Positions 1-64,000 of a stretch of DNA of 64,000 nucleotides are shown here, piece after piece (positions within the stretch are counted from its first letter, which is position 1; every line of letters begins with the position of its first letter). The notes beneath the pieces were generated by a model. It made no database searches. It was not told where the DNA came from and worked only from the letters and a program-made list of their open reading frames with translations. Source of the stretch: Chitinispirillaceae bacterium (GTDB taxonomy: Bacteria > Fibrobacterota > Chitinivibrionia > Chitinivibrionales > Chitinispirillaceae). The stretch lies in assembly GCA_016930275.1 (NCBI GenBank), contig JAFGHA010000108.1, forward strand, positions 1 through 64,000, read 5' to 3'. The position numbers were made by a program, and so were the translations under genes.

Positions 1-333
1 AGGCGTTTCACGATATCAAAGAACAAGGGTTAACAACTGACAATTGTATCCAATTGAATTTATTCGAGTTATGACCGGACACTAGTGTTTTTCGGTAAAG
101 AAATATTAGTTGGAATATGATAGAGAAAATAGTGTATAAGATGTTCGCATTGATTCAGGATGAAAGTTATTTTGAAATAAAGCTTTTATACAACGATGAA
201 CTCAGAAATAGTTTTACAATTTTGTTAAAACGTAAAAGATGGTTTTAATGATTATTTCATAGTTCTACCTGGCAAGTGACGAGAGTTGGTGCCTTAAATG
301 TGCCTATCAAAGAGAATAAATATAATTGACTAG

Positions 334-879
334 TTATAATGCTGAATAAGCTCGATTTATTATTCTGGCAACAAAATATACCTTACTATAAGCTGCATAT
401 TTGAGAAGATTATAATGAAAGAAATTTCTCACTTTAAGCCTCTTTTTTTGCAAACCTCTCATATAAATTCTGAGATTTTCAGCCAACTCTTTATGAGTTC
501 TTGGTGCTTGCTTATTACTCAACGACGTTTTAACATCCTGATTCTATTACTCATCAGGGTTACGCTCTTGTATATACGGTGGTATAAAATAAAATTCAAT
601 GTATTTATAGTTATTTTTAAGCCACCCTTTCACCACTTATGGCTTTTGTTCGTAAGCTCTTATAAATGGCTTATGTTGCGTAAAGTCCCAACACTTCAAA
701 TATTCTCCCACTGTTCGAATAGACAGTATAGTACCGAACTGATGATTAATCAATTCCTTTACCGTTTTATGTGCCCACAAGGCAGAGGGAAGTTTTATTT
801 GCTCAGAGCACTTATAAGCGATAAGTTCCTGCTTATCAATCAAATGACGAATTTTAACATGACAACGACAAAGTTTCAC
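334..879 (-). pseudogene. IS630-family transposase remnant, internally deleted and with stop codons
   Basis: Minus-strand ORF 637..879 reads ...LWAHKTVKELINHQFGTILSIRTVGEYLKCWDFTQHKPFIRAYEQKP (winged-helix N-terminal region). After a stop the same strand reads KGWLKNNYKYIEFYFIPPYIQERNPDE**NQDVKT... and ORF 334..522 gives ...KELAENLRIYMRGLQKKRLKVRNFFHYNLLKYAAYS, i.e. the IS630 C-terminus (LNPDE..NQDVK). The central DDE core is missing. Confidence 0.75.
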
Positions 880-1045
880 TATGGAAGGTTTTTAGATCAT
901 TTCTCATTGTACTGTTGAATCTGTCGGTAATGAGTCTTGAGGGTTATAGAAAAAAACCAGCGACTAAAGTTTAAGATTGGCCAGCTTTTACCATTTTAAT
1001 CGGAGATCGTTTTACCTATAGTTGCACTTCAGAAGAATGAATTCC

Positions 1046-1077
1046 GGAAGGTTTTAAGGACAAAAAGTTAAGCCACA
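1046..1077. repeat. Left terminal inverted repeat of the IS3 element
   Basis: Reverse complement of 2307..2337 matches with a few mismatches and one 1-nt indel. Confidence 0.7.
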
Positions 1078-1091
1078 CCTTACAAAACAGA

Positions 1092-1463
1092 ATGTATACT
1101 TTCAACTGGAGGTGTGGAATGAAAACCAAAGAAATCACTACCCGTAAAAAATATGATGCCGAATTCAAACGCAATGCCGTGGAACTGGTTTTGGCTGGAA
1201 AGCGACCCTGTAGGGCTGTGGAACGCGATCTGGGTATTCCCCAGGGGATACTGCACCGCTGGATCAAGGAATATAAAGCCAACCCGAAAGGGAGTTTCCC
1301 CGGTTTGGGACATAAAAAGCCGGAAGTCGTAAGCATTGATCCCTCTCTACTGTCGTTAAAGCAGGAAATTGACGAATTACGGCTGGAACGGGATATTTTA
1401 AAAAAAGCGTTGGCCATTGTATCAAAGGAACCCGCCAGGTGTATACACTCATTGGTCAGATGA
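1092..1463 (+). CDS. IS3-family transposase OrfA (HTH)
   Basis: KKYDAEFKRNAVELVLAGKRPCRAVERDLGIPQGILHRWIKEYKAN...LRLERDILKKALAIVSKE: typical HTH/leucine-zipper OrfA. Confidence 0.9.
   Translation: MYTFNWRCGMKTKEITTRKKYDAEFKRNAVELVLAGKRPCRAVERDLGIPQGILHRWIKEYKANPKGSFPGLGHKKPEVVSIDPSLLSLKQEIDELRLERDILKKALAIVSKEPARCIHSLVR
1400..1407 (+). promoter_or_regulatory. Likely programmed -1 frameshift site (A7G) between orfA and orfB
   Basis: TTA AAA AAA GCG in the OrfA frame; the -1 frame is open from here through the OrfB start. Confidence 0.65.
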
Positions 1464-2293
1464 AAGGTATGTTTAAAATAGACGATATGTGCCGGGTATT
1501 TGGTGTTGCACGGAGCGGCTATTACTCATGGTCCACACGGCCCCTGAGTGCGCATGATCAGCAGGAAATCACTGTTATCAAGCCGGCAATCCGGCAAGCA
1601 TTTGAAGAATCCCGTCACACCTACGGTTGTGCAAGGATTTCTGCGGTTCTTCGCAGAATCGGCATCTGTATCAGTGAAAAGCGATCACGCCGGATAATGG
1701 GGGAAGAACACCTTGTCCCCAAAGCGGCGAACCGATTTAAACGGACAACAGATTCCAACCACGGCCATAAAAAGGCACCGGATCTTGTTAAACAGGATTT
1801 TTCATCACCAAAACCCCATACCCTCTGGACTTCAGATTTTACCGCAATATGGACCAGGGAGGGGTGGCTGTATCTTGTCGTATTTCTTGATGTGTGCACG
1901 CGAATGGTCGTCGGGTGGGCTGCCAGTGCTACAATGGCCGAAGGTACGCTTATCAAGGCTTTCAACGATGCGCTTTCAAAGCGTATTCCATTGCCGTCAG
2001 CAATTGTCCACTCCGATCAGGGCGGGCAATATTTTGGAAAACTGTTTAAAGCGATTCTCTCGCTCTATCATGTTCGGCAAAGCATGGGGGCAACGGGAAT
2101 ATGTTTTGATAATGCCATAACGGAAAGTCTTTGGAATACCCTGAAAACAGAATGTTTTTTAGAGATTATACCTGAAACCAGAAAGGAGGCCGAATTGATG
2201 ATTTTTGACTATTTCGAGACTTTTTACAACGCCGAACGGCTGCATTCAAGCATCGGTTACATGAGTCCTGAAGAGTTCGAAAAAACATTGTGA
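1439..2293 (+). CDS. IS3-family transposase OrfB (rve DDE integrase core)
   Basis: LWTSDFTAIWTREGWLYLVVFLDVCTRMVVGW...IVHSDQGGQY...FDNAITESLWNTLKTE: D,D,E core intact. Confidence 0.93.
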   Translation: MYTLIGQMKGMFKIDDMCRVFGVARSGYYSWSTRPLSAHDQQEITVIKPAIRQAFEESRHTYGCARISAVLRRIGICISEKRSRRIMGEEHLVPKAANRFKRTTDSNHGHKKAPDLVKQDFSSPKPHTLWTSDFTAIWTREGWLYLVVFLDVCTRMVVGWAASATMAEGTLIKAFNDALSKRIPLPSAIVHSDQGGQYFGKLFKAILSLYHVRQSMGATGICFDNAITESLWNTLKTECFLEIIPETRKEAELMIFDYFETFYNAERLHSSIGYMSPEEFEKTL

Positions 2294-2306
2294 GTTGTCA
2301 ACTTTT

Positions 2307-2337
2307 TGTGGCTTAACTACTGTCCACAAAACCTTCC
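2307..2337. repeat. Right terminal inverted repeat of the IS3 element
   Basis: Matches the reverse complement of 1046..1077. Confidence 0.7.
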
Positions 2338-2467
2338 CTAGACCAGAATGAATTCTAAAATCTCGTTTAATCATGATCTAAAAATAGTTCATGCAAGACA
2401 TGTTTAAGCCACATTTAATTGCCGTAGTAATAATAAAAGTTTCTTATAAATTTAATGGGATGGAAAA

Positions 2468-3256
2468 TTGTTAAAAGAAATTTCTGTCAACAAATTATCA
2501 AATGGATTGCCATATACAATTATTACATATCGTGATGCGATAAATCATATATGCAATCAAGCTGAATTTCAAAATGAAGTTAAAATGATTTTCACTCCGA
2601 ATGTTCATCATTATTACTTATATGCTACAGACAAAGAATTTAGATCAGCGTATGATGTTTCGTATATGTCATTACTTGACGGAATGCCATTGGTTTGGCT
2701 GTCTAGAATAATCAATAAGGATAAAACAGAAAAGGTATCCGGTTCAGATATTTTTATCGATCTTTTTAAGAAAGGGTTGGAGTTAAATTACAAAATATAT
2801 TTATTAGGAGGTGCAAGTGGAGTCGCACAAAAAGTTATTGAAAAATTCGATGTAGAAAAACGATTTCAAGAAAGAATATTTTTTGATAGCCCACCGAAAG
2901 GATTTGAATTAGATAGGAAGATAGAAGATGAAGTTATCATGAAGATAAATAAGGTATCACCAAACCTTCTGTTTGTTGCATTAGGATCTCCAAAACAAGA
3001 GATATGGATATGTAGAAATAGAAAGAAACTCAAGGCGAATATTGTAATAGGTGTAGGAGGATCTTTCGATTTTGTGGCTGGTATTACTCCTCGAGCTCCG
3101 ATTTGGATTCAGAAAATATCGTTGGAATGGCTATTCAGATTGCTCATGGAACCCAAAAGATTGTGGAAAAGGTATTTAATTACAAATACTTATTTTATTT
3201 GTGATAATATAAAGATATTAATAAAAACAATTATATACTTTATTCTAAAAAAATAA
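2468..3256 (+). CDS. WecG/TagA/CpsF-family glycosyltransferase
   Basis: FTPNVHHYYLYATDKEFRSAYDVSYMSLLDGMPLVWLSRI...VSGSDIF...LLGGASGVAQKV...VALGSPKQEIWI...GVGGSFDFVAG...RAPIWIQKISLEWLFRL: family hallmarks. TTG start. Noticeably AT-rich. Confidence 0.92.
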   Translation: MLKEISVNKLSNGLPYTIITYRDAINHICNQAEFQNEVKMIFTPNVHHYYLYATDKEFRSAYDVSYMSLLDGMPLVWLSRIINKDKTEKVSGSDIFIDLFKKGLELNYKIYLLGGASGVAQKVIEKFDVEKRFQERIFFDSPPKGFELDRKIEDEVIMKINKVSPNLLFVALGSPKQEIWICRNRKKLKANIVIGVGGSFDFVAGITPRAPIWIQKISLEWLFRLLMEPKRLWKRYLITNTYFICDNIKILIKTIIYFILKK

Positions 3257-3291
3257 TACTTAATATTTTAAAAAATTAACATGGGGTTGGT

Positions 3292-4245
3292 TTGAAAAAC
3301 TCTTCAAAAATCTTCATCGCCGGCCACAACGGCCTCGTCGGCTCCGCCCTGGTACGCAAACTCAGGGAACAGTCATTCACCAATCTTGTTCTCCGTTCTC
3401 GCAAAGAGATGGATCTAACCAATCAGCAGGCGGTGGATGCATTTTTCGAAAAAGAGAAGCCTGAATACGTCTTTCTCGCAGCTGCGAAGGTCGGCGGGAT
3501 CCATGCCAACAACACCTATCCCGCAGAGTTTATTTACAGTAACCTCCAGGTGCAGATGAATATCATCAATGCGGCCTATCAGAGCAGGGTGAAAAAACTG
3601 CTGTTTCTCGGTTCATCGTGCATTTATCCGAAGTATACGCCGCAACCGATGCGGGAAGACGCTCTGCTTTCGGGAAAACTGGAACCGACGAATGAACCGT
3701 ATGCAATTGCGAAAATCGCCGGGATCATCATGTGCCAGAGCTATAACCGGCAGTATGGGACTGATTTTATTTCGGTGATGCCGACCAACCTCTACGGACC
3801 GAATGATAACTATCATCTTCAGAATTCACATGTTCTTCCTGCTCTCATTCGGCGGTTTCATGAAGCCAAAGAAAAAAACGATCCGAAAGTGACCATCTGG
3901 GGGACGGGAAACCCGACCAGGGAATTTTTATATTCGGATGATCTGGCCGATGCCTGTATCTTCCTCATGGAACAGTATAGCGGAAACGAGATAGTAAACA
4001 TCGGATCGGGAATTGAAGTGACTATCAAGGATCTGGCACTGAAGATAAAGGAAGCTGTCGGGTATGAAGGAGAACTGGATTTTGATGTGACAAAACCTGA
4101 TGGTACGCCGAAAAAACTGCTCGATTGCTCGAAAATCCATTCTATGGGTTGGCGGCATAAGATAGAGTTGGAGAAAGGTATTAAACTGGCGTATGAGGAT
4201 TTTCAGAAAATGCATGCTGACGAAAAATACTCAGGACGTTTTTAA
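3292..4245 (+). CDS. fcl: GDP-L-fucose synthase
   Basis: [52 protein letters not shown]-fucose synthase SDR motifs. TTG start. Confidence 0.95.
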
Positions 4246-4329
4246 GGAACATCTCTCATTTTTACATATAATTCGCTATCCGGAATCTACAATGAAACAA
4301 TTTGAAAGTTCTAAAAAAGAACCTTCGGT

Positions 4330-4674
4330 ATGGAAATCCTGAAAAAAGTGGTATCGATTGCCGATCTTCAGACCATGGCGGACCATCTGTTCGGTAATCT
4401 CGTGAAGGCGGTGATTGATGTGCAATGCGGTAGTATGGCCGTTGATGCCGAGCTCCATGCCGACGAAGAATCATTGCTGTTGGAAAACGGGTCGCGGCAG
4501 GAAGATCTCTGGGGAATCAACCTGTACCCGGAGTTTGAAAAGAACGGTGAAGATTTCATTGAATTCGATTCGATGATCAACCTGCGTCCTTCGCAGAATA
4601 ATCGGAGCAGGGGGGTGGATAATCCGCAAATCCGCGAAAAAATCAAAAAAATCGTTCATCGGTGGGTTGCATGA
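4330..4674 (+). CDS. DUF5674-like conserved protein
   Basis: LFGNLVKAVIDVQCGSMAVDAELHADEESLLLENGSRQEDLWGINLYPE...IEFDSMINLRPSQNNRSRGVDNPQIREKI matches my recollection of the DUF5674 consensus. Confidence 0.7.
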   Translation: MEILKKVVSIADLQTMADHLFGNLVKAVIDVQCGSMAVDAELHADEESLLLENGSRQEDLWGINLYPEFEKNGEDFIEFDSMINLRPSQNNRSRGVDNPQIREKIKKIVHRWVA

Positions 4675-5009
4675 ATCCTATACACCAGGAACTTGCCGGA
4701 GGACGCTGGAATACGTTGACATGTTGCGAACAACTGGCGAATGTCGGTAGTGAAATCGAGCGGGCAATCAAGTGGAAGCAGAAGGGCAATTCCGAATATA
4801 TGCTTCTTGCATTCGACCGCGCCCTCGAGTTGCTCGATTTATCCATTTCCGATAAGAAAAACAGGCAACGATTACGGGAACTTGTTCGCACCAGGGAAGC
4901 GCTTGCAGATTTTTTCGTCTTCGACAACAGTTACCGGAGCAGTGAAAAAATATGGCAAAATTACTTCAACGCATTTGCTTATGCGGCACGGTTGCAGGCC
5001 GGAAAATAG
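4671..5009 (+). CDS. Conserved hypothetical protein (~112 aa)
   Basis: ATG at 4671, overlapping the upstream stop; LACCEQ-like LANVGSEIERAIKWKQKGN...AFDRALELLDLSISDKKNRQRLRELVRTREALADFFVFDN resembles a widespread uncharacterised family. Confidence 0.7.
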   Translation: MNPIHQELAGGRWNTLTCCEQLANVGSEIERAIKWKQKGNSEYMLLAFDRALELLDLSISDKKNRQRLRELVRTREALADFFVFDNSYRSSEKIWQNYFNAFAYAARLQAGK

Positions 5010-5042
5010 GACCGATCTGAAAATATTCGAACCGGGAATTCC

Positions 5043-5630
5043 ATGACAGTAAACGAACTATATGATTCAGTTATCTATGATCATGCGGTACTGATAGAGC
5101 TGCTGAAAAAATCTGATTCCGTGAAACAACAGATCGCAACATCCGCGGAGATTCTTCTATCCTCCTACCGTAACAACAATAAACTGCTACTCTGTGGCAA
5201 CGGCGGCAGTGCTTCCGACGCACAGCACATTGCCGCTGAACTGGTTGGCCGGTTTTATCTTGATCGTCCGGGAATTAACGCGGAATCACTTACCGTCAAT
5301 ACCTCGTCACTGACGTCAATCACCAACGATTACTCGTTCGAAAATGTCTTCGCCCGCCAGGTGGAGGCAAAAGGGCATCGTGGTGATGTACTCATCGGAT
5401 TTTCCACCAGCGGAACCTCAAAAAACATAATTGCTGCTTTCGAGAAGGCACGGAACATCGGAATGAGGAATATCTGTCTTACCGGCGAGAACGCACCGGA
5501 GTCGCTCGATACACTTTGTGATGTGGTGATCAGGGTTCCATCCTCATGTACTCCAAGAATTCAGGAGGTACATATACTCCTCGGACATATTTTGTGTGAA
5601 TATATCGAGAAGGAGCTTTTCGGTACCTGA
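5043..5630 (+). CDS. gmhA: Phosphoheptose isomerase / SIS-domain protein
   Basis: LLLCGNGGSASDAQHIAAELVGRF...GFSTSGTSKNIIAAFEKAR...IQEVHILLGHILCEYIEKELF: GmhA/DiaA SIS signature. Confidence 0.93.
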   Translation: MTVNELYDSVIYDHAVLIELLKKSDSVKQQIATSAEILLSSYRNNNKLLLCGNGGSASDAQHIAAELVGRFYLDRPGINAESLTVNTSSLTSITNDYSFENVFARQVEAKGHRGDVLIGFSTSGTSKNIIAAFEKARNIGMRNICLTGENAPESLDTLCDVVIRVPSSCTPRIQEVHILLGHILCEYIEKELFGT

Positions 5631-5651
5631 CGGGTACGATACTTCACGGAC

Positions 5652-5687
5652 AAAAAGGCCCGTCTGTTCATTTAGACGGGCCTTTTT
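5652..5687. terminator. Bidirectional rho-independent terminator
   Basis: Perfect 14-bp stem aaaaaggcccgtct / agacgggccttttt with 8-nt loop, between convergent genes gmhA and 5711..6451. Confidence 0.95.
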
Positions 5688-5710
5688 GTCATTTATGCCT
5701 TTGTTGAGAT

Positions 5711-6451
5711 TTACTTCACCATCACAATCAGTGAAATCTTCAAATCCTTTCCTGAAGAGGGAAGTTCTATTTCCGTTGCAGGATACTTCTTGTCGTTGAT
5801 GATGATCGTGTTGTCGGTGATCGCAGATATGGAGCTGACATTCTCCATACCGAGGTACTTGTCACCGTTTTTCAGTAAAAGTTGTACATGGCTGTTCGGT
5901 GTAAGGGTTTCAAGCAGTTTATTGTCGACTACCGTGCCACCGGTTACATAAAAATTGAACTCGGCGATGGAAAAACCGTATTCCGCCTGCATCGTAAGTG
6001 TTGGTGTTCCCATGATGTTTTCCATCGTGACGGTCGGGGTTTTGGAGAGCATACCGGCAGGATGCATACTCTTATTGCCGGCGCTTGCGGGAAAATGACC
6101 TGATGAAAGAATCATGCGGGAGGAATCGGTGATTTCAAGAACGGAAAATCCCATGGGTCCGATAAATTTAGCGGCCATCTCGGTAACGGCAGGCGCTGAC
6201 CGGTCGTTTTCCGCCAGAATTCGAAGGGAAAATTCCTTATCAGCACCTATAACCTCGGCGAGTGATTGCAGCTGTCGTTGAATACCGGATGAGAAATCAT
6301 CGAGTTGCTTCTGAACGGTTTCCTGTGCTGTTGTCAGATTATCAGCGGCACGTTTCGCGTTTAGTTGTGAATGCACCATAGTTAGCGCGAAGAATGTCCC
6401 TCCTGCTGCAACAACAGCTGCGATACCTACGGCGATTATAACGGTTTTCAT
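5711..6451 (-). CDS. Membrane-anchored extracytoplasmic sensor-like protein, function unknown
   Basis: N-terminal TM, coiled segment, then domain ...GFSVLEITDSSRMILSSGHFP... resembling sensory domains of transmembrane receptors; no output domain. Confidence 0.6.
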   Translation of the reverse strand: MKTVIIAVGIAAVVAAGGTFFALTMVHSQLNAKRAADNLTTAQETVQKQLDDFSSGIQRQLQSLAEVIGADKEFSLRILAENDRSAPAVTEMAAKFIGPMGFSVLEITDSSRMILSSGHFPASAGNKSMHPAGMLSKTPTVTMENIMGTPTLTMQAEYGFSIAEFNFYVTGGTVVDNKLLETLTPNSHVQLLLKNGDKYLGMENVSSISAITDNTIIINDKKYPATEIELPSSGKDLKISLIVMVK

Positions 6452-6628
6452 ACTATTCCTTTTAAAATTGAGTTAAGCATGAGTTTCAGTACAAAATAAA
6501 ACAGTACGTATTTGGTGACAATTATTTACCGGTTCAGCCGGTATTTATCTGACACTGTAATAGCCTACCTGAAAGGTTTTAAAAAATATTACTACACTCG
6601 TATTTATACAATTCAGTGGAAAAGACCT

Positions 6629-7648
6629 CTACTGACGCTCCGAGATCGCGATTAATTTATTGTATTGAAAACGGAGTTCATGAGAAGGGTACGTCCATAT
6701 TTCGCCGTTGGTGGAGTCGTCGGGCTGCGGTACAATGGAGAGGGGGTATCCCCAGCTTGCCGTCACCTGATCAGTAGTCATTTCAAGAATAACGCGGTGG
6801 TTGTTTACAACTTCCCACATATTCTCATCCCATTTATAGAGATCCGCCGGATTGGTTTCGTATATATCCTCATCCCATGGTTGCCGGTCGGATCGCCGGT
6901 CGATCATGGTATTTGTCCAGCTGATACGCAGGGGTATGAATCCTTCGGTATTGTCATTCATTTTCACCATGAGCCATAGCGGTTTAACCGGGAGAGGGGT
7001 CATTCCCCAGCGTACATTCACTACCAGAAGAGAGTCCTGTATGCGGATACGTTTACTGGAAATTGTTGCCGTTGCAGAGGTACCCAGTTGTGAGATTACT
7101 CCTTTTTTTGAAAAAACGATACGATTCAACCACCGTGCGCGTGCAGCGGTCAGGTCATCGGAAAACGCGATTTCGTTTATTGCCTGTTTATAGGTTCGTG
7201 CAAAGAGCCGTTTTTCGCTTGGAATGTGTGCAAAAGTTATCAGCCACTCGTTTGAATCGGGCTCAACCTTATCCACATATACCGAGTCGCCGCCTATTTT
7301 GCTGCACAGGATACGGTGACCGCTGTTTTCCCAGTCGGGATTGACCGGCATGGTATCGCACTCATTTTTATCACGACAGGTAGTGAGTGAATAGCCCTGT
7401 GCGCAGAGCAGCTTTTGTTTTGGCAGTATGATGAATTTTTTTCCGATCCACTCAGGAGGTGAAAGTAACTGTGGAATTGCATCGTTCGGCGGTTGTACTG
7501 GTCGGGATGCTGAATCCGAAGAACCTGTAGATAAGGTTATGTGATGATTTTCGACGGAATCAGGAACCAGGATCGTGGAGGAGTTTCTGACCGGTGCCGT
7601 ACAGAGAATAATGGTTGTAATTACAAGTAACAGTAGAAAAATTTTCAT
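6629..7648 (-). CDS. Secreted/periplasmic hypothetical protein with BamE/SmpA-like C-terminal motif
   Basis: N-terminal signal-like segment; C-terminus MTTDQVTASWGYPLSIVPQPDDSTNGEIWTYPSHELRFQYNKLIAI resembles SmpA/OmlA-type repeats. Confidence 0.55.
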   Translation of the reverse strand: MKIFLLLLVITTIILCTAPVRNSSTILVPDSVENHHITLSTGSSDSASRPVQPPNDAIPQLLSPPEWIGKKFIILPKQKLLCAQGYSLTTCRDKNECDTMPVNPDWENSGHRILCSKIGGDSVYVDKVEPDSNEWLITFAHIPSEKRLFARTYKQAINEIAFSDDLTAARARWLNRIVFSKKGVISQLGTSATATISSKRIRIQDSLLVVNVRWGMTPLPVKPLWLMVKMNDNTEGFIPLRISWTNTMIDRRSDRQPWDEDIYETNPADLYKWDENMWEVVNNHRVILEMTTDQVTASWGYPLSIVPQPDDSTNGEIWTYPSHELRFQYNKLIAISERQ

Positions 7649-7838
7649 GGTACAGAGATTCGGATGATATTGTGAAAAAGAAGTAACAGGAAATCAAATA
7701 CGATCTGGTGCATGAAAGAGTCAATACACCTTAGCCTCAGGTTCCGTTTGATACTATTTTACACTAAACGATCAGGTAAACCCAACATTTTTCAAATATC
7801 TGAATTGTGCAGATTCAGGATAAGGATTTGGGTGGAGA

Positions 7839-9164
7839 ATGGAAACAGTTACCGCATTGCTGGGTACGATTAACGGGAAGTTATGGGGCTGGCCGATGAT
7901 TATTATTCTCGTCGGAACACATATTTTTCTGACGATTCGGCTGAAAGGTATTCAGCGGTACATATGGTACGGGATACGACTGTCGTTGCAGCGGAAAAAG
8001 GAGGGGTCGGGGGACATCAGTCAGTTCGGTGCGCTGACCACGGCTCTGGCGGCAACGGTGGGTACCGGAAACATCGCTGGCGTAGCCACCGCGATAACGG
8101 CAGGCGGGCCAGGTGCGGTATTGTGGATGTGGCTCACCGGTGTATTCGGGATCGCCACCAAATACGGCGAAGCACTTCTATCCGTCAAATATCGTATTGT
8201 TACTTCAGACGGTTCTTTCGCCGGCGGGCCGATGTATGTTCTGGAGCGGGGACTTAAGAGCAAACCGCTGGGAATCGTATTCGCAATTTTTACCGCTCTG
8301 GCCGCATTCGGTATCGGCAATACGGTACAGTCGCATGAGGTTGCGATGCTCGTGCATGAGACCTTTAATATCGAACCATGGATTACCGGTGTTGTGCTTG
8401 CCGTTATGACTGCTCTGGTCATTCTGGGAGGAGTGGGTTCCATTGCGCGGACCTGTGAACGACTGGTGCCGTTCATGGCGTTTTTTTATGTCGCAGGTTG
8501 TGTTATGCTTATGATAACATTCGCTGCCGATATTTTTCCGGCAATCAAACTGATTATTTCAAGCGCATTCAGCGGGCAGGCGGCTGCAGGTGGTTTTTTA
8601 GGGGCAGGTGTACGTGAGTCGGTACGGTACGGGGTTGCCCGGGGGCTTTTTTCGAACGAATCGGGGATGGGAAGCGCTCCTATCGTCGCCGCTGCCGCAC
8701 AGACGAAAAACCCGGTGCGTCAGGCACTGGTGAGTGCCACTGGTACCTTCTGGGATACGGTAGTCATATGTGCCCTGACAGGAATTGTCATTGTTGCATC
8801 CGGAGAATGGGTCTCGGGAGCGAGCGGCGTGGCACTGAGCAAAGCGGCATTTTCGCATCTTTCAAAAATCGGTCCCTATTACCTGACCATAGGACTTTTC
8901 GTGTTTGTCTTTTCGACAATACTCGGGTGGTCCTATTACGGAGAAAAGGCAGTTGAATATCTTTTGGGGAAGCGCAGTATCAAACCGTATCGTTACCTGT
9001 GGATCGCGGGAGTGATGATAGGTGCGGTGGTCAATGATGCGGTCTGGTCGTTCGCCGATATTTCAAATGCGCTGATGGCATTGCCGAACATTCTCGCACT
9101 TCTGTTGTTGAGTGGTGTGATCGCACGGGAGACGCGGGAGTATTTTAAGGGAACTGAACGGTAA
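7839..9164 (+). CDS. Alanine or glycine:cation symporter (AGCS) family
   Basis: FGALTTALAATVGTGNIAGVATAITAGGPGAVLWMWLTGVFGIATKYGEALLSVKYR...GGPMYVLERG...ARGLFSNESGMGSAPIVAAAAQT: AGCS signature. Confidence 0.95.
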   Translation: METVTALLGTINGKLWGWPMIIILVGTHIFLTIRLKGIQRYIWYGIRLSLQRKKEGSGDISQFGALTTALAATVGTGNIAGVATAITAGGPGAVLWMWLTGVFGIATKYGEALLSVKYRIVTSDGSFAGGPMYVLERGLKSKPLGIVFAIFTALAAFGIGNTVQSHEVAMLVHETFNIEPWITGVVLAVMTALVILGGVGSIARTCERLVPFMAFFYVAGCVMLMITFAADIFPAIKLIISSAFSGQAAAGGFLGAGVRESVRYGVARGLFSNESGMGSAPIVAAAAQTKNPVRQALVSATGTFWDTVVICALTGIVIVASGEWVSGASGVALSKAAFSHLSKIGPYYLTIGLFVFVFSTILGWSYYGEKAVEYLLGKRSIKPYRYLWIAGVMIGAVVNDAVWSFADISNALMALPNILALLLLSGVIARETREYFKGTER

Positions 9165-9204
9165 TGGTATTCTGTATTCATCGGATAAAAAGGTTTCCGG
9201 AACA

Positions 9205-10080
9205 ATGAGTATTTTTCAATCGCTGATTATCAGTATCAGGCCGAAACAGTGGTCTAAAAACATTATTGTTTTCGCTGCGGTGCTTTTTTCCAGAAACATA
9301 TTCAATCCTCATCTTTCATTAACGGTTGCAACGGCCTTTGTCGTTTTCTGTATGATTACCGGAGCAACCTATCTTCTGAATGATATTGCCGACCGGGAAA
9401 ATGACCGTCATCATCCGGAGAAGGCGGTACGACCGATCGCATCGGGCCGCCTGTCGGCAGGGATGGCCGGGGTGAGTGCGGCGGCTGCCGTTGCCGTCGG
9501 ACTTTGCGGAGCATGGATGCTGCACCCCTCCTTTTTTTCGGTTACGGCTGCTTATTTACTCCTGCAACTGCTCTACACGTTTCTGCTCAAACGGATCGTC
9601 ATCCTCGATGTGCTGGCCATCACCACCGGATTTGTGCTGCGCGTACTTGCCGGAGCGGTGGTGATCGATGTGGAGATTTCGTCGTGGCTGCTGATCTGCA
9701 CCTTTCTTCTGGCACTGTTTCTTGCTCTCTGCAAGCGTCGCCATGAACTTACACTGCTTGAAGAAGGGGCGGGGAAACACCGGAAGGTACTGCAGGAGTA
9801 CAGCATCTCGCTGCTTGACCAGATGATCTCCATGACCACGGCATCTACTCTTATCGCTTATACGCTCTATACGCTTTCCGATCGTACCGTCGCGAAGTTC
9901 GGTACCGAAAAGCTGGTGTTTACCGTACCGTTTGTCGTGTACGGAATATTCCGCTATCTGTACCTTGTACATATAAAGAAAGCGGGAGGAAGTCCCGAGA
10001 TGCTGCTCCTGACGGATCTTCCGCTTGTTGGCGGAATAATCGGCTGGGGGGTGTGTGCCGGTTTGATTATTTATTTTTAG
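9205..10080 (+). CDS. UbiA-family prenyltransferase, decaprenyl-phosphate phosphoribosyltransferase-like
   Basis: RPKQWSKNIIVFAAVLFS...NDIADRENDRHHPEKAVRPIASGRLS...FLALCKRRHEL: DPPR-synthase-like UbiA motifs. Confidence 0.88.
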   Translation: MSIFQSLIISIRPKQWSKNIIVFAAVLFSRNIFNPHLSLTVATAFVVFCMITGATYLLNDIADRENDRHHPEKAVRPIASGRLSAGMAGVSAAAAVAVGLCGAWMLHPSFFSVTAAYLLLQLLYTFLLKRIVILDVLAITTGFVLRVLAGAVVIDVEISSWLLICTFLLALFLALCKRRHELTLLEEGAGKHRKVLQEYSISLLDQMISMTTASTLIAYTLYTLSDRTVAKFGTEKLVFTVPFVVYGIFRYLYLVHIKKAGGSPEMLLLTDLPLVGGIIGWGVCAGLIIYF

Positions 10081-10128
10081 ACGGGAGCATCGTCAGATGT
10101 TTATAATTTTCATGAAAGCGGGAGTGTT

Positions 10129-11430
10129 ATGAAAAAACCGCAGGTCGCCATTGTTGCCACCGATCCATCAACCGTACTCGATGATTATCACCACGTGATG
10201 AATCTGGCCCGGTATCAGAAGCATATAGATAAAAAGCTCGATACAGCACTCAAGGTGAACATCAGCTGGCACTATTTCTATCCGGGGAGTTCCACCACGC
10301 CGTGGCAGCTTGACGGGGTCATCCGTTCCATGAAGCGTGACGGGTACGATCCGGCGCTCATTCACGCGTGTCATAACCGGACGGTGGTCATTGATGCGCA
10401 TTTCGGTGAGCGACAGAACAAACAGCTCGACGTGGTGAAGTCGCATGGGCTGCGAAACATACATCTGTACGAGAACGAAGAGTGGATCAATATATTCGAT
10501 GCCGTCGGTGATCTGATGAAGGACTTCATCTGTCTCAACAAGGTATACCCGAAAGGCTTTAATATTCCGAAGCGGTTCATCGGCGAAAACATCATCCATC
10601 TTCCCACGGTCAAAACGCATGTGTTCACCACCATGACCGGTGCAATGAAAAACGCTTTTGGTGGTTTGCTCAACGAGCATCGCCACTGGACACATCCGGT
10701 TATCCACGAAACGCTCTGTGACCTCCTGATGATCCAGAAAAAAATCCATCCCGGGCTCTTTGCCGTAATGGACGGCACCTTTGCGGGAGACGGTCCCGGA
10801 CCACGCTGCATGGTGCCGCATATAAAAAATGTACTGCTCGCCTCCGCTGATCAGGTGGCGATTGATACGGTATCAGCCTATCTTATGGGATTCGACCCGC
10901 TCAAGGATATCAAGTTTATCCGAATGGCGCATGATCGCGGGCTGGGATGTGGTGACATCAGGGAAATCGAAATAACGGGAGATGTGCAGCTGCTCGAGAA
11001 GCGGTGGAATTTCGTGGGACCGTTCAAAAAAATGACCTTTGCTTCGAAAATGCAGCATCTGATCTACTGGGGGCCGCTGAAAAAACCCCTGGAATGGAGC
11101 CTGAAAACGTTTCTTGCTCCGTGGTCATATATCGCCAGTGTTCTCTACCATGATTTTTTCTGGTATCCGATGCATCTGAAGCGGGTAAATGCGGTATTGA
11201 AAAGCGGATGGGGAAAACTCTTTCACAACTGGGAATTGAAAGCGCTTCCTGCCGATGATCTTAAAACCAGAGGGTTTGTCGATACCGGCAAGGAGGCCTA
11301 CCGGCTTGACCGGAGCAGGCTCCCTTCGGTGGTACGGTCGCTGAAAATCCTCTCGACCTGCATCAAGGAGGCGCCGGAGCTCTCGACAAAGAAAAAAACT
11401 ATTGTGCAAGCTGCGGCACCAGCTGAATGA
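10129..11430 (+). CDS. DUF362-domain protein
   Basis: LKVNISWHYFYPGSSTTPWQLDGVIRSMKRDG...HLPTVKTHVFTTMTGAMKNAFGGLL...AVMDGTFAGDGPGPR...VLLASADQVAIDTVSAYLMGFDP. Confidence 0.85.
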   Translation: MKKPQVAIVATDPSTVLDDYHHVMNLARYQKHIDKKLDTALKVNISWHYFYPGSSTTPWQLDGVIRSMKRDGYDPALIHACHNRTVVIDAHFGERQNKQLDVVKSHGLRNIHLYENEEWINIFDAVGDLMKDFICLNKVYPKGFNIPKRFIGENIIHLPTVKTHVFTTMTGAMKNAFGGLLNEHRHWTHPVIHETLCDLLMIQKKIHPGLFAVMDGTFAGDGPGPRCMVPHIKNVLLASADQVAIDTVSAYLMGFDPLKDIKFIRMAHDRGLGCGDIREIEITGDVQLLEKRWNFVGPFKKMTFASKMQHLIYWGPLKKPLEWSLKTFLAPWSYIASVLYHDFFWYPMHLKRVNAVLKSGWGKLFHNWELKALPADDLKTRGFVDTGKEAYRLDRSRLPSVVRSLKILSTCIKEAPELSTKKKTIVQAAAPAE

Positions 11431-12676
11431 TCTTTTCCGCCGCCCGTCTGCCGGCTTTTCCGTCTGGCGTATCAAAAAACAGTTCAATCGCTGCCTCCTG
11501 CTGTTTCCGGCATACTTCCGGATGGGCGGATACTTCATCAATTGCCGCGAGCAGTTCGTCGAAGGAGGAGATCCGGACGGAGATTCTTTCGATCACTTCG
11601 ATGACATCCGGCATGGTTCTCGGTGTCGGCGGCAACCGGAAGGTGATCGTGGGTTTTTTCAGCAGACAGAATTCCGCGATTAGAGAGTTGGTATCGCCGA
11701 TGCAGATATCCGCCAGTCTGATGAACGGCAGTACATTGTAATCGTCAACAAAAAACAGGCCGGGCGAGGTTTTCAGGGCGCTGCGGAACTCTTCACTCAC
11801 CCAGGGATGCAGTGTTACCAGAACGTTGAACCGGTCAGTCAATTCCGTAATGCGGTTATACCACCGATGCACCGCCGACATACCGCTGCCGTCCCAGGTC
11901 GCGGAAAAAAGAAGCGTCTTTTTTCGCGGATCGAGTTTCGCGGATTCCGCCAGAGCCGCCAGGTGTTTATCGGTTACCGATCCGTCAAACATCCCGTCGA
12001 TTTTCGGATAACCGACAGCAATCGCGGTTCGCACTCCCAGCTGTTCGGCTCTACGAACATCATGCGATGAGGTCATGAAGAACACCGTGAAGAGGTTGTA
12101 ATACTGTGCTTTCGAGAACCGCTTGAAATTGTAGGCGCCGTGTTCGAACCCGATTCTGATAATCTTTCCGCAGGGAAATTTCCAGGCCATATTTCTGAAC
12201 ATGATCACGCAATCGGGAAATGCCGGAAGAATCCTGCTTTTAAATCCCTGCCGGGAGAGTGCCCCCTGAACCGCTCTGTTTTTCGCCACAATAGGCACCG
12301 GCTGCAGAAACCGCTGAACATTTGCAAACAGCTGGACATCGAATGCATCTTCACAATAGAGTATGCATACATCGGTTCTCCCGATCGCATGCAGAACGTT
12401 CCACACCAGGGAGTATACCGGTTTGCGAAAGTAATATGAAAGTACCACGAATCGCCCTTCCGTGCAATGCGAACTGTTCAACAATATACTTTCTGTTGCG
12501 TGCGGGAATAACGACGGCCCGGATTGAGTACGTTCTGCAAAGGGACCGTTGCAGCGGAACGCGGTACGGGTAGTATAGTGCAGTACCATACCGGCAGGGT
12601 CGTCGCGGCTCGAACAAATCAGAAAAGATCTTTGCAAGGGAGGAATCATGAGTCTCATTCTATCGAAAGATGACAT
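11399..12676 (-). CDS. CDP-glycerol glycerophosphotransferase-like protein (start uncertain)
   Basis: IIRIGFEHGAYNFKRFSK...VGYPKIDGMFDG...KTLLFSATWDGSGMSAVHRWYNRITELTDRFNVLVTLHPWV...ADICIGDTNSLIAEFCLLKKPTITFR. The true start is probably internal (for example GTG near 12442). Confidence 0.78.
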   Translation of the reverse strand: MSSFDRMRLMIPPLQRSFLICSSRDDPAGMVLHYTTRTAFRCNGPFAERTQSGPSLFPHATESILLNSSHCTEGRFVVLSYYFRKPVYSLVWNVLHAIGRTDVCILYCEDAFDVQLFANVQRFLQPVPIVAKNRAVQGALSRQGFKSRILPAFPDCVIMFRNMAWKFPCGKIIRIGFEHGAYNFKRFSKAQYYNLFTVFFMTSSHDVRRAEQLGVRTAIAVGYPKIDGMFDGSVTDKHLAALAESAKLDPRKKTLLFSATWDGSGMSAVHRWYNRITELTDRFNVLVTLHPWVSEEFRSALKTSPGLFFVDDYNVLPFIRLADICIGDTNSLIAEFCLLKKPTITFRLPPTPRTMPDVIEVIERISVRISSFDELLAAIDEVSAHPEVCRKQQEAAIELFFDTPDGKAGRRAAEKIIQLVPQLAQ

Positions 12677-12928
12677 TCTGTTTTCCCGGCGGTTTCTGAA
12701 GGCATCGGAATTCTATACCGGAAAACCTTCAAGGACCGGCCGCACTATCAACTCGTTACCGGTCTTACCATAACAAAGGTACGGGAACTTTTCGAAAAGG
12801 GAAAACCATACTAGCTGTAGCGATGGAATGGCTGCGACCGGCATTCGCTTTCACACCGGTGTCCTCGGCGAAAATCTGGTATGCCATCGAAATTGCGGAT
12901 CATGGATCTAACAGCTATATTACTACCC

Positions 12929-13693
12929 ATGGACAATGAACAACTACGCCAATTACTCGGAAATCTTCATGATCAGTCGCTTTCGGTCGATGAAGCACTG
13001 AAACAGCTCAGAGACCTGCCGTTCAAAGATCTCGGATTCGCTAAAATTGATCATCATCGTGCACTTCGCAAGGGATATCCTGAGGTTATTTTCTGTCAGA
13101 GTAAAACTCCCGAGCAGGTGGTACGTATTGCAGAGGCCCAGATCGAGCATGGGGAGACCATTTACGGTACCCGGGCTGGTAGTGAAGTGCTTGGAGCGGT
13201 TGAAAAGGCTATCGCTGATGTTGAGATTGACCGGCTGGGAAGATGTTTCTGGAAAAAGTCTCCCCATTGGAAGCCGCGGGAGAAAGTGCGGGGAGAGATT
13301 GTCGTCTGTGCCGCGGGTACGGCTGATATGAACGTTTCGCTGGAAGCACAGCATACCGTCGAAATTCTGGGGCACCCGTGCACGGCTTTAAATGATGTGG
13401 GGGTTGCCGGTATACACCGGTTGTTCGCGCACCGTGAAGTGCTTGAAAAAGCTTCAGTTATCATCGCGATTGCCGGAATGGAAGGGGCGTTGCCGTCGGT
13501 GATCGCCGGGTATGTTTCCTGCCCGGTTATCGGAGTCCCGACCAGTGTGGGCTACGGAGCGCATCTCGGTGGTATGGTACCGCTTTTCGCGATGCTCAAT
13601 TCCTGCAGTGCCGGTCTCACGGTGGTCAATATCGACAACGGGTTCGGCGCTGCCTGCGGAGCGGTTGCGATCAACGATTGCCGGGGAACGTAG
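12929..13693 (+). CDS. larB: Nickel pincer cofactor biosynthesis protein LarB
   Basis: HHRALRKGYPEVIFCQSKTPEQVVRIAE...VCAAGTADMNVSLEAQHTVEILGHPCTALNDVGVAGIHRLFAHREVLEKASVIIAIAGMEGALPSVIAGYVSCPVIGVPTSVGYGAHLGG...NIDNGFGAACGA. Confidence 0.95.
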   Translation: MDNEQLRQLLGNLHDQSLSVDEALKQLRDLPFKDLGFAKIDHHRALRKGYPEVIFCQSKTPEQVVRIAEAQIEHGETIYGTRAGSEVLGAVEKAIADVEIDRLGRCFWKKSPHWKPREKVRGEIVVCAAGTADMNVSLEAQHTVEILGHPCTALNDVGVAGIHRLFAHREVLEKASVIIAIAGMEGALPSVIAGYVSCPVIGVPTSVGYGAHLGGMVPLFAMLNSCSAGLTVVNIDNGFGAACGAVAINDCRGT

Positions 13694-14498
13694 GGGCGGG
13701 AATCGAAACGATAAAAACAGTCTTCCAGTTTTTTCCCGTTACAAAAAAGCGGTCTGCAGCGGCGTCGTAAGCAATGCCGTTGAGCACCTGTTCATCTGAG
13801 GTGGGTGCTTCGCGCGCTACCAGTTCGCTGCAGTCAATTATCCGCTCCACCTCTCCGATTGCAGGGTTTATTTCGAAGATATAATCGCTGAACCAGACAT
13901 TGGCGTAGATGCGTTCATATGCGTATTCCAGTTCATTGAGACGTTCCAGGGGAACACCGGCGTTTTTAACGGGCAACGTCCGGACTGTTTCGAAGGAACT
14001 GTTTCTGAAGTAAAGCGTATCGGAACCGTTGCTCATGACAAGCTGGGAATCGTTTGCCGTGAGGCCCCACCCTTCTCCCGTATACGTGAGGGTATCCACG
14101 GGAGAAAGATCCTCGCTCGTATAGATAAAACAACGCTGTTCTTTCCAGGTGATCTGGAAAATCCGGCCGTCGAAAAACGTACAACCTTCCGCGAAAAACT
14201 GATCGGAAAGTTGCCGGCTATGTGTGACGGAACCGGTGGTATCGAGAATACGGATGGTTGATTTGCCGTACAGTCCGGTGCTTTCGTAGAGTCTGCCACT
14301 GTTGTATATCAGTCCCTGGGTGAATGATCCCTGGTCGTGCGGGATGGTACCGAGTAGCCGCGGGAGCAGATGCGTTGGGGATGCGGGGGCCTCCGGCTGT
14401 GGATCGGTTTTTTCATTGCAGGAGAGAGCTGCTCCAGACAGCGGGAGAAGCAATGTGGCGATAATGAATAATCGGCGATACAGTTTCAGGACATTCAT
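13671..14498 (-). CDS. Glutaminyl-peptide cyclotransferase family protein, predicted lipoprotein or secreted
   Basis: IPHDQGSFTQGLIYNSGRLYESTGLYGKSTIRI...GWGLTANDSQLVMSNGSDTLYF...LNELEYAYERIYANVWFSDYIFEINPAIGEV...LNGIAYDAAADRFFVTGKNW. Confidence 0.92.
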   Translation of the reverse strand: MNVLKLYRRLFIIATLLLPLSGAALSCNEKTDPQPEAPASPTHLLPRLLGTIPHDQGSFTQGLIYNSGRLYESTGLYGKSTIRILDTTGSVTHSRQLSDQFFAEGCTFFDGRIFQITWKEQRCFIYTSEDLSPVDTLTYTGEGWGLTANDSQLVMSNGSDTLYFRNSSFETVRTLPVKNAGVPLERLNELEYAYERIYANVWFSDYIFEINPAIGEVERIIDCSELVAREAPTSDEQVLNGIAYDAAADRFFVTGKNWKTVFIVSIPAPTFPGNR

Positions 14499-17400
14499 CA
14501 GAAACCGGAAGTAAGAGACAAATAGAAATAGTTGTTGAGAATATAATACGTGAAATCAACTGAAAGTTGCCGGAAAAACAGATAGGAAAGATAATGGCCA
14601 AGGTTGCAACCGATGGAAACGGTGTGTTCGAGCATGATCGACTCCGGCCGGAAATCGGGATCGGTGAGCACTTCGGGTCCGATAGCACCAAGGTGATCGA
14701 AAAAGGAGCTGTTGGTATAACTGAACAACTGGTAGCCGATATACCCGTAGAGAGCGTCAAAATAATAGCGGTGTCCCCTGTTGATGGTGCGAGCCAGCGG
14801 AAAAACAGCTCTGAGACCATTGAAAGAGGCGACGTAGGAATTGGAAAATCCCGGAAGAAATTCGACACCGTTACTGCTTTGAACCACCATGTCATCGAGA
14901 GTCCGTCTCGAATGGTACACCCCTGTCGTAAAAGAGAACAGCTGTAGTGAACTGTATTTAAAGAGGGGAATGCCGTAGAAAAAGTTGATCTGTGCTTCAA
15001 CACCGCCGACAACAGAGGTGTCGTATAGATCATCGTAGGAGATGACCTTTCCAAGATACATTCCCGGTTGGAACCGGGGGCCAACCGATATCTCGAGTTG
15101 AGCGACATCCGCATAATTGTAGGTAATATCCTCGTTGTACACGCCGGGATGGAACCATTGCAGAAAAAACGGCATGTTTCCGAAGAGGGGAAGGCCATGG
15201 AACGGCATGGAAGTCAATTCAAGGCGGAGCCCGGCAGTCCATTCCCTTGCGAACTGGTATTCGGTGTACGGGGTGACACTTATAAGTGCCGGAGCAACCA
15301 TTGATGCCAGATAAGAACTCATTTCAAGACCTAGGGTGGGAGCAGCAGCTCTGTTTTCAATGGCGAAAACGGGTATTGCCGCAAAAAGAAGATTCTGCTC
15401 TTCCTGTACGGAATCGGACCCCACCGGTTCCGATTGCTGCGTGAGCGCCCGTCGGGGGATGGTAAGTGCCGGTGCTTCATTGAGGAGGGAATATCGACGA
15501 GCAGTTTCTGAAACCGGACGCTGATCGATCGCCTTCTGCAGAAAAGGTGAGTTTTTCGCGGAGTGTGGCGGTGACGCGAACCGGTTGTAGTATCCGGAGG
15601 AGTGTTCCTCTCCGAAAGTCGCCTGTGCTCCAAGCTGCAGCTGGAATAACCGATCCTTTTTATGAAGCGCGTCGGACTGATATTTTGAAATACCTCCGGT
15701 GATTACAAGATCCGAAGTATCATACACGGTTTCATACTGACCTGTCAACAGACTGCTGTTGCGCATCAGTTGGGCACCGAGAAACAGCTCGGACACTCCC
15801 CGCCGGTAAGATGCTGAATAAGACCGGTCTTTTATGGAGACTTTACCTTTCGGAACGGGAAGCGGCTTGAAGCGGCACCGGGAGCCCTCCGGAACCGGAT
15901 AGGTTTTTCCCGCGGAAGGCACGATTACGGTCGCGAACCCGGATGCCCCGTAATGACTGGCGGCGATAGTTCCTGCGGGAGTGCGTTTCGGGGAGAAGTA
16001 ACCACCATCGGTGGTCGTATGTCGTTGCAGGTCGGTACCATCGGGGAGCAGCGAGTAAATGTTGAATACTCCGTCGTAGTCCGCACTGAAATAGATTCTA
16101 CCGTTGGTAGCCCATGCGGGTGACTCCTCCTGGGCACCACCGGTGGAAAGCGCTTCAAGATTCCGGGTGGTCAGTGACATCCGGAATAGCCGTGATTGTC
16201 CGTCGATGATTTTTGAGAGCACGACGGAGGCGGGATCGTTAGGATTGACGGATATGTTGACGATAGGGTTCCCCGATTCTCCGGGAAGAATCAGCGTGAG
16301 AAACCCGGTGGTACTGTTGCAGGTGAAGAGCCCGAAAGCACCATTGCGGTAACTTACACAGAGCAGATTCTTGCTTCCGGGAATCGGAGTGATATCATAG
16401 ACACGGCCCCCACGGGTAAGACGTTGTTCTCTTCCTCGGGGAATATCCCGATAATAGATATCATTATAGTAGGATCCGTTCCGGTCGGGCGTACGTGATT
16501 TCAGGTAATAGACCCGGTTTGAGGAGGGAGAAAAGCAATGCGCGGTATGCGCGTAGGGAACACGCATTGCGGGTCTGGCACTTCCATAGGGAGCAACAAG
16601 CAGATCGGTGCGGCCGCCGTCATCAGTACCGCTGCTCAGCCACGACCACCAGCTGCCGTCCGGTGAAATCTCCGGACGAAGGTTGAATCTGCCGCGCGAA
16701 CAGCGGGTAATGAACGTATCGGAAATAGAAGAAAAGCGGCTCGGGTAATCCGTTTTAAGGGAGTCGATCCAGGTATTGTAAAGCTCAGGAAGGGTATAGC
16801 CGGTTACTTCCGAAAAGAGACGAAAAAAGCCGGTTGATTCAGTCGCACCAATTTTAAAAAGCTTGTGAAGTTTTTGCAGACCGATTTTTCCGGCAATATA
16901 TCGGGTAAAGGCAAACCCCTGGTTATAAACGAGTTCTGAACCGATTCGGTCATGGTTGAACGAGCCCATTTCCGCAAGAGATAGCTGAGTATTGGAAATA
17001 ACGGCACAACGGAGCAGCATCTCCCGTCGCGAATCAAAACAGTCGTTACCGAGCGATTCCGTTTCAAACTGTGCTATTCCTTCCGCCATCCAGGTCGGAT
17101 AGGTGGTAATCCGGGGGAATGGTTCAAGAATGCCGAAATTTTCGTCGGGAGTAGTCAGTGAGAGCCCGATCGAGACATCGATCATCTGTCGCTTTTTTTT
17201 GTTTTCAAGGCTGATGATATGAGCGAGTTCATGCGTTATCACATTTCTGAGCCAGGTGGTGTTACTGCGGAGGTCAAATCGGCTGTCGGGCAGCCAGATC
17301 ATGATACTTGCGGAGGTCCATTCCGCGTATCCGTTGCTGTAATCGTCGTAGTCTGCGATTGAGAGAGCGATCTTTTCGCGGGGGGTATAATTATAAAGCT

Positions 17401-17587
17401 TTGATAAAACCTCATATGCCTCTTCGGATATTTTCCATGCAGCGTAGACGGCCGGCTCTGTCTTATCGTAGTAATTGATAATGAAATGTTTGGTGGTTAC
17501 CGATTTCCATTTGATTTCCGGATGGTTGAAAGGAAAGAGTGTCGTTGATGAGGCCAGCAGCAAGGTGACAATGTGGTAGATCCGCAT
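14498..17587 (-). CDS. Secreted zinc peptidase (MA-like) + PD40/WD40 beta-propeller + predicted outer-membrane barrel
   Basis: Signal peptide; HELAH (HExxH) with downstream WMAEGIAQFE; PD40-like repeats (WSWLSSGTDDGGRTDLLV..., SPAWATNGRIYFSADYDGVFNIYSL); aromatic beta-strand-rich C-terminus ending ...YLSLTSGF. Confidence 0.8.
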   Translation of the reverse strand: MRIYHIVTLLLASSTTLFPFNHPEIKWKSVTTKHFIINYYDKTEPAVYAAWKISEEAYEVLSKLYNYTPREKIALSIADYDDYSNGYAEWTSASIMIWLPDSRFDLRSNTTWLRNVITHELAHIISLENKKKRQMIDVSIGLSLTTPDENFGILEPFPRITTYPTWMAEGIAQFETESLGNDCFDSRREMLLRCAVISNTQLSLAEMGSFNHDRIGSELVYNQGFAFTRYIAGKIGLQKLHKLFKIGATESTGFFRLFSEVTGYTLPELYNTWIDSLKTDYPSRFSSISDTFITRCSRGRFNLRPEISPDGSWWSWLSSGTDDGGRTDLLVAPYGSARPAMRVPYAHTAHCFSPSSNRVYYLKSRTPDRNGSYYNDIYYRDIPRGREQRLTRGGRVYDITPIPGSKNLLCVSYRNGAFGLFTCNSTTGFLTLILPGESGNPIVNISVNPNDPASVVLSKIIDGQSRLFRMSLTTRNLEALSTGGAQEESPAWATNGRIYFSADYDGVFNIYSLLPDGTDLQRHTTTDGGYFSPKRTPAGTIAASHYGASGFATVIVPSAGKTYPVPEGSRCRFKPLPVPKGKVSIKDRSYSASYRRGVSELFLGAQLMRNSSLLTGQYETVYDTSDLVITGGISKYQSDALHKKDRLFQLQLGAQATFGEEHSSGYYNRFASPPHSAKNSPFLQKAIDQRPVSETARRYSLLNEAPALTIPRRALTQQSEPVGSDSVQEEQNLLFAAIPVFAIENRAAAPTLGLEMSSYLASMVAPALISVTPYTEYQFAREWTAGLRLELTSMPFHGLPLFGNMPFFLQWFHPGVYNEDITYNYADVAQLEISVGPRFQPGMYLGKVISYDDLYDTSVVGGVEAQINFFYGIPLFKYSSLQLFSFTTGVYHSRRTLDDMVVQSSNGVEFLPGFSNSYVASFNGLRAVFPLARTINRGHRYYFDALYGYIGYQLFSYTNSSFFDHLGAIGPEVLTDPDFRPESIMLEHTVSIGCNLGHYLSYLFFRQLSVDFTYYILNNYFYLSLTSGF

Positions 17588-17724
17588 AGTATATCCATCG
17601 AATGAAACGGGAAAAAAGTGCAGAATCAGGCCCGACGACCTGCATTTGAAGACAACGGCGGTAAATTATTCCGCCCTGTCATCCTGATCTGCACCGCTTC
17701 AGGCAGGTGAAATGGTCAGGTTCC

Positions 17725-19101
17725 TTAAAAATATATGTTCGCGCTTATCGCGAGACCAGCTCTGAGAAACTGCACTTCCTGGGTCATATCGATCATGTCG
17801 GTTGATTGATAGTCGAACAGGCCCTCATCAAATTCATCAAAATCATAGTCGAACTCGAACTGGACCACCTGGAAAACAAAGTCGGCGCTGAACCCGAAAT
17901 GGTCGCCGAAAAGAATTTCCGCGCCGGTACGGATCCCGGGAATAAAGCGAAAAAAAGGAGTCAGACACTCCTCGTATAGATAGTCATTATTCAGGTAGTC
18001 CGAGTAATCGATACTGTAATAGATCAGTGGGAAAGAGATGTTTCCGAATACCCCGACATTGATTTTGAGAGGGTGAAATCTCTTTACAAAATCGAGTCCG
18101 AGGTGAACCCCCGGAATGTAATAGCCAGAAAAGAATTCCGACTCCACATACGACAAGCTGCCTGTATAGGTATATGTTTCGGTTCCGGCGGTAAAATGTG
18201 GTCCGATTTCAATATTCAGGTATTTTCCGGCGCGGATGTAAAAACGGATCAGGTAGTCGATGAAAAGAGAAGCGTCTTTTTCATAGTTTTCGTCATTGAT
18301 AAAAACGTAATCGCCTACATCGGGGTCAAGCACCCATATAGAATCGTAATAGTCGTAATTATCTGAATATATATGGTGTACGGGTGGACCGAAAAAGTTG
18401 AAGGTGAATCCAACGCCGCTGCGATTCTTGTTTTTCTCGGGGGTCTCATAGGCTTTTTTTACCACGGCTTCATTTTCATTGTCGTCGGTTTCTTCCGGGG
18501 TGACTTCCGGTTCGGGGGGCGACGGCGGTTCAACCTTCGCTTGCGGTTCGGGTTCCGGTTCCTGTTTCGCCGGTTCGGGTGGTGGCAGTTCCGGTGGTGG
18601 TACAGCGGTTTCCGCTCCGGTAATGTTTCTGGCTATATCCGGAAGGTGTTCCACTACTTCTTCGATATCACCCTTGATATCAACCGAGACCACTTTGACC
18701 ACCTGGGCGGTCTGAACATCGATCGCCCGAATATTCACCATGAACATCGAACCCAGTTTTCCCAGCGATCCGATCACCATGATTTTCACCCCGAGCATCT
18801 GTCCCATTTCCACGAGACATGCTTCATCGGTACAGACACCCGATTGCTGGAAACCCTGTTCCTTGAGAATCTCCTGCATCTGATTCCGTTCCATCATGTT
18901 TACTTTACCGGTTTTGAAAAGTTCGGTACGGAGCCGGTCGGTAATCAGCTCACTTTCCCCTTCGGAAACACCGTCACCGGCCTTCAGGTTGACAACCGCG
19001 TAATTGGTCTTTCCGCCTTCGGCGAAGGTTTCGGTGAACAAGGTAATAGACAGCAGTACTACACACGCAATGAATATGGTGCCGAAAGGTCGCATGATCA
19101 A
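17725..19101 (-). CDS. CsgG/LpoB-like domain protein with Pro/Glu linker and C-terminal predicted outer-membrane barrel
   Basis: AVVNLKAGDGVSEGESELITDRLRTELFKTGKVNMMERNQMQEILKEQGFQQSG.CTDEACLVEMGQMLGVKIMVIGSLGKLGSMFMVNIRAID then PPPELPPPEPAKQEPEPEPQ linker, then beta-rich region ending in YF. Confidence 0.8.
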   Translation of the reverse strand: MIMRPFGTIFIACVVLLSITLFTETFAEGGKTNYAVVNLKAGDGVSEGESELITDRLRTELFKTGKVNMMERNQMQEILKEQGFQQSGVCTDEACLVEMGQMLGVKIMVIGSLGKLGSMFMVNIRAIDVQTAQVVKVVSVDIKGDIEEVVEHLPDIARNITGAETAVPPPELPPPEPAKQEPEPEPQAKVEPPSPPEPEVTPEETDDNENEAVVKKAYETPEKNKNRSGVGFTFNFFGPPVHHIYSDNYDYYDSIWVLDPDVGDYVFINDENYEKDASLFIDYLIRFYIRAGKYLNIEIGPHFTAGTETYTYTGSLSYVESEFFSGYYIPGVHLGLDFVKRFHPLKINVGVFGNISFPLIYYSIDYSDYLNNDYLYEECLTPFFRFIPGIRTGAEILFGDHFGFSADFVFQVVQFEFDYDFDEFDEGLFDYQSTDMIDMTQEVQFLRAGLAISANIYF

Positions 19102-19241
19102 TATCCCCGGGTAAAAAGTGTAACGGCGGTTGCATCAGAGCTAATGTGAAATTTTATCACCTTTCCGCCGGTGGTGACAATATAAAGATGTGGTTTCACG
19201 TTATATTCATGTATATTTGTAATATACCATGGAAGGGTTAT

Positions 19242-19535
19242 ATGGCTGCTGAACGGACTCGGGCGATATCAAGACACTATCTTGAATATCTTCAAAAAAA
19301 GACACGGGGTACTGAATATCCAAAAAAAGATATTGCTCCCGTGCAGGCGATGATGTTTGACCATGTTGAGTTATCATCTCCTCCCGATAAAGATTCCTCC
19401 GATTACCAATGGCTGACCAACTATATTTCGGAATTATCCGACGAAGAGGTTTCGAGAAAAATGAAACAGTTTCGTAACAGCTATTCAACGGTAGACGAAG
19501 CATGTACTGATAAAATAATGATGGAATTGCTTTAA
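19242..19535 (+). CDS. Hypothetical protein (~97 aa)
   Basis: ATG at 19242 in the ORF 19146..19535; no recognised family. Confidence 0.5.
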   Translation: MAAERTRAISRHYLEYLQKKTRGTEYPKKDIAPVQAMMFDHVELSSPPDKDSSDYQWLTNYISELSDEEVSRKMKQFRNSYSTVDEACTDKIMMELL

Positions 19536-19582
19536 TTTCAATACAATAGTTCCCCCTTGCATTTTTCTTCGCTGCGAATACG

Positions 19583-20176
19583 ATGAATTTCAGACAGGAA
19601 ATCAGCAATCTTCTTAAAAACAGGCTGGTTATACGCCACCGTGGCTCCGGAGAACAGGATGGTACGGAGGGGGAATGCTCTCTGTGCTCAAGAAAAATTA
19701 AAATGTTACCCGGAGATCTCTGTCTTTCCGTTGGTTCGGAAGGATTACTGTGTCAGGTATGCGCTTCGGTGTATGCACCGGAAATGGCAGATAAATTACT
19801 TGAACAACTTCCTGTATCCGAAGAGGATGGGACGGTCGGTGCCGGGAGTGATTCATCTGATGGGGTGTCTGCAGAACGGTGGAATGATCTTTCGGCTGAA
19901 CTAAATTCATTACAGAAAATATCGACGGAACTGGCGAAGGGTATTGCCAGAGGCATCGTCGAGGCACCGGCCGGACATATCGGACTTCTTCATTATGCAA
20001 AAGATATTCAGAAGCCGCAACGTAAAGAAGGCGAGTCGGAAAAGGAGTATCTACTTCGTGTCAGAACTCACCGTATGACAAAACTTTATGAAATTATTTC
20101 CAGCGAAACGGTAGAGAGAATAAAGAAGATAAAGCAGTATCTTATCCAGCTCGGTATCCCTACAAAATCAGCATAA
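19583..20176 (+). CDS. Hypothetical protein with two CxxC motifs (zinc-ribbon-like N-terminus)
   Basis: ECSLCSRKIKMLPGDLCLSVGSEGLLCQVCASVYAPE. Confidence 0.55.
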   Translation: MNFRQEISNLLKNRLVIRHRGSGEQDGTEGECSLCSRKIKMLPGDLCLSVGSEGLLCQVCASVYAPEMADKLLEQLPVSEEDGTVGAGSDSSDGVSAERWNDLSAELNSLQKISTELAKGIARGIVEAPAGHIGLLHYAKDIQKPQRKEGESEKEYLLRVRTHRMTKLYEIISSETVERIKKIKQYLIQLGIPTKSA

Positions 20177-20207
20177 TAGTAATTAATTCAAACGGATAGG
20201 ATGATCG

Positions 20208-20744
20208 GTGGAGGAATTGGTCGCTGTGCTTTCTCCTTCAGGAGTGGCAACGGGAGAAGTAGTATCCCGTAACAAAGCTCATCAAAAAGGATTATGGCAT
20301 AAAACAGTACATATATGGTTCAGGAATTCTGCCGGTGAACTGTTGCTGCAGAAGCGGTCCGAAAAAAAAGAATCCCATCCGGGTTTGTGGGATATTTCAT
20401 GTGCGGGGCATGTTTCAGCTGGTGACAGCAGTATCAGTGCTTCGGTAAGAGAAATCCGTGAAGAACTGGGTATCACCATAAATTCCAATGAATTAAGCTA
20501 TATGTTTACCATCAAACAGCAGCATCGCACCACAGATAACTCATATATCGATAATGAGATGGTAGACGTATATCTCTGTTCCCGGTCTGTTTGTGCGGAA
20601 GATCTCTCTCCTGATCCCGAGGAGGTAAGCGGATTTACCTTTTTATCAGTTAACCTGTTGATAAATAAATTAATTAAAAATAATTTTGAGTTCGTTAATC
20701 ATGAAGAGGAGTACAGAAAATTATTTGAAATAATTCTATCGTAA
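20208..20744 (+). CDS. NUDIX hydrolase (isopentenyl-diphosphate isomerase-like)
   Basis: GTG start; KGLWHKTVHIWFRNSAGELLLQKRSEKKESHPGLWDISCAGHVSAGDSSISASVREIREELGI: Nudix box (GX5EX7REUXEEXGU). Confidence 0.93.
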   Translation: MEELVAVLSPSGVATGEVVSRNKAHQKGLWHKTVHIWFRNSAGELLLQKRSEKKESHPGLWDISCAGHVSAGDSSISASVREIREELGITINSNELSYMFTIKQQHRTTDNSYIDNEMVDVYLCSRSVCAEDLSPDPEEVSGFTFLSVNLLINKLIKNNFEFVNHEEEYRKLFEIILS

Positions 20745-20925
20745 CTTCTATCTTATCAAATAGTTGTGAATATTATCGAGATACCTGATTCTGATCCCGG
20801 AATGTATCGGGGAATGATAAAAATGTTTTAACGTATTGTTATTAAAAAGAAATAGTAAAATGAAAGATGGATGTAAAAAGCATTTGTGGAATGTAACTAA
20901 TTGATTTACTTATAGTATCAGGATA

Positions 20926-22803
20926 TTATTCTTTATCTGCAGAAAAAAGTATTCTTTTTGCTATATCTTCTGATATACCAGAGACTTGCATCAAAGTACC
21001 AAGTTCCGCTTCTCGAATCCTCTTGAGTGAACCGAGACTTTTCAGCAACAGTGCAGCCCGCTTCTTTCCAATACCTTCAATTTTTTCAAGTTCCGAAGAG
21101 GAAAACTGTTTTCCCCGTATTTTTCGATGAAATGAAATCGCATTCCGATGAACCTCATCCCTGATGCGTTCGAGTAGTTTTCGTGCGGGATGTGTTGCTG
21201 CAAGACGCAGAGGGTTCTTTCGGTAGGGTGAATATATCAACTCCTCCTTTTTTGCCAGGGATATCATATCCGGTGGATTTTCAAATGATTGCAGCGATTT
21301 CAGTGCTGCATTGAGTTGACCGGGACCGCCATCGATCAGCAGTAGATCGGGGAAAGGTTTATTCTCGTTATAAAGTCTTGTAAGTCTACGTGTTACCACC
21401 TCCATCATCATCGCAAAATCGTTTTGTCCCTCAACCGTTTTAATTTTGTAATGGCGATATCCCGACTTATTCGGTTTTCCACCCTTGAACTGTACCATAC
21501 CGGCCACAGTGAAAGATGCTCCAATATTAGAAATATCAAATGCTTCTATAGTTTCCGGTGGTGAAGGAAGATGCAGTTCCTTCTGAAGATCAGCGATATC
21601 CTGCGCTTCATTTACAATAATATTTTGATTTAAATTGAGATAGGCATTTTTTCCCGCCATAGATACCAGAATTTTTCTGGTTCCCTTCTGCGGGATCAGA
21701 ATTTCTATTTTTCTATTAAACTGCTGATTTACCCATTGTTGCAAAGTGTCCAGAGAGAAACCGGCATTCTCGGGGATAAGGATAAGTGGAGGCGGTTCAT
21801 CCCCGCGAACCAGGTAAAACTGAAGGAACAGGTTGTCATGACAAGGGTTGGAGTTGTCCCAGGCCGTTTTCGCGAACAGATAATGCCTGCTATTCATCAA
21901 CAGGCCTTCTCGGAAATGCAGTACCGCCATACAGATTCCGCGATCAGCTTCAGCAATTCCGAATACATCGCAATCCATATCATCAAGCTTCAGATCGACC
22001 TGCTGCAGGCGTGAGGCATCTTTTATGAGGCGTATCTGGTCTCTGCAGTTGGCAGCCTCTTCGAAATTGAGTTCCAGAGAAGCTTTCTCCATTCTTACGG
22101 AAAGCTCTTTCAAAAGATCGGTCCGATGTCCCGAAAGAAAACGAAGGAGGTGATTTACCTGCTCCCGATAATCGCTTTCGGAAATTTTTCCGGCACAGGC
22201 TCCGCTGCATCGTTTCATCGCATAATTAATACAGGGTCGGAGCGGTTTAGCAACCGGAAGCGATCGCTTGCAATCCCGCAGGAGAAAGATCCTCCGTGCG
22301 AATGATACGAGTCGTCGCATATTGGTCGCGTCGGTGTAAGGGCCGAAATATTTCGCACCGTCCCGTTCAACTCTGCGGACGACCAGGAGCCGTGGAAACG
22401 GTTCCTGTATGGTGACCTTCAGATAGGGGAAGTGTTTATCGTCGCGGAGGTCGATATTGTATCGTGGCTGATGTTTCCGGATAAGATTGGCTTCGAGGAT
22501 GAGCGCTTCGGTTTCGTTGTGCGTGGCGATCCAATCGATATGATCGACCTTCCGGAGCATGACGGGTATATTCGGGCGGTCGTCGTGGGTGTCGATAAAG
22601 TAGGAACGCACACGACTGCGGAGGTTGACGGCTTTTCCTATATAAAGAGGGACACCGCTGCTGTTTTTCATCAGGTATACTCCCGGAGCTTCCGGGAACC
22701 GTGTCACCTGATGAGCAAGCGATTCGAATGCAGCAGAAGTGTTATCAGTTTTCACACTATAAAAATGGCATTTTGCTGAACAAAGTTTGAAAAAAGATAT
22801 CAT
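20926..22803 (-). CDS. uvrC: Excinuclease ABC subunit C (start approximate)
   Basis: GIY-YIG domain (PGVYLMKNSSGVPLYIGKAVNLRSRVRSYF), UVR motif, AFDISNIGASFTVAGMVQFKGG...LLLIDGGPGQLNAA, HhH C-terminus. The ORF extends to 22914 but MISFF/VKTD starts are more likely. Confidence 0.95.
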   Translation of the reverse strand: MISFFKLCSAKCHFYSVKTDNTSAAFESLAHQVTRFPEAPGVYLMKNSSGVPLYIGKAVNLRSRVRSYFIDTHDDRPNIPVMLRKVDHIDWIATHNETEALILEANLIRKHQPRYNIDLRDDKHFPYLKVTIQEPFPRLLVVRRVERDGAKYFGPYTDATNMRRLVSFARRIFLLRDCKRSLPVAKPLRPCINYAMKRCSGACAGKISESDYREQVNHLLRFLSGHRTDLLKELSVRMEKASLELNFEEAANCRDQIRLIKDASRLQQVDLKLDDMDCDVFGIAEADRGICMAVLHFREGLLMNSRHYLFAKTAWDNSNPCHDNLFLQFYLVRGDEPPPLILIPENAGFSLDTLQQWVNQQFNRKIEILIPQKGTRKILVSMAGKNAYLNLNQNIIVNEAQDIADLQKELHLPSPPETIEAFDISNIGASFTVAGMVQFKGGKPNKSGYRHYKIKTVEGQNDFAMMMEVVTRRLTRLYNENKPFPDLLLIDGGPGQLNAALKSLQSFENPPDMISLAKKEELIYSPYRKNPLRLAATHPARKLLERIRDEVHRNAISFHRKIRGKQFSSSELEKIEGIGKKRAALLLKSLGSLKRIREAELGTLMQVSGISEDIAKRILFSADKE

Positions 22804-22903
22804 TTGATGGTTTCCGGAGCGTAGTAATGGTATCACCCTTGAAGGGCAGGTATTTTTCTGTCCGGATCTCCCTGGTTTCCGCCTGAACCCCTGAGGACCC
22901 GTC

Positions 22904-25561
22904 ATGAGTTTCACACGTTTTTACCGGATAGTATCGTTTTGTCGATATGCCGGACCGGTGGTACTGCTGGCCGGTACCGTCTCCATTGCCGGAAATAATG
23001 AATCGGTACGGTCCGGCGGCTCGGCGGTCGGGTTTTCCGCGGAACCCCGGCTCGTTACGGAAGGAACAGTAGAACTGCCGATAGAGCGGCTGCTCAAACG
23101 GGGTATCGAGGGAACGGTACTGGTGGAGGTGGATCTCGATCAGACGGGTGCGGTTGAACATTGCACGGTGCGCAGGGGGATCGATCCGGCGCTCGATTCA
23201 CTGGTAGTCGCTTCGATGCATGCATCACGGTTTTCTCCAACCTACGAGCAGGGTTCCGCGGTTTCTTCAACGGTATCGATGCGTTTTTCATTCGATCCGC
23301 GGGAAGTGGCCCGTGGCTGTAAAGCGATACCGCCGACGGTGTACGGAACCGCTTTTGACGCTCAAACAGCACTTCCGGTACAGAATGCACAGGTAAATCT
23401 CGAATTGAGCGATACGCTCGCGGATACCGGATTGACGGTGCCTGTGGGAACCTATCTCGATCTGATCGGTGAAGTACCGGGACAATCGGCACGTTCGGGA
23501 ATGCTGACGACGGTTACCGATTCGCTCGGGAGATTCTCGTTCCGTCTGCTGCCGGCTTGTCCGGTCCGCATGGCGATAATCGCTGCTGGTTTCGAAGTGG
23601 CGCATGCGGGGGTCAGTGTCATACCGGGAACTTCAAAAAAAGTGACCTGCAGGCTCGAACCGATCGAGAAAGATTCAACAATCGAGATAATCGTATACGG
23701 TTCGCCGCTTCGGCAGGGACGGGTGGATATCGAAGAAGAGCAGCTCGCTACCGGACTGACACACTACCTGAGCGATGTTCTGCAGACGCAGGTGACTATC
23801 CGTGCGGTACCGGAATCCCGTTCGCGGATGATGGTGCGTGCGGGGAGTCCGTTTGACAACAGATATTATATATGCGGAGTGCCGATGCTCGCACCGTTTC
23901 ATTTCGGCGGACATTCCTATGCCGATATCGATGGCATGATGATTTCGGCGCTCAGTGAAATCAATCTGACGATTGACCGGATAGCGGGTCGGCAGATCGA
24001 TGCGAGCGGGTTCCGGATCGATGCGCAACCGGGAATATACCGGCCGGCCAACCGGGAGCTGATCAAACGGCCGGAATTGTCGGTGGATTTCAATACCATC
24101 GGACAGGATTTTCTGCTTTCACTGCCGAAGAAGAAATCTGATGATTGCCTGCAATTGGGATTTACCCGCGCCGAAAATACGATGCTTCTTTTTTTCAATG
24201 CCAGACGTAAATTCGAGGAGAATGAGTTCGGAAGTCCCGTTGGTTATGGAAATGTAACACTGACGGGTGCGGGAAAAATCGGTAAGGTACATCTACAATC
24301 ATTTTCCTGGCTGGCATGGGACACGTACCTCAAGACCTCCGGGAAAGAAACGTATCCGTGGGGGATGGCTGCATTGACCATGGATGCGGATGAGAAGGGT
24401 TTTCCTCAGCTTTCAGTCGGTGGATCACGACAGTACTTTGCATCAGGAAAGCGGTTCGGCGGCGAACGGTTTCTGGTTTATTCATCTTACACCAACGGTT
24501 CGTTCAGCGCTGCTTTCGATACGCTTGAATGCGGCTATTTCAATGTGAACGTTGATGTCTCGACCGAAATGCTCGACTGGGAGGGCTCTCTCCAGAAGAA
24601 TACCCAAACGTTGACCGATTCGACTTACAATAACCATATCGGAGCGATGCAGTATTTCTGGCACGACAACGAACTGACCACCGAATATGCCTGTAGCGGG
24701 AGAGAAATGATCCTGCAGGCGCACGGTACCGTGAAAAAAACGCTAGGGGAATTTACGGTTGCGCTAGATCTGCTTGGTACGGGAATCCTTTACAATACAA
24801 CACCGGATGCAATCGGTGATGCCGGGTTATCCCTGCTGTGGCAGGGTAATCATATTGACGCCGGTTTGAATGGAGGGAGAGTGACCTCCCGACCGGATAT
24901 CAGGGGATTGCCTGACAGCCTCTTCCGGAGGACGCACTGCAGCAGTTATCTTTTTTCCGCTCCGGTCAATGTTTCGTTCCCTCCGCTGGTACGATTTGGA
25001 ATTCAACCGTACTTCCGAAAAAAAAAGAATGAACCGGAATTTGATCCGGTTGTCCAGGTATGGATCCCCGACGCTTCAACCGGACTCTTAGCCGCAGGTG
25101 CGGATATCGACGGAGAACTGCATCCGACGGACTGGCTGTCGGTAAACGGTGCGGTGAATGTCGCGAAGGCATACCGGGTGAGCGGGGAAGTGAAGGCACC
25201 CTATGAATGGGATATCCCCTGGACCGGAAGAGGAACCGTTCACCTGCATTTCGGTGAGGATGCACAGATGCATTTCTACCTGAAAGGCATTACTGCCAAG
25301 GGCATGTTGTTTTATGACGTTGAGAAATACGGATATATTCGTGCGCCCGACTATTTACGGCTCGATTTGAGCATTCAATACCGGTCCCGCTTTATTGACC
25401 ACCGGTTTCTGACGCGATATGATGCCTATTTCAATATCTTCAATCTGACCGACCGGTATAATGCAACCGATTATTACTGGGACCACGAGATGAAGATTCG
25501 GGCTATACCGCAGGGGTATATGACTATTGAAATGGGAGTACGGCTCGGGTTCCGGGCATAG
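22904..25561 (+). CDS. TonB C-terminal-like domain fused to a TonB-dependent-receptor-like plug/barrel protein
   Basis: RGIEGTVLVEVDLDQTGAVEHCTVRRGIDPALDSLVVASMHASRFSPTYEQGSAVSSTVSMRFSF (TonB_C-like), then carboxypeptidase-regulatory-like region, plug-like region and long beta-strand-rich C-terminus (...YMTIEMGVRLGFRA). Confidence 0.75.
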   Translation: MSFTRFYRIVSFCRYAGPVVLLAGTVSIAGNNESVRSGGSAVGFSAEPRLVTEGTVELPIERLLKRGIEGTVLVEVDLDQTGAVEHCTVRRGIDPALDSLVVASMHASRFSPTYEQGSAVSSTVSMRFSFDPREVARGCKAIPPTVYGTAFDAQTALPVQNAQVNLELSDTLADTGLTVPVGTYLDLIGEVPGQSARSGMLTTVTDSLGRFSFRLLPACPVRMAIIAAGFEVAHAGVSVIPGTSKKVTCRLEPIEKDSTIEIIVYGSPLRQGRVDIEEEQLATGLTHYLSDVLQTQVTIRAVPESRSRMMVRAGSPFDNRYYICGVPMLAPFHFGGHSYADIDGMMISALSEINLTIDRIAGRQIDASGFRIDAQPGIYRPANRELIKRPELSVDFNTIGQDFLLSLPKKKSDDCLQLGFTRAENTMLLFFNARRKFEENEFGSPVGYGNVTLTGAGKIGKVHLQSFSWLAWDTYLKTSGKETYPWGMAALTMDADEKGFPQLSVGGSRQYFASGKRFGGERFLVYSSYTNGSFSAAFDTLECGYFNVNVDVSTEMLDWEGSLQKNTQTLTDSTYNNHIGAMQYFWHDNELTTEYACSGREMILQAHGTVKKTLGEFTVALDLLGTGILYNTTPDAIGDAGLSLLWQGNHIDAGLNGGRVTSRPDIRGLPDSLFRRTHCSSYLFSAPVNVSFPPLVRFGIQPYFRKKKNEPEFDPVVQVWIPDASTGLLAAGADIDGELHPTDWLSVNGAVNVAKAYRVSGEVKAPYEWDIPWTGRGTVHLHFGEDAQMHFYLKGITAKGMLFYDVEKYGYIRAPDYLRLDLSIQYRSRFIDHRFLTRYDAYFNIFNLTDRYNATDYYWDHEMKIRAIPQGYMTIEMGVRLGFRA

Positions 25562-25712
25562 GGTAAAGAAGATTAAACAGCCTGTTTACCACAATCGCAG
25601 CAGTATGGAGCATGTATTTTTCTCTTGCCGATGAACAGTTCTTACAACTATTTTGTTTTCAGTAGTTTCCACTGATTGTAGTACCTTCCTGTAACGACAT
25701 CGAATACCTGTT

Positions 25713-25740
25713 CCGCTCACACTGAAACGTTTGTGAGCGG
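25713..25740. promoter_or_regulatory. 9-bp perfect hairpin in a leader region
   Basis: ccgctcaca-ctgaaacgtt-tgtgagcgg just upstream of the RBS (aaaggagg) of 25773..26993. Confidence 0.4.
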
Positions 25741-25772
25741 GTGCTACCCATCATCATTTCAAAGGAGGCCGT

Positions 25773-26993
25773 ATGGGTTCTTCTCTTTCTAGCCGTTCCG
25801 GTAAACGGTGTATTCTTCCTGCCGTATTCGGAGGCATTGTAATTATACTCGGGCTCTTCGGATGTTCAGAAAATCCGATCGGGGTCGAAGAGCGACAACC
25901 TGCTGTAGTAGCACAAGTTACAGCACCAATTCATATGATCGGGCAGCTACCCGCGAGGTGGAACGGAAGCGTGGTCGTTTATGCTCACGGGTTTGTACCG
26001 GCGATTGTTCCATTGGCAATTCCTTCGGAGGCAGCGCAGTTCGGTGAACTGGCAATGTCGTCAGGATTCGCTTTTGCAACGACGAGTTATCCTGAAAACG
26101 GTATGTGCATACCGGAGGCACTTGCAGATATTGTTTCACTGGTTGAGGAGTTCAAGGCTGAATATCCGCAGACACAGAAAGTGTTTCTTATAGGAGCATC
26201 GATGGGGGGGCTCGTTGCTGCGCAGGCGGCGGAGCGGCATCCTGAAACCTTTGATGGTGTACTTGCTTTATGCGGGGTTTATGGTAATTACACGGTTGAA
26301 TCGGGATATATCGCCAATTTTCGGGTGATATTCGACTACTTTTTTCCGGGAGTGCTGCCAGGTGATGCGATCACGGTGGATCTTGCAACGATGCTGCAAT
26401 GGGAAAGCGTCTATATGCCGAATGTTCAGGCGGAGCTTTCCAATCCGGCCAACACTGGAAAAATACGACAATTGCTGGCGGTGACCAAATTACCGGTCAA
26501 TGCATCAGATCCGGCATCGGTAGCGAATGCCATTATCGAAGTGCTTTTCATGCAGATTTTCGCTACGGAGGATGTGAGATTACGGTTGGGCGGGTATCCG
26601 TACGGTAACCGGTATGTCCGGTACTCCGGTTCGGATAACGACCGTGCGCTTAATGCCGGAGTGCAACGTTTTAGTGCTGATCCGGTCGCTTTGCTAGCGG
26701 CTCAACGGCTTTTCGGCACCACCGGCAGACTGCAGATACCGCTGGTGTCGATGCATGGAACCGGTGATAATCTTGTTCCGATCATCCAGCAGTTACTTTA
26801 TCGGACGAAAATATTCCTGGCACGGAAAAGCAGGTTGTATACCGGCATTCCGGTGAACAGCTATGGTCATTGTCAGTTTCAGGAACAGCAGATTCTGAAT
26901 GGATTCGGGCTGCTTGTTTCCAAGGTTACCGGAGTGTTACCGCAACTGACTTCGACCGGCGGTGACGGTTCCGTCTGTATTTCGTGCAAATGA
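25773..26993 (+). CDS. Lipoprotein alpha/beta hydrolase
   Basis: Lipobox-like LGLFGCSEN; VVVYAHGF; nucleophile elbow GASMGG; late D and H (GDNLVP..., SYGHCQF). Confidence 0.85.
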   Translation: MGSSLSSRSGKRCILPAVFGGIVIILGLFGCSENPIGVEERQPAVVAQVTAPIHMIGQLPARWNGSVVVYAHGFVPAIVPLAIPSEAAQFGELAMSSGFAFATTSYPENGMCIPEALADIVSLVEEFKAEYPQTQKVFLIGASMGGLVAAQAAERHPETFDGVLALCGVYGNYTVESGYIANFRVIFDYFFPGVLPGDAITVDLATMLQWESVYMPNVQAELSNPANTGKIRQLLAVTKLPVNASDPASVANAIIEVLFMQIFATEDVRLRLGGYPYGNRYVRYSGSDNDRALNAGVQRFSADPVALLAAQRLFGTTGRLQIPLVSMHGTGDNLVPIIQQLLYRTKIFLARKSRLYTGIPVNSYGHCQFQEQQILNGFGLLVSKVTGVLPQLTSTGGDGSVCISCK

Positions 26994-27007
26994 TACTCCG
27001 CTTTCTG

Positions 27008-27035
27008 CAGGCTCTTTTCCCGGAGCCTGTTTTTT
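27008..27035 (+). terminator. Rho-independent terminator
   Basis: caggctc-ttttcccg-gagcctg followed by T6, directly after the hydrolase stop. Confidence 0.85.
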
Positions 27036-27158
27036 CCTGTTATTTTTGTAGGGTATTCATTTAATTAGGCCCGAATGGCTCGAAATGTTATTTTAGGTCA
27101 TGCGGAATCCCGCCCCACTCAGTTGAAAAAGAAATCAGTCAAATTTACGGGGTAGCAG

Positions 27159-27446
27159 TTGTATACTAGTACTATCCAAAAAATGCGTGATAAAGTGAGA
27201 ATGCGTGACTTTGTTCTGACGATTTATGCAGCAGAAGAGATGGAAAATGACCGGCTTTCAATTTTTGACGTGGAGAATTGTATCCTGACCGGAGAAATAA
27301 CCGAAAAACTGAAGGATAGAAATACCGGTGAATGGAAATATGTGGTGAAAGGTAAATGTTATTCATCTGGAAGAGAATTTCTTGTTGTAGTGGGAAAGAT
27401 AAGCATTACCGATAAACTGGTGATTATTACGGTGTTCAGGGACTGA
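27159..27446 (+). CDS. DUF4258-domain protein (putative toxin; start uncertain)
   Basis: FVLTIYAAEEMENDRLSIFDVENCILTGEITEKLKDRNTGEWKYVVKGKCYSSGREFLVVVGK...LVIITVFRD. Confidence 0.75.
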   Translation: MYTSTIQKMRDKVRMRDFVLTIYAAEEMENDRLSIFDVENCILTGEITEKLKDRNTGEWKYVVKGKCYSSGREFLVVVGKISITDKLVIITVFRD

Positions 27447-27461
27447 GAAGGAGATAGGGGT

Positions 27462-27689
27462 ATGTTGTGTGATATTTGCGGCAAAAAAGGAGCCATGAAA
27501 AAGCATATGTCAAGGAGTTATGGAAGTGGAAATAATCTGCTGGTGATTGAAAACGTACCGGTAATAGTGTGTCCACACTGCGGGGAAAGCTATCTGGAAG
27601 CGGATACTCTCCATGAAATAGAACGAATCAAAATGCACCGGAAAAATTTCGCGAAAAAAAAGCCGGTCGCAGTAGCGGAATTCGCATAA
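27462..27689 (+). CDS. YgiT-type zinc-finger protein (MqsA-like N-terminal domain only; putative antitoxin)
   Basis: MLCDICGKKGAMKKHMSRSYGSGNNLLVIENVPVIVCPHCGESYLEADTLHEIERI: two CxxC pairs as in the MqsA N-terminal domain. Confidence 0.82.
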   Translation: MLCDICGKKGAMKKHMSRSYGSGNNLLVIENVPVIVCPHCGESYLEADTLHEIERIKMHRKNFAKKKPVAVAEFA

Positions 27690-27895
27690 CCTGCGGTTTT
27701 TCAGTTCAGCTGCTTCCTGGGATGGATCGGTCTGCAGCTCCTGCAGAAACAGACTCCCGGTTGCCTGACACCGGGCATTTCTTTTCCAAGTATACTCCTC
27801 AGTACACCGATCCGCATGTAGTATTTTATATGCAACGATAGTGAATCATGAAAAAAGCATGATCACAAACACATTGATTAAAAGATTTATTGACA

Positions 27896-29161
27896 ATGCC
27901 TTACGTTTATTTTCAAACCTTCGGGTGCCAGATGAATGTCGCCGATTCCAATGAGTTGTGCGATCGACTTGGTGCACGAGGATATCAACCGACCGAAGAT
28001 CCTGCCTTTGCCGATATTATTGTCGTCAATACCTGCAGTGTGCGTGAACATGCCGAACAGCGGGCACAGGTGCGGATTGGTGAGTATGCCCGCCTTAAAA
28101 AGAAGGAGGCGCATCTCTGGGTAATCGGTTGTATGGCGGAACGGCTGGGGGAAGTCCTTAAAAAGAAAATTCCCGGGGTTACGGCGGTGATCGGTGCCCG
28201 ATCGATCGATCAGATCGATACTATTATCGATTCACTTTTACCGAATCAAACCATTGAATCGCTATCAGTTAAGAAAATACATGAGGCGAGTGACTTTGTT
28301 TCGGTCATGCGCGGGTGTGATAATTACTGTGCCTATTGTATCGTCCCGTATGTTCGTGGACATGAGAGTTCCATTCCGGCTTCCATTCTCATCGATACCA
28401 TCCGGAAGAAAGTGGAAACGGGCATTCGGGAAATTACCCTCCTCGGCCAGAACGTCAATTCGTATTGCGATAACGGGGTGGATTTTCCGGATTTAATCAA
28501 TAAAGTTGCCGATATCAACGGATTGCAGCGAATCAGGTTCACGACGTCGCATCCGAAGGATTGCAGTGAAAAACTCATCCGTACGATGGCAGAGGAACCG
28601 AAGTGCTGCCGTCATGTGCATCTGCCGGTGCAGGCAGGATCGGACCGGGTGCTCGGGTTGATGAATCGCCGGTATACCGCCGCGCAGTACCGGGAGAGAA
28701 TCGCGATGATCAGACAGTATATGCCTAATGCCGATATCACGACCGATATTCTCGTTGGTTTTCCTTCGGAAACTCATGAGGAGTTTGAGGAAACCCTTGC
28801 ATTGGTACGCGAGATTCGCTACACGACCGCTTTCATGTTCGCCTACAGTGTCCGGGAGGGAACCGCAGCCGCCGGATTTCCCGATTCGGTGCCGCAGGAG
28901 GAGAAGCTGGCCAGGCTGAGAACACTCATCGATCTGCAGACCGACATTACAAAAGAGATTTATGCAGGCATGGCGGGTGAGCAGGTTGAACTCATGCTCG
29001 GAGCGCGTCAAGAGAAACGCAGACGTGACTGGATGGCACGTGACAACGGCTGTAAAAGGGCGCTCATCGCTTGCGATGGTGCGGAGTCAGGAATGATTTT
29101 AAAGGCAACGGTTGTCCGTGTTTCCGGTATGACCCTCATCTGCGAAAGGACCGCTTTATGA
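27896..29161 (+). CDS. miaB: tRNA-2-methylthio-N6-dimethylallyladenosine synthase
   Basis: YFQTFGCQMNVADSNE, NTCSVREHAEQR, radical SAM MRGCDNYCAYCIVPYVRG, TRAM-like C-terminus. Confidence 0.95.
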   Translation: MPYVYFQTFGCQMNVADSNELCDRLGARGYQPTEDPAFADIIVVNTCSVREHAEQRAQVRIGEYARLKKKEAHLWVIGCMAERLGEVLKKKIPGVTAVIGARSIDQIDTIIDSLLPNQTIESLSVKKIHEASDFVSVMRGCDNYCAYCIVPYVRGHESSIPASILIDTIRKKVETGIREITLLGQNVNSYCDNGVDFPDLINKVADINGLQRIRFTTSHPKDCSEKLIRTMAEEPKCCRHVHLPVQAGSDRVLGLMNRRYTAAQYRERIAMIRQYMPNADITTDILVGFPSETHEEFEETLALVREIRYTTAFMFAYSVREGTAAAGFPDSVPQEEKLARLRTLIDLQTDITKEIYAGMAGEQVELMLGARQEKRRRDWMARDNGCKRALIACDGAESGMILKATVVRVSGMTLICERTAL

Positions 29162-29601
29162 AAATATTCAAATGGATAATCAGTTTTTCAATTGCATTTC
29201 TGGTTGCATGGATTCTGATCTTCACTTTTATTCAGGAGCCCTTCAAGGTTCCTGTAAAGGCTCGTCTTCTCGCTTATTGGACACCGGCGATTCCAATTTA
29301 CGCATACGTCGCCGGGGCATTCGGGATCGGCTTGCTGTTAGGCCTTTTCGCGGCATTTTACTATTATATCGTCCTGCAGCACAAGGTGCATCAGCGGACG
29401 AGAGAACTTCATGAACTGGAAGCGAAACTTGCCGCGGCCCAGCGGTCACTGGAGCACAGCGAACAGGTACAGCAGCAGCTGACGGTTCAGAAGGAGCCGG
29501 TGTACGGTTCCGCGATACTCGAATCCGATACCGATGACGATGATGACGACGATATACCGGAAGAAATCAACGAAGTTGAAGAGCCGGAGGAACGGTCATG
29601 A
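29158..29601 (+). CDS. LapA/DUF1049-type small membrane protein with acidic C-terminus
   Basis: Two TM segments with FIQEPFKVP...GAFGIGLLLGLFAAFYYY, coiled coil, then DTDDDDDDDIPEE. ATGA overlap with miaB. Confidence 0.65.
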   Translation: MKIFKWIISFSIAFLVAWILIFTFIQEPFKVPVKARLLAYWTPAIPIYAYVAGAFGIGLLLGLFAAFYYYIVLQHKVHQRTRELHELEAKLAAAQRSLEHSEQVQQQLTVQKEPVYGSAILESDTDDDDDDDIPEEINEVEEPEERS

Positions 29602-30629
29602 CCAGAGCAGTACCACTGATTGCCGTTTGTATCAGTCTGCTGCCGTTGTTTTACGTATCTACGGTGCAGGCTTTGCCGGATACCGATTATACCGTCGGAT
29701 GTGATCTTTTCTCAAAGGGGCGGTATACCGAGGCTGCCGCGAAACTTGCTTCCGCTTTTAAAGCCCATCCCACCAACAGCGGAATCGCCTTTGCATATGC
29801 ACGAGTGGCTCCCTGCTCGGTCGCGGTAGCGATTTTTACGCGATGCGCGAATGACACGACCGTACCGGATTCACTTCGTGCCGCATCGTACAAGGAACTC
29901 GGCGATTATTCTTTTGTCCACAGCGCCTTTAAAACCGCGGCCGAAAAATACCGTCTCGCTTCATCGCTGCGCTCCGAAGCGCAGTACCGGCACTGCTGGG
30001 CGCTTGCCTCGGCCGCGCTGCACGATGTGGCCACCGCACGGTCGCTCTGGCAGACCATTACCCTGGAGCACGGCTCCGATCTTGCACTCGAAGCCTGGTA
30101 CCATCTCGCGCTTATTGACATGGAGGAGAGCCTCTACGATTCGGCGTTTGTGAAGCTGGAAACATGCGGCCCGCCGGATACCTCCCGGGCGTGGACGGTC
30201 GCCGCGGCGGCAGCGAAACTGGAATGCGCGGTACGCCTGGGTAAAACAAAAACCGCAGCATCACTCGAAAAGAAACTCAAACCCTTTGAAGAACACCTCC
30301 TGGAGCGGGATCTGCTTACCCTTGCCGATCTTCATTCCGGTATAAAGAAGGAGAATCCGAAATCGGCGAAATCCGTCGCGGATAACGTGGAGAATGCGGG
30401 AGTCTATACCCTGCAGGTGGGAGCGTTCGGAGCGATTGACAATGCGACCGGGCTGCAGAAGAAGCTGGAGGTGTCGTTCGACGATGTGACGGTTGTACCG
30501 GTGACCCTGGGTGATCAGGTGTTCTACCGGGTGCGGGTGGGGACATTCAAGAGTAAAGAAACCGCAGAAGCATTCGGCAATGATTCGCTGAAATCGGCCG
30601 GGATCGCCTTCAAAGCGGTGACAAAATAG
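29598..30629 (+). CDS. SPOR-domain protein with TPR-like repeats
   Basis: Signal peptide; VYTLQVGAFGAIDNATGLQKKLEVSFDDVTVVPVTLGDQVFYRVRVGTFKSKETAEAF is a SPOR domain. ATGA overlap with the upstream gene. Confidence 0.85.
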   Translation: MTRAVPLIAVCISLLPLFYVSTVQALPDTDYTVGCDLFSKGRYTEAAAKLASAFKAHPTNSGIAFAYARVAPCSVAVAIFTRCANDTTVPDSLRAASYKELGDYSFVHSAFKTAAEKYRLASSLRSEAQYRHCWALASAALHDVATARSLWQTITLEHGSDLALEAWYHLALIDMEESLYDSAFVKLETCGPPDTSRAWTVAAAAAKLECAVRLGKTKTAASLEKKLKPFEEHLLERDLLTLADLHSGIKKENPKSAKSVADNVENAGVYTLQVGAFGAIDNATGLQKKLEVSFDDVTVVPVTLGDQVFYRVRVGTFKSKETAEAFGNDSLKSAGIAFKAVTK

Positions 30630-30682
30630 CCTGGGGAACCGTTGGTACGTAAAGTTACTATTCACAGTACAGGAGTGATCGG

Positions 30683-32107
30683 GTGGAGTATGAAATTGTC
30701 ATCGGGCTTGAGATTCATGCCCAGTTGTTGACCAACACGAAACTGTTCTGCGGGTGCAGGGCCCGCTTTGGTGACCGCGCGAACAGTAACGGGTGTCCGG
30801 TCTGCCTCGGGCTGCCGGGATCGATGCCGGTGCTCAATCACCGGGCGGTGAGCATGGCGATCCGTATGGGGTGCGCCATTGGCTGTACCATAGCCGGAAA
30901 ATCGATCTTTGCCCGAAAGAACTACTTCTATCCCGACCTGCCCAAGGGGTATCAGATTTCTCAGTACGATCAGCCGCTCTGCAGCAACGGGCGGTTGCCG
31001 ATCGTGGTGGACGGTGTAAAAAAGACCATCGGGGTCACCAGAATTCACATGGAGGAGGACGCCGGAAAACTGATTCACGACCGGGCTCCGGAGTCGCTCT
31101 TCGATGTCAACCGTTGCGGCACACCGCTGATTGAAATCGTCAGTGAACCGGAGATCCGCAGCGCGGCCGAGGCGTATGCGTACCTTACCGGCATCAAGGC
31201 GATCCTCGAATATCTCGAGATTTGCGACTGCAACATGGAAGAGGGCAGCCTCAGGTGTGATGCCAACATATCGTTGCGGCCGAAAGGCGCCACGAAGCTC
31301 GGTACGAAAACCGAGATTAAAAACATGAACAGCTTTAGAGGGGTCGAAAAGGCGCTGGAATACGAGGCCAGGCGGCAGGAGGAAGTCCTGCGTAGCGGGG
31401 GAACTATCATTCAGCAGACCTTTCTGTGGGATCCGGCGGCCAACCGTTCCGTACCGATGCGTACCAAAGAGGATGCACATGATTACCGTTATTTTCCGGA
31501 ACCTGATCTATTGCCGCTCGTTGTTACCGCAGAGGAAATCGCCACTCTGCGCGATACCCTTCCTGAACTGCCTGAAAACCGGCGGGTTCGCTTCATCGAA
31601 GCGCTCGGACTGCAGGAAAATGCAGCTGAAGTTCTGACAGCGGACAAAAAAATAGCCGACTATTTTGAGATGACCCTTGAACACTACAACGATGCCCGCC
31701 AAGTGGCGAACTGGATTATGGTCGATCTGCTCAGGTTGATGAATGACCGTAAGATCGATCTTGAGTCGTTGCATATCACTCCGCAGAGGCTGGCTGCCCT
31801 TCTCAAACAGGTGGAGGCAGGTACCATAAATATGAAAAGCGCGAAGAAAGTGCTCGATCTCATTCAAGAGCGTGACCAGGAACCCGATTTCATCATTATC
31901 GACGAAGGGATGCAGCAGATTTCCGATACCGGTGAACTCGAAAAAATCGTGCAGTCGGTTCTGGATGCACATCCTGTTGAAGTGGAACGTTTTAAAGCAG
32001 GAGACAAGAAACTGACCGGCTTCTTTGTAGGGCAGGCAATGCGGGCAACGAAGGGAAGCGGTAATCCTAAAGAAATCAATGCATTGTTATCGAAATTAAC
32101 CGGCTGA
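30683..32107 (+). CDS. gatB: Aspartyl/glutamyl-tRNA(Asn/Gln) amidotransferase subunit B
   Basis: YEIVIGLEIHAQLLTNTKLFCGC...CPVCLGLPGSMPVLN...KNYFYPDLPKGYQISQYDQPLC...GVTRIHMEEDAGKLIHD; C-terminal YqeY-like domain. GTG start. Confidence 0.96.
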   Translation: MEYEIVIGLEIHAQLLTNTKLFCGCRARFGDRANSNGCPVCLGLPGSMPVLNHRAVSMAIRMGCAIGCTIAGKSIFARKNYFYPDLPKGYQISQYDQPLCSNGRLPIVVDGVKKTIGVTRIHMEEDAGKLIHDRAPESLFDVNRCGTPLIEIVSEPEIRSAAEAYAYLTGIKAILEYLEICDCNMEEGSLRCDANISLRPKGATKLGTKTEIKNMNSFRGVEKALEYEARRQEEVLRSGGTIIQQTFLWDPAANRSVPMRTKEDAHDYRYFPEPDLLPLVVTAEEIATLRDTLPELPENRRVRFIEALGLQENAAEVLTADKKIADYFEMTLEHYNDARQVANWIMVDLLRLMNDRKIDLESLHITPQRLAALLKQVEAGTINMKSAKKVLDLIQERDQEPDFIIIDEGMQQISDTGELEKIVQSVLDAHPVEVERFKAGDKKLTGFFVGQAMRATKGSGNPKEINALLSKLTG

Positions 32108-32111
32108 TACC

Positions 32112-32528
32112 ATGAAATGCATCATGTTGCTCGCACTGTTTCTTAGTGTACCGCTTGCTGGTGCAGAGATTGAAAAAGATTCGGCAAACGTTGCTTTTGA
32201 TACGGTTTTAACAGATACGACGGTTCAGGTTGAGATCGGTATTTCCGACATTTCACCGGACAGTACTTCCACTGCCGGTGATCTTGCGACGGAAAATGCA
32301 TCGGATAGGGTGCAATCGGCGGAAATGAGTAAAACTTCGACCGATACAATCGATGAAAAAAAAGTTCAAGTTACTGAAAAAAAAGATATTGCAACGACTT
32401 CTTCCGTGAAGAAAATCAAACTCAGAAAAAGGGAATATAACTACAAACAACAGATCCGGCTTGCTGTCGGAATGATGACCTTCATTGCCGTCATGATGAT
32501 GACCGCTCAGAACTTCAATCCGAAATGA
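32112..32528 (+). CDS. Small secreted or membrane hypothetical protein
   Basis: N-terminal signal sequence and a C-terminal TM (LAVGMMTFIAVMMMTAQ); follows gatB by 4 bp. Confidence 0.55.
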   Translation: MKCIMLLALFLSVPLAGAEIEKDSANVAFDTVLTDTTVQVEIGISDISPDSTSTAGDLATENASDRVQSAEMSKTSTDTIDEKKVQVTEKKDIATTSSVKKIKLRKREYNYKQQIRLAVGMMTFIAVMMMTAQNFNPK

Positions 32529-32641
32529 TCAGGAAGTTTTCAGAAAACGGTCCCGGAATGTTTTCAGCGATATTGTAGTAGTACAATCAATAATAAGTAT
32601 TGACTCCAAAATTTGAATTGTTTATTTTTTATTTCCTGTAT

Positions 32642-32716
32642 GCGAGAGTAGCTCAGTGGTAGAGCTCCACCTTGCCAAGGTGGCTGTCGCGAGTTCAAGT
32701 CTCGTCTCTCGCTCCA
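32642..32716 (+). tRNA. tRNA-Gly (anticodon GCC), CCA encoded
   Basis: Acceptor GCGAGAG/CTCTCGC, anticodon arm CCACC-TTGCCAA-GGTGG, T-loop GTTCAAGTC. Confidence 0.96.
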
Positions 32717-32721
32717 AATTT

Positions 32722-32752
32722 TGGGCTTCTCCTTGCGGGGAGCCCTTTTTTT
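32722..32752 (+). terminator. Rho-independent terminator between the two tRNAs
   Basis: gggcttctcc-ttgc-ggggagccc followed by T7. Confidence 0.8.
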
Positions 32753-32754
32753 CC

Positions 32755-32826
<72 letters not shown>

Positions 32827-32838
32827 TTTTTTTCTCTC

Positions 32839-33594
32839 CTAAACAGCCTCACTCGTCTCAAAAAACCATGCTCCAAGTGCGATAAGCACCACGGCGCCTC
32901 CCGTACATACCGCCAGCGAAACCGGCAATGGAACAGATGCTGTCCCGAGCAGTGCCGCGCGAAGCCCTTCGACGCCGTAGGTGAGGGGATCGATGCGGGA
33001 GAGCATTCTGATTGGGGGAGGGAGATTGCCAATCGGGGCGAATGCTCCCGACAGGAACAGAAAGGGCATTATGAGAAAATTCATGATGAGGCCGAATCCC
33101 TGTTCGTCTTTCATGCGTGAAGCGAAGACGAGTCCGAGGCCGGTAAAGATTACCGAAGTAAGTACCATGAAAACGAGCGCCAGAGCGAATCGCATCGGTG
33201 AAGGGAGCACGAAACCGAACAGCGTGGCAGCAAGAGCGATTACGGTCGCCTGGATGATGCCGGTGGTGCTGCCGCTGGCGATCCGGCCGATCACGATCAC
33301 CACGCGCGGTACCGGCGCCACCATGATCTCCTTGAGAAAGCCGTACTGCCGGTCCCAGAGTACCGACATCCCCGAAAAGGTCCCGCCGAAGAGGATCGTC
33401 ATGCCGATCATGCCGGGAACAAGAAATGAAAGATAATCGGGTGATTGCAGTCCGGGAATGGGCATACGGCCGAATCCGGCGCCGAGCGCAATGAGCGTCA
33501 ACAGCGGCAAGGTGATGCTGCCTATTATGCGCGACGGAGAGCGGATGAGCCGCTTCATGTCCCGCAGCCAGAGAATTCCGGCGACACGTACCAT
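32839..33594 (-). CDS. ABC-2 type transporter permease (drug-efflux type)
   Basis: ITLPLLTLIALGAGFG...FLVPGMIGMTILFGGTFSGMSVLWDRQYGFLKEIMVAPVPRVVIVIGRIASG...FLFLSGAFAPIGNLPPPIRMLSRIDPLTYGVEGLRAALLG. Confidence 0.93.
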   Translation of the reverse strand: MVRVAGILWLRDMKRLIRSPSRIIGSITLPLLTLIALGAGFGRMPIPGLQSPDYLSFLVPGMIGMTILFGGTFSGMSVLWDRQYGFLKEIMVAPVPRVVIVIGRIASGSTTGIIQATVIALAATLFGFVLPSPMRFALALVFMVLTSVIFTGLGLVFASRMKDEQGFGLIMNFLIMPFLFLSGAFAPIGNLPPPIRMLSRIDPLTYGVEGLRAALLGTASVPLPVSLAVCTGGAVVLIALGAWFFETSEAV

Positions 33595-33614
33595 AGTACT
33601 CCTTTTTACATTAC

Positions 33615-34607
33615 TTATCCGTGGTCGTGATGACCACCCCGTTTTCCGCGAGACGCCGGTTTGTCGCCGTTTTCTTCGCGGATCGTTTTCCCGGTATAGT
33701 GAATAAACACATCGTCGAGACTCGGTTTGCGAATGTTGACCGATAATAACGTGAGGCCCCCCGCGACCGCAGCCTCCACCACTGCCGCCACTTTTGTTTC
33801 AGCTTTCTCCAGAGTAAGCCGCACCAGTTCTTCCTGCACCGCAGCGGACTGAATCCACGGTTCCTGCTGCAGTTTTGCGGCAAACGAGGTGGTATCGCCG
33901 GTTGCGGAAAGTTCGATCACATCACCACCCAGAACGTTTTTAAGCTGCGCGGGAGTATCGAGTGCGACGATTCTCCCGTGGTCGAGAATCAGAATCCGGT
34001 TCGAGAGTGCATCGGCCTCTTCCATGTAATGCGTGGTAAGCAGGATGGTGATACCGGTTTCGCTGTTGAGCTTTTTCACGTAGTCCCATATATGGCGCCG
34101 TGTCTGCGTGTCGAGGCCGAGTGTCGGTTCATCGAGAAAAAGTATGGCGGGACGGTGCATGAGTCCGCGTGCGATTTCCAGCCGGCGTTTCATACCACCG
34201 GAAAAGGTATTCACCATCAGTGAGGCTTTATCTTCAAGTTCAACCAGAGCAAGTACTTCGGCAATGCGCGACTTTCGCTCTCCGGATCTCATTCCATACA
34301 TGTGCGCATGAAATTCGAGATTTTCCCGGCCGGTAAGGCGACTGTCGAGCGCCGGTTCCTGAAAAACGACACCGATAGAGCGCCGGACACCGTTACGGTT
34401 TTTAACGATATCGTAGCCTTCCAGTTCAGCATGACCGGAGGTGGGGGCAATAAGTGTTGAGAGCATATTGATGGTGGTGGTTTTACCGGCACCGTTCGGT
34501 CCTAAAAATCCGAATATTTCTCCCTTGTTCACTTCGAATGATACTGCATTGACTGCGGTGAGCTTTTTGAAACGTTTGGTCAGCTTTTCGGTTCGTACGG
34601 CGATCAT
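33615..34607 (-). CDS. ABC transporter ATP-binding protein (DrrA-like)
   Basis: Walker A GPNGAGKTTTINML, signature FSGGMKRRLEIARGL, Walker B ILFLDEPTLGLD; His-rich C-terminal tail GGHHDHG. Confidence 0.95.
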   Translation of the reverse strand: MIAVRTEKLTKRFKKLTAVNAVSFEVNKGEIFGFLGPNGAGKTTTINMLSTLIAPTSGHAELEGYDIVKNRNGVRRSIGVVFQEPALDSRLTGRENLEFHAHMYGMRSGERKSRIAEVLALVELEDKASLMVNTFSGGMKRRLEIARGLMHRPAILFLDEPTLGLDTQTRRHIWDYVKKLNSETGITILLTTHYMEEADALSNRILILDHGRIVALDTPAQLKNVLGGDVIELSATGDTTSFAAKLQQEPWIQSAAVQEELVRLTLEKAETKVAAVVEAAVAGGLTLLSVNIRKPSLDDVFIHYTGKTIREENGDKPASRGKRGGHHDHG

Positions 34608-34768
34608 TATTGTGTTGCTCCCGGGTGTCTGGGGATTTCATCCTGAAGGATGGTAGAGAAGACGGTTTAACGGAAAAATTATTGCATTTCGAATCTGTTT
34701 AATCACGGCAGCGGCTCAACCGGGTCCGTAGTGTTGCTGTCCCATTCATCGATTTTCTGCTTTCCATT

Positions 34769-35725
34769 TCAGGAGGGCATCCGCTTCCGGTAACAGTTTC
34801 TGCACTCTTCCCAGATGTTTCCCGAGGAAATCGCTTTGCGGAAGTCAAAATATCGGCGTGAATTCCAGATTCGATGGAAGGGGATGCGGGTGAGGTCGCC
34901 CAGTGGGCGGCGGGCAGGATCGGAGAGAATACAGCAGGGGAGCACTTTTCCTTCGGCGGAAATATAGGTATGGTAAAACGGCCAGGGGCAGGGGGTTTCC
35001 CGTGAAAAGAGGTTGGTGTGGAGAAACGTTGTTTCGATACCGTTTTTAACGGAATTTTTCTCTTCAAGCGAGGGAAAATTCTCGACCGTCTGATTTGCAC
35101 CCCAACTGGTGATAGCACATTGCACGTAGAGACGGGATAACCCGAGATACTGTACGAATTGACGGAATGTATCGAAATCATCGAGAAGTTCCCTGCTTGC
35201 CAGTGCCCATGCCGCCACGGAAATTCTGGAACCGGCCGCCTGTCGGGTAAATGCACTCACTCCGCGCATGTAGTCGGTAAAATCCAATCCCGGGCGCATT
35301 TTCCGGAGTGTTTCAGGATGATGGTGATCGCATGAAACGAATACCTCCTGTACACCTGATCCGACTAATGCTTCAATATTTTCCGGAGAGAACTGTGTTC
35401 CGTTGGTATAGATTTTTACCGCGATGTTCCGACCGGCCGCTTCGGTTATCATGGCGATACAGTGCCTGTTGAGAAGCGGTTCGCCCATACCCTGGAGTTT
35501 AATGTTCCTGAGGTCCGGGAAGGAGTCGAGAACGTGGCGGAAGAGAGTGAGCGGCATGTCCGGAACGTTTCTGCTCCAGCGGCTGTGTTGACAGGATGGA
35601 CAACGGAGATTGCATCTGACGGTGGGCTCGATATCGGCCTGAACCGGTTCGGGCAGTGCCGGGCAGCCGAGGAGGGCGAGGAGTCGGCGCCGGTAAAATC
35701 GGAAACGGTTTTGCGTTGTGTTCAT
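34769..35725 (-). CDS. Radical SAM/SPASM-domain protein (start MNTTQ assumed; ORF extends to 35815)
   Basis: EPTVRCNLRCPSCQHSRW (CxxxCxxC), ...GKVLPCCILSDPARRPLGDL...WNSRRYFDFRKAI...CRNCYRK SPASM-like C-terminus. Confidence 0.87.
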   Translation of the reverse strand: MNTTQNRFRFYRRRLLALLGCPALPEPVQADIEPTVRCNLRCPSCQHSRWSRNVPDMPLTLFRHVLDSFPDLRNIKLQGMGEPLLNRHCIAMITEAAGRNIAVKIYTNGTQFSPENIEALVGSGVQEVFVSCDHHHPETLRKMRPGLDFTDYMRGVSAFTRQAAGSRISVAAWALASRELLDDFDTFRQFVQYLGLSRLYVQCAITSWGANQTVENFPSLEEKNSVKNGIETTFLHTNLFSRETPCPWPFYHTYISAEGKVLPCCILSDPARRPLGDLTRIPFHRIWNSRRYFDFRKAISSGNIWEECRNCYRKRMPS

Positions 35726-35777
35726 AGTACTTTTGTGGAAGAGGTGATATTCATTTCCGCCTGCCGGGTGCCGGTTG

Positions 35778-36632
35778 TCATGTCGATACAGGCTTGAAAT
35801 ATGCAGTATTTCCAAGAGATACTACCTCGAAGGAATCACAGAGGTTGTAGGTGGTTTCGGATGCCCCCATGATCAGCGCACCATACCGGTTGAGCTGCCG
35901 GTGGAAATGGTCAAGAATTTTTTTCTGAAGATCAACAGGAAAGTAAATAATGACATTGCGGCAGAAAAGGATATCGAATTTACCGAGTGCGGTGATAGGT
36001 TCCACCAGATTATGCTCCTGGAATCTGACCATGGTACGAACCGGTTCGACGACGGTGAAGGTTCCATCAGACTCTTTGTTGAAGAGCTTGTCGAAGATGG
36101 CAACGGGAACCGCCATACCGATTTCATTGCGCGTGTAGGTTCCCCGGCGGGCTCGTTCAAGCACCCGTCGTGAAATATCAATACCGAGTACGGTAATGTC
36201 TTTTTCGGTGAAATCCTGTTGTGTGTCCAGCCAGCTTCTGACACACATGGCGATGGTATACGTCTCCTGACCCAGGCTGCATCCGGCCGACAGAATTCTC
36301 AGATGCGGTCGGAGCAGCCGGGCATTCTCCCGGCTGCTGTCGGCTATCTCCGGCAGCAGATGCTTCGTCAACAACGTGAAGGGACGGGAATCCCTGAAAA
36401 AACTGCTCTCATGGGTCGTCATCGCCTGCACGAACTCGCGCTGCAACTCCGGTTCTTTACCTGATGTCAAACGGTTGTAAAACTCCGAAAACCCGCTGTA
36501 TCCTTTCTCTTCAAGGTATTCTCCGAGACGTGTGGTGAACAGGTATCGTTTGTTTTCCTGAATGTCAATTCCCGATATCCTGAAGAGCAGCTTTTTAAGC
36601 AATTCGAACTCGATGGTGGAGATTTCCTTCAT
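35778..36632 (-). CDS. cheR: Chemotaxis protein methyltransferase CheR
   Basis: MTTHESSFFRDSRPF...LRILSAGCSLGQETYTIAM...FDILFCRNVIIYFPVDLQKKIL. Confidence 0.95.
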   Translation of the reverse strand: MKEISTIEFELLKKLLFRISGIDIQENKRYLFTTRLGEYLEEKGYSGFSEFYNRLTSGKEPELQREFVQAMTTHESSFFRDSRPFTLLTKHLLPEIADSSRENARLLRPHLRILSAGCSLGQETYTIAMCVRSWLDTQQDFTEKDITVLGIDISRRVLERARRGTYTRNEIGMAVPVAIFDKLFNKESDGTFTVVEPVRTMVRFQEHNLVEPITALGKFDILFCRNVIIYFPVDLQKKILDHFHRQLNRYGALIMGASETTYNLCDSFEVVSLGNTAYFKPVST

Positions 36633-37744
36633 CGCGTCCCGATTCTCCTGACGATATACGGTATGATCATATCGAGAGGCAGTACCTGGTCGGCGGTTCC
36701 GTTACGGACAACGGATCCGGGCATTCCCCATACAATCGAGGAGGCTTCATCCTGTGCGATGATATATGCACCCTGCTCTTTCAATCGAGCTGCTCCTTTG
36801 GTTCCGTCATTTCCCATACCGGTGAGAATTGCCGCGATGGCCTGATCTTTCACCACCTCAGCCGCGCTGCTGAAAAGCACGTCGACGGAGGGGCGGCATC
36901 CGTTCACCGGAAGGGTGTCGGAAAGACGGGTAAAAAGGCGGTTTCGGGTTTCACGGCGGATCTCGAGGTGGCTGCCTCCCGGTGCCAGATAGGCGTTCCC
37001 GGGCTGCAGTTCCTGGTTGTCAAAAGCTTCGGAAACGTTGATCCGTGAAGCCCGGGAGAGCGTTTCCGCCATCGGTCGCGTGAAAAGTTTCGGCATGTGC
37101 AGCACGATCGCCACCGGGAGAGAAAAATCTGCGGGGAATTGCGGCAGTATCTGCAGAAGAGCTTCGGGGCCGCCGGTTGAAACACCGATCAGGATGATCT
37201 CCGGAGATCCGTTACTCAGCGGTGTGCCGGCAGTCTGGCGGACGAGTCTGCTGTTCGCACCCTGTATGGATTCATCCGGTGTCGGTTGCGGTATTGGAGA
37301 AGGAGCCTGCTGTGCGCGACGTGAATAGCGCCTGATTGAAAAATAGCGTATTTTAGGCAGAAGACGTCGCTGAAGGATGTCGTATCCATCGGCAGTGTTC
37401 GCGGGTGGTTTAAACACGAAATCGAAACAACCGGCAGCAAGCACCTCGACGGCTTTTGTCGCAGCATCCGGATCATTTTCGGGTACCGTCAGGAGAATGC
37501 CGATGTCGGGGTGAATCGCCACTGCCTTCCTGGTAAATTCGATGAGCGATATATCGGTTATGGCATAATCGAGAAGGATGACGTCGGCAGGATGTCGCGA
37601 TATTTTCTCCAGGGCAAGTGCACCGTTTGGAACGATACTTTCAATTGAAATATCCGGGAGGTTCTGACAGCAGATCCGGAAAACTTCCCGCCGGGCAAGG
37701 TCGGTTTCGATCACCAGAAGACGGATTTTTACCGTTGTATTCAT
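36629..37744 (-). CDS. cheB: Protein-glutamate methylesterase CheB
   Basis: Divergent N-terminal REC, C-terminal CheB: EIILIGVSTGGPEALLQILPQFPADFSLPVAIVLHMPKLFTRPMAETL...YLAPGGSHLE...AILTGMGNDGTKGAARLKEQGAYIIAQDEASSIVWGMPGSV. ATGA overlap with cheR. Confidence 0.95.
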   Translation of the reverse strand: MNTTVKIRLLVIETDLARREVFRICCQNLPDISIESIVPNGALALEKISRHPADVILLDYAITDISLIEFTRKAVAIHPDIGILLTVPENDPDAATKAVEVLAAGCFDFVFKPPANTADGYDILQRRLLPKIRYFSIRRYSRRAQQAPSPIPQPTPDESIQGANSRLVRQTAGTPLSNGSPEIILIGVSTGGPEALLQILPQFPADFSLPVAIVLHMPKLFTRPMAETLSRASRINVSEAFDNQELQPGNAYLAPGGSHLEIRRETRNRLFTRLSDTLPVNGCRPSVDVLFSSAAEVVKDQAIAAILTGMGNDGTKGAARLKEQGAYIIAQDEASSIVWGMPGSVVRNGTADQVLPLDMIIPYIVRRIGTR

Positions 37745-37750
37745 GAATGA

Positions 37751-39235
37751 TCAGTCGGCAGAAAAGGTCGTGCTGGTGACCTTCTCAAGGTCGGTAACTG
37801 CGTCACATACCTGATCGACAGCAATCATGAGCTGGTTCATCTTTTCCGAGCTGGCGGTGTTCGCATCACTGGCCCTGGTCATGTACCGGTTGGCCTCTTT
37901 GAACATGATGGAATTTTCAGCGATACGTTCATTGAGATCGTTGATCCCCGTAGCCGCTTCGGCGACATTACGTGCCACCTCGTTCGCACCGGTGGCGATT
38001 TCACTGATACCACGCGAAACCGTATTGGCGCCTACCGCGGATTCGGTGATACGACGGGATACATCGGTAATCCCGGTCGCGGTCTGGCTCACGTTGCGAC
38101 TGATTTCCTGCGTGCTGCGGCTCTGCTGATCAACCATGGTCGAAATGCGGGTCTGGAGTTCATCGATACGGTTGACCACCCCGGTAATACGCTCAATCGC
38201 CTCAACCGCCTGGCCGGTGTTTTCCTGCATACTTTGAATTTTAATCGCGATATCTTCGGTCGCCGCCTTGGTCTGCTTGGCAAGTTCTTTCACCTCATTG
38301 GCCACAACGGCGAAACCTTTCCCTGCTTCTCCGGCGCTGGCCGCTTCGATAGCGGCATTAAGCGCAAGCAGATTGGTCTGCTGGGCAATAACCTGGATCA
38401 CGTTGGTAACTTTTCCGATTTCTTCGGCGCTCTTACCGAGAATGGTCATGATTTTACTGGTCTGGGCGGCCTCGGTGGCTGCCGTGTTGGCGACCTTCGC
38501 ACCTTCGTGGGCATTTTGTGATACTCCGGAGATCGATCCGCTGATTTCCTTGAGTGTATTATCGATGGAATCGAGGTTCGACGACATCTCCTGCGTGGTG
38601 GCGGCGACCGTCGTCATGTTGGTGCTGATTTGTTCGGCGGTGGTAGCCACATTGTTGATGTTTGCCGAGATTTCTTCGGCGGCGGTAGCCACGACCGAGA
38701 TATTTGAGGAGAGCTCCTGTGAGGTAGTGGCGAGCGCCGAAGCGTTTTTATCCAGTTCAGTGATAATGCCGCTGGCATTACCCGCTTCATTCGTACTCTC
38801 CTGAATCTGGGAGGTGAGATTGACACAGAGTTCGAGTTGCAGGGTGTCCGCCTCGCTGATACGGGTCACGGTCGATTGAATATTATTACGAATGGTATCG
38901 AGTTGCCGGGTACTGGCGGTATTTCTTTCGGTTTCAGCAGCCTGAATCCGCGAGATTTCCTCTTTGCTCCGACTATTGAGAGTTTCAATCGCTCCTAGAG
39001 CGCTCCGGCCGAATTGTCCGGCATACCAGGTTCCGGTGGCGACGGCAACGATCCCTACCAGTACCAGAATGCCGTTCATAGTAGCGGAAAACGGCCCGAG
39101 AAATACATTGAAGGTGAGCAGGATGGCTGGTATTCCTGCCGTGATAACGGTTATCACGACCCCGGCTGTTGCGTAGGGAATTCCCTTGAATCGCATGAGT
39201 TCCATATATGAAGCTCCTTTCTTTCGTGTATCCAT
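37751..39235 (-). CDS. Methyl-accepting chemotaxis protein without a large extracytoplasmic ligand domain
   Basis: Two closely spaced TM segments, then coiled coil and intact hairpin tip [44 protein letters not shown]. Confidence 0.95.
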
Positions 39236-39292
39236 GGGAGACCTGTATCCGGTGAGCCTCCACCGGTAACATGTCTCATCGGTTCTCTATCG

Positions 39293-39784
39293 TTACATCA
39301 GTTGTTGCGCAGCCAGAATGATCAGCAGTTCATCGTCAATGCGGCACACTCCTTCGAGATACACCGCCTTTTTTTCGGACAGATGTGGTGGTACCCGGTC
39401 GATGCGGGTGCCTTCGACCGTCAGCACATCACCGATACTGTCGACAAGAAATGCGACCGGTTTATCGCTCCAGGCTCCGTCGGGCACCTGATCAACCATG
39501 CCGTGCATCAGCTCCAGTTCCTGGCGGGTTTTAATGATTACCAGCTGTGAATCGGGAGTAATCGGCCTCGTTGATCGTCCGAAAAGAACAGCGATGTCGA
39601 TCACCAGCACGATCTGCCCCCGGATATTGATCAACCCCCTGATTTTAGGGTCTGCCAGCGGTACTCCCATAATGTCGGTCTGCGGATATACCTCTTTGAC
39701 TATACGGATATCGAAGCCGTAGAGGTCCCCTTCGATATGGAAGGAGACGAATTGACGGAGTCCGCTGTCGTGTGGGTTATTCAT
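39293..39784 (-). CDS. cheW: Chemotaxis coupling protein CheW
   Basis: QFVSFHIEGDLYGFDIRIVKEVYPQTDIMGVPLADPKIRGLINIRGQIVLVIDIAVLFG. Confidence 0.95.
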   Translation of the reverse strand: MNNPHDSGLRQFVSFHIEGDLYGFDIRIVKEVYPQTDIMGVPLADPKIRGLINIRGQIVLVIDIAVLFGRSTRPITPDSQLVIIKTRQELELMHGMVDQVPDGAWSDKPVAFLVDSIGDVLTVEGTRIDRVPPHLSEKKAVYLEGVCRIDDELLIILAAQQLM

Positions 39785-40020
39785 GCTGCCGGGTTCTCCC
39801 GCAGGTAGTAACGGTTTCGTAAGAGAAAGCTCTGTTGAATCTGTTCGGCGTCGGTATCGGAATCGGTATCGAAAAAGGCACTGTTCTAATGGTCGATCCC
39901 GATTCCGACAGCGACCCTGATGATTTGAACGGTACCGTACTGATAATTTTGTGATCGTTACCAGGCCGGGAACCCTCCCGCGGACCTGTCAACGATCGCC
40001 GTGAAATACGGATACGCATA

Positions 40021-43000
40021 TTATACCGCCCCTCCGGACCGATCCGAAAGCGGTTGCGTCATTCCGGTACGGATGAGTTTATTGACTGCCTCCAGAAGTT
40101 CTTCAAGGTTGCTCTTGGGCTTGAAGTCGTCGAATCCCCTGTCAAGAGCCCGGGGTTTAAGGTGTTGTTCCTCGCCGGTCGATACCGCAAGCATGGGTAC
40201 TCCCGGTGCAAGATTCCGTTCGCGAACCGCCCTGATAAAATCGAAGCCGTTCATAACCGGCATCTCAATGTCCGAGATTACCGCGTCGAAGGTTTCTTCC
40301 GTCAGTATCTTGAGCGCTATATCGCCGTTGTCGGCGGTGGTTACGGTCGCCCCGGAACCACGCAGAAACGAACCGAGAAGATTCCGGTAAAAAGCCGAAT
40401 CGTCAATTACCAGAAAGCGTTTCTGGTCGAAAGCGACGGGAGCACCGGTGTCCTCCACCCAGACAGGATCGATTTTTTCCATTATCTGCAGCAGATCGAT
40501 ATAGAGCGTTGGTTCTCCCTGTAACAGTTGTGAACCGATGATACAAGGAGCATGAATCGTGCCGGTATCCAGATTCGTGGGTACTTCGATGGTGTCTATA
40601 ATTCTGGCGACCACGACGCCGAACGGTTTCTGCGATTTGGGGATAATGATGGAAAGGCCTTCTGTGGTGTAATCGGAGGAAAATTCCGGTACCGCCTGCT
40701 CGATTCTGATAAGAGGAATAAGCTCTTCACGATAGGTGAGATATTCCCGGTTATGTGCATGTTTAATCTGATCCGGTTGTACTTCCTGTACTCGAGTTAT
40801 CAGGCAGAGCGGTATGACGAACCGCTCAGGCCCCCCGATATTGAATTGCAGAACGGTCTGATGATCATCAAAGGAGCGTTTTGCCGCCGGTGTGCCCCCT
40901 TCGGTGCTTCCGATTTGCAGTTTTCCAAGAGTCGCGAGCCCCATGATATCGAGAATCATGGCAACTCTGCCGTTTCCGAGTACCGCAGCTCCGGCATACG
41001 CACTGCAATCCTTGAGCTGGTCGTGCAGGGATTTCACCACAATTTCTTCGGTATCGACTATGGCATCGACGACCAGACCGAACCGTTCTCCGCTGAACCG
41101 CAGCACGACAATCGAGAGGCTGTTCGCAAGATCGGTCCGCCGTTCGGCGGAATTGCGGCGACGCTCATCGGCGGCAACCGTTCCGTTGCAGTCCTGACGG
41201 CGGTCGGGGCGCTGTGCTCTGCGGTCGGGAAGACGTTCGCCGTTTGCAGGGTTGTTGTAGCTGAGGGAAATATCCAGGACTTTCGAAAGTCGCATCAGCG
41301 GCAGCAGTGTACCGCGGAGCCAGTAGACCTCTCTTTCGTCAACATGTTTAATTGCCTGGTACACATCGCTTCCGTGCAACCATACCACCTCGATGATGTT
41401 CACCTGTGGAATCGCGAAACAGGTCGATTCCACCGAAACGATAAGGGCCGGAATGATCGCAAGGGTGAGCGGCAGTTCGATACGGATGGTTGAGCCGGTA
41501 CCGGGGGCCGAACTGATGGCGATCGTCCCGCCGAGTGCCTGAATGCCCGAGCGAACGACATCCATACCGACGCCTCTGCCCGAAACCTCGGTGACTTTTT
41601 CGGCGGTGGAGAACCCCGGAACGAATATCAGATCGAAGGTCTCTCTTTCAGAAAGTGTTCCTGTCTGTTCTTCGCTGATAAGACCTTTTTCCACCGCTTT
41701 ATGGAGAATGTGGCGAGGATCCATTCCTTTACCGTCGTCTTCAATCTGAATGATCACCTGCCCGGCCTGGTGAAATGCGCTCAGGCAGACGGAACCTTCG
41801 GCGTGTTTACCTTCCCTGAGCCGAACATCAGGCATTTCGATACCATGGTCGACGGAGTTGCGTATCAGATGGGTCATTGGGTCGGCGATCGCTTCGATAA
41901 TCGATTTGTCAAGCTCAACGTCGGCGCCGCGGATTTCCAGGTTGATCTTTTTCCCCAGTTTCCGGGCAAGATCTCGTACTACCCGGCTGAACCGGTTGAA
42001 AATCGTCCCCACCGGCCGCATACGGGTCTGCATAATGGATGATTGAATTTCGGAGGTGACAACATTGAGACGCTGACCGATCGTGGTGAGGCGCTGGAGA
42101 TCGCCCAGAGCAATTAACCTGAGGTACTGATTGCGCACCAGCACGAGTTCGCTCGCGAGATTCATCAGGTTGTCGAGTAGACCGAGAGAAATACGTATGG
42201 TCTGGTCGGCGACACCGGCGGAATGAGCAGTCGGAGGCTGCCCGGGCGTCGGGGGTTTCAAGGAAGCCGCATCTTTTGGGGCTGGTTCAGCTGCCGGAGC
42301 CTTCTTTGTAACGGTTTTTTCCCTCGGAACAACGGTGGATTCCCGGATTTCCGAAGGTTTCACAATCCGGTACCGGGCAGGACTGATATCGAGTCCGGCG
42401 GTAAACAGGATTTCCTCGTCGATGATGCAGGCAACGACAAAAGAGAACCAGTGGTGCCCCTGTCCGTCCGGAGTGACGGTGAAGTCCGGACCAGCGACCG
42501 GATCGGTTTCCAGTATTGCACCGATCGATTCCATATCGCTTTTCAAGGCGGCAAAACTTCTGTTTTTCGCGCTACACTCGGCAACAAGGTCAATGGTTCC
42601 AACATGGAGCCGCTGCTGATTGGCTATTACGGGGGCGAGATCGAACCGGGTCAGATCGAACGGGGGATCCGGTGCGTCATCGTTGGTACCCTCTTCCGGA
42701 TGCGCTGCCCGGGGGGGGGCCGCGGATTCGGTACCAAGCAGTCGGGCACAGGCGGCGACCTGTTCATCTATGGTCGCATCGGTATCGTCGATATGTTCGA
42801 TGAGATACCGCAGGCGATCGGTTCCCTCGAGCAGCACTTCCGAAACCTTCGGGTCGGGTAGCAGCTGCCCGCTGCGGATCGCACCCACCAGGTTCTCCAG
42901 CGCATGCGCGAGATTTTTGACATTGTCCAGATTGAGAAACCCGGCTCCTCCCTTGACCGTGTGTACCGATCGGAAAAGCCGGTTGACGATAGCCTGGTCG

Positions 43001-43104
43001 ATCCCGCTGTCGCCGCGTTCGAGAGCGAGAATGTCATCCTCGACGGTACAGAGATGCTCCTGTGATTCGGTGAGAAATTCTCTGAGAAGGTCGTTATCTA
43101 TCAT
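40021..43104 (-). CDS. cheA: Hybrid CheA histidine kinase: Hpt, dimerisation, HATPase, two CheW domains, REC
   Basis: FRSVHTVKGGAGFLNL (H-box); HLIRNSVDHGIEMPDVRLREGK; DDGKGMD; CheW-like ALIVSVESTCFAIPQVNIIEVV and VLQFNIGGPERFVIPLCLITRVQEV; REC FLVIDDSAFYRNLLG...DAVISDIEMPVMNG. Confidence 0.95.
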   Translation of the reverse strand: MIDNDLLREFLTESQEHLCTVEDDILALERGDSGIDQAIVNRLFRSVHTVKGGAGFLNLDNVKNLAHALENLVGAIRSGQLLPDPKVSEVLLEGTDRLRYLIEHIDDTDATIDEQVAACARLLGTESAAPPRAAHPEEGTNDDAPDPPFDLTRFDLAPVIANQQRLHVGTIDLVAECSAKNRSFAALKSDMESIGAILETDPVAGPDFTVTPDGQGHHWFSFVVACIIDEEILFTAGLDISPARYRIVKPSEIRESTVVPREKTVTKKAPAAEPAPKDAASLKPPTPGQPPTAHSAGVADQTIRISLGLLDNLMNLASELVLVRNQYLRLIALGDLQRLTTIGQRLNVVTSEIQSSIMQTRMRPVGTIFNRFSRVVRDLARKLGKKINLEIRGADVELDKSIIEAIADPMTHLIRNSVDHGIEMPDVRLREGKHAEGSVCLSAFHQAGQVIIQIEDDGKGMDPRHILHKAVEKGLISEEQTGTLSERETFDLIFVPGFSTAEKVTEVSGRGVGMDVVRSGIQALGGTIAISSAPGTGSTIRIELPLTLAIIPALIVSVESTCFAIPQVNIIEVVWLHGSDVYQAIKHVDEREVYWLRGTLLPLMRLSKVLDISLSYNNPANGERLPDRRAQRPDRRQDCNGTVAADERRRNSAERRTDLANSLSIVVLRFSGERFGLVVDAIVDTEEIVVKSLHDQLKDCSAYAGAAVLGNGRVAMILDIMGLATLGKLQIGSTEGGTPAAKRSFDDHQTVLQFNIGGPERFVIPLCLITRVQEVQPDQIKHAHNREYLTYREELIPLIRIEQAVPEFSSDYTTEGLSIIIPKSQKPFGVVVARIIDTIEVPTNLDTGTIHAPCIIGSQLLQGEPTLYIDLLQIMEKIDPVWVEDTGAPVAFDQKRFLVIDDSAFYRNLLGSFLRGSGATVTTADNGDIALKILTEETFDAVISDIEMPVMNGFDFIRAVRERNLAPGVPMLAVSTGEEQHLKPRALDRGFDDFKPKSNLEELLEAVNKLIRTGMTQPLSDRSGGAV

Positions 43105-43274
43105 GGCAACGGGTCTTTAACAACAGGTTTATCCGACGAATGTTCCACTCCTGCAGATTTCCGTAACGGATAACAGGATGGTGTTTGAACGTTTTCCCAG
43201 TATATCATAGAATTACTGCGATTGTCACGTTGTTTGGAGAGCGCAGCGCCGTTGCACTACCGGAATGCCGGGCT

Positions 43275-43964
43275 TCAGAGTGACGGTTCAGCGGTATATT
43301 TTTTCAGCGCGGAAAATATTCCCTGATGAGCGGCACTGCGCATCAGATCCAGGAGTTGCTGTTCATTGCGGATTTTGTCATTTTCGGGAAGTGCACCGAT
43401 AATATGCTCCTTTGCCCAGGAAAGGAAATCGGAAAGACTCATTTCGCCGTCGAACACCAGAAAAAAGTGATCCAGTACCGCATCGAGCAGCTCAAGCGGT
43501 AATTTTTTGTTCGAACCGGTGTTTTCCGCAGATGCCGGCGTATTCGCCGGAGCGGTTCCCGTGGCTCCTTTCCCCAGATGAAGAGGCAACTGAAAATTGT
43601 AGGTTTCGGCAAGTGCGGTGAGTTTTTCGGCAAGGACGTTCTTTTCGACCGGCTTGAGGATGAAATACTGCAGCCCCGACTGTACCGCCTGGACGATAAT
43701 CTTTTTATCATGAACGGTGGTAATCAGCACAAATGGGATTTTGGCGGTTTCGGGATTTCTTCGGACGATACGGAGAAATTCCAGTCCGGATTTTCCCGGC
43801 ATATTGAAGTCCGACAGAATCAGATCGGGTTTCTTTATTTCCATTCGCAACAGAGCCGAATCGGTATCAACCGCTTCGACAATCTGATCGTATCCCAGTT
43901 CATTGAGGATTCTGATAAGCATGATCCTGATGATTTTGGAATCGTCGACGACGAGTATGTTCAT
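43275..43964 (-). CDS. Response regulator (CheY-like REC plus C-terminal extension)
   Basis: MNILVVDDSKIIRIMLIRILNELGYDQIVEAVDTDSALL...PDLILSDFNMPGKSGLEFLRIVRRNPETAKIPFVLITT...LQYFILKPVEKNVLAEKL. Confidence 0.92.
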   Translation of the reverse strand: MNILVVDDSKIIRIMLIRILNELGYDQIVEAVDTDSALLRMEIKKPDLILSDFNMPGKSGLEFLRIVRRNPETAKIPFVLITTVHDKKIIVQAVQSGLQYFILKPVEKNVLAEKLTALAETYNFQLPLHLGKGATGTAPANTPASAENTGSNKKLPLELLDAVLDHFFLVFDGEMSLSDFLSWAKEHIIGALPENDKIRNEQQLLDLMRSAAHQGIFSALKKYTAEPSL

Positions 43965-44109
43965 ACAGCCTCCCGAAAAGAATTAGGCATGGCAGAGTAC
44001 ATGTAGTATATCATGGAAAAGGTGATTGTTCCATACCGGAAATTGACGGAGCCATCGGGTTCAGAGGTGATACTGGTTGATACATCCGGAGCACAATGCC
44101 GACATTGAT

Positions 44110-44330
44110 GTTAACGCTGGGAAACCGTTTTTGAATAATGTCGGTAAGGTTATGGCGCTGATCGTTGAAATTGCTGCCGCGAGTGCGGAACAGGCGCAGG
44201 GGATCGATCAGGTGAACAAAGCCGTGGCATAGATAGATTCAACGACGCAGAGCAACGCCGTCACCCCCTTCCCCCCCCGAAGAGTCCGCCTCGGCCGTAT
44301 CCGGGGAAGCGGATACAGCCGCTACCGTGC
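44110..44330 (+). pseudogene. MCP signalling-domain C-terminal remnant
   Basis: Reads DVNAGKPFLNNVGKVMALIVEIAAASAEQAQGIDQVNKAVA*IDSTTQSNAVTP then, after a frame change, EESASAVSGEADTAATV: MCP C-terminal helix with an in-frame stop and frameshift. Confidence 0.75.
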
Positions 44331-44816
44331 GACCTCTTTGGAATAGATGATCTTGTCGTCGTTGTCGTCGTAGAAATTTCTTATATGCGCTTCGACGATG
44401 TATCCGTGACGATGATAGAAATGTCTGGTGGCGTCGTAGTCGGCGCGGGAAGAGGTCTCGATGTAGACCCTCTTTCCCCCCATCGCACGGATGAGTTTTT
44501 CAGTCTCGATAATGAGGTGCGAACCGATTTTTTTTCCATGCCGGTTCTTATCCACCGCAATCCAGAAGAGATCATGGCTGGCGACGGTACAGGCGATCGG
44601 GCCGTAGCAGGTGTAGCCGACGGGAATTCCGTTTTCTTCGGCGAAGACGAAGTAATACCCGCTGGCCGTACCACGACTGAGCCGTTCCTCGATAAGTTCG
44701 ACGGCAACGTCGATTTCATCCGGGCGGAAGGCGTTGGTCGAGGTGACGATGGAGCGGATGGCGGCGATGTCCGATTTTTCAGGGTCGGTTCTCAGGGTGA
44801 TTCCGTATGATTGCAT
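44322..44816 (-). CDS. GNAT-family N-acetyltransferase
   Basis: PVGYTCYGPIACTVASHDLFWIAVDKNRHGKKIGSHLIIETEKLIRAMGGKRVYIETSSRADYDATRHFYHRHGYIVEAHIRNFYDDNDDKIIYSK. Confidence 0.93.
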   Translation of the reverse strand: MQSYGITLRTDPEKSDIAAIRSIVTSTNAFRPDEIDVAVELIEERLSRGTASGYYFVFAEENGIPVGYTCYGPIACTVASHDLFWIAVDKNRHGKKIGSHLIIETEKLIRAMGGKRVYIETSSRADYDATRHFYHRHGYIVEAHIRNFYDDNDDKIIYSKEVAR

Positions 44817-44942
44817 TGTGGTTCATAACCTTGTAAAATTATATGAAAGTGCACTGTTAACGGCAGTTAAAATTACATTGCGCAGGTGTCTGAAAGCAGG
44901 AATAACCACTGCCGGCGGATACGGTTATAAAGGGGTACTACC

Positions 44943-46282
44943 ATGAAAGATAAAGTCCTTTCATCATTGAAGTTTGATTCAACACGGATCCTTGCAATTG
45001 TCTATACGGTCATGGTCGGGCCACTGCTGTTCTACAGTTTCAAATTCATACCATTGATGAACCGTAAAATCGGGTTGACTGTTGTTCTGTTCATGGTGCA
45101 GACGAAAATTAACACTGTTATATTCTCCGTCATTCAGAGGAACGCATCAAGAAAAATGCGTCAATTTTTACAGCGTGGAGGTGATCGGGAAAACCTGGAC
45201 GGTTCGATTGGCGGTGAGGTGTATCGTTATCCGATTCCAATGACCATGTTCATGATGGTGTCGTGGATGGTGTTGAGTAATATTTTACTGTTCTTACCGT
45301 TGTACTTTCTGACATCCGGAACGATGACGGATATGCTTATTGTAAATCTGCTCTGTCTGGCGGCGTCAATTTCCACCCTGCTGCTCGCCTACTTTATTGC
45401 GGAGACTACCGCCGTCGGATTTCTCGATCTTGATGAGTCCCGTAACCTGCCTGAACCGTCGGGCACCTGGAAACTTACCATAGGTTCGAGGAACGTTATC
45501 GTCAGTTTCACCATTATCCTTTCCATATTCATCAACTTCGTCACTGCTACCATGATCGGGCATGCCTATCGGCTCTCAAACGGACAAAACGTTTTCAACC
45601 TGTTTATTGTCGGAGTGGAGAGCTTTCTTTCAACGGCCATACTTTCCTGGTATTTCGCACGATCGGTTGCGCGTCCACTGGGAAGTGCCGTTGCGGCATT
45701 GCGCGATGTGGCCTCCGGAGACGGCGATCTGACAAAGAGGCTCGGAGCGAATACTCCCGATGAGGTGGGGGACATAGCCAGGCACTTCAATACCTTCGCC
45801 TCCAATCTGCAGGATCTTATCAGAACCATAGGCCAGGGAGCGTCTACCGTTGCCGCATCATCGACGGAACTTTCAACAACGTCCACGGAAATCGCATCGA
45901 ACACCGAGGAGGTAAGTACCACGACCCATACGGTCGCCGCATCGATCGAACAGGCGACGGTCGATTCCCTGGATGCCATAATCAGGATTATTGAAGAGGT
46001 GGATTCGATCTCGCAGAATATCGTCAGTGCCGTGGAGGAGCAGAGTGTGACGGTAAATGAAATTTCGCGGAACATCACGGACGCGAGTTCCTCCGCAGGG
46101 GAAGTGGCGAGAAACGTTGCCGAATCGGCGACCGGATCAACGAGGTGTCTTCGCATATCACCGGTGTCAACACTGCCGTTACGGAAACGTCCCGGAATGT
46201 TTCTCATATTACCGCGAGCGCCGGTGAGCTTGCCAAACTGTCGAAGAATCTCCGGGCCCTGGCGGGACGATTTAAAATATGA
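44943..46282 (+). pseudogene. Methyl-accepting chemotaxis protein lacking the hairpin tip and carrying a 3' frameshift
   Basis: Multi-TM N-terminus, HAMP (ARSVARPLGSAVAALRDVASGDGDLTKRL...DEVGDIARHFNTFASNLQDLI), N-helix, then jumps directly to the C-helix (DSLDAIIRIIEEVDSISQNIVSAVEEQSVTVNEISRNI). Frame breaks near 46136; the alternative frame reads INEVSSHITGVNTAVTETSRNVSHITASAGELAKLSKNLRALAGRFKI*. Confidence 0.8.
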
Positions 46283-46380
46283 GACACAACGGAAATTTCC
46301 GGTTCTTGAATGACGGGAACGGGACGTTATATCTTTCTGAATAGCGGCTGAATAACCGGCTTTGAAAGGAGCGTCCCCGT

Positions 46381-46791
46381 ATGCTTCGATTGATAATCAC
46401 CCGCGCAATCAACGGCATTCTGTTCGGCATCATGGATGCGCTGCTGCATGCCAATCCGTTCGCGCAGCGACTGCTTTCCGTCTATAAACCGATCGCCCGA
46501 ACATCGGTGAACGCCGCCGCCGGTATCGTGATCGATCTCTCCTACGGGTTCATTCTGGGGCTTCTTTTCCTGCTTCTTTACAAATCGTTGCCGGGAGAGA
46601 CGGGGATTGTCAAGGGGCTCTCCTTCGCGATGATCGTCTGGTTTCTCAGGGTCCTCATGAGTGTGCTCTCTTCGTGGATGATGTATACCGTTCCGGTTTC
46701 GGCACTGGTGTATGTCGCGGCGGCGGGCCTGGTGGAGATGGCGGTACTCGGGGCAATCTATGGAATTTTTCTGCATCCGTTCGGCAACTGA
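46381..46791 (+). CDS. Small polytopic membrane protein, unknown function
   Basis: Several hydrophobic helices over 136 aa; no recognised family. Confidence 0.55.
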   Translation: MLRLIITRAINGILFGIMDALLHANPFAQRLLSVYKPIARTSVNAAAGIVIDLSYGFILGLLFLLLYKSLPGETGIVKGLSFAMIVWFLRVLMSVLSSWMMYTVPVSALVYVAAAGLVEMAVLGAIYGIFLHPFGN

Positions 46792-46817
46792 ACGGCGATT
46801 GGTTACAGGTACGTTCC

Positions 46818-47183
46818 ATGAACATCAGCAGATACATGAAGGAACATGAAGCTTTCGTCAAACAACATCTGCTTGCCGGAGATACCTCAACCGACGGGGA
46901 GGGACTGCTGCGCAATCACGAACGGATACTTGCCGCAATGCAGCATGAGCGGTTGATCCATCTTCTGGTAACGCTGGCGTTCGGGATTTTTCTTCTCGTT
47001 TCTCTGTGTATCGTGCAGCTTTTTCCTTCGCCGGTTGTCTATCTGCTGCCGGGACTTTTTTTTATCATGCTCATTTTTTATGTGGCCCATTATTTTTTTC
47101 TGGAAAACACGATACAGCGCTGGTATGAACTGACGGATGAGATCGTGAAGAAGATGGGAACCGGTCGCTCCGACGGGGCTTGA
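46818..47183 (+). CDS. Small two-TM membrane protein, conserved hypothetical
   Basis: ATG at 46818; KEHEAFVKQHLL...NHERILAAMQHERLIHLLVTLAFGIFLLVSLCIVQL...YFFLENTIQRWYELTDEI. Confidence 0.65.
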   Translation: MNISRYMKEHEAFVKQHLLAGDTSTDGEGLLRNHERILAAMQHERLIHLLVTLAFGIFLLVSLCIVQLFPSPVVYLLPGLFFIMLIFYVAHYFFLENTIQRWYELTDEIVKKMGTGRSDGA

Positions 47184-47242
47184 AGTGCGGTCGCCGGTAT
47201 TCGTTTTAAAACCCCCTTTCCGTATAGTACTTTCAAAGTACC

Positions 47243-48145
47243 ATGATCCATATAGCACTTTTCGGTTCACTGTTTTCTCTCTGCGCCGGGGCGGTTTCAT
47301 TAACCGTTTCGATGCTGTTTTTTCTCCGCTATAGAAAACGGGTAATCGTCTGGTATTCTCTGCTTCTGGGAACGGTGATTCTGCTTGCTTTAAGTAGAAT
47401 GATTGAATTGTACTGCCGGATTGCCGGGATCGAACAAACCACCTTTGGCAGGTTACTCCCGACGATAATCGAAAAAGCAGGCTATCTGCTCGGGTTGATT
47501 TCAGGAACCCGTTTCTGTTTTTGCCTGATCGGTATTCAGCTTAAAAAATGGATGCATCTGCTGATCGTCGGAATTTCGGTGTTGTATACCGCAGCAACAT
47601 TCGCTGAACTTTTGAATACTACGAGCGGGTATCAGTTCATACGGCTTGGTGTCGGTCTTCCGATACTTTTCGGTACGTATATCGCATTATGTATCATCAC
47701 TGCGCTGAAACTTGACTCGATTGCCGAGCGGCAGCTTCGAATGACCGTAAAACTTTTTTTTACACTCTCGATTCTTGTGCTTCCGCTGTCGCTGGTGAAA
47801 TATTTCAGGGATCTTCCCTATCTGCCCTGGCATCTTGAGAACTCCATTGTACTGATTGTGATTGCCGTTGGAAGTATCATGTTTGCATTCAGGTTTTTCA
47901 ACCGTCCCTCCTATCTGGTCCAGGGCAGAATTTCAGAGTATTTCAGAAGCCGCTTCGGCACTACCGACCGTGAAGAAGAAATCGTTCTTTGTACGGTTCA
48001 GGGATTGTCGAACAATGAAATCGGTCAGAAACTCTGTATCTCGGTACGAACCGTTGAAAGTCATCTCTATAAGGTATTTCAGAAAACAGGAGTCAAAAAC
48101 CGCATTCAACTGATTAATCTTCTTTCCTCCGATAGCGCAGATTGA
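47243..48145 (+). CDS. Membrane-bound LuxR-type transcriptional regulator
   Basis: Seven or so hydrophobic segments, then C-terminal LuxR HTH TDREEEIVLCTVQGLSNNEIGQKLCISVRTVESHLYKVFQKTGVKNRIQLINLL. Confidence 0.88.
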   Translation: MIHIALFGSLFSLCAGAVSLTVSMLFFLRYRKRVIVWYSLLLGTVILLALSRMIELYCRIAGIEQTTFGRLLPTIIEKAGYLLGLISGTRFCFCLIGIQLKKWMHLLIVGISVLYTAATFAELLNTTSGYQFIRLGVGLPILFGTYIALCIITALKLDSIAERQLRMTVKLFFTLSILVLPLSLVKYFRDLPYLPWHLENSIVLIVIAVGSIMFAFRFFNRPSYLVQGRISEYFRSRFGTTDREEEIVLCTVQGLSNNEIGQKLCISVRTVESHLYKVFQKTGVKNRIQLINLLSSDSAD

Positions 48146-48295
48146 GTAAAAAACCACATCAGTAATTCCACTGATCTGAAAAAACCAGTAGTAATCCCCT
48201 TTAAACAACTTACAAACCGGTATTTCTTCGGATGTTTTTCCTTTCTGCAGGGGCCATACTTACTATTGTTACTCGATTGCAAAAGGAGCAATGGT

Positions 48296-49735
48296 ATGCG
48301 TCTGAAAAAAGTGGTCCTGCTGTTTCCTCCCTGTATGGTGAAAACGTTCGGTAAAAACGGTGGTGATGGAACGAGTACCGAAAAAACGCTTGCACCCCCG
48401 CTGGGGATTCTCTATCTGGCCAGCGAACTCATCGCAGCCGGATACGATGTCGACACGTATGATTTCAATGCCGAGCAGTATTCCCGGGAGCGCCTCGTGA
48501 AATGTCTTGCCGGTGCCGACCTCGCGGGAATATCGGTAATGAGTTTCAATCTTAAAGAAGCATGCGGCATCATTGCCGACAGCAATCAGCTGTTTCCGGA
48601 TCTGCCGGTGATTGCCGGAGGGCCGGATCTGATCCTGCGTCCCCGATATATCGAAGGGACCGCGGCAGTGGTGTGTCACGAAGCGGAAACGATTATTGTT
48701 CCCCTGGTACGGGCATTGATTGACGGCGGGGCGCTTGGGGATGTTCCGGGTATCATTTATAAAAACGGTGATGGGGAGGTGTGTTATGGTCCTCCCTTCA
48801 ATCCGGTAATGAATCTCGATACAATACGGTTTCCCCGGAGAGCGTTGCTGAGATATCACAAGGGTTATTCGGTTATCGGCAGACACCGGGGATCAAAGGT
48901 GACCACACTGATCACTTCACGGGGATGTCCGAAACGGTGCCGGTTCTGTGCGCATGGAGCGGTTTCATACCGTTGTTACCGTCAGCGCAGTGCTGAGAAT
49001 GTCCTTGCTGAAATTGCAGCTATCGTGCATGACGGATTTGAAGTCATCGGTATCGTGGATGACAATTTTACCGCCGATAAAAAAAGGGCGCTTGCGATAC
49101 TGCGGGGAATAAAGGCGATGAATACCCGTTTGTCAATTGCGGTACAGGGAAGAGTTGATGCCGCCGATGAGGAGTTGTTCGCAGCTATGCGCGAAGCCGG
49201 CGTCAAGGCGATCACCTTCGGGCTGGAGTCGGGAAATCAGGATGTGCTGGATTATTATGAGAAGGGATCTTCGGTGGAAGAAAACGCCGCGGCCATACGC
49301 ATGGCGGATCGGGCGGGATTGTATACCGGAGGCATATTCATTCTGGGGGCACCCTTCGAAGGTCGTGAACATTTCGAGCGCACCTATCGCTTCGCCGCTC
49401 ATCTGCCGCTTGACATAACGACCTTCTGGGTGCTCGATTATGCCTTCGGATCCCCCCTGTGGGAAGAGGCGAGAAAAAAGGGAATCGTGCGGGACGGCGA
49501 AACCATCGTTCCCGCCGGTCGTGAACGGGGAACCCAGCAGTATCCGACCGAGGAATTGGTGAAACTGTGTGAACGCTATTTTTTCAGGTATTATCGTCGT
49601 CCTTCGTACTGGTTGCGGCAGTTGATGAAATGTTTACGTGTACGGGACCGGTACCTGGTAATGGTGTTTTTTGCAGGAGCGAAATTCCTTATTGTCAGAA
49701 AAATGGTACTGATGGCAGAGAGAAAACCAAATTAA
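48296..49735 (+). CDS. B12-binding-domain radical SAM protein
   Basis: APPLGILYLASELIAAGYDVDTYDFNAEQ...GISVMSFNLKEACGIIADSNQLFPDLPVIAGGPD; radical SAM TSRGCPKRCRFCAHG...IVDDNFTADKKRA...GLESGNQDVLDYYEKG. Confidence 0.92.
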   Translation: MRLKKVVLLFPPCMVKTFGKNGGDGTSTEKTLAPPLGILYLASELIAAGYDVDTYDFNAEQYSRERLVKCLAGADLAGISVMSFNLKEACGIIADSNQLFPDLPVIAGGPDLILRPRYIEGTAAVVCHEAETIIVPLVRALIDGGALGDVPGIIYKNGDGEVCYGPPFNPVMNLDTIRFPRRALLRYHKGYSVIGRHRGSKVTTLITSRGCPKRCRFCAHGAVSYRCYRQRSAENVLAEIAAIVHDGFEVIGIVDDNFTADKKRALAILRGIKAMNTRLSIAVQGRVDAADEELFAAMREAGVKAITFGLESGNQDVLDYYEKGSSVEENAAAIRMADRAGLYTGGIFILGAPFEGREHFERTYRFAAHLPLDITTFWVLDYAFGSPLWEEARKKGIVRDGETIVPAGRERGTQQYPTEELVKLCERYFFRYYRRPSYWLRQLMKCLRVRDRYLVMVFFAGAKFLIVRKMVLMAERKPN

Positions 49736-49768
49736 AATGCTTTGGTACAGTGTGTAAAATGGTGCGAG

Positions 49769-51022
49769 CTACGTCTTCTTTGCGGGCTTCTTTTTTCGTT
49801 TCTTTTTCTTTTCCAGCAGCCACAGCTCATGCTCGGCCACCAGTGCATCAATGCTGCTCACTTTTTTTGCAGACTCAACAACCTGCCGGTATTCTTCACG
49901 ATCGACATCGAGTACCTCTATTTTTTTTGTGAGAAAGGTCTGGATCTCATCAAGCACCGTTTTTTCGCTACTGCTGCAGAATGAGATGGCGCTCCCTTTC
50001 TGAACTCCCCGACCGGTTCTCCCGACACGGTGAACGTAATTCTCCGGTTTCCGGGGGAGGTCATAATTGATAACGTAGTTTACGTTTGGTATGTCGATTC
50101 CGCGTGCACTTACATCGGTCGCAATTAAAACGGCAGGGGTACCTTTTTTAAATGCTGCCATTATTTTTGTCCGCTCAAGCTGGTCCATCGCACCGTGAAG
50201 CGTAAGGGGAACGATCCGCACCCGCTCCATTGCTTTTGCGACTCGGTCGGCACGAACCCGTGTACGAACAAAAACGATTATTTTGCTGTCGGAATGATCG
50301 GTAATAAATTTTTCCAGAAAAAAACGTTTGTCATCCATTTCGATGAACATGACAAAATGAGAAACATTTTTCGAAACCGGATCGTCGGGGGAGATCTGGA
50401 TGCGAATGGCACTGCTTTTTACCTGTGAGAACGCGAGTTTTTTTATAACGGGATTTATGGTGGCCGAAAAGAAGAGTGTCTGGTGCTGTGAAGTAAGCAT
50501 TTTCTTTACATATTTGATATCCTCGATAAATCCCAGATCGAGCATATGGTCGGCTTCGTCGAGAACAAGGGTACTCACTCTGCTCAACCTGATGGTTCCC
50601 TGATGAATCAGATCGAACATACGTCCCGGTGTGGCGATTAAAACATCAATACCATCCTGGATCGCTTTTATCTGGCGGTCCTGTTCAATACCGCCGTGCA
50701 GGCTAAACACCGTTACCTTTGTATGACGGGCAATTTTAGTAAAAACCTCGCCGATCTGCAGGGCAAGTTCACGGGTGGGCACCATAACGATACATTTGAT
50801 ACCGAGGCTGCGTGTGCTTGTTTTGTAGCTGTGAATTTTATTGATGATGGGAATCGCGAATGCGGCGGTTTTGCCGGTTCCCGTCTGGGCTATCGCCAGT
50901 ACGTCTTCGCCTTTCATTATCGATGGAATTGATTTGAACTGAATATCGGTGGAGCGCCTGAAGCCGAGCAGATGCAGGTTGTTTTTTATATCAGCCGAAA
51001 TGCGGTAATCGTCGAATAACAT
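49769..51022 (-). CDS. DEAD-box RNA helicase
   Basis: Q motif; AQTGTGKTAAFAIPI, PTREL, VLDEADHML, SAT, ATDVSARGIDIPNVNYVINYDLP, HRVGRTGR. Confidence 0.96.
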   Translation of the reverse strand: MLFDDYRISADIKNNLHLLGFRRSTDIQFKSIPSIMKGEDVLAIAQTGTGKTAAFAIPIINKIHSYKTSTRSLGIKCIVMVPTRELALQIGEVFTKIARHTKVTVFSLHGGIEQDRQIKAIQDGIDVLIATPGRMFDLIHQGTIRLSRVSTLVLDEADHMLDLGFIEDIKYVKKMLTSQHQTLFFSATINPVIKKLAFSQVKSSAIRIQISPDDPVSKNVSHFVMFIEMDDKRFFLEKFITDHSDSKIIVFVRTRVRADRVAKAMERVRIVPLTLHGAMDQLERTKIMAAFKKGTPAVLIATDVSARGIDIPNVNYVINYDLPRKPENYVHRVGRTGRGVQKGSAISFCSSSEKTVLDEIQTFLTKKIEVLDVDREEYRQVVESAKKVSSIDALVAEHELWLLEKKKKRKKKPAKKT

Positions 51023-51282
51023 TATTTCTCAATCGGAAAAGGGGGGATAGATGGTTGGAAATATACTTGGTGGTCGAAGTCGCCTACTTTCTGCTGCAGA
51101 TATCCGGTAACTCGGAATAGTATCAAAATTCACCGGATTTAGTAAGTATTCAACCTACCGTCCTTGCTGCAGGATCTTTTATATAATCCAATCCGGGACA
51201 ATGTCTTACACATATCAATCGTGTTCAATCAGAATCCGATCGTACGGTTGTTTCTGCTGGATTTCTCGTTTGCTGACCTGAC

Positions 51283-53451
51283 TTACCGGTCAGTGTCCGT
51301 TTGCTTCTTTTGTGGCGACACCCACACTTCGATATCATCAACTATGTAATTCTCCCCGGAAAAGGTAACCGTACTGCCCCCGGGTGCATTGAGCAGTGTT
51401 GCTGCGGCAACGGAGGTATAAGAGAGGATATTGTTTGCAGGATCTGAGTCCCAGGGACCAAGAATCGTGAGTATAACGGGTTTTGCTGCCGTACCTGGTG
51501 CGGGTTGCAGACAAAAACGGGTTCCGATCGATATTTTCGAGGTATCGACCGTGTCGGGTTCAATCGGGCGTGTCGCGATGAGTTCATCATGGAGCGTCTT
51601 TGCGCGGGAGGAAAGCAGCTCCTGTTGGCGGCGGGCTTCATGATACTCGAAATTTTCGCGTAAATCTCCATATTCGCGGGTCCTCTGGATCTCCCTGGCG
51701 TTCCTGGGGATATCTTCCGTGATCAGCTTTTCGAACTCGATTCGTTTATTTTCAAGCGCCTCTCTGGTAACGAACAGGAAATCCTGTTTCGTTTCGTGGA
51801 GCTCCGGAAAAAGGGTGAAGAATTTCTGGCGAATGCTGTCCTTTACATAATCTTCGAGTTCCCGGGCGCGCAACAGGGTGTCGAGCAGGGAACGGCTGTT
51901 TGATGCATCGAGAGTTTCTATCGCCCGGTCGACTGCTTGGCCGGGATTGAAAAGTTTTCGTAATGCCGAACGGTGGCCTTTAAAGGATGCATCGTCAAGT
52001 ATTCCGCAGAGAGAGTGGAGGAAATCCCGGTTCGCATAGTGGTGCAACTCCGGCCTTTTCGGTATCTCTTTGCAGAGCCACAGATAGAACTGGGGATTGC
52101 CGGATGGATGCAGAAAAGAATCTTCGACCACCGGACCGAGAATATCGTGATAATCTCCGCTGTGCAGGGACTCGTACAGTAATTTGAGGGTGGAGGTATC
52201 AGTCTCGGTTTTCAGCAGCGCGCCGTATAGTGGGGGCCAGTCACTCCGGGAGTGCACGACGATCTGGATTGCCTTTCGGCGGACGGCACGGTCGCAGATG
52301 CCTGCAATAACAGTGTCGGCGTCGGTACCTTCGAGAAGATCTTCGGCAGTACACGGCATCGCAATGTCGTTACTTTGTGCCGAAGTTGCAACAGTCAAAA
52401 CTATCTCAAGCGCCAGGGATGGGTCGGATGCAAGGGCGTCTTTTGCCTCATTGGCCAGTACCATCGCCATTTCTACTGACAGTGCCTCGGACCTCGCTGC
52501 ATGTTTTTTCAGCATCGCAAGCTTATCACCGGGTGAAGCCTGCATAAACGTTGCCATCAACCCGGCACTTCCTTCGGACACTGAATCGTTCCACTCGAGC
52601 TTTGGTTTCGTGCCCGATCCTGCAATCAGACGCGGATCCTTGCGGGCGTGTGCCCACCAGGTGTTCCACTGATCATCGGGAACAACCGCCGAGAGCATCT
52701 CCCGAAGTTCATTAAGGGTCACTTCGCGCCGGATGCTTGCAAAAAGCAACCGCAGCAGTTCACCCGGATCATTTTCTGACAGTTGTTTGAGATCATCGAG
52801 GTCGATAATCGTTCGGGCAAGAAAATGGTCATTTCTGAGCGGCTGGGCCAAGCGCTCCGCCTCATCGATACGGAGGGTCATATGCTCGTTGTTTTTAAGG
52901 GATAATCGCACAACGCCTATCTTCAGATTGGCCTCCTTGATTCGTGCTACTCCTTTGGCCGGCATATAAACGACACGACCTTCATCGTAGCGCAACCATT
53001 GTTCCAGTCGACGGAATTTATCACCACCTGAGCTATTGTCAAGCACCTTGAAATGTCGGGTATACAATACACAATTCGGGCTGTCGGGGTACATGGCTTT
53101 AAGGTGGTTAAGTAACTGTTCCCGGGCATAGGTGCACTCCGGCCAGAACCCGAGCACTGCGAGCAAAAGGAAAATCTCGGCGGTAAGGTCATGGCGTGCC
53201 TTCAGACTCTCGACCTGTAAATCAAGGAAGGCGGAAGCCCGGTTACTTTCCTGTTTCCTGATGAATGCACGATATGCGGGAAGGTAAAAAGCAATGTCCT
53301 GCGGTGCCTCATCCAGGCGCTCCATAAGAAGGTTGTCGAGCTTTGAGGGATCGTTCGAATCTATAAGAAGTTGATATTCAGCCGGGGTTTTCGGGAACGT
53401 CGGTGAATGCAGGAGCAGGCCGTTTTCCCAGTTGCAGGTTGTTTCGATCAT
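51283..53451 (-). CDS. Long GreA/GreB-C-domain transcription elongation factor-like protein
   Basis: C-terminal ~160 aa: REIQRTREYGDLRENFEYHEARRQQELLSSRAKTLHDELIATRPIEPDTVDTSKISIGTRF...ILGPWDSDPANNILSYTSVAAATLLNAPGGSTVTFSGENYIVDDIE; preceded by ~550 aa helical region. Confidence 0.85.
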   Translation of the reverse strand: MIETTCNWENGLLLHSPTFPKTPAEYQLLIDSNDPSKLDNLLMERLDEAPQDIAFYLPAYRAFIRKQESNRASAFLDLQVESLKARHDLTAEIFLLLAVLGFWPECTYAREQLLNHLKAMYPDSPNCVLYTRHFKVLDNSSGGDKFRRLEQWLRYDEGRVVYMPAKGVARIKEANLKIGVVRLSLKNNEHMTLRIDEAERLAQPLRNDHFLARTIIDLDDLKQLSENDPGELLRLLFASIRREVTLNELREMLSAVVPDDQWNTWWAHARKDPRLIAGSGTKPKLEWNDSVSEGSAGLMATFMQASPGDKLAMLKKHAARSEALSVEMAMVLANEAKDALASDPSLALEIVLTVATSAQSNDIAMPCTAEDLLEGTDADTVIAGICDRAVRRKAIQIVVHSRSDWPPLYGALLKTETDTSTLKLLYESLHSGDYHDILGPVVEDSFLHPSGNPQFYLWLCKEIPKRPELHHYANRDFLHSLCGILDDASFKGHRSALRKLFNPGQAVDRAIETLDASNSRSLLDTLLRARELEDYVKDSIRQKFFTLFPELHETKQDFLFVTREALENKRIEFEKLITEDIPRNAREIQRTREYGDLRENFEYHEARRQQELLSSRAKTLHDELIATRPIEPDTVDTSKISIGTRFCLQPAPGTAAKPVILTILGPWDSDPANNILSYTSVAAATLLNAPGGSTVTFSGENYIVDDIEVWVSPQKKQTDTDR

Positions 53452-53831
53452 GTAACGTTATACCTTTTTATAGTTGCATTGTAAGTGTCCACTACACTTT
53501 GTTAAAAGAAAAATTACTTGCAGTTGCTATAGATGAACATGTTTTCAGGAAAATTTATACTACTATTCTAAGGGCAATAAATATATCCCATCATTTATCA
53601 CTGTCTGGAACGGGAGTATCCTCCTCCGGCAGCCCAGACGGTTTGCCTGTTTTCGAAAAAACCAATTGTATACGGATCCCCCAGCCTATGGATGATACTC
53701 CCAAACCGGATCTCCATAGAGGTATGATGAGTTACCGGAATACCAACAATATAGTACAGGATAGTAGGGTGTTGAGAATTGAAATGGCATGGAAGCTCCT
53801 ATAACTGCTAACCCGGGAAATTTTGCAGTAG

Positions 53832-54431
53832 TCAGAAAGGGAAAGTACCGGTCAGTCTGTTTGCTGTTCCAGGTGGTTTCAGAAAAGCACTTTCCGGCAC
53901 TCCCGAATGCCATGCCCGCAATACGATTTTCGCGCAGGCGAGCGCGTCGGAGCCGGCGTGATGATGCTGCAACGGAATATCGAAGGCACCGCAGACGTCG
54001 GAAAGTTTCGTCGGCCGGATATCCCAGAGCCGCCGCGCGAGGCGCATGGTGCAGAGATATTTGTCAAGAACGGGCGATTGGTGGCATCGTTCACAGCACG
54101 CTGCAAGGACACCACGGTCAAACGAGGCGTTATGCGCGGCAATAAAATCGACCCCGACAAACAGCGGCGCTATTTCGGGCCAGAGTTCCCCGAAGTCGGG
54201 TTGATCTGCAACATCACTCCAGGAGATTCCATGCAGCCAGGTGAATTGAAAGGAGTTCCGCGGGGGTCGGATGAACGAATAGAATTCCCGGATTATGTTG
54301 CCTTTTTCAGCCACCACCAGCGCAACTGCACAGGCGCTGTCGCGGCCGTAGTCGGCGGTCTCGAAGTCGATGGCGACGAAACGGTTGAAGTGGATGGGCG
54401 GTGCTGTTTTATCTGATGATTTTTTTTTCAA
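53832..54431 (-). CDS. 3'-5' exonuclease (DnaQ/epsilon-like)
   Basis: FVAIDFETADYGRDSACAVALVVAEKG...FIAAHNASFDRGVLAACC...KLSDVCGAFDIPLQHHHAGSDALACAKIVL: DEDDh exonuclease motifs. Confidence 0.93.
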   Translation of the reverse strand: MKKKSSDKTAPPIHFNRFVAIDFETADYGRDSACAVALVVAEKGNIIREFYSFIRPPRNSFQFTWLHGISWSDVADQPDFGELWPEIAPLFVGVDFIAAHNASFDRGVLAACCERCHQSPVLDKYLCTMRLARRLWDIRPTKLSDVCGAFDIPLQHHHAGSDALACAKIVLRAWHSGVPESAFLKPPGTANRLTGTFPF

Positions 54432-54860
54432 TCGGACGGTCCGTGATGATAATCCCTGGATAGGGTGAAAATACTCAACCGGGTGGCAGGCAATACACCG
54501 ATTTGATGATTTTTCATCCGGAACGGTTTAAAAAGACGAAAAGGTAAATCCGGGGAAGATTCAAAGGGGCAGGGCAGGGAAAGATAACCGGAACCGTTCG
54601 TGCTTCCCGGAATGTTCCTGCTTAAAAGCGAAGAATCTGTTGTCGGGTTGAGGGGTGCAGTAAGTAGGGGTCACAATCAACAGCCGGGGTTTCCCGACTG
54701 GTAAGTACCCGGCAATACACTTCGCCATGTCTATCACATACTCAAAATGAGAACACTTTTACTGTCTGAGTGATTGAATTTCCTTAAAAAACAGGTATAT
54801 TATTCCTGTAATTGCTTCATCGGAAGAATGCACATCAATTCACCTGAAAAAGGAGGAAGT

Positions 54861-56171
54861 ATGAGAATAGTTGCGCTGCTCCTTATCGCAGTAGTGTTGT
54901 GGGGTTGCCAGGACCGGGCGGTCAATCCTTCGGTGGTCGACGACCACCAGACCGTGGAATACGGTAAATCAGCGATCACGCTGCCCGGAATGAAGACACT
55001 CGCGGTCGCTCCGGGTGCGGTCTGTAAGTTCACACTGACCATAACGGGAGACGGGATGGAACCGATGACGTTCGCATTTCCGCTGGGCGGCGACGACACG
55101 ACGATGATGATCGAGAAAATTCCCGCCGGACCAATGCGTCTTTTCACCGCTTCGCTGTATGTACCCGAGGGCGGTATGTACGAAGGTTCGGCCGCCACTG
55201 CCATTACGGCGGGTGAGGTTGCCTACGTAAAACTGGTGTTGCGGAAAACCGGTTCCGCACAGATTGACGTTATTATTGAGAGTGGGGACGATATCCCGGC
55301 AACTCCCGGCTGTTTCGCGATCGAGGGAGCAATCGGCGACGTGAAGTTCGGTGGTCTGGTGCTGAAACTGGAGACACTCACTGCAGCCGGTATGCATGCG
55401 AAAATTTTCCGCGGAGAAAAAGAGGTCGGCTATCTCGGAGGTGCGTTGTCACAGGATCATATAAAAGGACGACTGGTTATTGAAGGGATTACCGAAAGCG
55501 CCATGTTCGACGGGTATATGTCAACGGATCACAGTTACCTTAAAGGACAGGTGTATTCAATGGACGATACCTTAAATCCTATAGGTACCTTGTACGGTCC
55601 GGGAACGGTCTGCCCGACAGAACCGCAGGAACCTGAATACGGGTGTTTTTCGCTTGAAGGAAACATTGATGAGGTGGTGTTGAATGACTACGCCTTGAAA
55701 ATTATCGAACAGACGGCAACATCGCTTTCGGGATATTTTTACCTGAAAGGTGAAATGGTCGGAAAATTATACGGAAAACTTGATGGAGGGATGCTTACCG
55801 GTATGCTGGTTATTCCCGGTGTGATCGAACAAGTCTGGCTGGATGGGGGCGTTTCGATGTCCAACGGGATCATATCGTTCATCAAAGTAATGCTGTATGC
55901 CGATGAGGAGCAGCAGACGGTGATCGGACCCATGTACGGAACCGCTACCGATTGCGCCGTCATCGCACCGCCACCGGAAACAACCTGTTTCGTTGATACG
56001 CTGGGCGGCGAAACATCCTGCAAGGATTCCGAAACATGGGTGAAATATGCCGACGAGGAGTGTCGTGCAAAAGGCGGAACCGTTAGCGGCTATTATTTCA
56101 TCGAGCCCTGCGGCAAGGACGAAGATTCGACGTACAGTGTCATGTGTTTTGAATGCTGCGGAAAACAGTGA
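54861..56171 (+). CDS. Lipoprotein with two tandem copies of a ~100-aa domain of unknown type and Cys-rich C-terminus
   Basis: MRIVALLLIAVVLWGCQD lipobox. Copies GCFAIEGAIGDVKFGGLVLKLETL...GTLYGPGTVC and GCFSLEGNIDEVVLNDYALKIIEQT...GPMYGTATDC. Confidence 0.75.
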   Translation: MRIVALLLIAVVLWGCQDRAVNPSVVDDHQTVEYGKSAITLPGMKTLAVAPGAVCKFTLTITGDGMEPMTFAFPLGGDDTTMMIEKIPAGPMRLFTASLYVPEGGMYEGSAATAITAGEVAYVKLVLRKTGSAQIDVIIESGDDIPATPGCFAIEGAIGDVKFGGLVLKLETLTAAGMHAKIFRGEKEVGYLGGALSQDHIKGRLVIEGITESAMFDGYMSTDHSYLKGQVYSMDDTLNPIGTLYGPGTVCPTEPQEPEYGCFSLEGNIDEVVLNDYALKIIEQTATSLSGYFYLKGEMVGKLYGKLDGGMLTGMLVIPGVIEQVWLDGGVSMSNGIISFIKVMLYADEEQQTVIGPMYGTATDCAVIAPPPETTCFVDTLGGETSCKDSETWVKYADEECRAKGGTVSGYYFIEPCGKDEDSTYSVMCFECCGKQ

Positions 56172-56235
56172 TGAATCGGGTTCCTATCTCTAAATCAGGT
56201 ATTTGCATATAACTTCAGATAAAATTCCGAATACG

Positions 56236-56295
56236 CGCTCATCCTGAGCCTGCCGAAGGGTAAATTTTCATGGTTCGACAGGCTCACCATGAGCG
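56236..56295. repeat. REP-like intergenic palindrome
   Basis: cgctcatcctgagcctgccgaa ... ttcgacaggctcaccatgagcg: 22-nt arms complementary except ~3 positions, between convergent genes. Confidence 0.7.
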
Positions 56296-56340
56296 GTAAA
56301 TAAATGCTATTCGCAATCAGGTGTATCGTTGTGTAAATAA

Positions 56341-58086
56341 TTACTGCGGCAGGGATGCATTCCGCAATCCCGTCAGAAACCTTCGTGCATTGATGCCGAG
56401 TACGCGGGTGGAGTAACCGCCTTCCTGCGCCACCAGTGTCGGGAGTTTGAGCGCACCGATCAGGTTTCCGTTGAGTTCGAAATCGTGTGCTCCCAACGTC
56501 CAGGTACCGGTCGGATCGCCTTTCGCCGTGTCAAGCCCGAGCGAAACAACCAGGAACATCGGTTTGAACCGGGCGATCCGTTGAACTGCCTGTGTAAGGT
56601 AGCTCCGGTACAGAATACCGTCACACTGTTCGGGGATCGGATAGTTGCAATTATATCCTTTTCCTTCCCCTTCTCCACGTTCCTCCCGGAAACCGCTGAA
56701 ATATGGATAGGCGAAACTCGGATGTCCATGCAGTGAAATGGTAAGCACGTCGCGGCGACGATAGAAAATATCCTGATGCCCGTTCCCATGGTGGTAGTCG
56801 ATGTCGAGTAGCGCGACGGGACCTTCTCGACTGAGCATATTCGCGGCGATTGATGCGTTGTTGAAATAGCAGAATCCGCCGAAGGACCTGAACTCCGCAT
56901 GATGCCCGGGCGGCCGGACCAGCGCGTAGGTTATCCGGGTTCCCCGGAGCAGGAGATCCGCGGCGGTGAGCGTGCAGTCTACCGCATGCCGCGCCGCGGT
57001 AAATGCATTGTTGTTGAGGGGAGTAAAGGTGTCGATACAGTAGTATCCCGCCCGGACGGCAAGTTCCTTGGGCGGACGGGCAGTGTTACGGATCGGAAAG
57101 ACATATGGATACACCGAATTTCCGGGGGCCAGCGTTTCACATACATTACGGAAGTAGTCGATATATTCCTGTTTGTGTACCGCGGTAAGATGCTGTTCGG
57201 AAAAGTGTCGCGGTTCGATCCGCTGAAACAGGTCGTTGTGTTCGATCTCACGCAGGATCGAACTGATGCGCACCGGTGTTTCAACATAGCCGCGGTCATG
57301 CACATGATGAATCGAATGACGGTCGTTGACGACATAGAAGATACGGTGATCGGCCGGTACCTGAACCGCCGGGAGCCGGCGCGGGGTATTTTTTTTCTGA
57401 TACCGGGGGGGGCGTATCGTCAAAACGGGATCAGTTACCGATCCGAAAATTTTTTCCACATAGCCGGGCGGACAGCGTTTTCCGTATTTCAGTTCCAGAA
57501 TCGCGCTGAAAATTTCGCGGGCTTCGCTGTTTGACGGTGGCGGGTTCGTTTCGAGCGGGTCGAAGACCAGATACGGCGGACAATCATCACCCGGCTCGAA
57601 TGGCGTTTCCCAGGCGGTGCCGGTGATCGGCCGTGCGCCGTATCGTTCGTAAAACCGCAACCGTTTCTCATTCTGTCTGAGTACCTCAGGATCACGACAG
57701 AGATTCGGATCGTCGGGAAGACACTCATAGTATAGTCCATTTACTTTAAGAAAGCTCGCCTCATCCCTGATACGTTCGTAAAGCGCTCCGCCGATTCCCC
57801 GGGAAGTGAGCTTTGAAGAAGAGGAAAGATAATCGAGAAAGCAGAACCGGAGGTGCTGTTCATACGAGAGAAGTGCGAATCCCTGTACCGTTCCCCGGCC
57901 GTTTTCGGCGACGAAAAGAATTGACCGGTACCGGAATTTAAGAGGATTGCTCAATTTTTCCTGCAGTGAAGTGACTTCAGCCGGTCGAAGACCGGGAAAT
58001 TGTTCACGCAGTATCTGCTGCACCTGCTCGATCGCCGTACGGTCAATCGGCAGTGTCGTACCGGATACACAGCGAATTCTGAACAT
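56341..58086 (-). CDS. GNAT acetyltransferase - histone deacetylase/acetylpolyamine amidohydrolase family fusion
   Basis: N-terminal GNAT (SILFVAENGRGTVQGFALLSYEQHLRFCFLDYLSSSSKLTSRGIGGALYERIR...RFYERYGARPI); C-terminal HDAC fold (VRPPGHHAEF, GGFCYFNNASIAA, LLDIDYHHGNGHQDIFY, SLGLDTAKGDPTGTW, VAQEGGYS). Confidence 0.92.
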   Translation of the reverse strand: MFRIRCVSGTTLPIDRTAIEQVQQILREQFPGLRPAEVTSLQEKLSNPLKFRYRSILFVAENGRGTVQGFALLSYEQHLRFCFLDYLSSSSKLTSRGIGGALYERIRDEASFLKVNGLYYECLPDDPNLCRDPEVLRQNEKRLRFYERYGARPITGTAWETPFEPGDDCPPYLVFDPLETNPPPSNSEAREIFSAILELKYGKRCPPGYVEKIFGSVTDPVLTIRPPRYQKKNTPRRLPAVQVPADHRIFYVVNDRHSIHHVHDRGYVETPVRISSILREIEHNDLFQRIEPRHFSEQHLTAVHKQEYIDYFRNVCETLAPGNSVYPYVFPIRNTARPPKELAVRAGYYCIDTFTPLNNNAFTAARHAVDCTLTAADLLLRGTRITYALVRPPGHHAEFRSFGGFCYFNNASIAANMLSREGPVALLDIDYHHGNGHQDIFYRRRDVLTISLHGHPSFAYPYFSGFREERGEGEGKGYNCNYPIPEQCDGILYRSYLTQAVQRIARFKPMFLVVSLGLDTAKGDPTGTWTLGAHDFELNGNLIGALKLPTLVAQEGGYSTRVLGINARRFLTGLRNASLPQ

Positions 58087-58202
58087 TTGGGGCCGCTCTG
58101 AAAATAGTGGCGATGCAACCGGGGGGCAGGTGGTATTTTTTCCCTGCCCGATCCGTCCGCCACTAATATACCATCAGTAAAATAACTACAGAAAGTCTTT
58201 TC

Positions 58203-59579
58203 ATGCCCCCGAACAAATCAGGCAGGGACTGCACTACCGGAAGTATCCCCCGCCACCTGCTCGCGGTCGCTGCCCCCATGCTGATTGGTAACTTCATCCA
58301 GTCGGGTTATGCCATTATCGATGCGGTATGGGTCGGACGGGTTGTCGGGAAGGAGGCGATCGGCGCTATTGCGGTAAGTTTTCCGGTACTGTTTCTTTTC
58401 ATTGCCGTCGCTGCCGGGGCAACCATGGCGACCACCATTCTGATTTCGCAGTATTTCGGCGCCGGAAATCTGGAACAGGTGAAAAAAACGATCGGCGCCT
58501 CAATTTTTTTTGCAATACTGCTCAGTGTGGTTATTTCGACGGCAGGGATTTTCACCACCGATCATATTCTACGATTGCTTAAAACACCGGAATCGATCAT
58601 TCCCGCCGCGTCGCAGTATCTTAAAATCAATTTCGGTGGCTTCCTTATTATGTATTGCGGATTTCTCATCGGATCGATACTTCGTGGTATCGGCGATTCG
58701 AAGACCCCTCTCTACTTCATGATTGTCGGCGTTGCGGTCAATGCGGTGCTTGATCCGCTGCTCATTATCGGGGTTGGTCCGTTTCCCCGTCTCGGGCTGG
58801 GAGGGGCGGCAGTCGCCTCGATTTGCGGCCAGCTGATCGCCACCATCATCGGTTACGGCTACCTGCGGAAGAAAAAAAATATCGTTGCCGTTGATCTGCA
58901 TCTGATCGGCTGGAATCCTGAAAAAATTCGGTTGATCATGAAAATCGGATTTCCTTCAATGCTGCAACAGTCGGCGGTATCACTCGGTATGGCCACCATT
59001 ACCTCGATTGTGAACGGCTTCGGTGACACCGCTACGGCTGCGTTCGGAGCCGCCGGGCGTATCGATACGGTGTCGATGTTTCCGGCGATGTCGATCGGCA
59101 TGGCGGTATCGATCATAAGCGGTCAGAATATCGGTGCCGGGAAGCATGCACGGGTGCGTCAGGTGTTCAAATGGGGTATGTTCATGACGGTTGCAGTTTC
59201 TCTTTTCTTCACGTTTTTTTATCTGACGATTCCGAAATTCCTGCTTTCGGCATTTCTTTCCGATCCGGACGTCCTGGCGATCGGCGCGAATTTCCTCAGA
59301 ATCGTCGGGCCGGGGGAACTCTTCTTCGCCATGGCATTCGTGGCGAATGGTGTTATCAATGGTGCGGGACATACCCGGGTGACTCTTGTTTTCACCATCC
59401 TCGCTCTCTGGGGGGTACGGGTACCCGCCGCCAAATTTCTTTCAGAGACCGGTCTTGGTATCAACGGTATCTGGCTTGGTACGGTGTTCGGTTTTTTCAC
59501 CAGTATGCTGCTGAGCACGATCTGGTACTTTTCGGGAAGATGGACCAGACAGGTTATCAAGACACGATCGGCGACGTAG
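58203..59579 (+). CDS. MATE-family efflux transporter
   Basis: Twelve-TM-like; AVWVGRVVGKEAIGAIAVSFPVLFLFIAVAAGATMATTILISQYFGAGN...RGIGDSKTPLYFMIVGVAVNAVLDPLLI...FPAMSIGMAVSIISGQNIGAG. Confidence 0.95.
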   Translation: MPPNKSGRDCTTGSIPRHLLAVAAPMLIGNFIQSGYAIIDAVWVGRVVGKEAIGAIAVSFPVLFLFIAVAAGATMATTILISQYFGAGNLEQVKKTIGASIFFAILLSVVISTAGIFTTDHILRLLKTPESIIPAASQYLKINFGGFLIMYCGFLIGSILRGIGDSKTPLYFMIVGVAVNAVLDPLLIIGVGPFPRLGLGGAAVASICGQLIATIIGYGYLRKKKNIVAVDLHLIGWNPEKIRLIMKIGFPSMLQQSAVSLGMATITSIVNGFGDTATAAFGAAGRIDTVSMFPAMSIGMAVSIISGQNIGAGKHARVRQVFKWGMFMTVAVSLFFTFFYLTIPKFLLSAFLSDPDVLAIGANFLRIVGPGELFFAMAFVANGVINGAGHTRVTLVFTILALWGVRVPAAKFLSETGLGINGIWLGTVFGFFTSMLLSTIWYFSGRWTRQVIKTRSAT

Positions 59580-59714
59580 ACTTCCATTTTTGTAATTTTC
59601 AGGACGGTTGTTTTCGACGGCAGATACCCTTTCAGCATCGGTGACCGTGACTGCGGAAGACAGCGTATCCGACAATCCGGTAACGGTCTAACCCCGAAGG
59701 GAACGGCAAAATTT

Positions 59715-60220
59715 CCGGTATGGTAACCTATACCGGTGTTCTTCCCGCCGATAAAATGTTTATTCTTCTGTATGCTGAAGCGCATGGTGACTGGATACGC
59801 GGTGTTTCTCCCTTGTCCGACGGGTCGTATACAATCGATAAAACACCCGCCGCAATCGACACCAACGGTGATAAAAAGGCCTAAGCGCTTTCGATCGGTG
59901 ACGATATTCCCGTAAGGTATGAAGGTGGGTCGGTTCCGACCGTGTTCACCATGACTGCTTCGTCGATCAGCAGAAGCACCGATGCGGTTCAACTCCATTT
60001 CACTCTACCTCAAAAAGTATCAGTGGGATTCAGGGTATTTGATCTGACCGGTAAAGTGATCGCCCGGCGGGCGCCGGTGGTGTATGAAGCAGGAGTGTAT
60101 ACGATTGCATGGAACATGTTTGCATCGGCAAACCGGGCAGTAGCGAACGGGACCTATGTCCTGCTGCTCGAAGGCAACCACCGGTACACCTCGCATCAGA
60201 TTCTCAGAATAATCCGGTAG
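59715..60220 (+). pseudogene. C-terminal remnant of a secreted protein with a FlgD/T9SS-sorting-like domain
   Basis: In one frame: MVTYTGVLPADKMFILLYAEAHGDWIRGVSPLSDGSYTIDKTPAAIDTNGDKKA*ALSIGDDIPVRYEGGSVPTVFTMTASS...FTLPQKVSVGFRVFDLTGKVIARR...YTIAWNMFASANRAVANGTYVLLLEGNHRYTSHQILRIIR*. Confidence 0.6.
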
Positions 60221-60383
60221 CAGTATCCTGCAATGCCCTCTCAGGATGCTTGAACCGACCCGAAACTCCGTACGCGCCGTCCCCCCGGCGCGGCGGGGTT
60301 TTTTGATCCCCACCCTTTATCCCTCCCCCGCTTTCGGGAGAGGGAAATTGACGACAAATTCCCTGAAGTGGTGGATGGTATCG

Positions 60384-60560
60384 TTAGTTTTTGGTGTCGG
60401 CAGCATACTCCACCGCTTCTTTAATCAGGAGAATGGCCTTCTCGATCTGTTTCATCGTTTCAAACCCGTACGATATGCGCAGCTGCCGCCTGGCAAGCAT
60501 ATGAGGCTGTTTGATCTCATCATTCCAAATGCTTGTATTTGTTTACAGGGTCACCTATTT
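60384..60560 (-). pseudogene. Probable C-terminal remnant of a PLP-dependent aminotransferase
   Basis: Minus strand reads WNDEIKQPHMLARRQLRISYGFETMKQIEKAILLIKEAVEYAADTKN*, resembling class I/II aminotransferase C-termini; open region too short to be a complete gene. Confidence 0.45.
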
Positions 60561-60670
60561 TCAACCTGAGGTCTGGAGCCCGGTTTGATTTCGCAATTCA
60601 CGGATTCAACGGACCTAAAAAACATACGTCATGTTTTGCAGTAAGCTGGTGGCAGTGAGGATTATTACCG

Positions 60671-62008
60671 GTGAACGAAACCAATTGTAGAAACATAATT
60701 CTGATAATCACCATGATCGTGGTGAATACGTCGGCAGTGTTTGACGGGCAGGCGGATTTTATCCTCACCCTGAAAAATGCCTGCCGTACCGACCGGACCT
60801 TCATAGATCTGCGGCAGCAGTACAATCTGACACCGAAATATAACGGTCTGGTCCACGGCTGCATGCCGGTGCGTTGCCCGGCGGATATCAGTCGCGCCAC
60901 GTTCAAACGGCTGCTTGAATCCGATGCCCGTATCGCCTGTGTTGAACCTGATTACCGTATCGATGTCGTCGGGATTCCCGATGATCCCCATTTTTCAAAA
61001 CAGTGGTCGCTGCAGAACCGCTTGACTCCGGGGGCGGATGTCCGGGTGGTTGAGGCCTGGGGACTCCACCGCGGGAGCAAACGAATTATTCTCGCGGTGA
61101 TCGATACGGGTATTGATTACCTGCATCCCGATCTCGCCGCCAACATCTGGCGTAATCCCGGCGAGATTCCCGGTAACAACCGCGACGATGATGGCAACGG
61201 TTTTATCGATGATATATACGGCTGGAGCTTTGCCGAGGGAAACGCCGATCCGATCGATCGTCATTATCACGGTACCCACGTCGCAGGTATTATAGGCGCG
61301 GTTGGAAACAATGGTATCGGTGTGGCCGGTATCATGCACAATGCATCGATAATGGCGGTAAAAGCCCTCAGTGATCAGGGACACGGCTGGTCTTCCGGAC
61401 TGATTGCCGCCATTTATTATGCGGTGGACAACGGGGCGCGGGTTATCAACGCCAGCTGGGGCGGTGGGGGGCGGCAGCAGGCAATGGTCGATGCGCTGGC
61501 GTATGCCGAATCCCGTGGTGTTATCTTTGTGGCTGCATGTGGCAACAATCGGCGCGATACGGATGCAGAGCCATTTTATCCCGCATCGTACGAAGGTCCA
61601 AACGTGGTATCTGTGGGTGCAACCGACACGAAGGATACACTTGCATGGTTCTCCAACTGGGGCGTACAAAATGTGGATATTTTCGCACCAGGTGTTGAGA
61701 TTTTCAGCACGGTTCCCGGCGGTGAATATGCACCCGAGACCGGAACGTCCATGGCCGCGCCGATTGTTACCGGAGCCCTCGGGCTGCTGGTTTCCTTCGC
61801 GCCGTCGATGGACTGGCGCGAGCACATAAACGCTCTGTATGCATCCCTGCAACCGCTGCCGCAGTTGCAGGGGTATTGTGTCACCGGCGGAAGACTTGAC
61901 GTGTACCGGTTGCTGCGCCGGGGCGTACCGCGGGTGAGGGCCATGCAGGCAGCCATAATGTATGTTTCCGGTATGCTTGACCGTAAGAAAGAAAGGAACG
62001 ACAAATGA
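60671..62008 (+). CDS. Subtilase-family (S8) serine peptidase
   Basis: Catalytic triad: AVIDTGIDYLHPDL, HYHGTHVAGI, GTSMAAPIVTGA; oxyanion N in ACGNN. GTG start. Confidence 0.95.
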   Translation: MNETNCRNIILIITMIVVNTSAVFDGQADFILTLKNACRTDRTFIDLRQQYNLTPKYNGLVHGCMPVRCPADISRATFKRLLESDARIACVEPDYRIDVVGIPDDPHFSKQWSLQNRLTPGADVRVVEAWGLHRGSKRIILAVIDTGIDYLHPDLAANIWRNPGEIPGNNRDDDGNGFIDDIYGWSFAEGNADPIDRHYHGTHVAGIIGAVGNNGIGVAGIMHNASIMAVKALSDQGHGWSSGLIAAIYYAVDNGARVINASWGGGGRQQAMVDALAYAESRGVIFVAACGNNRRDTDAEPFYPASYEGPNVVSVGATDTKDTLAWFSNWGVQNVDIFAPGVEIFSTVPGGEYAPETGTSMAAPIVTGALGLLVSFAPSMDWREHINALYASLQPLPQLQGYCVTGGRLDVYRLLRRGVPRVRAMQAAIMYVSGMLDRKKERNDK

Positions 62009-63369
62009 GAACCGCTTTCATCCTGATTTCCATCGTGCTGAGCCTGGCTACTGTTTTCGCTCAGAATCTCAAGGACGTCAAATTCTACAATCTCGAAAAG
62101 GAGTATCGGGAAACCGAAACCTTCGTTTACGAGGTGAAACAGGCCGCCGCGCTCGAACTCAAGCAGATCGTCGGTGATATGCTGTCGATTTACGGCTCGC
62201 TCTATGTCAACGAAAAAACCAATCAGCTCTACATCACCGATGTCCCCGAAAAGATCACTGATCTCAAGGAAGTTATCGCCGGGCTCGATACGACCGGCCT
62301 GAAAGCGGGGAACAACCTCGCCTCGAAGGTGATCTACCTGCAGCACGAAAATGTCAGCGAACTCAGCGGGATCATACGCCACAAGCTTTCACCCGACGGT
62401 ACCCTGTTCGAAGTGCCGTATCTCAATGCGATTTCGATCACCGACGTACCAAGCAAAATCGCCGAAGTGGAGGATCTGACCGCACTGCTTGACGTACCGG
62501 GAGCCCACATCGCCATCGAGATCACAGCGGTGGAATTCAACGACGAGCGGTTTTCGCGTCTGGGAATCAATATTTTCAATTGGCTGCAGGGGTTGAGCGT
62601 CCATGCCGACCTGCACGGAATGAACCCCGGTGATCTGAGAAATGCAGGGCAGTATCGGGTTCGCTCCTCGACGGAACGGTACCTTCCCGAAGATGGAAAA
62701 ACCATCAACGAGAATGACCGGAGTAAAACACAGCATCTCGTTGCAGAGGTGAGTGTGGCGGATCTGGTCGGTTTTATCTGCGAAAACGGAGACGGCGCCG
62801 TACTCGCGAATTCGCGTATCGTCACCCGCAACAACAAGGAGGCGATCATCTCGGCCCGGGAAGTCATCCCCTACCGGTTTTACGAGAACGACGAAGCGGA
62901 GCGCAGCAGTCTGGAAGGACAGAAGGCGGCGGGGATATACGTACGGGTGCTGCCCACGCTGCAGCAGGACAGTCTGATCAATCTTGCAATTTTTCCCGTG
63001 ATATCCAATCTCACCGGCTGGAGTCCGAAAGGGGTACCGATCATCTTCGAGCGGACGCTTTCCACCGAAGTCAAGGTGAAAGACAACAGCGTATTCGTGC
63101 TCGGCGGCCTCAAGAAAAAGGAGATCGTTGATGTGCGTCGCGGCATTCCGGGGCTCAAGGACATTCCTGTTCTGCAATATCTGTTTTCCGTCAAAAAACA
63201 GGTGACGGTCGAACGGGAAGTGCTGCTTTTTATCAGGCCGACCACCGAGGTGCGGACCGAGATGGAAGAGGAACAGGTCAGGGGACTTATCGAGCGGTTC
63301 CGGAAAGTTGAAAACAGGGGTCGACCGACACGCAGGGAGCGGAGAGTTAGAAAACAAGGCGAAAAATAA
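62005..63369 (+). CDS. Type II/III secretion system secretin-like protein
   Basis: Signal peptide; secretin N-domain-like repeats (VIYLQHENVSELSGIIRHKLSPDGTLFEVPYLNAISITDVPSKIAEVEDLTALLD); secretin region ...VLANSRIVTRNNKEAIISAREVIPY...NSVFVLGGLKKKEIVDVRRGIPGLKDIPVLQYLF. ATGA overlap with the subtilase. Confidence 0.88.
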   Translation: MRTAFILISIVLSLATVFAQNLKDVKFYNLEKEYRETETFVYEVKQAAALELKQIVGDMLSIYGSLYVNEKTNQLYITDVPEKITDLKEVIAGLDTTGLKAGNNLASKVIYLQHENVSELSGIIRHKLSPDGTLFEVPYLNAISITDVPSKIAEVEDLTALLDVPGAHIAIEITAVEFNDERFSRLGINIFNWLQGLSVHADLHGMNPGDLRNAGQYRVRSSTERYLPEDGKTINENDRSKTQHLVAEVSVADLVGFICENGDGAVLANSRIVTRNNKEAIISAREVIPYRFYENDEAERSSLEGQKAAGIYVRVLPTLQQDSLINLAIFPVISNLTGWSPKGVPIIFERTLSTEVKVKDNSVFVLGGLKKKEIVDVRRGIPGLKDIPVLQYLFSVKKQVTVEREVLLFIRPTTEVRTEMEEEQVRGLIERFRKVENRGRPTRRERRVRKQGEK

Positions 63370-63630
63370 GTTTGATATGACTTGTATCTGTCAATTTCTC
63401 GCGCGATAAATCATTACCGGAAATATGTACGGACGAAACATTTCCGGTCTTTCCCGGGATTACCTGATACCGGTTTGTTCCTGCGGAACGCTTGCAGGGA
63501 GGTGATGGTTCATTTACGTTAAATAATTGTCCCGGCTAAATTCACAAAACTATATTTCTCCGTCAGCGTTTCCGGCATTTCAATAATCGATACTCATTCA
63601 GATATCAGCTGCAAAGAGAGGTGGTATTCT

Positions 63631-64000
63631 ATGACTTATCATAGAGTTGTTGCGGTCGTTGTGGTATTCGTTTTCGCAGTTTATGCTCAGGACGTGCTCG
63701 CGCCTGCCGAAGAAACTACTGCTGTTCAAAATGACACTACCGCCGGCAGCATCAGCGAAAAGGCAGAAGAAAATTCCGCCGATGAGTGTTATCCTCCCTG
63801 CCGTACGGGGTTTCTTTGTCATCGGGGGGAGTGTATTGAGCGATGCAACCCTCCCTGTCCCGACGGCACCCGGTGCAATGCCCGTGCCGAATGTATTCCC
63901 GTCAACCCTCCACGGCAATTGTCATCCGGCAGACCGCCGGTCGCGACGATTTCCACCGTACCGGCCAATACTTCAATTCGTATCGAAGACGGTGACTGGA
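63631..64000 (+). CDS. Secreted Cys-rich protein, truncated by window edge
   Basis: ATG at 63631: MTYHRVVAVVVVFVFAVYAQ signal, then CYPPCRTGFLCHRGECIERCNPPCPDGTRCNARAECIP Cys-rich repeats; open to the window end. Confidence 0.75.
   Translation, partial: MTYHRVVAVVVVFVFAVYAQDVLAPAEETTAVQNDTTAGSISEKAEENSADECYPPCRTGFLCHRGECIERCNPPCPDGTRCNARAECIPVNPPRQLSSGRPPVATISTVPANTSIRIEDGDW

Follow-up and report, generated by a model that had tools for sequence, protein, structure and literature searches.

A GNAT acetyltransferase and an HDAC-type deacetylase on one chain in a Chitinispirillaceae bacterium, and their probable link to a lysine aminomutase module

Introduction

What would a bacterium do with a single protein that could both add an acetyl group and remove one? 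The question is raised by a gene in a 64,000-nucleotide stretch of a Chitinispirillaceae genome (GCA_016930275.1, contig JAFGHA010000108.1), referred to here as the window. In the original prediction, the gene product was read as an acetyltransferase of the GNAT type joined to a deacetylase of the HDAC/acetylpolyamine amidohydrolase (APAH) superfamily. A reversible acylation switch or a polyamine acetylation cycle was put forward as its role, and it was held plausible that a nearby MATE exporter shares its substrate, such as a cationic amine. Since the opposing heads lie on one chain and are kept together over seven or more phyla, it has to be asked how futile cycling is avoided.

Results

Architecture of the fusion protein

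The frame at 56341..58086 on the (-) strand is intact; it starts with an ATG, contains no internal stops and encodes 581 aa. A domain search of this frame matched GNAT models to residues 20-150 and Hist_deacetyl (PF00850) to residues 268-571 (E = 6.7e-73), and the motifs named in the original prediction (RGIGGA, PPGHH within RPPGHH, DIDYHHGNG and LGLDTAKGDP), as well as EGGY, were all found in the protein. The chain comprises an N-terminal GNAT domain (residues 1-180; 57547..58086, (-)), supported by Pfam searches of 12 family members, AlphaFold2/Foldseek and conservation; a linker (residues 181-267; 57286..57546, (-)) with two predicted helices (186-200 and 209-216), the conserved motif ILE.KY and the start of a second, RGYVE.PVR; and an HDAC/APAH domain (residues 268-571; 56374..57285, (-)). 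The model of the full-length protein has a pTM of 0.59 and is too weak for reading the domain orientation.

On the full protein the GNAT models match below the curated cut-off (E = 6e-4 and 1.5e-3), and Acetyltransf_1 rises over it when the 245-aa N-terminus is scanned alone (21.9 vs 20.7 bits). With the N-terminal part as query, 11 of the 12 family members matched GNAT models in Pfam, the best at 1e-7. The AlphaFold2 model of the N-terminus has GNAT topology (pLDDT 84, pTM 0.83), and a Foldseek search of the PDB with this model retrieved GCN5, AAC(6')-Ii, PaiA and SpeG (E ~1e-8 to 1e-6, probability 1.00). The acetyl-CoA loop RGIGGA occupies residues 96-101 of the domain, on the (-) strand, and N139 and Y146 lie within the motif N..RLRFYERYGA. 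In the 51 aligned homologues G97, G99, R142 and Y146 are invariant (51/51), and N139 and E121 are conserved in 50/51. The N-terminal domain has both the fold and the acetyl-CoA-binding (Q/R)xxGx(G/A) loop that define the GNAT superfamily, and belongs to it as a divergent member.

These residues bear on the possibility that one head is a non-catalytic ligand sensor, for example an acetyl-CoA-sensing GNAT which gates the deacetylase. The weak Pfam match of the GNAT on the full protein would agree with such a role, and opposing activities that have been fused invite regulation. However, the glycines of the acetyl-CoA loop, N139, Y146 and E121 are near-invariant over seven or more phyla, beyond what a degenerate sensor would need, and we regard a sensor head as very unlikely.

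In the C-terminal domain, the predicted zinc ligands and catalytic dyad are intact. The His dyad H395-H396 (RPPGHH; 56899..56904), the zinc ligands D430 and H432 (DIDYHHGNG; 56791..56799) and D519 (LGLDTAKGDPTG; 56530..56532), and the catalytic tyrosine Y558 (EGGY; 56413..56415), all on the (-) strand, are each conserved in 51/51 homologues. The domain therefore has the complete set of a classical zinc deacylase, namely two Asp and one His as zinc ligands, the His-His dyad and the Tyr. RPPGHH and EGGY are associated with true deacetylases (PMC11532494), and the fusion keeps both. Judged from these conserved residues, both heads are apparently catalytically intact.

The polyamine question

The nearest solved relatives of the HDAC domain are the APAHs 9gkz, 6phr and 3q9b, and the GNAT fold also matches the spermidine acetyltransferase SpeG; both would suit a cycle in which the fusion makes N-acetylpolyamines and hydrolyses them again. 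We compared the domain with bacterial APAHs from cluster 4 of the classical deacylases (Mycoplana ramosa APAH, 3q9b; P. aeruginosa PA1409; Pseudomonas sp. ApaH, 9gkz). The fusion shares their fold family and has identical RPPGHH, D-x-H and EGGY catalytic motifs, and it is ~37-41% identical to plasmid-borne APAH-like proteins. In contrast to them it carries an N-terminal GNAT and a linker, and its substrate-determining residues differ. E117 of the M. ramosa enzyme, which binds the polyamine amine (PMC5454378), is replaced by F354, invariant in 51/51, and E106 by Ala, Pro or Ser. The PIS gatekeeper which follows the third zinc ligand in the acetylpolyamine deacetylases of cluster 4 (PMC11532494) reads PTG in 50/51 members of the fusion family and PSG in 1/51, so that neither E117 nor PIS, the marks of that group, is present. 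The region of the L2 loop, which is linked to polyamine specificity, is of similar length in the alignment (~326-356) and has an invariant sequence of its own; the model has a pLDDT < 50 at 328-353. Moreover, no gene of polyamine biosynthesis recurs nearby, and a lysine/β-lysine module recurs instead. With its polyamine-binding acids replaced, the acetylation cycle on polyamines that was originally suggested now appears improbable.

Occurrence of the fusion

Each of the 51 aligned homologues, which represent Fibrobacterota, Desulfobacterota, Myxococcota, Acidobacteriota, Omnitrophota, Auribacterota and PVC, is a full-length fusion, so that the survey of the domain pair bore out the predicted pairing far beyond the window genome. 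At least seven bacterial phyla contain the GNAT-HDAC fusion. When the GNAT part alone was searched against GTDB contigs, 11 loci were obtained, each a fusion of ~576-635 aa with 54-61% identity to the window protein; they belong to Acidobacteriota, Deltaproteobacteria including Myxococcota, Desulfovibrionaceae, Auribacterota, Omnitrophota, PVC and Chitinispirillaceae, with one unplaced. In whole-genome draws, named after the named loci on which each was centred, the family turned up in 3/168 Fibrobacterota genomes (all of the window's own genus) and in 4/384 from the Omnitrophota draw; the Desulfobacterota draw had it in 34/345 genomes and a third draw in 8/237. No GNAT part in these draws stood apart from an HDAC part, save for one case at a contig edge (L091/L123). 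Relatives of the N-terminal part were found neither in viral contigs nor in plasmids, and a viral or plasmid origin of the fusion was dropped.

The assembly that holds the window is fragmented and somewhat contaminated (87% complete, 7.4% contamination), which could be taken to favour an artefact of annotation, assembly or reading frame. Against this, the gene is a single open frame with the same architecture in all 51 homologues. In addition, a second GNAT gene on the same contig (GNAT2, see below) is 69-75% identical to the GNAT2 of sister species, because of which we assign the contig to the genus. The homologues refute the artefact reading, whose probability we consider practically nil, and we hold it virtually certain that the fusion is real.

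The tree suggests that the window species and its sister species may have acquired the fusion independently; a single clade of the two is not rejected (p-AU 0.325). In the tree of HDAC domains, APAHs of Pseudomonadota sit on a long branch within the fusion group, and because of this placement a single origin of the fusion is neither shown nor excluded.

A recurrent gene neighbourhood

A MATE gene starts at 58203 (+), 116 bp from the fusion, and encodes a genuine MatE, in line with the exporter originally placed ~115 bp away on the opposite strand. The idea of a shared substrate did not hold up, as the MATE gene does not lie beside the fusion in two sister species. In the sister species and other loci the neighbours are unrelated and include a histidine kinase, an MNT/HEPN pair, a trehalose synthase and others, and MATE co-function was dropped because the neighbour is not conserved.

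Clustering of ORFs around 52 loci, from which clusters of antisense ORFs of GC-rich genes were left out, gave one recurrent set of neighbours, made up of the lysine 2,3-aminomutase KamA, the small second GNAT (GNAT2) and two ATP-grasp ligases (A and B) that resemble D-Ala-D-Ala ligase (Ddl). The fusion is flanked by these genes in Desulfobacterota and, outside that group, in Auribacterota (L038) and Omnitrophota (L124). In the Desulfobacterota draw, ATP-grasp A (presence threshold E <= 1e-60) lies <=3 kb from the fusion in 13 of the 34 genomes that have it, and is present in 33/34 of these against 90/311 genomes lacking the fusion (Fisher p = 1.7e-15, uncorrected for phylogeny). The sole genome with the fusion and no full ATP-grasp A (G631) does have ATP-grasp B and GNAT2, and it retains a truncated form of A: immediately ahead of B (L154, G631:C56), apparently only the first ~67 residues of A are left, through deletion or assembly collapse. 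In Fibrobacterota the ATP-grasp was found in 3/3 genomes with the fusion and 1/165 without.

The module also has an existence of its own. Counted by its ATP-grasp, it occurs in 123/345 sampled Desulfobacterota genomes, about a third. KamA and A were both present in every one of 20 genomes without the fusion, B in 19 of them and GNAT2 in 17, and the gene order was the same; no other gene recurred as widely.

Covalent joins occur among the same parts. In five genomes GNAT2 is attached to the C-terminus of the GNAT-HDAC protein to give a GNAT-HDAC-GNAT of ~755 aa; four of these proteins form one clade on the tree and the fifth (L124) stands apart, which suggests that the join may have arisen at least twice. 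ATP-grasp B is fused to GNAT2 in three loci (L116, L137, L153), and A to B in L124. These joins tie GNAT-HDAC, GNAT2 and the ligases to one pathway, and we consider a functional link between the fusion and the KamA/ATP-grasp/GNAT2 module quite probable.

The KamA of the module matches 2a5h at 1e-138. Asp293 and Asp330 (2a5h numbering), which bind the ε-amine of lysine, are kept in all 47 copies in which both are readable, and the protein thus qualifies as a lysine-specific 2,3-aminomutase; its scores of 488-493 bits fall slightly below the AblA cut-off of 525. AblB (TIGR03827) did not score above its cut-off in 12/12 genomes, so that the known AblB was rejected as the acetyltransferase of the module, and GNAT2, the fusion or both could stand in for it. 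Control by an osmotic or β-lysine riboswitch was likewise set aside: none was detected in seven module loci and one fusion locus, where the only match was a piece of a group II intron, near the KamA module (L102, 11986-12062, (-)). One locus (L128) has two different KamA genes flanking the fusion and no ATP-grasp nearby, the ATP-grasps being on another contig.

Discussion

Metabolite or protein as the target

In Bacillus, the GNAT AcuA and the deacetylase AcuC oppose each other on acetyl-CoA synthetase (AcsA). The fusion could be a one-chain counterpart, a reversible switch of protein-lysine acylation whose target protein might be one of the KamA module enzymes; like that pair, it combines a GNAT with a zinc deacetylase, and the Bacillus system is precedent for such opposition on one target by a class-I-type deacetylase. 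GCN5/PCAF are among the structural matches of the GNAT head, and bacterial APAH-type enzymes retain some activity on acetyl-lysine (PMC11532494, in which both AcuA and AcuC were used). However, AcuA and AcuC are two proteins, whereas the fusion is a single chain with an APAH-like deacetylase domain, found with a metabolic module. Its recurring partners are small-molecule enzymes, with no conserved CoA-ligase target among them, and GNAT2 is covalently joined both to the fusion and to an ATP-grasp ligase, which suggests a metabolite. A protein switch, one of the two roles first proposed, therefore seems doubtful to us.

Since the fusion travels with a gene set for β-lysine, it probably acts on a small molecule of that pathway and not on polyamines or histones. 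On balance we lean slightly towards the view that it is the acetylation/deacetylation enzyme of a pathway which starts with the conversion of L-lysine to β-lysine; its substrate, direction and physiological role, and the order of steps given here, are what we infer. KamA would isomerise lysine to β-lysine, and the two Ddl-like ATP-grasp ligases would couple β-lysine, or a derivative of it, to other amino acids, after which GNAT2 would acetylate an amine. The fusion would then control whether the intermediate or product is acetylated, with the GNAT head adding an acetyl group and the zinc head removing one. This might serve protection and deprotection during assembly, or retrieval of the free amine once the product is no longer needed. 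The two heads may act on the same amine, as a reversible switch, or on two amines, one to be protected and the other deprotected. Several points speak against this explanation. In 90 Desulfobacterota genomes the module occurs and the fusion does not, so that the core pathway would not need it; the window genome has the fusion, GNAT2 and the KamA/ATP-grasp genes at three separate places; the module loci scanned gave no osmotic or β-lysine riboswitch; and the genomes counted for co-occurrence are not independent of one another in phylogeny.

Relation to known systems

The system for N-acetylglutaminylglutamine amide (NAGGN) uses a GNAT and an ATP-grasp synthetase to make an N-acetylated dipeptide solute, and the module likewise pairs a GNAT with ATP-grasp enzymes, although its ligases are Ddl-like and joined to KamA. 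The AblA/AblB route to Nε-acetyl-β-lysine is found in methanogens, green sulfur bacteria and Bacillus. It shares with the module a lysine 2,3-aminomutase and an acetyltransferase, whereas the module adds two ATP-grasp ligases and the GNAT-HDAC fusion and, going by the TIGR03827 result in the 12 genomes above, its acetyltransferase is not AblB. This route has been proposed for Pelobacter carbinolicus as well (PMC3543383). With Nε-acetyl-β-lysine and NAGGN as models, the product would most plausibly be some N-acetylated β-lysyl compound, such as a compatible solute. Derivatives of β-lysine are known to serve as solutes, and Na+ and c-di-AMP riboswitches can control ablA (PMC9337991). In one Omnitrophota locus (L040) a CdaA-type diadenylate cyclase and a trehalose-phosphate synthase (6722-10613) lie downstream of the fusion, and a trehalose synthase/phosphatase is near one sister-species copy (L041); these are anecdotal hints of osmotic stress.

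No description of the fusion or the module was found in the open-access literature searched; the GNAT plus Hist_deacetyl architecture may be listed in subscription papers or domain-architecture databases. GNATs receive no more than a passing mention in the main survey of bacterial classical deacylases. The enzyme superfamilies are known ones, in a covalent pairing and a pathway that are apparently undescribed. More tentatively, and with a confidence that stops a little short of even, we propose that KamA, the two Ddl-like ATP-grasps, GNAT2 and GNAT-HDAC constitute an undescribed system, widespread in anaerobic bacteria, which would make a new β-lysine-containing, peptide-like metabolite whose acetylation is set both ways by one bifunctional enzyme. 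The linked four-gene module, with enzymes that are apparently intact and a product that is without description, would offer a route to such a metabolite, which might be a stress solute, and would give enzymes of the HDAC family a new class of substrate.

Module parts in the window genome

A complete set of the five parts is present in this genome. KamA (9864-11294), ATP-grasp A (8647-9681) and ATP-grasp B (7607-8629) stand in a row on another contig (L134, G000:C25), adjoined by a sigma-54-dependent activator (6131-7546); an activator of like kind lies beside the module in eight loci. GNAT2 is a stand-alone gene of 164 aa within the window (44322..44816, (-)) and is orthologous to the GNAT that goes with KamA and the ATP-grasps in the module (profile E = 1.5e-58; Acetyltransf_1 1.9e-11). 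A second KamA-family protein of this genome (G000:C124:28310-29167) scores 231 bits to TIGR00238. Elsewhere in the window, the frame at 51283-53451 (-) encodes a protein of 722 aa with a GreA/GreB-like C-terminal part and a long N-terminal region without a Pfam match, and two adjacent tRNA genes at 32642-32826 (+) are the only Rfam matches within the window.
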